DNA of 40,925 nucleotides, from the NCBI GenBank assembly GCA_036376135.1, contig DASVAW010000033.1:1-40925 (forward strand). Reading direction: 5' to 3'. The translations under genes were made by a program, and so were the position numbers. The notes below the pieces were generated by a model. The model was given only the letters and a program-made list of their open reading frames with translations. It had not been told where the DNA came from and searched no databases. Source of the stretch: Candidatus Polarisedimenticolaceae bacterium. Lineage in GTDB: Bacteria > Acidobacteriota > Polarisedimenticolia > Polarisedimenticolales > DASRJG01. Positions 1 to 40,925 of this stretch are shown here, in pieces; position 1 is the first letter of the stretch, and the number at the start of each line of letters is the position of its first letter.

Positions 1-797
1 ACGCCGGCGCCTGCCGACCAGAAATCCGAATCGGCCGCGGCGTCGTGGAAGCCGAAATTCGCGTCGTCGATCTCCAGCCAATCGACTCCACCGTGAGTCT
101 GTTGCCATCCCCCCTGTACGCGAAGGACCAGTTTGTCCGTGGGAAAGAACCCGGCTTCGACGATCCCGCTGCTCCGGTTCACACTGAGGCCTTCGACCTG
201 CTCGACGACGGTATATGCGACGGTCCCGACGAGGTAGGACCACGTCCGATCCTCCCCGAACGGTACCCCGAGACTCGCACCGACCGGGACCTCCCAGAGG
301 CCCTTGCCCGCCGCGGCGTGCCCGTGGTGTTCGTAGTCGTGTGTCGGAATCACCACGCCCGCGAAGGGCGTCACGACGACGCGCCCCCGATAGGCCTGAA
401 AGCGGGCCGCGGCCCGGAAGTCCGCCAGCGAACCGTGCCACTCGCCGTTGTCGATCTCCGGGTTCTCGGGGAAGTCGCCGACGTACCGTGAGTTGACGAA
501 CGCGACGTCCGCCCCGATCGCGAACCGGTCGCTGATGCCGTACTGGAATCCCACCGACGCGAGCCTCGTGTCGATGTCGCCGAGGTCGTATTCGTTGGTG
601 CCGTTCTCGAATCCCGCTCCGAGCTCCGTACTCGAGAAGAGGTGATTCCCGACGTCGCTCACCCCGGTCGTAAAGGTGATCGCGGCCCAACCCTTCGGAG
701 GAAGCCAGGCCTGGGCATGAGCGATCGCCCCCACGAGCAACATCGGCACGCCGAGGGCTACGGAGCGAGCGACCCGCGCCGGCATCCGCGAACTCAT
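1..797 (-). CDS. Outer-membrane beta-barrel-like protein (partial)
   Basis: The frame reads from ATG at 797 to the window edge without a stop, giving at least 265 residues; the C-terminus is missing. Residues 1-28 form a typical export signal: arginines, then a hydrophobic stretch, ending AHA before QAW. The mature part alternates short amphipathic strands with Gly/Asp/Asn turns (for example WAAITFTTGVSDVG and RLASVGFQYGISDRFAIGAD), as in Gram-negative transporter or porin-type barrels. The start ATG overlaps the stop of the upstream gene as ATGA (794-797), so the two are translationally coupled. Barrel topology is inferred from this pattern only; the substrate is unknown and no specific family is assigned. 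Confidence 0.72.
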   Translation of the reverse strand, partial: MSSRMPARVARSVALGVPMLLVGAIAHAQAWLPPKGWAAITFTTGVSDVGNHLFSSTELGAGFENGTNEYDLGDIDTRLASVGFQYGISDRFAIGADVAFVNSRYVGDFPENPEIDNGEWHGSLADFRAAARFQAYRGRVVVTPFAGVVIPTHDYEHHGHAAAGKGLWEVPVGASLGVPFGEDRTWSYLVGTVAYTVVEQVEGLSVNRSSGIVEAGFFPTDKLVLRVQGGWQQTHGGVDWLEIDDANFGFHDAAADSDFWSAGAG

Positions 798-1285
798 CTC
801 GCCGCCAGGGCACGGTCGATCGCACGGATCAACGTGGCCGCCGACGCGGGTACGTTGAGCACCACTCCGAACTCCCGCTTCGCCGCCGAGAGGTTCTTTC
901 GCGCGGCTCGGTCGAGGACCGGTACGACGATCGATCCGCCGCCGCTCGCGCGGATCGATTCGCGAACGGCCGGTGCGGAGCGATACTCGACGAGTACGAC
1001 GTCCGCGCCACGGGCGGATTCCACCAGTTCGTCCGGCCGATCGGCCACGCTGGGAGTGTGGCCAACCTCCGCGAGCACCTCGGGAAGTGCCGGGTCGAAC
1101 ATCACGGAGGTCGGGTCGGTTTCCGCGTCCCGATAGATGAGTACATTGGCGAGGACGCCCGGGGTCGCGGCACGCTCCAGCCTGCTGTTGGAGCCCGAGA
1201 AGATGAATCGATCCCCGCACGCAAACAGGTCTTGAGCACTCACGATCGACAAGGCCGCCAACAACGATCCCACCCCGCGCTTCAT
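794..1285 (-). CDS. Exported protein with receiver-like (CheY-type) fold
   Basis: The 163-aa product begins at ATG 1285, chosen because GGGGAGG lies just upstream and because it places a signal peptide at the N-terminus; a longer frame to 1375 has no such support. Residues 1-22 are hydrophobic and end in LFAC-GDRF, so Cys23 could be lipidated, although Phe at -2 is not classical. The rest (about 45-163) alternates beta strands and helices like a response-regulator receiver: NVLIYRD, ADVVLVEYR, SIVVPVLD and a C-terminal helix. I see no clear phospho-acceptor triad. A receiver-like domain behind an export signal is unusual. It is coupled by ATGA to a barrel-like gene, suggesting a joint envelope role. 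Function unknown. Confidence 0.7.
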   Translation of the reverse strand: MKRGVGSLLAALSIVSAQDLFACGDRFIFSGSNSRLERAATPGVLANVLIYRDAETDPTSVMFDPALPEVLAEVGHTPSVADRPDELVESARGADVVLVEYRSAPAVRESIRASGGGSIVVPVLDRAARKNLSAAKREFGVVLNVPASAATLIRAIDRALAAR

Positions 1286-1590
1286 CGGTGCCTCCCCTCG
1301 CGTGAGCCGACCGCGGAGGGATTCCACCGCAGAGCCACGCCCGAACTTGGTCGAACGATACCCACGCGACGGCACGCGCGAAGGGCTTTCTCGTCAGCGC
1401 GCAAGAGCGGCCGCCGTGCTGGGGCTTCCACTGGACCCAACTCCTCAAATACTTCCATTGCGTCCGGCGCAGGCGGGCGGAGTACCCGGTTGCCTCCGCC
1501 TGCGACCCCTGAATACGTTCCAAGCGCCTGAACCGAACCGCGTTTCGCGAGGCGAGCGGGGGCGCCCTCCATCGCGGTACCCTTCGCCGC
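1286..1590. other. Intergenic region between divergent genes
   Basis: This 305-bp stretch separates the minus-strand gene starting at 1285 from the plus-strand gene starting at 1591. No convincing gene is seen. It must hold both promoters. A GC-rich inverted repeat (GCAGGCGG at 1469-1476 with CCGCCTGC at 1496-1503) has no T-tract and is not a convincing terminator. Confidence 0.5.
1578..1583 (+). promoter_or_regulatory. Candidate -10 (TACCCT), leaderless start
   Basis: TACCCT ends 7 nt before the ATG at 1591 and there is no Shine-Dalgarno in between. The arrangement recurs before other genes in this window and suggests a leaderless transcript. Confidence 0.4.
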
Positions 1591-2052
1591 ATGGCGAACC
1601 CCATCCTGGTTCAGTGGCGCTCGTGGTCCCCCCGCCCGATGGGGCGGTGGATCTTCTCGAAGATGCTCTCCCGGATGGTCCCCTACTCCGGGACGATCCG
1701 GCCGGAGGTCCTCGAGGTCGAGCCGGGTCGAGCCGTGGTCGCGATCTCGGATCGCCGCTCGGTGCGCAACCACCTGAACTCGATCCACGCGATCGCGCTC
1801 GTGAACCTCGGGGAGCTCGCGAGCGGGCTCGCGCTCAACGCGGGGCTTCCCGACGAGGCGCGCGGGATCGTCACCCACCTCGAGATCGACTACCTCAAGA
1901 AGGCGCGCGGGCGGCTCGTCGCCCGCTGCGCGACGGAGATCCCCGACTGGCGGACGCCCTGCGAGCACGTCGTCGAGGCCCCGATCACCGACGCCGACGG
2001 GGACGTCGTCGCGCGGGTGCGCGTGCGCTGGAGGATCGGGCCGAAGGCCTAG
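1591..2052 (+). CDS. DUF4442/hotdog-fold thioesterase-like protein
   Basis: This 153-aa protein has the length and pattern of DUF4442-type hotdog proteins, relatives of the PaaI acyl-CoA thioesterases. A central helix (HLNSIHAIALVNLGELASGLAL) carries the Asn-x-x-x-His-Ala and Glu-x-Ala-x-Gly positions typical of the fold. It is followed by strands such as GIVTHLEIDYLKKARGRLVA. Its likely role is hydrolysis of an acyl-CoA thioester in the cytoplasm, but the substrate cannot be read from the sequence. The start is the first ATG in frame and has no Shine-Dalgarno. The TAG stop at 2050-2052 overlaps the stop of the convergent RDD gene in a shared CTAG. Confidence 0.75.
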   Translation: MANPILVQWRSWSPRPMGRWIFSKMLSRMVPYSGTIRPEVLEVEPGRAVVAISDRRSVRNHLNSIHAIALVNLGELASGLALNAGLPDEARGIVTHLEIDYLKKARGRLVARCATEIPDWRTPCEHVVEAPITDADGDVVARVRVRWRIGPKA

Positions 2053-2621
2053 GCCCTCTCGACCAAGGTCGGGTCGTTCACGGGGCTGGCCTCGACCACG
2101 ATCGTCCCCGCCCAGTAGTCGTGGAGACACCGTCGGTCCGGAAGTAAGATCGCGAGGACGTCCACGAGCATCACCGTGCCGAGGAGACCCGCGGCGAGCG
2201 GGTTGCTGCTCAATCCCGCCAACAGCCCGAGCAGGAACAGCGGCACCTGGCGGATCAGGAGCCGGTTGAGCGTCGCGGGCCTTCCGTCGAGGGCGGCGAT
2301 CCTCATGCCGACGAGCGCCTTCCCGATCGACTGGGCGCGCGTGGACCAGAGCCAGACGTTCAACGCGAAAAAGCCGAGCGAGATCAGCAGGTTCACGACG
2401 TAGGCGGGCTGGAACGGCCGGATCGCGGCGGGGTCGCCGAGGGCCCCCATCGCGAACAGCGCGATCGCTCCGGGAATGCCCGTGACGAGCCCCTCCAGAA
2501 AGGCCCCCGCGAAGCGGGTCAACCTTCGGGACTTGAGGATCGCGGGTGACCCGTCCGACGGCGGGAGATCCAGCGGCGCCGTGGGAGGCGTGTAGGGATT
2601 CGGGGCGCCGTCCAGGGTCAT
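2049..2621 (-). CDS. RDD family membrane protein
   Basis: The 190-aa product starts at ATG 2621 behind AAGGGGG. It has a proline-rich cytoplasmic head (about 1-30) and an RDD-type core. The first motif is RFAGAFLEG, with Glu where Asp is usual. The middle motif is QSIGKALVGMRI followed by LDGRPATLNRLLIR, and the C-terminal motif is HDYWAGTIVV. Hydrophobic segments lie near 42-60, 75-93 and 123-160. RDD proteins sit in the inner membrane, and a few act in ion or metabolite transport; here the function is unknown. It is convergent with the thioesterase gene and divergent from the flavoprotein gene at 2697. Confidence 0.85.
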   Translation of the reverse strand: MTLDGAPNPYTPPTAPLDLPPSDGSPAILKSRRLTRFAGAFLEGLVTGIPGAIALFAMGALGDPAAIRPFQPAYVVNLLISLGFFALNVWLWSTRAQSIGKALVGMRIAALDGRPATLNRLLIRQVPLFLLGLLAGLSSNPLAAGLLGTVMLVDVLAILLPDRRCLHDYWAGTIVVEASPVNDPTLVERA

Positions 2622-2684
2622 CGGTTTCCCCCTTTCGTTGCGCGCATTCTGCACCGCGTCGGGCCCCGTCGGGAGGGCGGCGGC

Positions 2685-2690
2685 TAGCAT
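2685..2690 (+). promoter_or_regulatory. Candidate -10 (TAGCAT), leaderless start
   Basis: TAGCAT ends 6 nt before the ATG at 2697, with no Shine-Dalgarno between. It fits the leaderless pattern seen elsewhere in the window. Confidence 0.4.
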
Positions 2691-2696
2691 GGGCGC

Positions 2697-3677
2697 ATGA
2701 GCGCCCTCGAGACGCCCCTCACCCGCGACGCGAAGATCGAGGTCCCGCTGATCTGCGGCGCGATGTACCCCTGCTCGAACCCCGAGCTCGTCGCGGCGGT
2801 CTCCGAGGCGGGGGCCATCGGGATCGTGCAGCCGATGTCGATGGTGTACGTGCACGGCCTGCCGCTCGTCGAGGGGCTGAAACGCATCCGGTCCATGACC
2901 GCGAAGCCCGTGGGATTCAACGCCATCCTCGAGCGGGCCTCGAAGACCTACGACGACCGGATGCGGCGCTGGATCGACGAGGCGCTCGAGGCCGGCGTGC
3001 GGTTCTTCGTCACCGCGCTCGGCAACCCCGCGTCGGTCGTCGCGCGCGTGCATGCCGCGGGAGGTGTCGTCTACCACGACGTCACCGAGCGCAAGTGGGC
3101 GGAGAAGGCGCTCGAGGGTGGGGTCGACGGGCTCATCTGCGTGAACCGCCTCGCGGGTGGGCACGCGGGGCAACGCGCCCCGGAGGCGCTCTACGAGGAG
3201 CTGGCGCCGCTCGGCGTCCCGCTCGTGGCGGCGGGGGGCGTCGGCGACGAAGCCGGGTTCGCGCGCATGCTGCGGATCGGCTACGCGGGGGTGCAGCTGG
3301 GAACGCGGTTCATCGCGACGTCCGAGTGCACCGCGCATTCCGACTACAAGCAGGCGATCGTCGCGGCGCGCGCGGAGGACATCGTCCTCACCGAGCGGCT
3401 CAGCGGGGTCCCCTGCGCGATCATCAACACGCCGTTCGTGGCGAAGACGGGAACGAAGGCCGGGCCGATCGCGCGCTGGATGCTGCGGGGGCGGCGAACC
3501 AAGAAATGGATGCGGACGATCTACGCCCTGCGTTCGCTGCGCGAGCTCAAGCAGGCGTCGATGAAGGGGCAGGCCTACCGCGACTACTGGCAGGCGGGAC
3601 GGAGCGTCGAGGGGATCCGTGCGATCGAACCGGCGGACGCCATCGTCCGCCGGTTCGCCGCCGCGCTTCGGAACTAG
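2697..3677 (+). CDS. Nitronate monooxygenase-family flavin oxidoreductase
   Basis: This 326-aa protein belongs to the FMN-dependent nitronate monooxygenase / 2-nitropropane dioxygenase group, a TIM barrel that oxidises alkyl nitronates or, in related enzymes, reduces enoyl thioesters. Visible hallmarks are PLICGAMYP near residue 17, AGGHAG at 153-158 with the likely catalytic His156, the phosphate-binding AAGGVGD at 178-184, GVQLGTRF at 198-205, and SECTAHSDYK at 209-218. Length is normal for the family. The C-terminal 60 residues are basic and helical. True nitronate activity versus a FabK-like or other flavin reaction cannot be decided here. A bidirectional terminator palindrome follows the stop. 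Confidence 0.88.
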   Translation: MSALETPLTRDAKIEVPLICGAMYPCSNPELVAAVSEAGAIGIVQPMSMVYVHGLPLVEGLKRIRSMTAKPVGFNAILERASKTYDDRMRRWIDEALEAGVRFFVTALGNPASVVARVHAAGGVVYHDVTERKWAEKALEGGVDGLICVNRLAGGHAGQRAPEALYEELAPLGVPLVAAGGVGDEAGFARMLRIGYAGVQLGTRFIATSECTAHSDYKQAIVAARAEDIVLTERLSGVPCAIINTPFVAKTGTKAGPIARWMLRGRRTKKWMRTIYALRSLRELKQASMKGQAYRDYWQAGRSVEGIRAIEPADAIVRRFAAALRN

Positions 3678-3682
3678 AAGAA

Positions 3683-3701
3683 AAAGGGGCCTGACCCCTT
3701 T
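3683..3701. terminator. Bidirectional terminator-like palindrome
   Basis: AAAGGGG (3683-3689), loop CCTGA and CCCCTTT (3695-3701) form a 7-bp perfect stem between two convergent genes. A-runs and T-runs flank it, so it can act on both strands. Its last bases include the stop codon of the minus-strand M13 peptidase. It is related, in inverted orientation, to the palindrome at 14515-14535. Confidence 0.65.
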
Positions 3702-5718
3702 ACCACACCTCGCACTTGCGGACGGGGTTCATCGGCGTCCCCTCGGCGCACTGGAAGGCGGCCGAGAAGTCGCGCGAGTTGGACACGGGACCGATCACTC
3801 GGTACTTCGGCAGGGAGTGCGGACCGACGGTGATCTGGTTGCGCTCCTGCTCGGGGGTCGCGATCGTGCACCACCCCTGGGCGAAGGCGACGAACAGGAG
3901 CTGGTCGTTGGTGAGACCGGGGACCGCGGGGGCCTGGCCGGGGTTGTCCTTCTCCCAGGCCTTGTAGGCGTTGTACGCCTGCTTGATCCCGCCGAGATCG
4001 GCGATGTTCTCGCCGAGCCCGAGCCGGCCGTTCATGTGCAGCCCCGGCTGCGGCTCGTAGCTCGAGTACAGGTCGGCGACGCACGACGCCCGCTCCTCGA
4101 ACTTGGTCGCGACCTCGGGGGCCCACCACTCGGCGAGGCGCCCCTTCGGGTCGAACTTCCGCCCGGAGTCGTCGAAGCCGTGGCTGAGCTCGTGGCCCAT
4201 CACCATCCCGATTCCGCCGAAGTTCATGGCCATCGGGAAGTCCTTCGAGAAGAAGGGTGGCTGGAGGATCCCCGCCGGGAAGACGATCTCGTTGAGCAGC
4301 GGCGTGTAGTACGCGTTCACGGTCGGCGGAGTCATCGCGAACCGCGTGCGGTCCACGGGCTTGCCGATCTTCTTCGCCTCCCGGTCGAAGACGTATTCCC
4401 GGACGGCCAGCGAGTTCCCGAAGAGATCGTCCTTGCGGGTCTTCACTCCGGGGTATTCCTCCCACTTCTCGGTGTAGCCGATCTTCTTCCCGAGGGCGGC
4501 CTTCTTCTCGAGGGCGCGACCGCGGGTGGCGTCGTCCATCCACGCGAGGCCGGGAAGGCTCGCCGAGAAGGCCGCCTCGATGCGGTCGATCATCTCGCGC
4601 GCGATCTTCTTGCTGTCGCCGGCGAAGTACCGCTCGACGAACTTCTTCCCGAGGAGGTCGCCGAAGGCGCCGTCGGTCGCGGCGACGCAGCGCTTCCAGC
4701 GCGCCTGGTTCTCCTGCTGGCCGCCGAGCCGTTTTCCGTAGAAGGCGAAGCTCTCGTCGACGAACGCCTTCGGGAGGAGCGCGGCGCTGGAGCGCAACAC
4801 CCCCCAGCGCAGGTAGTCCCGGATCACGGCGAGGTCGGCCTTCGCCAGGACGTCCCGCAGCCCCTTGACGTAGTCGGGGGACTGGACGTTGAGGTCCTGC
4901 ACCTCCGGGTAGCCGGTCGCCTTGAAGTAGGCATCCCAGTCGAGCTCGGGGGTGATCTCCTTCAGCCCCTTGCGGTCGAGCTTGTTGTAGGTCTTGTTCG
5001 GGTCGCGCAGCTCCACGCGCGGCTTCTGGACCTTGGCGATCTCGGTCTCGAAGGCGAGGATCGACGCCGCGGTCCTCGCCGCCGCCGCCGGCTCGCTTCC
5101 CGCGAGCACGAACATCCGCGCCACGTGCGCCTCGTAGTCGGCGCGCAGGTTCTTCGAGTTCTCGTCGTCCTTGAGGTAGTAGTCGCGGTCGGGAAACCCG
5201 AGCCCGCCCTGCCCCACGAACCCGATGTTCACGTCGGGGTTCTTGAAGTCGCCGGCGACCCCCAGGCCGAAGAACCCCGGCATCGACGCGCGGTGAAGCC
5301 GCGCGACGAGCGGCATCAGCCCCCCCTTGTCCTGGAGGGCGTCGATCTCCTTGAGGAACGGCCGCACGGGATCGAGACCCGCCTTCTCGACGCCGGCCTC
5401 GTCCATGCACGCGCCGTAGAAGTCCGCGAGACGCCGACCGTCGGCGTCCCCGGGCGACTTCAGCAGATCCTCGAGGATCCCGCGCGACCGCTCGCGGTTG
5501 CGCTCGGTGATCTCGCTGAAGGAACGGCTCCAGCGGTTCTGGTCCGCGGGGAGCTTCGTCGTGTCGAGCCAGCCGCCGCAGGCGTATCGGTAGAAGTCCT
5601 GGCAGGGATCCGCCGCGGGGTCCATCACCGAGAGGACGGTCTTGGCCGCCTCCGCGAATCGCGGATCGGGGGCCGGGGTCGCGACCGCACCGGCCGCAAG
5701 GATGAAGGTCAGCAACAT
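3700..5718 (-). CDS. M13 family zinc metallopeptidase (neprilysin/PepO-like)
   Basis: The 672-aa protein starts at ATG 5718 behind a strong AGGAGG. Residues 1-15 form a short signal peptide, so the enzyme is exported. M13 features are clear: DPCQDFYRYACGGW near the N-terminus, NAYYTP before the active site, the zinc motif HELSH at 509-513 followed by GFDDSG, GENIADLGG carrying the third zinc ligand, and CxxW-type FQCAEGTPMNP near the C-terminus. The family hydrolyses oligopeptides in the periplasm or at the cell surface. Length is standard (about 670-700). It lies 26 bp behind the MATE gene and is probably part of the same minus-strand run. All catalytic residues are present. Confidence 0.95.
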   Translation of the reverse strand: MLLTFILAAGAVATPAPDPRFAEAAKTVLSVMDPAADPCQDFYRYACGGWLDTTKLPADQNRWSRSFSEITERNRERSRGILEDLLKSPGDADGRRLADFYGACMDEAGVEKAGLDPVRPFLKEIDALQDKGGLMPLVARLHRASMPGFFGLGVAGDFKNPDVNIGFVGQGGLGFPDRDYYLKDDENSKNLRADYEAHVARMFVLAGSEPAAAARTAASILAFETEIAKVQKPRVELRDPNKTYNKLDRKGLKEITPELDWDAYFKATGYPEVQDLNVQSPDYVKGLRDVLAKADLAVIRDYLRWGVLRSSAALLPKAFVDESFAFYGKRLGGQQENQARWKRCVAATDGAFGDLLGKKFVERYFAGDSKKIAREMIDRIEAAFSASLPGLAWMDDATRGRALEKKAALGKKIGYTEKWEEYPGVKTRKDDLFGNSLAVREYVFDREAKKIGKPVDRTRFAMTPPTVNAYYTPLLNEIVFPAGILQPPFFSKDFPMAMNFGGIGMVMGHELSHGFDDSGRKFDPKGRLAEWWAPEVATKFEERASCVADLYSSYEPQPGLHMNGRLGLGENIADLGGIKQAYNAYKAWEKDNPGQAPAVPGLTNDQLLFVAFAQGWCTIATPEQERNQITVGPHSLPKYRVIGPVSNSRDFSAAFQCAEGTPMNPVRKCEVW

Positions 5719-5744
5719 GAAGCTCCTCCTGTTCGCCAGACCCG

Positions 5745-7124
5745 CTACGAAACCACGCCCGCCGGGTTTCCGCCAACCGGCGAGTCGTCGGCCTCCCGCA
5801 GCGAGGAGCGGATCCAGAGGAGGAAGAGCCCCGAGGCGATCGTGGTCGCGGCCAGAAGCCCCGCCACGAGCCCCAGCAGCTCGGGAACCCCCGCGGCGCG
5901 CGCCGCGTGCATCCCGAGCCAGGCGGAGGGGGCGGTCAGCGCGACGTACCTCAGCGCGGCGACGACGAGTCCCGGCCGGCCCCGCCCCATCCCCTCGAAG
6001 GCGGGGCGCACGAGGAAGAACGGGAGCGAGACGACGACGCCGAGGGGGATCAGCCGCAGCGCCCCCCGGGCGAGCTCCACCGCGAGCGGCGCCTGCAGGA
6101 ACGCGTGCGCGATCGGCTCGGCGAAGAACCAGAGCGGCGGGAGGGTCGCCGCCGCGTAGGCCACTCCCGCGACGTGGGACTCCCGCAGGCCGCGGCGCAT
6201 CCCGGCGAGGTCCCCGGCCCCGTACCGCCGCGCGGCGTAGGGGAGCATCGCCACCGCCGTGGCGATCGCGGGCATCGCGACGAACTGGAAGACCCGGTAA
6301 TACACGGCCCACGCCGCGATCGCCTCCGTGCCGTGCTCGAGACCGGCCAGGAGCGAGTTCACGATCTGCCCCTCGACGGCCATCAGCGTGTAGGCGAGCG
6401 CGGAGGGAACCGCGAGGCCAAGGGTCGCCCGGTACGGGCTCGCGTCGAGCCCCGGGACCCACGGCTCGGCGGAAGCACGGCGCCGCGCCTCGTGCGCCGC
6501 CGCCTTGCGGAGCGCGTACCACAACCCCGCGAACCTCCCGAGCACCGTCGAGAACGCGATCCCGAAGATCCCCCACCCGAAGGCGAACGTGAACAGCGTG
6601 TTGAGGACGACGTTCACGACGTTCGAGAGGATCCCCGCCCACATCGTCGCCTTGGTGTCGCCGTGCGCCTTCACGATCGAGTCGGGGATCACCGACCAGA
6701 ACATCGAGAACGCCGAGCCGCCGATCAGCACGGTGCCGTAGATCGCGAACTGCCGGGCGACCGCGGGGTCGGGGGCGAGCACCGGAGCCAGGAACCACAG
6801 GGACCCGCCGATCGCGGCGAACGCGGGGACGCACCCCCAGACCAGGCGCGTGGTCACCCGGAGATGCTGCTCGACCTTCTCGTTCTCGCGCGCTCCCATC
6901 GCGCGCGAGAGGTTCGAGGTGAGCCCCGTGCTCAACCCGACCCACACCGCGATCATCAGGAACTCGAACGGGAACGACAGGCCGATCGCCGCGACGGGTG
7001 CGTCGCCCAGCCCCAGCCAGCGCGCGTACAGCGCGTCGACGAAGGAGAACAGCGCCCGCATCCAGAAGGAGACGACCAGGGGCGCCGCCATGCGAAGGAC
7101 GGAAGGGCGCTCCGGACCCGTCAC
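5745..7124 (-). CDS. MATE family efflux transporter
   Basis: The 459-aa membrane protein has about twelve hydrophobic segments in two related halves, the MATE (MOP superfamily) layout. Typical stretches are PLVVSFWMRALFSFVDALY near the N-terminus, LSNVVNVVLNTLFTFAFGWG in the middle, and a second half starting near SALAYTLMAVEGQIVNSLLA. MATE pumps export cationic drugs, toxins or metabolites using Na+ or H+ gradients. The start is GTG at 7124, overlapping the upstream gene's stop as GTGA, so it should be co-translated with the RlmN-like enzyme. The substrate is not predictable. The pairing with a ribosome-modifying enzyme and an upstream MarR gene is suggestive of a toxicant response (inference). 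Confidence 0.92.
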   Translation of the reverse strand: MTGPERPSVLRMAAPLVVSFWMRALFSFVDALYARWLGLGDAPVAAIGLSFPFEFLMIAVWVGLSTGLTSNLSRAMGARENEKVEQHLRVTTRLVWGCVPAFAAIGGSLWFLAPVLAPDPAVARQFAIYGTVLIGGSAFSMFWSVIPDSIVKAHGDTKATMWAGILSNVVNVVLNTLFTFAFGWGIFGIAFSTVLGRFAGLWYALRKAAAHEARRRASAEPWVPGLDASPYRATLGLAVPSALAYTLMAVEGQIVNSLLAGLEHGTEAIAAWAVYYRVFQFVAMPAIATAVAMLPYAARRYGAGDLAGMRRGLRESHVAGVAYAAATLPPLWFFAEPIAHAFLQAPLAVELARGALRLIPLGVVVSLPFFLVRPAFEGMGRGRPGLVVAALRYVALTAPSAWLGMHAARAAGVPELLGLVAGLLAATTIASGLFLLWIRSSLREADDSPVGGNPAGVVS

Positions 7125-8170
7125 GCGACCGGGCTCCCGCCGCGCGCCGTCGCCGCGAGCATCCCGCAGGCGGCGTGGATGTCGGGTCCGCCGGAGTAGC
7201 GGCGCACGAAGGGGAGCCCGCGCGCCCCGAGCGCGGCGAGGAACCGCCTGCGCTCCGCGTCGCCGGGAGCGCGGAAACGCCCCGTCGGATCGTTCACCTC
7301 GATGACGTGCACGCGCACGGGGTCGCCGCGGAAAAGCAGCTCCAGCTCCCGCGCCTCGTCGTCGCCGGTGTTCACCCCGTCCATCAGCACCCACGCGAGG
7401 TGGATGACGCCGCCGTGCCGCCGGCGGTGGCGGCGCATCGCGGCCGCGAGCTCGCGCACCGGCCACCGCCGCCCCGTCGGGATCAGCGCCTCGCGTTTCC
7501 CGTCGAACGCCGAGGTGATCGAGAGGATCAGCCGGTGGACGTGGCCTTCCTCGGTGAAGCGCTCGATCGCGGGGAGGATCCCCACCGTCGAGATCGTCAC
7601 GGCCTCCCCCCGGATCTTCAGCCCGTTCGGATTCCGGAAGATCGCGGCGGCGCGCAGCACGTTCTCGTAGTTCTGGAACGGCTCCCCCTGCCCCTGGAAG
7701 ACCACGCTCGTGACCGGCCGCTCGCGCCCCTCGCGCCGGATCGCCAGGACCTGCTCGACGATCTCCCAGCTCTCCAGGTTCCGCTCGAATCCGAGGCGCC
7801 CCGTCTCGCAGAACGCGCATCCGATGGCGCACCCGGCCTGCGAGGAGACGCACACGCTCCAGCGCGGCTTCTCGAGGGGGATCCGCACCGATTCGAAGAC
7901 CTTCCCGTCCCCGGCGCGGAAGAGGTACTTCACGAACGGATCGACGGAGCTGGCCCGCCGATCGAGCACCTCCAGGCGATCGCGCCGCCCGCGGGCGAGC
8001 AACGCCTCGCGCCGGATGCGCGAGAGCCCCTCGATCCCCTCGAGGTCGTCGCGATCGCCCGCGACGAGGCGCTCGAGCACCCTCCGCGCCGAGCGGAGAT
8101 CGAGCCCGACGTCGCCGAACGCGCGGACGAGCTCCTCGGGGGTCGATCCTCGCAGGTGTGGGGCGGGCAT
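7121..8170 (-). CDS. RlmN-like radical SAM rRNA methyltransferase-family protein
   Basis: The 349-aa protein matches the RlmN/Cfr family, which methylates an adenine of 23S rRNA (A2503) through a methyl-cysteine intermediate. CVSSQAGCAIGCAFC (107-121) holds the iron-sulfur cysteines 114, 118 and 121 plus the candidate catalytic Cys107. The C-terminal HAACGMLA supplies the methyl-carrying Cys335. The SAM-binding motif reads GQGEP rather than GMGEP, and ACG is followed by M rather than Q, so this is a divergent branch and may not be the housekeeping RlmN. The ATG at 8170 has a TACGAT hexamer 9 nt upstream and no Shine-Dalgarno. It is coupled to the MATE gene by GTGA. Confidence 0.85.
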   Translation of the reverse strand: MPAPHLRGSTPEELVRAFGDVGLDLRSARRVLERLVAGDRDDLEGIEGLSRIRREALLARGRRDRLEVLDRRASSVDPFVKYLFRAGDGKVFESVRIPLEKPRWSVCVSSQAGCAIGCAFCETGRLGFERNLESWEIVEQVLAIRREGRERPVTSVVFQGQGEPFQNYENVLRAAAIFRNPNGLKIRGEAVTISTVGILPAIERFTEEGHVHRLILSITSAFDGKREALIPTGRRWPVRELAAAMRRHRRRHGGVIHLAWVLMDGVNTGDDEARELELLFRGDPVRVHVIEVNDPTGRFRAPGDAERRRFLAALGARGLPFVRRYSGGPDIHAACGMLAATARGGSPVA

Positions 8171-8179
8171 GGGCCCGGA

Positions 8180-8185
8180 ATCGTA
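8180..8185 (-). promoter_or_regulatory. Candidate -10 (TACGAT) for the RlmN-like gene
   Basis: Read on the minus strand, TACGAT ends 9 nt before the ATG at 8170, just after the marR stop codon. It could give the RlmN-like/MATE/M13 genes their own leaderless promoter apart from doxX-marR. Confidence 0.35.
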
Positions 8186-8187
8186 GC

Positions 8188-8643
8188 TCACGCGTCGCGG
8201 ATCCCCCGACCGAGCTTCCGGCAAAGGCGGGAGAGCTCCTCCTGCTCGGCGGCGGTGAGGTGCGAAAACGCGGCGACCACCCGCGCGACGTGCGGCGGGA
8301 ACCGCCTGCGGATCTCCGCCCTCCCCGCCGCGGTCAGGTGGATCGACTGGCGCCGCCGGTCGGCGGCGTCGCGGCGGCGCTCGATCCATCCGCGGCGCTC
8401 CAGGTTGTCGAGGAGCACCGTCACGTTCCCGTCGCTCCGGAACAACTTCCGCGCGAGCATCCCGGGGGCCGAAGGGCCGAGATGCAGGAGGATCTCCAGG
8501 ACGCCGAACTGCCCCTCGGTCAGATTCTCGGCCTCGAGCGCCCGCTCGAGCCCCGACTGGACCGAGTCGGCCGCCCGCATCAGCTTGATGTAGGCGTCGA
8601 GCGCCCGGATCTCCACCTTCGTTCCCGAGTAGTGCGTCCCCAC
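8188..8643 (-). CDS. MarR family transcriptional regulator
   Basis: The 151-aa protein has the MarR winged-helix layout: an N-terminal dimerisation helix, then LTEGQFGVLEILLHLGPSA, the recognition-helix region MLARKLFRSDGNVTVLLDNLERRGW, and the wing IERRRDAADRRRQSIHLTAAG. The C-terminal dimer helix ends in LCRKLGRGIRD. MarR repressors respond to phenolics, quinones or oxidants and usually control adjacent genes. The start is GTG at 8643 with AAGGGG upstream. It lies 14 bp behind doxX in the same direction, so the pair is probably one unit under the palindrome at 9113-9147. No obvious redox-sensing cysteine is placed at the N-terminus; one Cys lies near the C-terminus. Confidence 0.92.
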   Translation of the reverse strand: MGTHYSGTKVEIRALDAYIKLMRAADSVQSGLERALEAENLTEGQFGVLEILLHLGPSAPGMLARKLFRSDGNVTVLLDNLERRGWIERRRDAADRRRQSIHLTAAGRAEIRRRFPPHVARVVAAFSHLTAAEQEELSRLCRKLGRGIRDA

Positions 8644-8657
8644 GGATCCCCTTTCGA

Positions 8658-9101
8658 TCAGCGCCCCGCGATCCAGGCGTCGACGGAATACGCGCCGCTC
8701 CCGCGGAGCACGACGACGAGGGCGAGCGCGACGGCGAGGAGGTGGAACTCGAACCCCTCGCCGTTCTGGTTTCCGAACCAGTTCATGAAGAACCCGTGCG
8801 GCAGGTGCGTCGTCGCGACCGCGACCGCCATGACGACGACGATCGCCGCGGCGGCCACCCGTCCCCCGAGCCCGAGGACCAGAGCGATCGGCCCCAAGGT
8901 CTCGGCCGCGATCGCCGCGAAGGCGAGCGGCGCGGGGATCCCCATCTTCCCGGTGAAGTACTGCATCGTTCCGGTGTAGCCGTAACCACCGAACCAGCCG
9001 ACGGTTTTCTGGAGGCCGTGCGGCAGGAAGACCCCCGCCAGCACGAGCCGAACCAAGGTGAGCACGAGATCGGGACGGGTGTCGAAGATCCAGGATCGCA
9101 C
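8658..9101 (-). CDS. DoxX family membrane protein
   Basis: The 147-aa protein has four hydrophobic segments and the DoxX signature: LTLVRLVLAGVFLPHGLQK at the N-terminus, then FAAIAAETLGPIALVLGLGGRVAAAAI and FEFHLLAVALALVVVL. The charged loop HGFFMNWFGNQNGEGFEFH is typical. DoxX proteins are small inner-membrane proteins, often under MarR or HxlR control and linked to redox or thiol stress; the exact reaction is not settled. The start is GTG at 9101, with AAGGGG 8 nt upstream; an overlapping longer frame does not fit the family. The gene is the first of the doxX-marR pair. Confidence 0.88.
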   Translation of the reverse strand: MRSWIFDTRPDLVLTLVRLVLAGVFLPHGLQKTVGWFGGYGYTGTMQYFTGKMGIPAPLAFAAIAAETLGPIALVLGLGGRVAAAAIVVVMAVAVATTHLPHGFFMNWFGNQNGEGFEFHLLAVALALVVVLRGSGAYSVDAWIAGR

Positions 9102-9112
9102 GGCGGGCCCCT

Positions 9113-9147
9113 TTCGTTCGAGATCGAATAGTTCAAACTCGAACGAA
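9113..9147. promoter_or_regulatory. 35-bp palindrome, probable MarR operator
   Basis: TTCGTTCGAG (9113-9122) and CTCGAACGAA (9138-9147) form perfect 10-bp arms around a 15-nt centre. Continuing inward, 14 of 17 positions pair. Two half-elements of the form TTCnAnnTCGAA/TTCGAnnTnGAA face each other around TAG. The palindrome lies 12-46 bp upstream of the doxX GTG and covers its Shine-Dalgarno and probable promoter. A size and symmetry like this suit a dimeric MarR regulator; that the adjacent MarR binds here is inferred. Confidence 0.72.
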
Positions 9148-9163
9148 TAGATGCCGGCCGGTT

Positions 9164-10489
9164 TCAACGGATACGCACCGCCTCGATCGCCTCGACCCCC
9201 GCGATCCCTTCCGCGCCGACGACGACCGTCCGGAACGGCGGGCTCGTCTCGAGCACGCGCCCCCCGCCCGCGTCGAGCAGGACGCGGTACGTCCCGGCGG
9301 AAAGACCCTTCACGAACCAGTGCCCGTTCTCGTCGGGTCTCGCCCGTGCCGCCTCGCGCAGGATGTTGTCCGGACCGAACACGACGACCGCGACGACGGA
9401 GCCCCTCGCGGATCCCGTGATCCGCCCCTCCATCCGCGCGTCCTGCGGGACGATCGGGGGGGACGGGCTCTCGATTCTCGCAGGAGGAGGAGGAGGAGGC
9501 GCCGGCGCGGGTTCGGGAGCCTCGACCGCGGCCGCCGGTGCGACGGCTGCCGGGACGGCCGGTGCGACAGCCGGAGGGAGGACCGGCGGGACGGCCGGCG
9601 GGACGGGCGGAGCTTCGGCGACCCGCGGCGCGTCGACCGCGGGCGGTTCCGGATCGGGAGTCGCGACCGAAGCCGGCGACTCCTCCTCCGCCTCCGGAAC
9701 CCAGCCGATCCAGGACGCGCTCCCTTCCGGCCCGACGATGGCGAGGGGGCGCACGCGAAACCGCAGGACCAGGCCGTCGACCAGTCGAGCGAACGCCGCC
9801 TCGCCGTCGGGGGCGACGACCACGTCCGCGACCTGCGAGGGGGTCGACACGCGCTCGCGAACCGGGAGGCCGTCGCGCGTCTGCGGGTCGCCGAGGTCGA
9901 CGAGCCACAGGCCGTCGTCGCGGCCGACGACGACGCGGCGGGTTCCCCGAACGGGGGCGACCGCGCGGTTGGCTCCGTCGAGGCGGTAGAGCGGACCGCT
10001 CGTGAACGCGGGGAGGACGAACGTCCGCAGCTCGCCGTCGGAGGCGACGAGCAGGGTCGCGTCGTCCATCAGGACGAGGTCGCGGGCATCCCGCGGGAGG
10101 ACGATCTCGCGGATCGACTTGAGGGTCGCGGTGTCCACGCGCGCGAGGAAGGTCTCCCCGATGCTGCGTTTGGTGCGGCGGTCGGCGAGGACGAGCAGCT
10201 CCGTCCCTCCGGCGTCGAAGGCCAGCGCCCGGACGACCCCGCGGACGGCGATCTCCCCGCGCACCGCCGCGGAGTCGGCGAGGCGCACGGTCGAGGATTG
10301 CTTGCCTTCGGGGTCGGCGGCGGCCGCGGCCGCGAGCGACGCGTCCGCGGAGAGGGCGAGGGCGGTCACGGCGTCGATCGCGCCGAGAGCGCGGATCGAC
10401 GGCGGGAGCGTTTCCCCCGGGATGCGAACCTCGCGGGCCTGCGCGGGGAACGAGAGGGAGAGGGCGAGGACGACGGCGACGCGTCTCAT
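9164..10489 (-). CDS. Exported propeller protein with Pro-rich linker and carboxypeptidase-regulatory-like tail
   Basis: The 441-aa protein starts at ATG 10489 with a signal peptide (MRRVAVVLALSLSFPAQA). Residues of about 35-260 contain repeated strand-turn units such as VTALALSADASLAAAAA, RALAFDAGGTELLVLAD and VADVVVAPDGEAAFARL, as in a beta-propeller. A low-complexity Pro/Ala/Val segment follows (about 265-345). The tail (about 355-440) reads GRITGSARGSVVAVVVFGP and GTYRVLLDAGG, resembling the small beta-sandwich of carboxypeptidase-regulatory-like domains. No catalytic motif is seen. It is probably a periplasmic or surface protein of unknown role. It is divergent from the DUF2238 gene by only 21 bp. 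Confidence 0.72.
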   Translation of the reverse strand: MRRVAVVLALSLSFPAQAREVRIPGETLPPSIRALGAIDAVTALALSADASLAAAAAADPEGKQSSTVRLADSAAVRGEIAVRGVVRALAFDAGGTELLVLADRRTKRSIGETFLARVDTATLKSIREIVLPRDARDLVLMDDATLLVASDGELRTFVLPAFTSGPLYRLDGANRAVAPVRGTRRVVVGRDDGLWLVDLGDPQTRDGLPVRERVSTPSQVADVVVAPDGEAAFARLVDGLVLRFRVRPLAIVGPEGSASWIGWVPEAEEESPASVATPDPEPPAVDAPRVAEAPPVPPAVPPVLPPAVAPAVPAAVAPAAAVEAPEPAPAPPPPPPARIESPSPPIVPQDARMEGRITGSARGSVVAVVVFGPDNILREAARARPDENGHWFVKGLSAGTYRVLLDAGGGRVLETSPPFRTVVVGAEGIAGVEAIEAVRIR

Positions 10490-10510
10490 GACCTAGAGCA
10501 TACTCCCGCC
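10490..10510. promoter_or_regulatory. Bidirectional leaderless promoter
   Basis: Two start codons face away from each other across 21 bp. The minus strand reads TATGCT (10502-10497), ending 7 nt before the ATG at 10489. The plus strand reads CATACT (10499-10504), ending 6 nt before the ATG at 10511. The two hexamers overlap in AGCATACT. No Shine-Dalgarno fits on either side, so both transcripts are probably leaderless. Confidence 0.5.
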
Positions 10511-11113
10511 ATGACCTCGTCCCGCGAGCCCTCCCTGCTTGCCGGCCTGACCCTCGCTGCACTCGCGGTCTCGGTGATCGGCCCCCACGACTACCCGACG
10601 TGGCTGCTGGAAACCGCCCCCGTCCTGATCGCCCTTCCGATCCTGGTCGCCACGCGGAAGTCCTTCCCGCTCACGCCCCTGCTCTACCGGCTGCTCTTCC
10701 TTCACGCCCTCGTGCTCGTGGTCGGCGGCCATTGGACCTACGCCGAGGTTCCGGCGGGGGACTGGGTGCGCGACGCGCTCGACCTCGCCCGCAATCCCTA
10801 CGACCGCCTCGGCCATTTCGCGCAGGGGTTCGTGCCGGCGATCCTCGCGCGCGAGATCCTCTCGAGACGCTCGCCGCTGCGCGGGAGCCGCTGGCTCCCC
10901 TTCCTCGTCGTGTGCGTCTGTCTCGCCTTCAGCGCGTTCTACGAGATGCTGGAGTGGTGGGCGGCGCTCGCCCTCGGCCAGGGTGCCGACGCCTTCCTCG
11001 GGACCCAGGGGGATCCCTGGGACACGCAGTGGGACATGGCGCTGTGCGGGTTGGGCGCGGTCCTCTCGCTGGCCCTTCTCTCCCGCCGCCACGACCGGGA
11101 GCTCGCCTGCTAA
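10511..11113 (+). CDS. DUF2238 (YjdF-like) integral membrane protein
   Basis: The 200-aa protein has about five or six hydrophobic segments and motifs of the DUF2238 family: GGHWTYAEVP, NPYDRLGHFAQGFVPAILARE, FYEMLEWWAAL, and the C-terminal FLGTQGDPWDTQWDMALCGLGA. Conserved acidic and His residues lie within or near the membrane, but no activity is established for the family that I know of. The start is the first ATG, only 21 bp from the divergent gene. Its TAA stop lies inside the TAAGAT hexamer that probably drives the ABC ATPase gene 11 bp downstream. Confidence 0.85.
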   Translation: MTSSREPSLLAGLTLAALAVSVIGPHDYPTWLLETAPVLIALPILVATRKSFPLTPLLYRLLFLHALVLVVGGHWTYAEVPAGDWVRDALDLARNPYDRLGHFAQGFVPAILAREILSRRSPLRGSRWLPFLVVCVCLAFSAFYEMLEWWAALALGQGADAFLGTQGDPWDTQWDMALCGLGAVLSLALLSRRHDRELAC

Positions 11114-11116
11114 GAT
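11111..11116 (+). promoter_or_regulatory. Candidate -10 (TAAGAT) overlapping a stop codon
   Basis: TAAGAT ends 8 nt before the GTG at 11125. Its first three bases are the stop codon of the DUF2238 gene. No Shine-Dalgarno is present. Confidence 0.4.
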
Positions 11117-11124
11117 CCGGCTCC

Positions 11125-12054
11125 GTGAGCTCCGGCCCCGCCCTCCGCTGCGAAGGACTGATCAAGCGCTACGGCGACCTCGTCGCGGTCGCGGGCGTCG
11201 ACCTCGAGGTGCGGCGGGGGGAGTGTTTCGGCCTGCTCGGCCCGAACGGCGCCGGGAAGACGACCACCGTCGAGATCTTCGAGGGACTCAACGCCGCCGA
11301 CGCGGGGCGCGTGGAGATCCTCGGGTCGACCTGGGCCGAAGGGGGCGACCGCCTGCGCGAGCGGATCGGGATCCAGCTCCAGGAGACCGAGCTCGCCGAC
11401 AAGCTCACCGTGATCGAGGTCCTCACGCTGTTCCGCAGCTTCTACCGCCGGGGGCACGCCCCCGAGCACGCGATGCGCGCGGTCGGCCTCGAGGAGAAAC
11501 GCGACGCCTGGGTCCGCAAGCTCTCCGGCGGGCAGAAGCAGCGCCTCTCGCTCGCGTGCGCGCTCGTGTGCGACCCGGAGATCCTGTTCCTCGACGAGCC
11601 GACGACCGGGCTCGACCCCCAGTCGCGCCGCCAGGTGTGGGAGATCGTCGGCGGGTTCCGCGAGAAGGGCGGGACGGTGCTCCTGACCACGCATTACATG
11701 GAGGAGGCCCAGCGCCTGTGCGACCGGGTGGCGATCGTCGATCGTGGAAAGGTGATCGCCCTCGGCACCCCGCGCGAGCTGATCGCCTCGCTCGGCGCCG
11801 AACACGTCGTCGAGATCGAGTGCGACGAGGCGTCTCCGGACGTCGAGGCGCTCCGCGGCCTTCCGGACGTGCAGGCGGTGCGCTCGGAGAACGGCGTCAC
11901 GTCGCTCACCGTGCTCACGATGCACACGGCGGTCCCCGCGATCCTCGCCGAGCTCGAGCGGCAAAAGCTCCCGCTCTCCAGGCTGACGACGCATCACGCG
12001 ACCCTCGAGGACGTCTTCGTCGCCCTCACCGGCCGTCACCTGCGCGAGGCCTGA
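11125..12054 (+). CDS. ABC-2 type transporter ATP-binding protein
   Basis: The 309-aa ATPase has a Walker A GPNGAGKTT (39-47), Q-loop LQET, signature LSGGQKQRLSL, Walker B ILFLDEPTTGLDP, and switch His in TTHYMEEAQRL. It ends in an 80-residue C-terminal domain. This is the DrrA/NatA-like type that powers ABC-2 exporters of drugs, lipids or polysaccharides. The start GTG at 11125 gives the usual short N-terminus before the ATPase core; longer in-frame extensions run through the upstream gene. The permease gene begins 3 bp after the stop, so the two form one exporter. The substrate is unknown. Confidence 0.94.
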   Translation: MSSGPALRCEGLIKRYGDLVAVAGVDLEVRRGECFGLLGPNGAGKTTTVEIFEGLNAADAGRVEILGSTWAEGGDRLRERIGIQLQETELADKLTVIEVLTLFRSFYRRGHAPEHAMRAVGLEEKRDAWVRKLSGGQKQRLSLACALVCDPEILFLDEPTTGLDPQSRRQVWEIVGGFREKGGTVLLTTHYMEEAQRLCDRVAIVDRGKVIALGTPRELIASLGAEHVVEIECDEASPDVEALRGLPDVQAVRSENGVTSLTVLTMHTAVPAILAELERQKLPLSRLTTHHATLEDVFVALTGRHLREA

Positions 12055-12057
12055 TCC

Positions 12058-13089
12058 GTGCGCGACCACCCGATCGTCCAGCTCACCCTCGCGAAGATCC
12101 GGCTGATGTGGCGCGAGCCCGAGGCGATCTTCTGGATCTTCGTGTTCCCGGTGCTGCTGACCGTCGCCCTCGGCATCGCGTTCCGGTCGAGCGGACCGGC
12201 GCCGATGGGCGTGGGGGTCGAGGCCGGACCCGGAGCGGCGGAGGCGACGAAGGCGCTCGCCGCCGATCCGCTGCTCAAACCGTCGACGTATCCCCCCGCG
12301 GAGGCGACGAAGGCGCTCGCCGCCGGGAAGGTGGCGATCGTCGTCGTTCCGGGGAATCCCCCTTCGTACCGGTTCGACCCGACGCGCGAGGACAGCCGCC
12401 TGGCGCGCCTGGCGGTCGATTCGGCGCTCCAGCGCGGCGCCGGACGCGGCGACGCCTTCTCGGCGCGGGACGAGCACCTCACCGAGAAGGGGTCGCGCTA
12501 CATCGACTTCCTCGTCCCCGGCCTTCTCGGGATGAACTTGATGGGGACGGGGATGTGGGGCATCGGCTTCGGCATCGTCGTCGCGCGCTCGAAGGGGCTG
12601 CTCAAGCGCTACGTGGCGTCGCCGATGAAGCGCAGCCACTACCTTCTCGCGCAGATGGCGGGGCGGCTGATCTTCCTCGTGCTCGAGGTCGTCGTGATCC
12701 TCGGCTTCGGGCACTGGGTCTTCGACGTCCCGCTGCGCGGATCGCTGGCGCTCATCGCCTCGCTGTGTCTCGTCGGCTCGCTCGCCTTCGCGGGCCTGGG
12801 CCTGCTCGTGGCGAGCCGCGCGCAGACGATCGAGGGGGTGTCGGGGCTCATGAACTTCGTGATGCTTCCGATGTGGCTCGCGTCGGGAGTGTTCTTCTCC
12901 CCGTCGCGTTTTCCGGACCTCGTGCAGCCGTTCGTCCAGGCGTTGCCCCTCACCGCGCTCAACGACGCGCTGCGGGCCGTGATGCTCGAGGGCGCGGGAT
13001 GGACGGCGGTCGCGGGCGAGCTCGGAATCCTCGCGGCCTGGGGGATCGTCGCCTTCCTCGCCGCCGTGCGCCTGTTCCGGTGGCAGTGA
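12058..13089 (+). CDS. ABC-2 type transporter permease
   Basis: The 343-aa membrane protein begins at GTG 12058. It has one N-terminal membrane segment (IFWIFVFPVLLTVALGIAF), an extracytoplasmic domain of about 100 residues, and five C-terminal segments, the usual ABC-2 half-transporter topology. The stretch FLVPGLLGMNLMGTGMWGIG followed by KRYVASPMKRSHYLLAQ is typical of the family. It pairs with the ATPase directly upstream. Within the soluble domain, the octapeptide EATKALAA occurs twice, 20 residues apart, encoded by an identical 28-bp DNA stretch (12238-12265 and 12298-12325). Function as an exporter is secure; the cargo is not. Confidence 0.92.
   Translation: MRDHPIVQLTLAKIRLMWREPEAIFWIFVFPVLLTVALGIAFRSSGPAPMGVGVEAGPGAAEATKALAADPLLKPSTYPPAEATKALAAGKVAIVVVPGNPPSYRFDPTREDSRLARLAVDSALQRGAGRGDAFSARDEHLTEKGSRYIDFLVPGLLGMNLMGTGMWGIGFGIVVARSKGLLKRYVASPMKRSHYLLAQMAGRLIFLVLEVVVILGFGHWVFDVPLRGSLALIASLCLVGSLAFAGLGLLVASRAQTIEGVSGLMNFVMLPMWLASGVFFSPSRFPDLVQPFVQALPLTALNDALRAVMLEGAGWTAVAGELGILAAWGIVAFLAAVRLFRWQ
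12238..12325 (+). repeat. 28-bp direct repeat inside the permease gene
   Basis: Bases 12238-12265 recur identically at 12298-12325, exactly 60 bp apart and in frame, encoding EATKALAA twice. The sequence between the copies is not repeated. Confidence 0.85.
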
Positions 13090-13283
13090 GCCCGGACCCC
13101 GGCCTGTGCGCGTCGTGCGCGTGGAGCCGCCGGGTCGACAACGCGAGGGGCTCGACCTTCTGGCGCTGCGGCCGTTCGGAGACCGACCCCGCGTTCCCGA
13201 AGTACCCGCCCCTGCCGGTCGCGGCGTGCACGGGATTCGAGGATGCCCGGATACAATCCGACGGTCATGCTGAACGTCCGTAG
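13086..13283 (+). CDS. Small four-cysteine (zinc-ribbon-like) protein
   Basis: The 65-aa product starts at GTG 13086, overlapping the permease stop as GTGA; a GTG six bases earlier is also possible. It carries Cys8, Cys11 (CASC), Cys28 and Cys48, with the conserved-looking stretches STFWRCGRSETDP and FPKYPPLPVAACTGFE. I recall similar small proteins annotated as hypothetical in other high-GC bacteria. The four cysteines fit a structural metal site. Its last 17 codons overlap the start of the arginine deiminase gene in another frame. Function unknown. Confidence 0.7.
   Translation: MSPDPGLCASCAWSRRVDNARGSTFWRCGRSETDPAFPKYPPLPVAACTGFEDARIQSDGHAERP
13252..13257 (+). promoter_or_regulatory. Candidate -10 (TACAAT) for arginine deiminase
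   Basis: TACAAT ends 9 nt before the ATG at 13267 and lies inside the end of the small upstream gene. It argues against the alternative ATG at 13243, which would sit upstream of the hexamer. Confidence 0.5.
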
Positions 13284-14511
13284 CGAGGTCGGTCGGCTGC
13301 GCCGGGTCCTGGTCCACGAACCGGGCCCCGAGGTGGACCACATGGTCCCGGCCATGATGGAGGAGCTCCTCTTCGACGACATCCTCTACGGGGATCGCGC
13401 GCGCGAGGAGCACGGGCGCTTCCGTCGGGTGCTGCAGCTGCTCGGCGTCGAGGTGCTCGACGCGGAGGACCTCCTGACCGACGCCCTCGCCGACCCGGCG
13501 TGCCGCACGTGGGCGCTCGAGATCGTGCTCGACGGCGCGGACCCGGGAACGCGGCGGACGGTCGCGGCGATGGCTCCGGCCCGGCTCGCGGCGGCCGTCG
13601 TCGGCGGGATGCGGCGCGAGCCGATCCGGCGCGGCATCGAGGCCCAGGAGCTGTTCTCGATCGTGCCGGTGCCGAACTGGTGCTTCCAGAGGGATCCCCA
13701 GGTCGTGCTGGGCGACGGCGTCGTCTTCGGAGCCATGGCGACGGCCGCGCGCCGGCGCGAAAGCGACCTCGCGCGGGCGATCTTCCGGTTCCATCCCGAG
13801 CTCTCCTCCTCCCCCGTCCTGCACGACCCGGCCGCGACCGGAGGGCCGGCGGGGGCGTACCTCGAAGGGGGCGACGTCCTCGTCCTTTCACCGGACGTGA
13901 TCGCCGTGGGGAATTCCGAGCGGACCAACCGCGACGGGATCCAGGCGTTCGCGCAGTCGCTTCGCGGCAACGACCGGGCGCCCCGCTGGCTGCTGGTCGT
14001 CGAGCTCCCCAAGCGTCGCGCCTACATGCACCTCGACACGTTGATGACCCCGGTGGACCGGGACGCGTGCCTTGCCTATCCGCCCGTGATCTGCGACGAC
14101 GGCCCGGAGCGTGCCCAGGTCTGGGAGATGGACCTCCGGGCGAAGTCCCCGAAGTTCACCCACCGCAAGGACCTGCTGGGAAGCCTCGCGCGTCGCGGGG
14201 TGGGCCTCGAGCCGATCCCCTGCGGCGGGGACGATCCGGTCCTGCAGCAGCGCGAGCAGTGGACCGACGGGGCGAACGCCCTCGCGGTCGCGCCGGGCGT
14301 GATCGTGCTCTACGAGCGCAACCAGGGGACGATCGAGGAGTTGGAGCGCCGCGGCTGGTCGATCGTCGCCGCGGAGGACCTCCTGCTGGGCCGCGCCGAG
14401 ATCGACCTCGACGACCACCGCAAGAGCTGCATCGTCCTCGCGAGCCACGAGCTCTCGCGCGCCCGCGGCGGACCGCACTGCATGACCCACCCGCTGCTGC
14501 GCGACGAATAG
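13267..14511 (+). CDS. arcA: Arginine deiminase
   Basis: The 414-aa protein matches arginine deiminase, which converts L-arginine to citrulline and ammonia. The guanidino-modifying catalytic set is in order: FQRDP with Asp143, EGGDV with Glu200, HLDT with His255 and Asp257, and the nucleophile Cys405 in GGPHCMTHP. The N-terminus SEVGRLRRVLVHEPG and the FDDILY motif are typical. FQRDP and CMTHP replace the more common FTRDP and MSxP forms, so it is a divergent member. An ATG at 13243 would add eight residues, but the TACAAT hexamer favours 13267. No ornithine carbamoyltransferase or carbamate kinase is adjacent, so a full ATP-yielding pathway is not shown. Cytoplasmic. Confidence 0.88.
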   Translation: MLNVRSEVGRLRRVLVHEPGPEVDHMVPAMMEELLFDDILYGDRAREEHGRFRRVLQLLGVEVLDAEDLLTDALADPACRTWALEIVLDGADPGTRRTVAAMAPARLAAAVVGGMRREPIRRGIEAQELFSIVPVPNWCFQRDPQVVLGDGVVFGAMATAARRRESDLARAIFRFHPELSSSPVLHDPAATGGPAGAYLEGGDVLVLSPDVIAVGNSERTNRDGIQAFAQSLRGNDRAPRWLLVVELPKRRAYMHLDTLMTPVDRDACLAYPPVICDDGPERAQVWEMDLRAKSPKFTHRKDLLGSLARRGVGLEPIPCGGDDPVLQQREQWTDGANALAVAPGVIVLYERNQGTIEELERRGWSIVAAEDLLLGRAEIDLDDHRKSCIVLASHELSRARGGPHCMTHPLLRDE

Positions 14512-14514
14512 CCG

Positions 14515-14535
14515 AAAAGGGGTCAGACCCCTTTT
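14515..14535. terminator. Bidirectional terminator-like palindrome
   Basis: AAAAGGGG (14515-14522), loop TCAGA and CCCCTTTT (14528-14535) form an 8-bp perfect stem with flanking A and T runs, between convergent stop codons. Compared with the palindrome at 3683-3701 read in reverse (loop TCAGG), the two differ at one loop position within the shared core. Confidence 0.7.
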
Positions 14536-15021
14536 TCAGTGATGGTGGCCGTGGGCGCCGTGCACGTGACCGTGCGCGATCTCCTCGGGCGTCGCCGCGC
14601 GGATCCCCATGATCTCGACGTCGAACTGGAGGGTCTTTCCCGCGAGCGGGTGATTGCCGTCGAGCACGACCCCGTTCTCGCGCACCTCGGTGACGACCAG
14701 GGAGATCGTCCCGTCCGGCGTGCGCGACTCGACCTCGATGCCCACCTCGAGGGGCATTCCGTCGGGAAGCTGGTCCTTGCCGACCTCGAAGATCATGGCC
14801 GGGTCGTGTTTGCCGTAGGCATCCTCGGGGGCGATGCGGACCGTCGCGCGGTGTCCGGTCTCGGTTCCTTCGAGAGCCCGCTCGAGGCCCGGGATGATCC
14901 CGCCGAATCCGTGGAGGTATTCGATGGGATCGTCGCCGGGACGGCTGTTCTCGATCACCTCGCCCGAATCGTCGGTGAGGATGTAGTGAAGCTTCACGAC
15001 ATTGCCGCGCATGGCCTTCAT
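14536..15021 (-). CDS. slyD: FKBP-type peptidyl-prolyl isomerase, SlyD-like
   Basis: The 161-aa protein follows SlyD: an N-terminal FKBP part (VVKLHYILTDDSGEVIENS, then IEYLHGFGGIIPGLERALEG), an inserted chaperone flap (about 75-125, AYGKHDPAMIFEVGKDQLP onward), the second FKBP part with NHPLAGKTLQFDVEIMGI, and a His-rich tail ending HGHVHGAHGHHH that should bind Ni or other metals. It catalyses prolyl isomerisation and acts as a folding helper in the cytoplasm. ATG 15021 is preceded by AAGGAGG and, 22 nt upstream, by TACCCT. The symbol is given by architecture; length is shorter than the E. coli protein. Confidence 0.9.
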   Translation of the reverse strand: MKAMRGNVVKLHYILTDDSGEVIENSRPGDDPIEYLHGFGGIIPGLERALEGTETGHRATVRIAPEDAYGKHDPAMIFEVGKDQLPDGMPLEVGIEVESRTPDGTISLVVTEVRENGVVLDGNHPLAGKTLQFDVEIMGIRAATPEEIAHGHVHGAHGHHH

Positions 15022-15043
15022 GCGGCCTCCTTTCGACCGGCGC

Positions 15044-15049
15044 AGGGTA
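15044..15049 (-). promoter_or_regulatory. Candidate -10 (TACCCT) for the SlyD-like gene
   Basis: Read on the minus strand, TACCCT lies 22 nt upstream of the ATG at 15021, leaving a short leader that carries AAGGAGG. It contrasts with the leaderless genes in the window. Confidence 0.35.
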
Positions 15050-15103
15050 CGCTTTCGCCGAGCCCCCGCCAACCCCGCCGACCCCCGAATCCCGGCCGTT
15101 ACC

Positions 15104-18100
15104 TCAGTAGATCCAGACGAACGGCCCCGCGACCGATTCCGCGCGCGCTCCCTCCGGCGCGCGGTCGCGCGCATCGACCCACGCGGCGACCGATCGCAGC
15201 GCGCGCTCGACGGCGATCGGCTCGGTCTCGAACAGGCCGACGGCGGCGGCGCCGCCGGGATCGAGGAGCGCTCGCACCACGTCGCGACGGAGCGCTCCTC
15301 CCAGCGACACGACCGCGACCGCGCGCCCGGCGAGGCGACCGGCGTCCGCCGCCTCCCGCAGCCGGGCGGCGAGCGCCCCCGGAGCCTCGGCGGAGACGAC
15401 GACGAGCGTCCCTTCGCTCCCGTCGGCGGCGTCGGTGGCGCGGGCCCCGAACACCCCGCGCGCGATCGCGGCGAGGTCCCGTCGCGCTCCCGGGAACGCC
15501 TCTGCGGCGACGACGACGCGGGTCCCCGCGGCCGGCTTCGCCCGCACCCAGCGTTCGGGCGATCGCGCCGCCTCGAGGCCGACCACGACCGGGGCGTCGC
15601 CCCAGTACGACCCGAAGGCGCGCGCGAGGACGAAGGGGTCCTCCTCGCCGGGAATCGCCGCGCGGGCCCCCGACCAGGGCTCGCGGATCGCGCGCGGATC
15701 CTCGACGACCATGAGCGTCGACGCGCCCGCGAGCAGTCCCTTCGACGACTCGAGCCCGGAGAGCGGCTTCCCCGCCGCGGGGTCCATCGCGCGTCCGAGG
15801 ACCAGCCGCTGCAGGGCGCCGCGCGGGGCGTTCGCGGCGACGTCGCGGGTCCCCGGCCCGCGCACGCGCAGGGAGACGGTTGCGGGCTCCGCCGACGGCG
15901 GATCGGCGGGGCGCAGGATCTCGAGGAGCGCCAGACCCGCGGGGAGCTCCCCGGCATCCCGAGCCGCAGGAGACGCGTCGAGCGGAGCCGGAGCGATCGC
16001 GGGGACCGCGGCGAAACCGGCCTCCCCCCGCTCGACCCGATACGAGTGGAACCGCCCCCCCTCGACGCGCTCGAAGACCGCCGGACCTCCCTTCGGGTCG
16101 TCCACGCGCCGTCGCGAGCGCACCTCGCTCCCCCACGGCCCCTGAACGACGAGGGTCCAGGCGTGCTCCCGGCCGTCGGGTCCCTTCCACGTTCCGTTCC
16201 GGACGACAGCCGAGTCGGGGACGCGCACGCCGGTGCGCATCGCGGGCGACTCCGTTCCGGCGAAGACCCGGGGCGTCGCCGCCGGCGCAACCGGGCGCGC
16301 GGGCGACTCGTCCCCGAACCCCAGCTTCCGCCGCGACGCTCTCGCCAGGGCCGACTCCATGCCGAGGTCGATGCCGCCGATCCCCACGCTGAAGACCCGC
16401 ATCGGCTCCCCCGCCGCGCGACGCGCGGCGACCCGCGAGCGAGGCGATTCGGGGACCTTGCCGAGGACCAGCCGATGCATCGCCAGGCGCTGCGCGCGGA
16501 AGCGCAGGTTCTCGAGGACCTCCGGTCCGGCCGAGCCGTTGCGCGCCCGCTCGATCTCCGCGAGCAGCGCCGCGTCCTCGGGAATGCGGCCGTCGAGCCA
16601 GGCGGCCGCGCGCGACAGCGCCAGGGCGGGCGCGAGCTCGGTCCCCGCTCGGGGGAGCAGGCGCTCGAGCGCCGCGCCGACCTCCGCCTGGTCGACGACC
16701 TCGACGGCGCCGGCGCCTCCGGCCGGAGGGAGCGCGTTCCAGGTGAGAAGCTGCGGGAAGGTGCGCGCGGTCGGCTCGGCGGGAATCTCGACGTCGAGCA
16801 GGAGATCGAGGTCGGGGACCACCAGCCCCTCCGCCTTCGCGGCGCGCAGCCACGTGAAGATCGCGAGCAGCCTCGCGACCTCGTCGAGCGACGCGATCTC
16901 GGGGAACAGCCGGCCGAGGGGAGCGCGGTTGGCGTTCAGGAATGCCGTCGTCGCCTTCGTCCAAGGCCGCTCGCTCCCCGCCGCGTCCAGGTCGACCGCG
17001 CTCTCCACGCGCTCGGAGGCGGCGGCCATGCGCGCGCGGCGGATCGCGAAGGTGTCGAGATTCTCGGAGAGGGCGAGGTCGACCTCGTCGGGGTAGAACC
17101 AGAAGCGCGTCTGCTGTCCCGCGACCTCCCCCGAGCCGGGGTCGGCGGCCATCCGCTCCAGGTGGGTCGCGAATCCCGGGACCGCCGCACGCGCCTCCTC
17201 GCGCGCGTCCCGTCCCGCGACGGGATCGACGCCGAGGCTGAAGGTCTTGAATCGCACGTCCGAGAGCAGGGAGACCAGCCCGAGCGTCGTGTCGCGCAGG
17301 CGTCCGCCGTAGTTGACGGCGCTGATCCACGGCGCCCGCCCGCGATCGAGGCTCATGTAAGGCTCCGCGAGCCCCCCGTGGAAGACCGCGCGGTACGCGA
17401 CCGCCGCGTCTCCCAGGGTGAGCGGCCGGCCGAGGAGCTCCGGAGGGGCGACCGCATCGCTCGTGAACCACCGGATCGTCCCGTCGGGCTCGAGCCGCGC
17501 CCCTTCGATGCGCGCCGCGCGGGACAGCACCGACGCGAACGCGACGAGGTCGAGCGGCGGCCGCCCGCTTCGCGCGGCGGTGGAGCTCACCGTCTCCGTC
17601 CACGCCCGCGCGGCCAGATCGAACCGCGTGCGCGCGCGATCGTGGCGGTACGCGTACGCTTCGACCTGAAGCGGCTTTTCCCCGATCCGGCGCCGCTCGG
17701 CGGCGAGCGCGTGACGCACCACCGGCCACGCCGCATCCCAGGCCGCACGCGAGGCCGCCGCGGAATCGTCCGGGAGCGGCTTCGCGGCGCCTGCCGGCCC
17801 CTCCCCCTCCGGCCACGGCACGAAGGCGCGGATCTTCCCCGCGCCGTCGCCGAGGAGGAAGAACCGGCGCGCGCGCAGGAGCTCGACCCACGCCGGTTCG
17901 GCCCCCGCCCCCGACTCCCACGCAGCCCCGATCTCACGCCACGGCTTCGACGCGGCCGGCCCCGTCGCTTCGAGCGCGTCCGCCAGGACGAAGGCGTAGG
18001 GCTCCAGCCACGGGTCGAGAAGGCGGTAGGCGAGCAGGTCGGCGCGCCGCTCCCCCGGCGCGGGGAACGGTCGTCCCCCCAGCCGGTCGAGCAAGGCTCC

Positions 18101-18244
18101 GACCGGCTCCCCGGAATGAGTCAGCTGGGTGCGATCGACGAGCGACCCGTAGGCGACCGAATCCCATGCGGGGCCGGGCTCGGGGGCCGCGGCGGGGGTC
18201 GAGAGGAAGGTCACGAGCAGGGCGACGGGGACGAATGGCTTCAT
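15104..18244 (-). CDS. Large secreted protein of unknown function
   Basis: The 1046-aa product starts at ATG 18244, which puts a signal peptide first (MKPFVPVALLVTFLSTPAAA). The mature protein is Ala/Arg-rich and mixed alpha/beta. An N-terminal half contains WISAVNYGGRLRDTTLGLVSLL, VRFKTFSLGVDP and RFWFYPDEVDLALSENLDTF. A central beta-rich stretch (about 620-760) reads like a sandwich domain (NGTWKGPDGREHAWTLVVQG). The C-terminal part has Rossmann-like strands (TLMVVEDPRA, GTRVVVAAEAFPGARR, GTLVVVSAEAPGAL, AVAVVSLGG). I recognise no family and no catalytic motif. The gene is divergent from rrf2-suf with only 79 bp between starts, and the Rrf2-type palindrome lies at its own promoter. It has a TATAGA hexamer 9 nt before the start. 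Confidence 0.8.
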   Translation of the reverse strand: MKPFVPVALLVTFLSTPAAAPEPGPAWDSVAYGSLVDRTQLTHSGEPVGALLDRLGGRPFPAPGERRADLLAYRLLDPWLEPYAFVLADALEATGPAASKPWREIGAAWESGAGAEPAWVELLRARRFFLLGDGAGKIRAFVPWPEGEGPAGAAKPLPDDSAAASRAAWDAAWPVVRHALAAERRRIGEKPLQVEAYAYRHDRARTRFDLAARAWTETVSSTAARSGRPPLDLVAFASVLSRAARIEGARLEPDGTIRWFTSDAVAPPELLGRPLTLGDAAVAYRAVFHGGLAEPYMSLDRGRAPWISAVNYGGRLRDTTLGLVSLLSDVRFKTFSLGVDPVAGRDAREEARAAVPGFATHLERMAADPGSGEVAGQQTRFWFYPDEVDLALSENLDTFAIRRARMAAASERVESAVDLDAAGSERPWTKATTAFLNANRAPLGRLFPEIASLDEVARLLAIFTWLRAAKAEGLVVPDLDLLLDVEIPAEPTARTFPQLLTWNALPPAGGAGAVEVVDQAEVGAALERLLPRAGTELAPALALSRAAAWLDGRIPEDAALLAEIERARNGSAGPEVLENLRFRAQRLAMHRLVLGKVPESPRSRVAARRAAGEPMRVFSVGIGGIDLGMESALARASRRKLGFGDESPARPVAPAATPRVFAGTESPAMRTGVRVPDSAVVRNGTWKGPDGREHAWTLVVQGPWGSEVRSRRRVDDPKGGPAVFERVEGGRFHSYRVERGEAGFAAVPAIAPAPLDASPAARDAGELPAGLALLEILRPADPPSAEPATVSLRVRGPGTRDVAANAPRGALQRLVLGRAMDPAAGKPLSGLESSKGLLAGASTLMVVEDPRAIREPWSGARAAIPGEEDPFVLARAFGSYWGDAPVVVGLEAARSPERWVRAKPAAGTRVVVAAEAFPGARRDLAAIARGVFGARATDAADGSEGTLVVVSAEAPGALAARLREAADAGRLAGRAVAVVSLGGALRRDVVRALLDPGGAAAVGLFETEPIAVERALRSVAAWVDARDRAPEGARAESVAGPFVWIY

Positions 18245-18253
18245 GGCGGCGCT

Positions 18254-18259
18254 TCTATA
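18254..18259 (-). promoter_or_regulatory. Candidate -10 (TATAGA) for the large secreted protein
   Basis: Read on the minus strand, TATAGA ends 9 nt before the ATG at 18244, with no Shine-Dalgarno. A -35 for it would fall at about 18277-18283, inside the palindrome at 18278-18308. Confidence 0.45.
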
Positions 18260-18274
18260 CCGCCACTCGGCCTC

Positions 18275-18303
18275 TTGCGGAAACAGTACCTTGGTAGTAC
18301 GGT
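18275..18303 (+). promoter_or_regulatory. rrf2-suf promoter
   Basis: TTGCGG (18275-18280) and TACGGT (18298-18303) are separated by 17 bp, a fair sigma70-type promoter about 21 bp upstream of the rrf2 ATG. The palindrome at 18278-18308 covers the spacer and touches both hexamers. Confidence 0.5.
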
Positions 18304-18308
18304 TTCCG
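18278..18308. promoter_or_regulatory. 31-bp palindrome, probable Rrf2 operator
   Basis: Outer arms CGGAAAC (18278-18284) and GTTTCCG (18302-18308) and inner arms GTAC (18286-18289) and GTAC (18297-18300) are symmetric about base 18293; 11 of 15 positions pair. It overlaps the predicted rrf2-suf promoter and the -35 side of the divergent promoter. Rrf2 dimers of the IscR/SufR type bind palindromes of this size. Binding by the adjacent Rrf2 is inferred. Confidence 0.68.
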
Positions 18309-18323
18309 GCCGGAGACGCCGGC

Positions 18324-18785
18324 ATGCTTCGAATCACGCGACAGACGGACTACGCGATCGTCCTGCTGACGCACATGGCGACCCGCCCGATGGACGAGAT
18401 CCACACCGCCAAGGACGCCGCGCGCTGGGCCGGCCTGCCCCTCCCGATGGCCAGCAAGATTCTCAAGACGCTGGTCCGCGCCGGGCTCGTCGTCTCGCAT
18501 CGCGGGGTGAAGGGCGGGTACGGGCTCGGCCGGCGCCCCGACCGGATCATGATCCGCGAAGTGGTCGAGGCCCTGGAGGGGCCGATCCACATCACCGATT
18601 GCGCCCAGGGCGCGGGCTCCTGCGAGCAGGAGCAGGGCTGCCCCACCCGCGTCAACTGGCAGCGCATCAACGCCGTCGTGCGGGAGGCGCTCGACGGCAT
18701 CTCGCTCCTCGAGATGATCGCGGCCTCCCCGCGATCGGGCCTGCTCCGCGTCGAGGCCCCCGCGCTGCACGACACGCGCGTCTAG
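18324..18785 (+). CDS. Rrf2 family iron-sulfur regulator (IscR/SufR-like)
   Basis: The 153-aa protein starts at ATG 18324 (MLRITRQTDYAIVLLTHMA), the standard Rrf2 N-terminus. The winged helix includes LPLPMASKILKTLVRAGLVVSHRGVKGGY. The cluster-binding loop holds Cys93, Cys100 and Cys106 (spacing x6, x5), close to the x5/x5 spacing of IscR, so it probably binds a [2Fe-2S] or related cluster and senses cluster status. It is the first gene of the suf operon; sufB begins 9 bp after its stop. An upstream palindrome suggests autoregulation. I avoid the symbol sufR because clade membership needs a tree. Confidence 0.93.
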   Translation: MLRITRQTDYAIVLLTHMATRPMDEIHTAKDAARWAGLPLPMASKILKTLVRAGLVVSHRGVKGGYGLGRRPDRIMIREVVEALEGPIHITDCAQGAGSCEQEQGCPTRVNWQRINAVVREALDGISLLEMIAASPRSGLLRVEAPALHDTRV

Positions 18786-18794
18786 GAGGGTGCC

Positions 18795-20240
18795 GTGAAG
18801 ACCGAGTCCCGCAGCGTCGAGGAACTCGCCAACCTCGAATACAAGTACGGCTTCGTCACGGAGATCGAGGCCGACGCCGTGCCCGCCGGCCTCAACGAGG
18901 ACGTCATCCGGCTCATCTCCGCGAAGAAGAACGAGCCGGAGTTCCTCCTGGAGTGGCGCCTCAAGGCCTACCGCCACTGGCTCACGATGCAAGAGCCCCG
19001 CTGGGCGCACGTGACCTACCCCCCGATCGACTACCAGGCGATCGTGTATTACTCGGCCCCGAAGTCCCACGCCGGACCCAAGAGCCTGGACGAGGTCGAC
19101 CCGGAGCTCCTCGCGACGTACGACAAGCTCGGCATCCCCCTTCGCGAGCGCGAGGCGCTCGCCGGGATCGCGGTCGACGCCGTCTTCGACAGCGTGTCGG
19201 TCGCGACGACCTTCAAGGACAAGCTCGAGGACCTCGGCATCCTCTTCGGCTCGTTCTCCGAGGCGGTGCAGGAGCATCCGGAGCTCGTCGAGAAGTACCT
19301 GGGCTCGGTCGTCCCCGCGACCGACAACTTCTTCGCCGCGCTCAACTCCGCGGTCTTCAGCGACGGCTCGTTCTGCTACGTCCCGAAGGGCGTCCGCTGC
19401 CCGATGGAGCTCTCGACCTACTTCCGGATCAACGCCGCCAAGACCGGCCAGTTCGAGCGCACGCTCATCATCGCCGACGAGGCCGCCACCGTCAGCTACC
19501 TCGAGGGATGCACCGCCCCGATGCGCGACGAGAACCAGCTGCACGCCGCGGTGGTCGAGCTCGTCGCCCTCGACCGCGCCACGATCAAGTATTCGACCGT
19601 GCAGAACTGGTACCCCGGGGACAAGGACGGCAAGGGCGGGATCTTCAACTTCGTGACCAAGCGCGGGAAGTGCGCGGGCTTCCGGTCGAAGATCTCCTGG
19701 ACCCAGGTCGAGACCGGATCGGCGATCACGTGGAAGTACCCCTCGTGCATCCTCCAGGGCGACGAGTCGGTGGGCGAGTTCTACTCCGTCGCGCTGACGA
19801 ACCACCGCCAGCAGGCCGACACCGGCACGAAGATGATCCACGTCGGCAAGAACACCCGCTCGACGATCGTGTCGAAGGGGATCTCCGCCGGACACGGCCA
19901 GAACACCTACCGCGGAGCCGTGAAGATCCTCAAGGGGGCCGAGGGGGCGCGCAACTACTCCCAGTGCGACTCGATGCTCATCGGCGACCGCTGCGGCGCG
20001 CACACCTTCCCGTACATCGACGTCGCCAACCCGACCGGGGTCGTCGAGCACGAGGCGTCGACCTCCAAGATCGGCGAGGACCAGTTGTTCTACTGCCAGC
20101 AGCGCGGGATCTCGACCGAGGACGCGGTCAACATGATCGTGAACGGCTTCTGCAAGGAAGTGTTCCGCGAGCTCCCGATGGAGTTCGCCGTCGAAGCCCA
20201 GAAGCTGCTGGGCGTCTCGCTCGAAGGGAGCGTGGGCTAG
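18795..20240 (+). CDS. sufB: Fe-S cluster scaffold subunit SufB
   Basis: The 481-aa protein is a standard-length SufB, core scaffold of the SufBCD complex on which Fe-S clusters are built in the cytoplasm. Recognisable stretches are [57 protein letters not shown], the beta-helix [21 protein letters not shown], and the C-terminal [19 protein letters not shown] leading to LFYCQQRGI. The start is GTG at 18795 with TAGGAGGG immediately upstream. It lies between rrf2 and sufC with 2 bp before the latter. Confidence 0.97.
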
Positions 20241-20242
20241 CG

Positions 20243-20988
<746 letters not shown>

Positions 20989-20992
<4 letters not shown>

Positions 20993-22257
20993 CGGTGAAG
21001 GCCACCCCCGACGCCGTCGCGTCGCTGCGGGACCGCGCGCGCGCGCGCTTCGAGGCGCTCGGGTTCCCGACGACGCGCGACGAGGAGTGGCGGCAGACCT
21101 CGGTCTCGGCGATCGCGAAGGCCGCGTTCGCCGCGACCCCGAGCGCCCCGATCGCGACGACCGAGCTCCAGGCGACGGGGCTGTTCCCCGGTCCCGGCGC
21201 GCGCGTGGTGCTCGTGGACGGCCGCCTGGACCAGGAGCGGACCGACCTCTCCGCGCTCGTCGGCGTCTCCGTCCGGCCGATCGCGGAGGCCCCCGAGGAC
21301 CTGCTCGGCGCCGTCGCCCCCTGGGAGAACCGCCCGTTCGCCGCCTGGAACACGTCGGCGTTCGACGAGGGCGTGTTCGTCGACGTCGCTCCGGGAGCCA
21401 GGGTCTCCGCCCCGATCGACGTCGTGCACGTGGCGACTTCGGGGCCCAAGCCCCGCGCCACCCACCCGCGCGTCGCGATCCGCCTGGGAGACGGGGCCGA
21501 GGCCGACGTGATCGAGACGTTCTTGTCCCTGGGAGACGGAGAGACGCTCACGAACGCGGTCACCGAGATCGCGCTCGGCCCGAACGCCAAGCTCGACCAT
21601 CAGAAGATCCAGGCCGAGGCGGCGCAATCGTGGCACGTCGCGACCCTCCAGGCGCGGCAGGCCCGGGACAGCCGCTTCCATTCCCACAACGTGAGCTTCG
21701 GCGCCGCCGTCGTGCGCAACGACGTCGGCGCGGTCCTCGACGGCGAGAACGCCGAGTGCCACCTCTACGGCCTCACGCTCGCCGACGGCCGCCAGGTCGT
21801 GGACAACCACACGACCCTCGACCACGCGAAGCCGCACTGTCCGAGCTGGGAGATGTACAAGGCGATCCTCGCGGGCCAGGCGCGGTCGATCTTCAACGGC
21901 CGCATCCTCGTCCGGCAGGACGCCCAGAAAACCGACGCCAAGCAGTCGAACCGCAACCTGATCCTCTCGCGCGAGGCGCTGGCGTTCACGCGCCCCCAGC
22001 TCGAGATCTACGCCAACGACGTGAAGTGCACGCACGGGGCGACGATCGGTCGCCTCGACGAGGAGCAGCTGTTCTACCTGCGCTCGCGCGGGATCCGCCG
22101 CGCGGAGGCCCACGAGCTGCTGATCCACGCCTTCGCCGCGGAGGTCCTCGACAAGATCGACCGCTCGGACGTGCGCGAGCGGATCGTCGCCAAGATGGAG
22201 CGGCGCCTGCCGCACCTCACCGGGAGCTGCGACCGATGCGCGTACGGCCGGGTGTGA
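20989..22257 (+). CDS. sufD: Fe-S assembly protein SufD
   Basis: The 422-aa protein matches SufD, the SufB paralogue in the SufBCD complex, needed for iron entry. Landmarks are GFPTTRDEEWRQTSVSAIAK near the N-terminus, the beta-helix core with RFHSHNVSFGAAVVRND and DNHTTLDHAKPHCPSWEMYK, and the C-terminal CTHGATIGRLDEEQLFYLRSRGI containing the conserved His. It is translationally coupled to sufC by ATGA. Length and gene order are normal for the SUF system. Confidence 0.96.
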
Positions 22258-23489
22258 CGCCGGAGGCGGTCCTCGACGTCGAGGCGGTCCGCCGCGACTT
22301 TCCGATGCTCTCCCGCGAGGTGCGGGGAAGGCCGCTCGTCTACCTCGACAACGCGAACAGCACGCACAAGCCCGTCGAGGCCGTCGAAACCGAGAGGCGC
22401 TTCTACACCGAGCAGTATTCGAACATCCATCGGGGGGTGTACCTCCTCAGCCAGGAGGCGACCGAGCGCTACGACGCGGCCCGCGCGCGCGTCGCGCGGT
22501 TCCTGAACGCCGCCGATCCCCGCGAGATCGTCTTCGTGCGCGGAACGACCGAGGCGATGAACCTCGTCGCGCGGTGCTTCGGCGCCCCCCGGCTCTCCCC
22601 GGGCGACGAGGTCCTGGTCTCGGGGATGGAGCACCACTCCGGGATCGTTCCCTGGCAGATGGCGTGCGAGGAGAAGGGGGCGAGGCTTCGCGTCATCCCG
22701 GTCCTCGACGACGGCACGCTCGACCTTTCGGCCGCGGAGCGCCTGTTCTCCCCGCGGACCAGGGTGCTGTCGGTCATCCACGTCTCGAACGCGCTCGGCA
22801 CCGTCAACGACGCCAAGGCGCTCGTCGCGATGGCGAAGCGGCACGGCGTGCCGGTCGTTCTCGACGGCGCGCAGACGATCTCCCACCTGCCCGTGGACGT
22901 GCGGGACCTCGACTGCGACTTCTACGCCTTCTCCGGACACAAGCTGTTCGGCCCGACCGGGATCGGCGTCCTCTACGGGAAGGCGTCCCATCTCGACGCG
23001 ATGCCCCCCTACCAGGGGGGCGGGAACATGATCCACACGGTCACCTTCGAGAAGACGACCTACGCCGCGACGCCGTTCAAGTTCGAGGCGGGGACGACGA
23101 ACATCGCGGGAACGCTCGGGCTCGCCGCCGCGATCGACTACGTGGAGCGCGTGGGATGGGACGCGATCGCCGCGCACGAGCGGCTCCTCACCGAGCGCGT
23201 GCTCGCGGTCCTGGCGGAGATCCCCGAGGTGCGGCTCGTCGGCCGGCCGGCCGAAGGCGTCCCGGTCTTCTCGCTCGTCGTCGACGGGATCCACCCGCAC
23301 GACGTGGGCACCGTGCTCGACCTCGACGGGGTGTGCATCCGGGCGGGGCACCACTGCGCGCAGCCGCTGATGCGACGCTTCGGCGTGCCGGCGACCGTCC
23401 GCGCGTCGTTCGCCTTCTACAACACCGTCGAGGAGGCCGACGCGCTCGGCCGCGCGCTGCGCCGGACGATCGAGGTATTCCGCGGATGA
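22236..23489 (+). CDS. sufS: Cysteine desulfurase SufS
   Basis: The 417-aa PLP enzyme removes sulfur from L-cysteine to give alanine and an enzyme persulfide for cluster assembly. The PLP lysine is Lys236 in FSGHKLFGPTG, and the persulfide Cys374 sits in RAGHHCAQPLM, the group II (SufS) form. MEHHSGIVPWQ and FKFEAGTTNI are also typical. The chosen ATG at 22236 has GGGAG upstream and overlaps the sufD end; a GTG at 22254, overlapping the sufD stop as GTGA, would give 411 aa and is also possible. It passes sulfur to SufU, encoded next. Confidence 0.96.
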   Translation: MRVRPGVTPEAVLDVEAVRRDFPMLSREVRGRPLVYLDNANSTHKPVEAVETERRFYTEQYSNIHRGVYLLSQEATERYDAARARVARFLNAADPREIVFVRGTTEAMNLVARCFGAPRLSPGDEVLVSGMEHHSGIVPWQMACEEKGARLRVIPVLDDGTLDLSAAERLFSPRTRVLSVIHVSNALGTVNDAKALVAMAKRHGVPVVLDGAQTISHLPVDVRDLDCDFYAFSGHKLFGPTGIGVLYGKASHLDAMPPYQGGGNMIHTVTFEKTTYAATPFKFEAGTTNIAGTLGLAAAIDYVERVGWDAIAAHERLLTERVLAVLAEIPEVRLVGRPAEGVPVFSLVVDGIHPHDVGTVLDLDGVCIRAGHHCAQPLMRRFGVPATVRASFAFYNTVEEADALGRALRRTIEVFRG

Positions 23490-23926
23490 ACGACCTTCGC
23501 GACCTCTACCAGGAGGTGATCCTCGACCACTCGAAGCGCCCGCGGAACCGCCGGGCGATCGAGGGGGCGAGCCACCTCGCCAACGGGCGGAACCCGCTGT
23601 GCGGCGACACGCTGGTGCTCTACCTCGCCGTGGACGGAGACGTCATCCGCGACGTCGCCTTCCAGGGGGAAGGGTGCGCGATCTCGACCGCCTCCGCGTC
23701 GATGCTGACCGACGCGGTGAAGGGGAAGACGGTCGCGCAGGCCCGCGCGATGTTCGAGACCTTCCACCACCTGCTCACCGACGGCGCCGCGGGCGCGGGG
23801 GAGCTCGGCAAGCTCGCGGTGTTCTCGGGGGTCCGGGAGTTCCCGGTGCGGGTCAAGTGCGCCACGCTCGCCTGGCACACCCTGATGGCGGCCCTCGAAA
23901 AGCGCGACAGCGCCTCGACGGAGTGA
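23486..23926 (+). CDS. sufU: SufU-type sulfur acceptor/scaffold
   Basis: The 146-aa protein belongs to the IscU/SufU fold and has the SufU-type insertion between the second and third cysteines. Metal ligands are visible: Cys39 and Asp41 in NPLCGD, Cys64 in GEGCAIS, and Cys125 in VKCATLAW. SufU uses zinc to accept sulfur from SufS and hand it to SufB. ATGA couples it to sufS. The gene order sufS-sufU supports the zinc-dependent Gram-positive-type relay instead of SufE. Confidence 0.95.
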   Translation: MNDLRDLYQEVILDHSKRPRNRRAIEGASHLANGRNPLCGDTLVLYLAVDGDVIRDVAFQGEGCAISTASASMLTDAVKGKTVAQARAMFETFHHLLTDGAAGAGELGKLAVFSGVREFPVRVKCATLAWHTLMAALEKRDSASTE

Positions 23927-23930
23927 CGCG

Positions 23931-24257
23931 ATGAGCCAGACCGGCGTCGATCCTTTCGCGATCGAGCAGCAGGCGATCGAGCAGATCAAGACCGTTTTCG
24001 ATCCCGAGATCCCGGTGAACATCTGGGAGCTCGGCCTCATCTACGGCGTCGAGGTCTCCCCCGAGGGCCGCGTCACGGTGAAGATGACCCTCACCTCGCC
24101 GATGTGCCCGTCCGCCCAGGAGCTTCCCCTCGAGGTCGAACAGAAGGTACGCTCCGTCGGCGGCGTCACCGACGCCAAGGTGGACATCGTCTGGGAGCCG
24201 ATGTGGACGAAGGACATGATGAGCGACGTGGCCCGCCTGAAGCTGGGCTTCTTCTGA
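23931..24257 (+). CDS. sufT: SufT-type DUF59 Fe-S maturation protein
   Basis: The 108-aa DUF59/MIP18 protein shows FDPEIPVNIWELGLIYGVEV, TLTSPMCPSAQELP with the conserved Cys, and VDIVWEPMWTKDMMS. Such stand-alone proteins help in maturation of Fe-S clusters under heavy demand and in other bacteria often close a suf operon. The gene starts 4 bp after sufU. Its TGA stop overlaps the probable start region of the following lipoprotein gene. Confidence 0.93.
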   Translation: MSQTGVDPFAIEQQAIEQIKTVFDPEIPVNIWELGLIYGVEVSPEGRVTVKMTLTSPMCPSAQELPLEVEQKVRSVGGVTDAKVDIVWEPMWTKDMMSDVARLKLGFF

Positions 24258-26308
24258 GGCCCTCGCTCGTCGCCGCCCTGGCGGGCTGCGCCACGCTCCT
24301 GAGCTGCGGCTCCCCGGCTCCGGGCTGGCCCGACGCGCCGATCGTCGTCGTTTCCATCGACACGCTGCGCTCCGACCGCCTGCCGTCCTACGGATACGGC
24401 GGCGTCGCCACCCCCGCGCTCGATGCACTCGCCCGGGGCTCCATCCGGTTCGAGCGCGCCTACACGCACGCGCCGCTGACGCTCCCGGCCCACGCCTCCC
24501 TGTTCACGGGGGCGCTCCCCGCCGAGCACGGCGTGCGCGACAACCTCGGCTACGCGCTCGACCCGAAGAAGACCCCGACGCTCGCCCGGCGCCTCCAGGA
24601 GCGCGGGTACGCCACCGGGGCCTTCGTCTCGTCGTTCGTGCTGCGCGGCGCGTCGGGGATCGCGGACGGCTTCGACGTCTACGACGACGCGATCGAGGCG
24701 GGTACGAATCCCGGCGAGTCGCAACGCTCCGGGTTCGAGACGCTGCGCCAGGCGGACCGGTGGCTCGCCACGGTGAAGGGCCGTCCCTTCTTCCTCTTCG
24801 TCCACCTCTACGAGCCGCACGCCCCGTACGCGCCCCCCGATCCCTTTCGCGAGCGTTACGCGGCCCACCCGTACGACGGCGAGGTCGCGACGGCGGACGC
24901 GATCGTGGGCGGCCTGTTCGACGCCCTGCGCCGCGAGGGGGCGTGGGACCGCGCGATCGTCGTCGTGTTGTCCGACCACGGCGAAGGACTCGGCGAACAC
25001 GGCGAGGACGAACACGGCCTGTTCGTGTACCGCACGACCCTGCAGGTCCCGCTCTTCGTGAAGCTCCCCGCGGGCGAGCGCGGCGGGACGACCGACGCCG
25101 TGCCCGCGGGGCTCGCCGAGATCGCTCCGACCCTGCTCGCGGCCGTTGCGGGAGGCGAGGGGCGCACGCTCCTCGATCCGGGGCGTCCGGCCGTCCCCGT
25201 CTTCTCGGAGACGGCCTACCCCCGCCTCCACTTCGGCTGGAGCGACCTCGCCTCCGCGATCGACGGCCGCCGGCACTGGATCGAAGCCCCGCGCCCGGAG
25301 CTCTACGACCTCGAGGCCGACCCCGGAGAGTCGAACGACCTCGCCGCGCGGGAATCCGGCGGAACGCTCGCGTCATTCGCCCGCGAACGGCGGGTCGTGC
25401 CCGAGCCTCCATCCCCCCTCGACGCCGAGGCGCGCGCGAAGCTCGCCTCCCTCGGCTACCTCGGAGGAGCCTCGGCGCCGGGCGAGGGAGACGACCTCCC
25501 CGACCCCAAGGACCGCGTCGCCGACGCCAACGCCCTTCGCCTCGGAATGCGCACCCTCGCCGAAGGGGACCCCGCCGGGGCGGCGAAGGTCCTCGAGCCG
25601 GTGCTGGCGCGCAACCCGCGCCTCACCGACGGATGGGAGTCGCTCGCGCGGGCGCGCGACGCCCTCGGCGACGTCGAGGGCGCGGTGGAGGCGTGGGACC
25701 GCGCCCTGTCCGGCTCGGGAGGCGACCCGGTCTTCGCCCTCGGCGCCGCGACGACGATGCTGCGTGCCGGGAAACTCGCCGAGGCGGAGGCGCTGGCGCG
25801 CGTCGCGGTGGACGCGAAGCTCGCGGGCGCCACGGAGGTGCTGGCGCGGGCGGCGCTGCTCGGCGGGAACGTCGCCGAGGCGGAGCGGCTCGCGCAGGCG
25901 GCGGTCGCCGAGCAGCCCGATCGATTCCCGCCGCGCATCCTGTACGCGCAGGTGCTGCTCGCACGGCACCGCCCGAAGGAGGCGCTCGAGGAGATCACCC
26001 GGATCGTCGCCGCCTTCCGCGCGAGGACGCAGCAGGATCCCTCGCTGCTCCGCGGGGCCGCGCTCGTGCGCGGCCGCGCCCTCGCCGCCCTGGGCGATCC
26101 GCAGAACGCCATCGCGGCCTACCGCGCCGAGATCGGGATGTTCCCCGACCAGGCCGCCGCCTACGGCGATCTCGCCGTGATGCTCGCGATGGCGGGGGAT
26201 CCCCAGGCGGCGCGCGCCACGATCGCGCGCCTGCAGGAGGTCGTCCCCCGCCCGGTCTTCGAGGCGGAAGTCCGACGGGTCCAGGCGATGCTGCAGCGAC
26301 CCCGATGA
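24254..26308 (+). CDS. Lipoprotein-type alkaline-phosphatase-superfamily (sulfatase-like) protein with TPR tail
   Basis: The frame encodes a metal-dependent hydrolase of the sulfatase/alkaline phosphatase superfamily: SIDTLRSDRLPSYGYGG (metal Asp), LTLPAHASLFTG at the nucleophile site, and LSDHGEGLGEHGEDEHG (metal Asp/His). The nucleophile region has TLPAH and not the C/S-x-P-x-R of formylglycine sulfatases, so classical sulfatase activity is unlikely. From about residue 420, helical TPR-like repeats run to the end. No ATG lies near the signal peptide. A CTG at 24254, overlapping the sufT stop as CTGA, gives a hydrophobic signal ending LLSC18 (lipobox-like). The alternative is GTG 24203, which adds a charged N-terminus. 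The 684-aa length assumes 24254. Confidence 0.8.
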   Translation: MRPSLVAALAGCATLLSCGSPAPGWPDAPIVVVSIDTLRSDRLPSYGYGGVATPALDALARGSIRFERAYTHAPLTLPAHASLFTGALPAEHGVRDNLGYALDPKKTPTLARRLQERGYATGAFVSSFVLRGASGIADGFDVYDDAIEAGTNPGESQRSGFETLRQADRWLATVKGRPFFLFVHLYEPHAPYAPPDPFRERYAAHPYDGEVATADAIVGGLFDALRREGAWDRAIVVVLSDHGEGLGEHGEDEHGLFVYRTTLQVPLFVKLPAGERGGTTDAVPAGLAEIAPTLLAAVAGGEGRTLLDPGRPAVPVFSETAYPRLHFGWSDLASAIDGRRHWIEAPRPELYDLEADPGESNDLAARESGGTLASFARERRVVPEPPSPLDAEARAKLASLGYLGGASAPGEGDDLPDPKDRVADANALRLGMRTLAEGDPAGAAKVLEPVLARNPRLTDGWESLARARDALGDVEGAVEAWDRALSGSGGDPVFALGAATTMLRAGKLAEAEALARVAVDAKLAGATEVLARAALLGGNVAEAERLAQAAVAEQPDRFPPRILYAQVLLARHRPKEALEEITRIVAAFRARTQQDPSLLRGAALVRGRALAALGDPQNAIAAYRAEIGMFPDQAAAYGDLAVMLAMAGDPQAARATIARLQEVVPRPVFEAEVRRVQAMLQRPR

Positions 26309-27450
26309 GCAGGCGAGATCCCGACACGCCGCTGCTGCGCACCGTGTTCGACGACGCGCGACGACCCGGGATCACGCGCTCGATCCGCGACGACGTCGCC
26401 ACGCTCCGGCGCTTCTACCTGACCGACGCGCAGAAGCGGAAGATCGAGCAGGCCCACGCGCTCGGGCGCGCGTGGCTCACGTCGTTCTACCTGCTGCGCG
26501 CCCTGCTGCTGCGCCTGTCCCCCAACCGGCGCGTGCTCCTCGCCGCGTGCCTGGCGATCGCCGCCTTCCTGAACACCTCCCGCGTCCGGGTCGGCGAGGG
26601 CGTGGACCTGACGCTGTCGTTCTGGCCGCTGGCGGTGCTGGGCCTGCTCGCGCTCCTCGCGCTCGAACTCAAGGACAAGCTGGTCGCGCGCGACGAGATC
26701 GAGCTCGCGCGCGCGGTGCAGCTGTCGCTCCTCCCGCGCGCGCACCCGCGCCTGGGCGCGTGGCGGGTCTGGAGCGCCTCCGTCCCCGCGAACGACGTCG
26801 GCGGCGACCTCGCCGACTACGTGCCCGTCGCGGAGGGCCGCCTCGGTCTCGCGCTCGGGGACGTCGCCGGGAAGGGCATGGCGGCCGCCCTGCTCGCGGC
26901 GAAGCTCCAGGCGACCCTTCGCGCGCTCGCGCCCTCGCACGCCGGGCTCGACGGCCTCGGGCGCGCGGTGAACGCCATCCTCGTGCGCGACGGCCTCGAG
27001 AACCGGTTCGCCACGTTGTTCTACGCGGAGGTCGACCAACGCTCCGGCCGCGTCCGTTTCCTCAACGCAGGGCACAACCCCGCCCTCGTGATCCGCGGCG
27101 GAGCCGTCGAGACGCTCCCGGCGAACGGGATCCCGCTCGGCATGTTCGACGGCGCGCGGTACGCCGAGTCCGCCGTCACGCTCTCCCCCGGCGACACCCT
27201 CGTCGTGCACTCCGACGGGGTGAACGAGGCGGAGGACCCCGACGGCGAGGCGTTCGGCGACGCGCGACTCCACGCGATCGTCGGTCGCGACGGGGCGCTT
27301 CCTCCCGAGGCGCTCGGCCGGGCGATTCTCGAAGCGGTCGCCGCCTTTCAGGGTCCGGGGAAGCCGCGCGACGACCAGTCGGTGCTCGTCCTGCGTTACG
27401 CCCCCGAACCCGTGATTTCGGATTCGCACGAGGCCGATCCCGTCGCTTGA
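26305..27450 (+). CDS. Membrane-bound SpoIIE/PP2C-type serine phosphatase
   Basis: The 381-aa protein has an N-terminal cytoplasmic part, two hydrophobic segments (about 75-90 and 105-120), and a PP2C_SIG domain. Motifs in order are ELARAVQLSLLPR, the metal-binding DVGGDLADY, GDVAGKGMAAALLAAKLQA, FATLFYAEVD, FLNAGHNPALV, SDGVNEAEDPDGEAFGD and DDQSVLVLR. Such RsbU-like enzymes dephosphorylate anti-anti-sigma factors in partner-switching pathways. It is coupled by ATGA to the upstream lipoprotein gene, which suggests an envelope-to-cytoplasm signal; the partner proteins are not in this window. A stem-loop follows the stop. Confidence 0.92.
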   Translation: MSRRDPDTPLLRTVFDDARRPGITRSIRDDVATLRRFYLTDAQKRKIEQAHALGRAWLTSFYLLRALLLRLSPNRRVLLAACLAIAAFLNTSRVRVGEGVDLTLSFWPLAVLGLLALLALELKDKLVARDEIELARAVQLSLLPRAHPRLGAWRVWSASVPANDVGGDLADYVPVAEGRLGLALGDVAGKGMAAALLAAKLQATLRALAPSHAGLDGLGRAVNAILVRDGLENRFATLFYAEVDQRSGRVRFLNAGHNPALVIRGGAVETLPANGIPLGMFDGARYAESAVTLSPGDTLVVHSDGVNEAEDPDGEAFGDARLHAIVGRDGALPPEALGRAILEAVAAFQGPGKPRDDQSVLVLRYAPEPVISDSHEADPVA

Positions 27451-27456
27451 GCCGCA

Positions 27457-27475
27457 GGCGACGCGAAACGTCGCC
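27457..27475 (+). terminator. Stem-loop after the phosphatase gene
   Basis: GGCGACG (27457-27463), loop CGAAA and CGTCGCC (27469-27475) form a perfect 7-bp hairpin beginning 7 nt after the stop. It lacks a T-tract, so it may be a weak terminator or an mRNA 3' end element. Confidence 0.4.
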
Positions 27476-27640
27476 CGATTGCGGTTCCGGAGCGCCGCGA
27501 ACCCCCTTTCGTCACCGTCTTTCGGCGGCGTCGGCGCGCGACCCGCGATGTCGCGGCCGATTGCGATTCCGTGCCGTGCTGGCACCGGCCGTGCTGCTCC
27601 TCCCCGTCGCGTCCGCGTCAAGCGGCCACGGGAGGTCACG

Positions 27641-29305
27641 ATGGGTCACGGGAACGCCATCCTTCGCCGACTCGGGGCAGCCGGGCTGGGGTTGGCCCTG
27701 GTCGGCAACGTCCACGCCGCCTTCCCCGGCGCCAACGGGAAGGTCGCGTTCGAGAGCGACCGCACGAGGGACGTGGACATCTGGACGACCAACGCCGACG
27801 GCTCGCAGCCGACGGTCCTCGCGCCGTTCTTCGGCGCCGCCGACCGCAATCCGGCGTGGTCCCCGGACGGCGCCATGGTCGCCTTCCAGAGCGGCCGGAC
27901 CGGCGACCTCGAGATCTGGGTCGCGAACGCCGACGGCACCGGCGCGCGGAACCTCACGCAGCGCGCGGGAGCGGACCTCCATCCCTGCTGGTCCCCCGAC
28001 GGATCGCGGATCGCGTGGGCGCGCTGGATGCCCGCCGATTTCGCGTACGACATCTGGGTGATGAACCTCGACGGGACCGGCGCGCGCAACGTATCCGCCC
28101 ACTGGGGCAACGAGCTCCACCCCGCGTGGTCCCCGGACGGCGCGACGATCGCCTACGAGACCGACCGCGACTTCGACCTGGAGATCTACGCGCAGCCCGC
28201 GGGCTCCTCGGGCGAAGCCTCCGCCGTGAACCTGACCCGTCGGGCGGACGCGGACGACATGGATCCGTCCTTCGCCCCCGACGGCGGGCGGATCGCGTTC
28301 GTGAGCACCCGCGGCGATTCCGCGACGCGCATCTACACGATGTTCTCGGACGGCTCCGTCCCCACGCTCCTCGCCGGATCGCAGGCGGGAGACGACGCCC
28401 CGGCGTGGTCGCCCGACGGGGACAAGATCGCCTTCAGCCGCGTGGACGGGAACGGGACGCGCCAGATCCACATCGCGGACCTCGTCGCGGAGTCGGCGTC
28501 CGCGCTGACCGCGGAGGGGACCACGAACACGAACCCCGACTGGCAGACGATCGCCGCCCAGGAGGAGAACCACCCGCCGGTCGCGAACGCCGGGCCGGAC
28601 GGCGCGGTGCCCTGCGCCGACGCGTCGGGCGCCGTCGTCACGCTCGACGGCAGCGCGTCGTCGGATCCCGACTCGACCCCCGGAACCCAGGACGACCTCG
28701 CGGTCTTCGAGTGGTTCCTCGCCTTCGGCACGGACGACGAGCGCCTGCTCGGAACCGGCATGCAGATCGACGCGACGATTCCCGTCGGCACGAACGTGGT
28801 CACCCTGCGCGTGACCGATCGCGACGGGCTCCAGGCGGAAGACGCCGCGACGTGGACGGTCGTCGACCCGACCCCGCCGTCGATCGCGGTGTCGATCTCG
28901 CCGAACACGCTCTGGCCCCCCAACCACCAGCTGACCGAGGTGCGCGCGCGCGTCGTCGTCGCCGGCGGAACGTGCTCCCCCTCCCCGTCGTTCGTCCTGC
29001 GATCGATCGTGAGCAGCGAGCCGGACGACGCGCCGGGGGACGGCGACGGCCAGAGCGTCGGGGACGTCCGCGGCGCCGAGACCGAAGCCTCCGACCTGGC
29101 GTTCGCGCTCCGGGCGGAGCGCGCCGCGGGCGGACCCGGACGCGTCTACACGGTCACGTACGCCATCGCCGACGGCCCCGCCGCGGGGACGACCGCGACG
29201 GCGACGGTCACCGTCGCTCACGACGCCTCGGGACCGGGCTCCGCACCGTCGCGGTCGACCCGGCCGTCCGCGTCCGCCGGGGATCGAGCCATCCGCCCCC
29301 GCTGA
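27641..29305 (+). CDS. Secreted TolB-like propeller protein with PKD-like domain
   Basis: The 554-aa protein starts at ATG 27641 behind GGGAGG. A signal peptide (about 1-30, ending VHA) precedes six or so PD40/TolB-type blades, recognised by repeats of NPAWSPDGAMVAFQS, HPCWSPDGSRIAWAR, HPAWSPDGATIAYET, DPSFAPDGGRIAFVS and APAWSPDGDKIAFSR (about 50-310). A PKD-like domain follows (NHPPVANAGPDGAV, LDGSASSDPDS, VTLRVTDRDG). After it comes a segment with SPNTLWPPNHQLTEV, a motif I associate with secreted repeat proteins. There is no catalytic motif; a binding or scaffolding role outside the inner membrane is likely. A strong terminator follows. Confidence 0.85.
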   Translation: MGHGNAILRRLGAAGLGLALVGNVHAAFPGANGKVAFESDRTRDVDIWTTNADGSQPTVLAPFFGAADRNPAWSPDGAMVAFQSGRTGDLEIWVANADGTGARNLTQRAGADLHPCWSPDGSRIAWARWMPADFAYDIWVMNLDGTGARNVSAHWGNELHPAWSPDGATIAYETDRDFDLEIYAQPAGSSGEASAVNLTRRADADDMDPSFAPDGGRIAFVSTRGDSATRIYTMFSDGSVPTLLAGSQAGDDAPAWSPDGDKIAFSRVDGNGTRQIHIADLVAESASALTAEGTTNTNPDWQTIAAQEENHPPVANAGPDGAVPCADASGAVVTLDGSASSDPDSTPGTQDDLAVFEWFLAFGTDDERLLGTGMQIDATIPVGTNVVTLRVTDRDGLQAEDAATWTVVDPTPPSIAVSISPNTLWPPNHQLTEVRARVVVAGGTCSPSPSFVLRSIVSSEPDDAPGDGDGQSVGDVRGAETEASDLAFALRAERAAGGPGRVYTVTYAIADGPAAGTTATATVTVAHDASGPGSAPSRSTRPSASAGDRAIRPR

Positions 29306-29319
29306 TCGCCCCCCCTCTC

Positions 29320-29358
29320 GGCCCCGCGCGGTTCCCCTCCCGCGCGGGGCCTTTTCTT
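29320..29358 (+). terminator. Rho-independent terminator
   Basis: GGCCCCGCGCG (29320-29330) and CGCGCGGGGCC (29341-29351) form a perfect 11-bp stem with a 10-nt loop, followed by TTTTCTT. It lies 14 bp after the propeller gene's stop. Confidence 0.88.
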
Positions 29359-29361
29359 CGT

Positions 29362-29367
29362 TAGACT
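29362..29367 (+). promoter_or_regulatory. Candidate -10 (TAGACT) for the amidohydrolase operon
   Basis: TAGACT lies just after the terminator and 39 nt before the ATG at 29407. The leader carries GAGGGG 5 nt before the start. Confidence 0.35.
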
Positions 29368-29406
29368 CTCGCGGCTTTCCCCGTCGGAAGGCTGCGAGGG
29401 GCCCTC

Positions 29407-31095
29407 ATGCAACGCATCGTCGCCGGCGGCATCGTCGCCGCCCTGCTGTGTTCTCCCCGACCCGTGCACGCGGAGCGCCCGCTCGTCTACGCGATCGAAG
29501 GCGCGACGGTGCTCGTCGCCCCCGGCCGCACGCTCGAGAACGCGACCGTCGTCGTCCGCGACGGGCGCATCGAGGCCGCGGGTCGCGAGGTGCGTGTTCC
29601 CGCCGACGCCGTCCCGATCGCCGGGAAAGGCACGTGGGTCTGGGCGGCGTTCCTCGATGCGGGCTCGACGCTCGGCCAGAACGAGCCCGAGCCCGCCCGT
29701 CGCCCTCCCCCGGGCGATGCCCACGACGACTTCGGCGCGGCGGAGCCTCCGTCGGGGAGCCTCACGGCCGCCGGCCCCGCCCACGCCGTCCCGCGCGTGC
29801 GGGCCGAGTTCCGAGCGATCGACGCCCTCAAGCCGTTCGCGGGAGACGCGAAGTTCACGACGGAGCCCTGGCGCCGCCAGGGCGTCGGCGCCGTGCTCGT
29901 GCAGCCGAGTCGAGGTCTGTTCCGTGGCGAGAGCTCCGTGGTCCTCCTCGCCGACGATCGGCCGGTGGCCGAGCTCGTCGTCCGCGCCGGCGCCGCCCAG
30001 CACGTCGCGTTCGAGTCCGGCTCGTTCGGCGAGGGTTACCCGACGAGTCTGATGGGCGCGGTGGCGGCGATCCGCCAGACGCTGCTCGACGCCCGCCGTT
30101 TCGCGGCCTGGCAGGACCTCTACGCCCGCGATCCGCGCGCGAGCTCCCGCCCGGAGTACGTCGCCGCGTTCGAGGCGCTGCGCCCCGTCCTCGAGCGGAG
30201 GCGACGCGCGATCGTGCAGGCGGACGACCCCGCGGACGTCCTGATCGCCGGCGCGCTCGCGCGCGAGTTCGACCTCGACGTCGCCGTCGCCGGAACGGGA
30301 TTCGAGGCGGAGCTGGCGGCGGCGGTTCGGGCCACCGGGCTGCCGATCCTGTTCCCCGCCGCGGTTCCCGACCGCCCGAAGGCCGCGGACGCCGACGAGG
30401 CGCTCGCCCTGACCCTCCGGGACCTGACGCGATACAACGACGCGTCCGGCGCACCGCGGCGCCTGCACGAGGCCGGCGTCCGGTTCGCGCTCACCAGCCG
30501 CGGATTGCGCAATCCGTCCGAGCTCGGCGCGAACCTGCGGGCGTTCGTCGAGGCGGGGCTCCCTTCCGACGTCGCGCTCGCCGCGCTGACCACGGTGCCC
30601 GCGGAGATCCTCGGCGTGGACCGCCAGCTCGGCACCGTCGAGCCGGGCAAGATCGCCAATCTCGTCCTCGCGGACGGGCCGCCCTTCGCGAAGGGCACGA
30701 CGATCCGGCGGATGTTCCTCGACGGACGCGAGGTGACGTTCGAGGAGAAGCGGAAGCCCAAGGGGGACCCGAGCGCGAAGGTCGATCCCCGGGGCACCTG
30801 GTCGGTCATCGTGGACTTCGGCGGCGGCGCCGCGACGCGGACGTGGACGATCGAGGGAACACCCGGCGCGCTTCGCGGGACCGCCGAGACGCAGCGGGGC
30901 ACCGTCACGTTCGAGCGCGTCGTGCTGGAGGGGAACCTCCTCACCGTGGTCTTCCCTCCGCAGGGGGGGCGTCCGGCGACCGAGGCCTCGGTCGTCGTGA
31001 CCGGGGACGAGTTCGAAGGGACCGCCGAGTTCGGATCGCGCACCGTCGACCTCGGCGGGAAGCGAACCAAGGGACCGGAAGGGGGTGCGCGATGA
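29407..31095 (+). CDS. Secreted amidohydrolase-like protein lacking the metal-binding HxH
   Basis: The 562-aa protein has a signal peptide (1-22, ending VHA) and the amidohydrolase layout. An N-terminal beta sandwich carries VYAIEGATVLVAPGRTLENATVVVRDGRIEAAG; a barrel follows, and then LAALTTVPAEILGVDRQLGTVEPGKIANLVLADGPP. Where metal-dependent members have D-A-H-x-H, it reads AAFLDAGSTLG, so both histidines are gone and no zinc site is apparent. The C-terminal 120 residues form an added beta-rich domain (GTWSVIVDFGGGAATRTWTI). It is probably non-catalytic, or a partner of the next gene, to which it is coupled by ATGA. Confidence 0.85.
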   Translation: MQRIVAGGIVAALLCSPRPVHAERPLVYAIEGATVLVAPGRTLENATVVVRDGRIEAAGREVRVPADAVPIAGKGTWVWAAFLDAGSTLGQNEPEPARRPPPGDAHDDFGAAEPPSGSLTAAGPAHAVPRVRAEFRAIDALKPFAGDAKFTTEPWRRQGVGAVLVQPSRGLFRGESSVVLLADDRPVAELVVRAGAAQHVAFESGSFGEGYPTSLMGAVAAIRQTLLDARRFAAWQDLYARDPRASSRPEYVAAFEALRPVLERRRRAIVQADDPADVLIAGALAREFDLDVAVAGTGFEAELAAAVRATGLPILFPAAVPDRPKAADADEALALTLRDLTRYNDASGAPRRLHEAGVRFALTSRGLRNPSELGANLRAFVEAGLPSDVALAALTTVPAEILGVDRQLGTVEPGKIANLVLADGPPFAKGTTIRRMFLDGREVTFEEKRKPKGDPSAKVDPRGTWSVIVDFGGGAATRTWTIEGTPGALRGTAETQRGTVTFERVVLEGNLLTVVFPPQGGRPATEASVVVTGDEFEGTAEFGSRTVDLGGKRTKGPEGGAR

Positions 31096-33749
31096 GGGCC
31101 GCCGCCGGATTCCTCGTCGTCGCGCTCGCCGCCGACGCCTCGGCCCAGACTCTCGCCCCGGAGGCGAAGGCTCCGGCGGTGGTGCTCGTGAAGGACGCGA
31201 CCGTGTGGACGCAGGGCCCCGCGGGGGTGCTCGAGAACACCGACGTGCTCGTCCGCGAGGGGAAGATCGCGGCGATCGGGAGGGCGCTCCCCGCCCCGGC
31301 CGGGGCGTTCGTCGTCGAGGCGGGAGGGCGCCACGTGACGCCGGGACTCATCGACGCGCACAGCCACACGGCGATCCGCGGCGGCGTGAACGAGGGATCC
31401 AACAACGTCACCGCCGAGGTCCGCATCGCCGACGTCGTCGATCCCGACGATCCCGACGTCTACCGCGCGCTCGCCGGCGGCGTGACGACGTCGAACCTCC
31501 TGCACGGCTCCGCGAACGCGATCGGCGGGCAGAACGCCGTCGTGAAGATGCGGTGGCGGTCCACACCCGCGGCGATGCTCGTCGACGGGGCCCCGGCCGG
31601 GATCAAGTTCGCGCTCGGGGAAAACCCCAAGCGGTCGAACTTCCGCGCCCCCGGCGGCGCGGTGCGTTACCCCGCGACGCGCATGGGCGTGATGGAGTCG
31701 ATCCGCGAGCGATTCCTCGCCGCGCGGGACTACGCCGCGACGTGGGCGGCGTGGAACGCGCTCCCCGCCGGGGAGCGCGCGAAACGCGTCCCGCCGCGCC
31801 GCGACCTGCAGCTCGAGGCGATCGCCGAGATCCTCGAGGGGGATCGCCTCATCCACTGCCACGCCTACCGCCAGGACGAGATGCTCGCCCTGGTGCGCCT
31901 CGTCGAGACCTTCTCGGTGCGCATCGCGACCTTCCAGCACGTGCTCGAGGGGTACAAGATCGCCGACGAGATCGCCGCGCACGGCGCGGGCGCCTCGACC
32001 TTCAGCGACTGGTGGGCCTTCAAGCTCGAGGCCTACGACGCGATCCCGTACAACGGCGCCTTGATGCGCGACCGAGGGGTCCTCGTGAGCTTCAATTCCG
32101 ACTCGTCGGAGCTCGCCCGAAGGATGAACCTCGAGGCGGCCAAGGCGGTGAAATACGGCGCGGTACCCGAGGCGGACGCGCTCGCGTTCGTCACCCTGAA
32201 CCCGGCGCGCCAGCTCGGGATCGACCGGCGCGTCGGCACGCTCGAGGTCGGCAAGGACGCCGACCTCGTCGTCTGGTCGGGCCATCCGCTCAGCGTCTAT
32301 GCCGTCGCGGACCAGACCTGGGTCGACGGCCGCCTGGAGTTCGACCGGACGGCGGACGTGGCGTCGCGCGCGGCGGTCGAGGCCGCGCGCGCCGAGGCCG
32401 TCGCGAAGGCGCTCGGGCGCGCGCCCGAGCCCCCGGCGACGGCGATCCCCGCGGGGGCGCAGCCCGGACCGGGTCCCGCACCCGCGTGGAAGGACCGCCT
32501 GGCGTCGCGCGGCGGCGGCGTCTCGATCGTCGGCGCCACGGTGCATCCGGTCTCCGGCCCGCCGATCGAGAACGGCACCGTCTCCTTCCGCGAGGGGCGC
32601 ATCGTCGCGGTGGGCGCCGGGCTCCCGCCTCTGCCGGGTGCGACCGTCGTCGACGGCCGCGGCCGGCACCTCTACCCCGGCCTGCTCGACGCGAGCTCGT
32701 CGCTCGGACGCGTCGAGATCTCCTCGGTCGCGGGAAGCGTCGACGTCGGAGAGATCGGCGATCTCAATCCGGAGGTCGCGACCGCGATCGCGGTGAATCC
32801 GGATTCCGAGCTCCTCGGGGTCGCGCGCGCGAACGGGATCACCCACGCCCTCGGCGTCCCCGAGGGCGGAATCGTCAGCGGGAGCTCCGCGTGGATGCGG
32901 CTGGACGGGTGGACGTGGGAGGATCTCGAGGCCTCGGGCCCGGTCGCGATGCACGTCCGCTGGCCGTCGTACGCCGTACGCCGCGGGCCGGGCGCTCCGT
33001 CCGAGGACGACCAGCGCCGCGAGCGCGAGCTGCGCCTGACCGCGTTGCGCCGGCTCTTCGAGGACGCACGCGCCTATGCCCGCGCGAAGGGAGCGGCGCC
33101 GGACGGGCGACGGATCGACGTCGACCCGAAGCTCGAGGCGATGCTCCCCGTGGTCGACGGCCGCCTCCCGGTCGTCGTGCATGCCTCCCAGGCCCGCCAG
33201 ATCCGCGCGGCGCTCGATTGGGCGGGCAAGGAGCAGATCCGCATCGTGCTCGCGTCCCCCTCCTCCGGGGACGCGTGGCGTCTCGCCGATGCCCTCGCCG
33301 CACGCGCGGTGCCGGTCCTCCTCGAAGGGGTCCTGCAGCTCCCCGCGCGCGAAGACGACCCCTACGACGCGGCCTACGCGGCCGCCGCGAAGCTCCGCGC
33401 CGCCGGCGTGAGGGTCGCGATCGCCTCCGGGGGCGGCGGGGGGGGCGCGTGGACCGCGCGCAACCTCCCCTACCACGCGGCCATGGCCGCGGCGTTCGGC
33501 CTCCCCAAGGACGACGCGCTGCGCGCCGTGACGCTCCACGCGGCCGAGATCCTCGGCGTCGCGAGCACCCTGGGCTCGATCGAAGTCGGCAAGTCCGCGA
33601 GCCTCATCCTCACCGACGGCGACCCGCTCGAGATCCGAACGCGAGTCGGGGCCGCCTGGATCGACGGCCGCCCGGCCTCCCTGGAGGACAACCGGCACGA
33701 CCGCCTCTACCGCAGGTATGCCTCGCGCCCGCGCCCAGGGGCGCGCTGA
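31092..33749 (+). CDS. Secreted double-module amidohydrolase
   Basis: The 885-aa protein has a signal peptide (about 1-19) and two tandem amidohydrolase modules. Module 1 (about 25-440) looks active: PGLIDAHSHTA with His90 and His92, LIHCHAYRQDE near 254, FQHVLEGYK, and SFNSDSSE with the metal Asp near 336, closing in LNPARQLGIDRRVGTLEVGKDADLVVW. A linker of Ala/Pro (about 440-470) leads to module 2 (about 472-880). This starts VSIVGATVHPVSGPPIENGTVSF but has LLDASSSLG instead of DAHSH, and it ends in the usual HAAEILGVASTLGSIEVGKSASLI. Module 2 is probably structural. The family cleaves C-N bonds of imidazolone, peptide-like or cyclic substrates; the substrate here is unknown. Confidence 0.9.
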   Translation: MRAAAGFLVVALAADASAQTLAPEAKAPAVVLVKDATVWTQGPAGVLENTDVLVREGKIAAIGRALPAPAGAFVVEAGGRHVTPGLIDAHSHTAIRGGVNEGSNNVTAEVRIADVVDPDDPDVYRALAGGVTTSNLLHGSANAIGGQNAVVKMRWRSTPAAMLVDGAPAGIKFALGENPKRSNFRAPGGAVRYPATRMGVMESIRERFLAARDYAATWAAWNALPAGERAKRVPPRRDLQLEAIAEILEGDRLIHCHAYRQDEMLALVRLVETFSVRIATFQHVLEGYKIADEIAAHGAGASTFSDWWAFKLEAYDAIPYNGALMRDRGVLVSFNSDSSELARRMNLEAAKAVKYGAVPEADALAFVTLNPARQLGIDRRVGTLEVGKDADLVVWSGHPLSVYAVADQTWVDGRLEFDRTADVASRAAVEAARAEAVAKALGRAPEPPATAIPAGAQPGPGPAPAWKDRLASRGGGVSIVGATVHPVSGPPIENGTVSFREGRIVAVGAGLPPLPGATVVDGRGRHLYPGLLDASSSLGRVEISSVAGSVDVGEIGDLNPEVATAIAVNPDSELLGVARANGITHALGVPEGGIVSGSSAWMRLDGWTWEDLEASGPVAMHVRWPSYAVRRGPGAPSEDDQRRERELRLTALRRLFEDARAYARAKGAAPDGRRIDVDPKLEAMLPVVDGRLPVVVHASQARQIRAALDWAGKEQIRIVLASPSSGDAWRLADALAARAVPVLLEGVLQLPAREDDPYDAAYAAAAKLRAAGVRVAIASGGGGGGAWTARNLPYHAAMAAAFGLPKDDALRAVTLHAAEILGVASTLGSIEVGKSASLILTDGDPLEIRTRVGAAWIDGRPASLEDNRHDRLYRRYASRPRPGAR

Positions 33750-33756
33750 GGTCCCG

Positions 33757-33975
33757 ATGCTGGACATCCGCGATTTGTCCGTCCGCTGCGGCCGGTGCCT
33801 CAACTACCAGACCCTCACCGCCTACGCCAAGCGCGAGGGGTGGAACGTCTACACCTACACCTGCGACGAAGGGACCTGCGACGTGGACGCGACGCGCACG
33901 CTGCTGGAGGTCCCCGAGGCGATCGACGTGTTCGCGACGCGGCATCCGGAGTGTGGCGGAGGGTGCGGAAGCTAG
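33757..33975 (+). CDS. Small six-cysteine protein
   Basis: The 72-aa product starts at ATG 33757 behind GAGG, 7 bp after the amidohydrolase stop. Cysteines lie at 11 and 14 (CGRC), 36 and 41 (CDEGTC), and 66 and 70 (CGGGC), suggesting a bound metal or cluster. There is no signal peptide or membrane segment. I do not recognise the family; a zinc-ribbon-like fold is a guess. Confidence 0.7.
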   Translation: MLDIRDLSVRCGRCLNYQTLTAYAKREGWNVYTYTCDEGTCDVDATRTLLEVPEAIDVFATRHPECGGGCGS

Positions 33976-34014
33976 CCGCACAGAAATCGGAGCGCACGAC
34001 TCCCCTGCGGCCCG

Positions 34015-34020
34015 TATGGT
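34015..34020 (+). promoter_or_regulatory. Candidate -10 (TATGGT) for the AAA+ regulator
   Basis: TATGGT overlaps the ATG at 34016 and lies 19 nt before the GTG at 34040, which has GAGGGG 6 nt upstream. This favours the GTG as the true start. Confidence 0.3.
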
Positions 34021-34039
34021 TCCCGTCGAGGGGAACATC

Positions 34040-35011
34040 GTGACGGTCCTTGCTCCGGCCTCGGAGTTCCTGGGGATTAGTCGCGCCGCCGCCGCCGTGC
34101 GCGAGCAGATCGTCCGAGCGGCGTCGGTCGACGCCCCCGTCCTCGTGGTCGGCGAGAGCGGCGTAGGCAAGGAGCTCGTCGCCCGCGGAATCCACGACCG
34201 GTCCCGCCGCGCGCCGGGGCCCTTCATCGCCCTCAATTGCGCCGCGATCCCGGACGGCCTGGTGGAGTCGGAGCTGTTCGGGCACGAGCCCGGCTCGTTC
34301 ACCGACGGCCGGAGCCTCCGGCGCGGCGCGTTCGAGCTCGCCGACCGGGGGACGTTGTTCCTGGACGAGGTCGGCGACCTGAGCCCGTCGGCTCAGCCGA
34401 AGCTGCTCCGCTCCCTCGAATCGGGAGAGTTCCTGCGCGTGGGGGGCGAGCAGCCCCGGCGCTCCGACTTGCGCGTGATCGCCGCCACGAACCACGACCT
34501 GCACCGGATGTCCGTCGAGAACCGCTTCCGCGCGGATCTGCTCTACCGCCTGCGGGTCATCGAGATCCGGGTCCCGCCGCTGCGGCACCGGCGCGAGGAC
34601 ATCCCGCTGCTCGCCGAACGGTTCGCCCGGCACGTTGCCTCGAGCCAGAATCAGCCGTTCCGCGGATTCTCGCCGGAGGCGATCCAGGCCCTCTCGCGAT
34701 ACCCCTGGCCGGGGAACGTTCGCGAGCTACGGTCGGTGGTGCAGCGTGCGCTCTCGTTCCGTCTGGACGGATTGGTGGACGGATCCGTGCTCGACCTCGA
34801 CCCCGTCTCCGCCGGCCGGATCGGCCTGCGGGCGCTGCTCGACGAGGACTGGAAGAACGCTCGCTGGAAGTTCGAGTCCGCCTACGCAAGTCACCTGCTC
34901 GGCCGCTTCGGCGGGAGCGTACGGGAAGCGGCGCATGCCGCGGGGCTCGCGCCCCGCAGCCTCTACAAGATGCTCCGGCGGCAGCGGCAGCGGCGCGGTG
35001 ACACCGACTGA
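34040..35011 (+). CDS. Short sigma-54-type AAA+ regulator with degenerate GAFTGA loop
   Basis: The 323-aa protein is an AAA+ enhancer-binding-protein core: Walker A GESGVGKE (38-45), loop GSFTDG (85-90), Walker B TLFLDE (105-110), arginine-finger region NRFRADLLYRLRVIEIRVPPLRHRREDIP, and WPGNVRELR. A Fis-type helix-turn-helix ends it (GGSVREAAHAAGLAPRSLYKMLRR). There is no receiver, GAF or other sensor domain. The loop that contacts sigma-54 is normally GAFTGA; here three of six positions differ, though Phe and Thr remain. It may therefore not activate sigma-54 promoters, or may do so differently. Start GTG 34040 is chosen for its Shine-Dalgarno; ATG 34016 is the alternative. Confidence 0.85.
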   Translation: MTVLAPASEFLGISRAAAAVREQIVRAASVDAPVLVVGESGVGKELVARGIHDRSRRAPGPFIALNCAAIPDGLVESELFGHEPGSFTDGRSLRRGAFELADRGTLFLDEVGDLSPSAQPKLLRSLESGEFLRVGGEQPRRSDLRVIAATNHDLHRMSVENRFRADLLYRLRVIEIRVPPLRHRREDIPLLAERFARHVASSQNQPFRGFSPEAIQALSRYPWPGNVRELRSVVQRALSFRLDGLVDGSVLDLDPVSAGRIGLRALLDEDWKNARWKFESAYASHLLGRFGGSVREAAHAAGLAPRSLYKMLRRQRQRRGDTD

Positions 35012-35298
35012 GCGCGCCCACGGTGGCCTCGAGCTTGTTGAGTCTCCGGGTGTCCGGCCTGTCCTCCGGCGGACGGGAGTGCTTTCGCAAGTCGCGACTT
35101 CCTTGAGTTCCCGCCGGGCCCGGGTCTTGCCCCGGTCCGGACCATGCGCTGGCCCATCCACCCCGTCGAACGCGTGCGTCCGTCCCGCTTCGCCTCCTCG
35201 TCCCGGTCGCGGCAGGGCTTGCGGCCTGTGCGGCGCATCGCCAGATCGCCCGCTCCGCGCACTGCTCCAAGGCCGCGAGCGGCTCGGGGGTGCCCCCT
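35012..35298. other. Intergenic region between convergent genes
   Basis: This 287-bp stretch lies between the stops of the AAA+ regulator and RtcB. I see no gene with a start, Shine-Dalgarno and recognisable product, and no clear terminator hairpin with a T-tract. Its length is unusual here, where other convergent pairs touch or share a palindrome. It may be decayed coding DNA. Confidence 0.5.
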
Positions 35299-36696
35299 TC
35301 AATCTTCCGGCCTTTCCCCGGGCGGCGCCATCTTCACGATCCTCGGGAAGAACCGGGCGACCTTCTCGACGAGGTCGGACTGCGCCGCCATCACGACGTC
35401 GATGTCCTTGTACACTCCGGGAACCTCGTCGAGCCCTGCCGAGATGACGTCCACCCCGCGCTCGTCGAGCAGGCGCCGCACTTCCCCCCACACGAACCGC
35501 TGCTTCGCCGCGGCTCGGCTCATCACCCGCCCCGCCCCGTGCGCCGCCGACCGCATCGACTCGGCGTTGCCCAGGCCACGCACGACATAGGTGGGGCTCG
35601 CCATCGAACCGGGGATGATCCCGAGCACGCCGGCCCCCGCCGGGGTCGCCCCCTTGCGGTGGACGATCAGCGTTTCCCCGAAATGCTCCTCCTTCCAGGC
35701 GAAGTTGTGGTGGTTCTCGAGGTCGAGGACGACGCGTGCGCCGAGGTGGCGCGCGATCGCGCGGTGAATGCACGCGTGGTTGGCGGCGGCGTATTTCCCC
35801 ATCAGCTCCATCGCCGCCCAGTACTCCTGCCCCTCGTGCGAGGCGAGGTCGAGCCAGGCGAGGTGGAGCAGCTCGCGCGGAAGCTCCGCGCGCTTCGTCA
35901 TCGCGAGCTTGCTGTAGTGGTCGGCGACCGACGCGCCCGTGCCGCGGCTTCCGCTGTGCGTGAGGAGCGCGAGGTAGGTCCCGGGCGGGATCCCGAGCGC
36001 GTCGTCGGGAACGTCGAAGGTGCCGAACTCGACGAAGTGGTTCCCGCTCCCCGAGGTCCCCAGCTGCGACCACGCCTTGTCCTTCAGCTCGCGCGTGACC
36101 GGAGAGACGGTCCAGTCGTCGTCGAGGACGTCGTGCTCGCGACGGTCCTTGAAGTGGGCGCCGACCCCGAAGCGCGTCTCCGACTCGATCGCCTTCTTCA
36201 GGCGCTGCGACTCGCCGGCGAGCAGCCGGGGCGGGAGGTCGAGGACGGTCATCTTCATCCGGCAGGCGATGTCCACGCCGACGGCGTACGGGATCACCGC
36301 GTTGCGGGTCGCCAGCACGCCGCCGATCGGAAGGCCGTACCCCGGGTGCGCGTCGGGCATGAGCGCCCCCTTCACCGAGACGGGGAGGGCGCACGCGTTC
36401 GCCATCTGACGCAGCGACTCGGGCTCGAGGTCGAGGCCCCAGCTTCGCCAGGGCGCCGGGGATTCCCGCGGCACGAAGCTCCGGCGGGACTCGGCGCGGT
36501 TGAGGATCGCGCGGGCGAGCTCGCCGTAGGCCGGGTCGTCCCGGAACGACTCCGGATCCTCGACGAGCGCGCGGACGTCCCGCCGGATGTCGCGCACGTC
36601 CGTGCCGGACTTCCGGGCCGCCCCAACGGCGGCGAGCGCGGCGTGCAGGGGGGCGCCTCGCGGGACGCCGAGGTTGAGGAGCTCGCGGGCTTTCAT
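35299..36696 (-). CDS. rtcB: RNA 3'-phosphate ligase RtcB
   Basis: The 465-aa protein joins RNA 2',3'-cyclic phosphate or 3'-phosphate ends to 5'-OH ends, using GTP and Mn2+. RtcB hallmarks are MPDAHPGYGLPIGGV, the metal ligand Cys145 in VGVDIACRM, GTSGSGNHFVE with His220, HSGSRG with His247, ENHHNFAW near 328-334, and the GMP-accepting His386 in HGAGRVMSR. All are intact. ATG 36696 is chosen because the family sequence begins with MKARELLNLGVPRGAPL; a CAGAAT hexamer ends 6 nt upstream and no Shine-Dalgarno is present. No rtcA or rtcR was found, although an AAA+ regulator gene is convergent with it. Confidence 0.94.
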   Translation of the reverse strand: MKARELLNLGVPRGAPLHAALAAVGAARKSGTDVRDIRRDVRALVEDPESFRDDPAYGELARAILNRAESRRSFVPRESPAPWRSWGLDLEPESLRQMANACALPVSVKGALMPDAHPGYGLPIGGVLATRNAVIPYAVGVDIACRMKMTVLDLPPRLLAGESQRLKKAIESETRFGVGAHFKDRREHDVLDDDWTVSPVTRELKDKAWSQLGTSGSGNHFVEFGTFDVPDDALGIPPGTYLALLTHSGSRGTGASVADHYSKLAMTKRAELPRELLHLAWLDLASHEGQEYWAAMELMGKYAAANHACIHRAIARHLGARVVLDLENHHNFAWKEEHFGETLIVHRKGATPAGAGVLGIIPGSMASPTYVVRGLGNAESMRSAAHGAGRVMSRAAAKQRFVWGEVRRLLDERGVDVISAGLDEVPGVYKDIDVVMAAQSDLVEKVARFFPRIVKMAPPGERPED

Positions 36697-36702
36697 ACCG
36701 GC

Positions 36703-36708
36703 ATTCTG
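36703..36708 (-). promoter_or_regulatory. Candidate -10 (CAGAAT) for rtcB
   Basis: Read on the minus strand, CAGAAT ends 6 nt before the ATG at 36696. It is a weaker match (4 of 6 to TATAAT) but fits the leaderless spacing. Confidence 0.3.
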
Positions 36709-36720
36709 ACGCGAACCCGC

Positions 36721-36726
36721 TACAAT
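36721..36726 (+). promoter_or_regulatory. Candidate -10 (TACAAT) for the hemerythrin gene
   Basis: TACAAT lies 25 nt upstream of the GTG at 36752, giving a short leader with AGGAGG at 36742-36747. Confidence 0.5.
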
Positions 36727-36751
36727 CCCACGGTTCCCATCAGGAGGCCCC

Positions 36752-37165
36752 GTGAGCCACGCCGGCGATCCGCGTTCCCTCGAGATCGGCATCCCCACCG
36801 TCGACGCGGAGCACCGCGAGCAGCTCGATCGCATGGCGCGCCTTCAGGGCGCCATCCTCGGGGGCGGCGATCCGGAGACGATCGCCGACGACCTCGAGAG
36901 CCTGACCGACTACATCGACGCCCACTTCACCTCCGAGCAGATCCTGATGCGCGAGCAGGCCTACCCCGAGTACGCGACGCACCTGCGCGAACACGACGCC
37001 GCGATCGACATGCTGCGCAACCTCGAGACGCGCGTGCGTTCCGGGGACGCGGCCGCCTCGGCCGAGGTCCTGTCGGCCCTCAAGGGGTGGCTCGTCTCGC
37101 ACATCGACCGCGCCGACCGTGCGCTCGCCGGCTTCCTCCTCGCGCGCGGCAAGGAGATGCCCTGA
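36752..37165 (+). CDS. Bacteriohemerythrin
   Basis: The 137-aa protein has the four-helix di-iron site of hemerythrins: His21 (DAEH), His58 and Glu62 (HFTSE), His77 and His81 (HLREH), and His117 with Asp122 (HIDRAD). It also opens with the typical LEIGIPTVDAEHREQLDRM. Such proteins bind O2 reversibly and serve in oxygen storage, delivery or sensing. The start is GTG at 36752 behind AGGAGG. It is a stand-alone domain, with no kinase or methyl-accepting part. The next gene begins 1 bp after its stop, so they are probably co-transcribed. Confidence 0.94.
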   Translation: MSHAGDPRSLEIGIPTVDAEHREQLDRMARLQGAILGGGDPETIADDLESLTDYIDAHFTSEQILMREQAYPEYATHLREHDAAIDMLRNLETRVRSGDAAASAEVLSALKGWLVSHIDRADRALAGFLLARGKEMP

Positions 37166-37166
37166 C

Positions 37167-37916
37167 GTGCCGGCCGCGGCGCTCCTGCTGGCGGCACTCC
37201 TCCCGATCGCGGAGATCGATGCCTCGTGGGCGCTCCGGGCCGACCTCGACCGCGCGCAGGCCCATGTCGCCGAGGTGAAACGCGCCGCCGCGGCGCACCC
37301 CGACGCCTCCGCGCTCCAGTGGCGGCTGTGCCGCGCACTGTTCTTCCTGGGCGAATACGCCCTCGACCCGAACCGGAAGGACGAACGCAAGACGGTGCTG
37401 CGCGAGGCCCGGGAGGCCGGCGAACGCGCGGTCGCCCTCGCGAAGGACGACGCCGAACGACTCCCTTCCCACGTCTGGGCCTCGTACGCCTGGGGCCAGT
37501 GGGCGCTGCTCGAGGGGAAACTCGCGGCGGTGCGGCAGGGGGCCGCGGCCAGGATCCGCGACCACGCCGCCGCGGCGGTGAGGCTCGACCCGCTTTACGA
37601 CGGCGCGGCCGGCGACCGCGTCCTCGGGCGGCTCCACCACCAGACGCCGTCGGTCCCCTTCCTCACCGGCTGGGCCTCCAAGCAACTCGCTCTCGAGCAC
37701 CTGCGTCGCTCGGTCGAGCTCGCCCCGGGAAGCCTCGTCAACCGGCAGTACCTCGGCGAGGCGCTCTGGGAGATCGACAGGAAGCGCCGGGCCGAGGCGA
37801 AGGCGATCCTCGAGGGGGTCGTCGCCGCGATCCCCGACCCGCGGTTCCTGGTCGAGGAACGGCACGCGCAGGCCGCCGCGCGGGCGTTTCTCCACGAGCG
37901 CGTGGCGCAGCGCTGA
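37167..37916 (+). CDS. Exported TPR-like helical-repeat protein
   Basis: The 249-aa product starts at GTG 37167 with AAGGAG upstream. Residues 1-18 are a short hydrophobic export signal (VPAAALLLAALLPIAEIDA). The rest is helix pairs with TPR-like spacing, for example SALQWRLCRALFFLGEYAL, HVWASYAWGQWALLEGKLAAV, and KQLALEHLRRSVELAPGSLVNRQYLGEALWEID split over two repeats. The arrangement resembles TatT-like periplasmic TPR proteins. It is the second gene of the hemerythrin unit. It is probably a periplasmic binding or scaffold protein; the partner is unknown. Confidence 0.78.
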   Translation: MPAAALLLAALLPIAEIDASWALRADLDRAQAHVAEVKRAAAAHPDASALQWRLCRALFFLGEYALDPNRKDERKTVLREAREAGERAVALAKDDAERLPSHVWASYAWGQWALLEGKLAAVRQGAAARIRDHAAAAVRLDPLYDGAAGDRVLGRLHHQTPSVPFLTGWASKQLALEHLRRSVELAPGSLVNRQYLGEALWEIDRKRRAEAKAILEGVVAAIPDPRFLVEERHAQAAARAFLHERVAQR

Positions 37917-37930
37917 GGGGCCCCCGGCGC

Positions 37931-37936
37931 TATAGT
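37931..37936 (+). promoter_or_regulatory. Candidate -10 (TATAGT) for fadBA
   Basis: TATAGT lies 51 nt upstream of the fadB ATG. The leader contains GGAGG 10 nt before the start. No clear -35 was seen. Confidence 0.4.
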
Positions 37937-37987
37937 GCGCCTCCGGCGTCCGCAGGCCCCACCCGCGCCGGTGGAGGTGCCTTCCGC

Positions 37988-40925
<2,938 letters not shown>

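Follow-up and report, generated by a model that had tools for sequence, protein, structure and literature searches.

Receivers of response regulators are of a type that is normally found inside the cell, and the gene at the beginning of the window (the whole stretch of 40,925 nucleotides analysed here) raises the question of what a protein with a receiver-like domain might do behind an export leader and next to a gene for an outer-membrane barrel. The original prediction had described the two genes as a paired envelope system that it could not name; the pair recurs in other genomes, and Pfam and NCBIfam provide no name either, neither protein of the window pair matching any family. The receiver-like gene is on the minus strand, which had not been stated before, with its ATG at 1285 and its TGA at 796-794 when translated, and the ATG of the barrel gene (797-795) overlaps this stop codon, which bears out the ATGA coupling that had been read from the DNA. 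The barrel gene is truncated where the window begins, at the beginning of the contig, and 265 residues of it are present. The module is seen only in part at the window locus, with its barrel gene cut by the contig end; a profile search of the genome of the window for the missing end of the barrel recovered the window copy alone and no other contig. The features of this region are listed in Table 1.

Table 1. Features of the pseudo-receiver locus of the window, with the related loci that have a flanking kinase gene
Feature	Coordinates	Strand	Basis
Pseudo-receiver gene, 163 aa, product predicted to be exported	794..1285	-	translation; 23 related loci including its own; receiver fold
Predicted export leader, residues 1-22, L-F-A before Cys23	1220..1285	-	sequence, hydropathy, leaders of relatives
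Cys23 and N-terminal segment CGDRFIFSGSNSRLERAATP, residues 23-42, unstructured in the model	1160..1219	-	column tallies; pLDDT
Domain with receiver fold (five beta/alpha repeats), residues 43-163; phospho-acceptor position occupied by Glu100	797..1159	-	AlphaFold2, VIA-align Z 14.1, column tally
Predicted outer-membrane barrel gene, C-terminus lost at contig end	3..797	-	translation; homologues adjoin at 22/23 loci
Intergenic stretch upstream of the pseudo-receiver gene, 305 bases, no gene called	1286..1590	.	Pfam, motif screen
DUF4442 gene, divergent from the pseudo-receiver gene	1591-2052	+	Pfam
Kinase loci: L020, L021, L022, L023, L024, L025, L026, L029, L035, L100, L101, L102, L103, L104, L105, L106, L107			PF00069

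The predicted leader reads MKRGVGSLLAALSIVSAQDLFA and is followed by CGDRF (ACGDRF at the junction), and its hydrophobic core is at residues 4-15, where the best 12-residue Kyte-Doolittle mean is 2.1. The relatives share 16-36% identity (21 of the 23 loci aligned; L028 and L108 omitted) and keep the leader, the cysteine and the domain, which argues that the frame is real; the exception is L106, in which the start is broken. In the alignment used for the residue tallies (22 of the 23 loci; the decayed L028 omitted and L108 cut after its domain), the cysteine and the glycine that follow the leader are present in all 21 rows that reach this point. This is in agreement with the proposal that residues 1-22 form a leader ending at C-GDRF, and the occurrence of the leader with the same Cys-Gly in 21 of the 22 aligned rows speaks against a true start further downstream. 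The idea that the protein is a cytoplasmic response regulator whose start was set wrongly is rejected, as the relatives have a leader ahead of the same cysteine.

The invariance of this cysteine cannot be explained by an intramolecular disulfide bridge, because 12 of the 21 rows have no second cysteine. As judged from the sequences, lipidation could account for it, but the lipobox region of the window protein reads L-F-A-C, and in 2 of 21 relatives the cysteine is preceded by a proline, which fits no lipobox. In many relatives the N-terminal segment reads CGDKFL..GRG.R, Arg35 is kept in 20 of the 21 rows that reach this segment, and throughout the aligned loci the segment is more conserved than the receiver chemistry.

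The pseudo-receiver family is present at at least 23 loci in 22 genomes, the window included. Members are found in 3 of the 41 genomes of the class of the window, in at least 13 of the 193 genomes of a second class (at least 14 copies, one of which is decayed), in at least 4 of 148 genomes of a third class and in 1 of 5 genomes of a fourth class, and one further member is on a contig labelled Gemmatimonadetes, such that the distribution is patchy among the matches listed, most of the genomes being split into many contigs. A contig scan using the window protein alone as the query recovered no relative. Profile matches with E-values between 1e-7 and 1e-3 are excluded from membership, and L004 (E 1.4e-4) was dropped, as its match falls within the extended reading frame of a TPR-like protein.

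The structure of the domain was predicted with AlphaFold2, with the window protein and five natural relatives as input. In the model of the window protein the pLDDT is below 50 over residues 1-42, between 83 and 94 in ten-residue blocks from residue 51 on, and between 88 and 94 across residues 51-160, and the order of the structural elements is that of a receiver. When the model is compared with known structures by VIA-align, the receiver of PhoP is found with a Z-score of 14.1 over 115 residues and PhoB with 13.8 over 111 residues; 13 of the first 14 rows are named response regulators or their receivers, and the remaining one is a fusion of PDB entry 3H5I, itself a response regulator by name. 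The receiver-like fold that had been proposed is therefore what the structure prediction and the fold search give for residues 43-163, and the sequence profile agrees. The family profile matches 38 of the 41 genomes of the class of the window at E ≤ 0.001, weakly apart from the 3 family members, and all six of the weak matches that were checked (a chosen subset, all from this class) are PF00072 receivers. Matches of the individual members to families of known receivers are weak and scattered: PF00072 is matched by 2 of 21 members (best E 0.061) and by the window protein not up to its curated cut-off, no Pfam family at all being matched by the latter even at E-values up to 1; VpsR is matched by 4 of 21 (best E 0.021), FleQ by 1 of 21 (E 0.027) and the response regulator CpdR by 1 of 21 (E 3.4e-4).

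Considering the model and the sequence comparisons together, a receiver that has diverged is the most likely identity of the domain. A different flavodoxin-like fold, for example a cobalamin-binding one that has the same shape and no receiver ancestry, is an improbable alternative, even though several comparisons lean towards it. The top two Foldseek matches, which are the sole matches below E 0.001, are chains of 2-hydroxyisobutyryl-CoA mutase and not receivers (we take these chains to be the cobalamin-binding subunit), and NtrX, GlnR, BfmR and other receivers follow at E-values of 0.002-0.05 with unrelated folds interspersed; in VIA-align the mutase has a Z-score of 12.9, compared with 14.1 for PhoP. 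The best match of the profile among the PDB sequences is likewise a designed Rossmann protein (E 2.4e-5), and the sparse PF00072 matches of the members fit with this alternative as well. On the other hand, the profile does reach true receivers, in each of the six cases checked and in the PDB, where the receivers of RpfC (E 2e-4) and TorR (E 2e-3) come next, and receivers and response regulators fill the top 14 VIA-align rows when the 3H5I fusion is counted with them. The cobalamin-binding motif, D.H..G, is also absent from the translated window protein.

The active-site positions were assigned by us, on the basis of where the strands end in the model and of the RpfC alignment. At the phospho-acceptor position of strand beta-3 an aspartate is present in 15 of the 22 rows and a glutamate in 2 (the window and L103), and in the other five rows it is Gly, Ser, Pro or Ala. 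At the end of beta-1, an acidic residue is found at position 52 in 1 of 21 rows and at position 53 in 2 of 21, including Asp53 of the window protein; position 124 of beta-4 is Leu, Ala or Val in all 21 rows, and position 145 of beta-5 is a lysine in 1 of 21. In the window protein these positions are occupied by Y51/R52 (then D53), E100, L124 and V145, and the catalytic set is incomplete. The remark that no clear phosphorylation site is present is thus right for the window copy, with its Glu100, and less so for the family, in which the aspartate is mostly kept. The sequences indicate that the receiver chemistry is degenerate, with the active residues beyond the beta-3 position lost. It is very improbable that the fold still acts as a phospho-acceptor or phosphorylated target, for instance of a neighboring kinase, in the relatives with the aspartate and that the window copy has lost this function. 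The aspartate at beta-3 in 15 rows and the glutamate in 2 would be in line with it, but nearly all rows lack the acidic residues of beta-1, the Thr/Ser of beta-4 and the lysine of beta-5, and the leader and the cysteine would keep the domain out of the cytoplasm and out of reach of ATP.

The proposal that the neighboring gene encodes an outer-membrane barrel can be examined better with the relatives than with the truncated window copy. The full-length relative L034 is modelled with a mean pLDDT of 75 and has 13 strand elements, of which two are pieces of one strand, hence 12 strands; its leading fold matches are outer-membrane barrels, and in L034 the barrel comes after a putative export leader. 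The nearest solved folds are a COG4313 channel (E 5e-11, TM 0.69/0.75) and the amyloid exporter FapF. OMP_b-brl is matched by 7 of 19 barrel members (best E 3.6e-8) and PF13557 (Phenol_MetA_deg) by 3 of 19 (best E 0.0065), these 19 being the aligned members out of 22 after omission of the broken or masked L026, L028 and L106; the 265 residues of the window barrel have no Pfam match.

A homologous barrel gene adjoins the pseudo-receiver gene at 22 of the 23 loci, window included, and at the 23rd (L103) the receiver frame reaches the contig end, such that the survey of adjacency called for by the original prediction comes out in favor of a lasting pair. The barrel gene immediately follows the pseudo-receiver gene in the same orientation at 21 of the 22 loci, and at L021 the order is reversed, the barrel coming first. 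When 193 genomes are searched in the reciprocal direction, from the barrel, the matches at E ≤ 1e-40 are G463 and the 13 receiver loci for which flanking sequence exists; in G463 a barrel with a neighboring kinase occurs without a receiver-like gene. No receiver-like match accompanies the barrel fragments in G434, in G462 and G294 (second contigs of both) and in G146, and the distant barrels L143, L144, L145 and L149 (E 1e-13 to 1e-17) have neither a receiver-like match nor a kinase motif within 8.7-10 kb; these distant barrels are not counted, and barrel fragments are present in L142, L146, L147 and L148. This steady pairing of the genes points to a complex between the barrel and the pseudo-receiver, which is presumably exported.

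Going beyond what could be seen in the window, a PF00069 Ser/Thr kinase gene flanks the pair at at least 17 of the 23 loci, immediately beside it at 16 of them and with one gene in between at L023 (for L021 the kinase scan used L031, which is the same contig). Motifs served for the initial selection of the kinase and winged-helix genes, and copies that lack these motifs could have escaped. From the background density of kinases, at least 742 in 18 genomes that together make up about 90 Mb (with per-genome counts from 12 up to at least 81, those of two genomes being possibly low because scoring ended at 81), and assuming one gene per kb, a kinase would be expected at about 0.4 of the 23 loci when considering two flanking genes and at 0.8 when considering four. 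At 11 of these 17 loci the kinase gene immediately precedes the pair in the same orientation, and at the others it is downstream, convergent or divergent. The kinase domain is followed by TPR repeats at 11 loci and by PD40 repeats at 5, none being seen at L106, and by a clear membrane span in 12 of 17 kinases examined (a 19-residue hydropathy mean of at least 1.8, with the broken L107 kinase left out), with no clear span in those of L022, L026, L101, L102 and L104. As the kinases vary in repeats and in position, there is no single fixed operon. A TPR tail alone is beside the pair at two more loci, L027 and L030, and no kinase is found at the window, where the motif screen shows neither a kinase nor an FHA motif in any frame, at L108 or L109 (the contigs of all three being cut on one side), or at the decayed L028. 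The protein with a receiver fold and a predicted export leader, the barrel gene and, in most relatives, the kinase together suggest an unrecognised envelope system.

A winged-helix-FHA regulator (PF00486 and PF00498) is found at at least 5 of the 23 loci, also outside the view that the window offers, and at L023 and L021 its gene and the pair are in divergent orientation. FHA domains can read phospho-threonine. An FHA-domain protein also adjoins the kinase at L029 (1-848, minus strand).

It is possible, with the balance about even, that these genes form an envelope module in which an exported and perhaps lipid-anchored pseudo-receiver docks to the barrel and works with the membrane kinase. The window protein would cross the inner membrane and might be anchored by a lipid at Cys23, its N-terminal segment and pseudo-receiver being in the periplasm against the 12-stranded barrel or threaded into it, and the receiver fold would act as a protein-docking surface and not as an acceptor of phosphate. 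The Hanks-type kinase would have its kinase domain in the cytoplasm, usually one membrane span, and then TPR or PD40 repeats in the periplasm. The barrel and the pseudo-receiver may then be the envelope sensor of the kinase, or an effector regulated by it, in a manner resembling RcsF and its outer-membrane proteins in the Rcs phosphorelay; as a sensor they would report a state to the kinase, which would act through the FHA regulators, and the window copy might rely on a kinase gene located elsewhere or past the end of the contig. It is also consistent with the data that control runs the other way, with the kinase and the regulator switching the pair on, and the divergent position of the regulator gene at L023 and L021 favors this. 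The pairing is steady, and at most loci the input domain of the kinase is expected to face the same compartment as the pair; envelope signalling is the simplest joint reading.

The same observations can be read in other ways. With a channel and an amyloid exporter as the nearest folds of the barrel, transport is as open as sensing, and the genes might encode a transport or secretion unit in which the barrel is the channel, the pseudo-receiver is a periplasmic partner that acts as its gate, as a supplier of cargo or as the cargo, and the kinase and FHA proteins control expression only, with the regulator gene positioned at L023 and L021 as a regulator of the pair would be. This is a rather doubtful alternative, but one that deserves attention: a fold match cannot separate a channel from a structural or sensory barrel, and the frequent location of the kinase gene directly upstream on the same strand is as expected for a partner in one unit. 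That the window copy is a solitary relic pair, which has lost its kinase and has no function, appears improbable. Decayed copies do occur among the relatives (L028, a fragment at L021 and the broken frames of L106) and the window has no kinase motif, but the two window frames are uninterrupted and retain the conserved residues, and the downstream side, where L020 and L022 have their kinase, lies beyond the contig end.

Returning to the envelope-signalling reading, its fullest form is tentative: a trans-envelope pathway, found mainly in Acidobacteriota and undescribed so far, may lead from the barrel and an exported lipoprotein pseudo-receiver, as sensors of the envelope or of the exterior, to the periplasmic TPR or PD40 repeats of a Hanks-type kinase and from there to a winged-helix-FHA regulator. 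If true, this would be an Rcs-like pathway built on Ser/Thr phosphorylation, and a receiver fold would have been reused outside the cytoplasm, where its usual chemistry would be without an ATP-fed donor; we know of no earlier case of a receiver fold that functions there. We know of few Ser/Thr kinases of such bacteria with a known input, and for some of them the pair offers a candidate partner, on the input or the output side, that is open to deletion and assay.

When compared with the PF00072 receivers, such as PhoP, PhoB and CheY, the window domain has the same fold, the same order of elements over residues 43-163 and a relation at the level of profiles, whereas the window protein differs in its predicted export leader, in the loss of the active residues save for the glutamate at the aspartate position and in having no PF00072 match. 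Pseudo-receivers of the type of the KaiA N-terminal domain, VpsR, FleQ and GlnR are cytoplasmic and fused to other domains. They likewise have a receiver fold without the full chemistry, the KaiA and GlnR domains being among the Foldseek matches of the window model and VpsR and FleQ among the sub-significant Pfam matches, but the window domain stands alone behind a predicted export leader. In the titles and opening lines of abstracts that were surveyed, nothing is mentioned on this exported-receiver system, and a literature search for periplasmic pseudo-receivers with a signal peptide or for FHA/winged-helix kinase regulators of Acidobacteria found none.

Rcs signals through a His-Asp phosphorelay, and the gene for RcsF lies apart from those of its barrel partners. 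By analogy, RcsF with these partners appears to be the nearest known way of working: it is a small envelope protein that, with a barrel, feeds a membrane-bound kinase pathway, and the likeness is one of mechanism, with no homology claimed. EmbR of mycobacteria is an FHA-containing winged-helix regulator under the Ser/Thr kinase PknH. The five loci with a winged helix and FHA near a Hanks-type kinase resemble this arrangement, but no BTAD domain is listed for them, they are linked to an envelope pair, and no such regulator is seen in the window. Pput2725 (PDB entry: 4rl8; PMC4493636) is a COG4313 outer-membrane channel. The barrel model, with Pput2725 and FapF as its nearest solved folds, shares 12-14% identity with 4rl8, and in contrast to the COG4313 channel the barrel described here adjoins a receiver-like gene.

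Some loci also carry traces of decay or rearrangement. At L021 a frame-broken second receiver-like remnant (about 4624-4743, minus strand, E 8e-4) is present between the barrel and the intact receiver-like gene. At L028 (2816-3952, plus strand) the pair is decayed, such that the end of the receiver domain remains and the barrel is split over two frames, with no kinase motif nearby. At L030, and at L003 (1-1276), a TPR tail precedes the pair and the frame just upstream resembles a DnaB-type helicase by eye, this junction being either a rearrangement or an assembly join.
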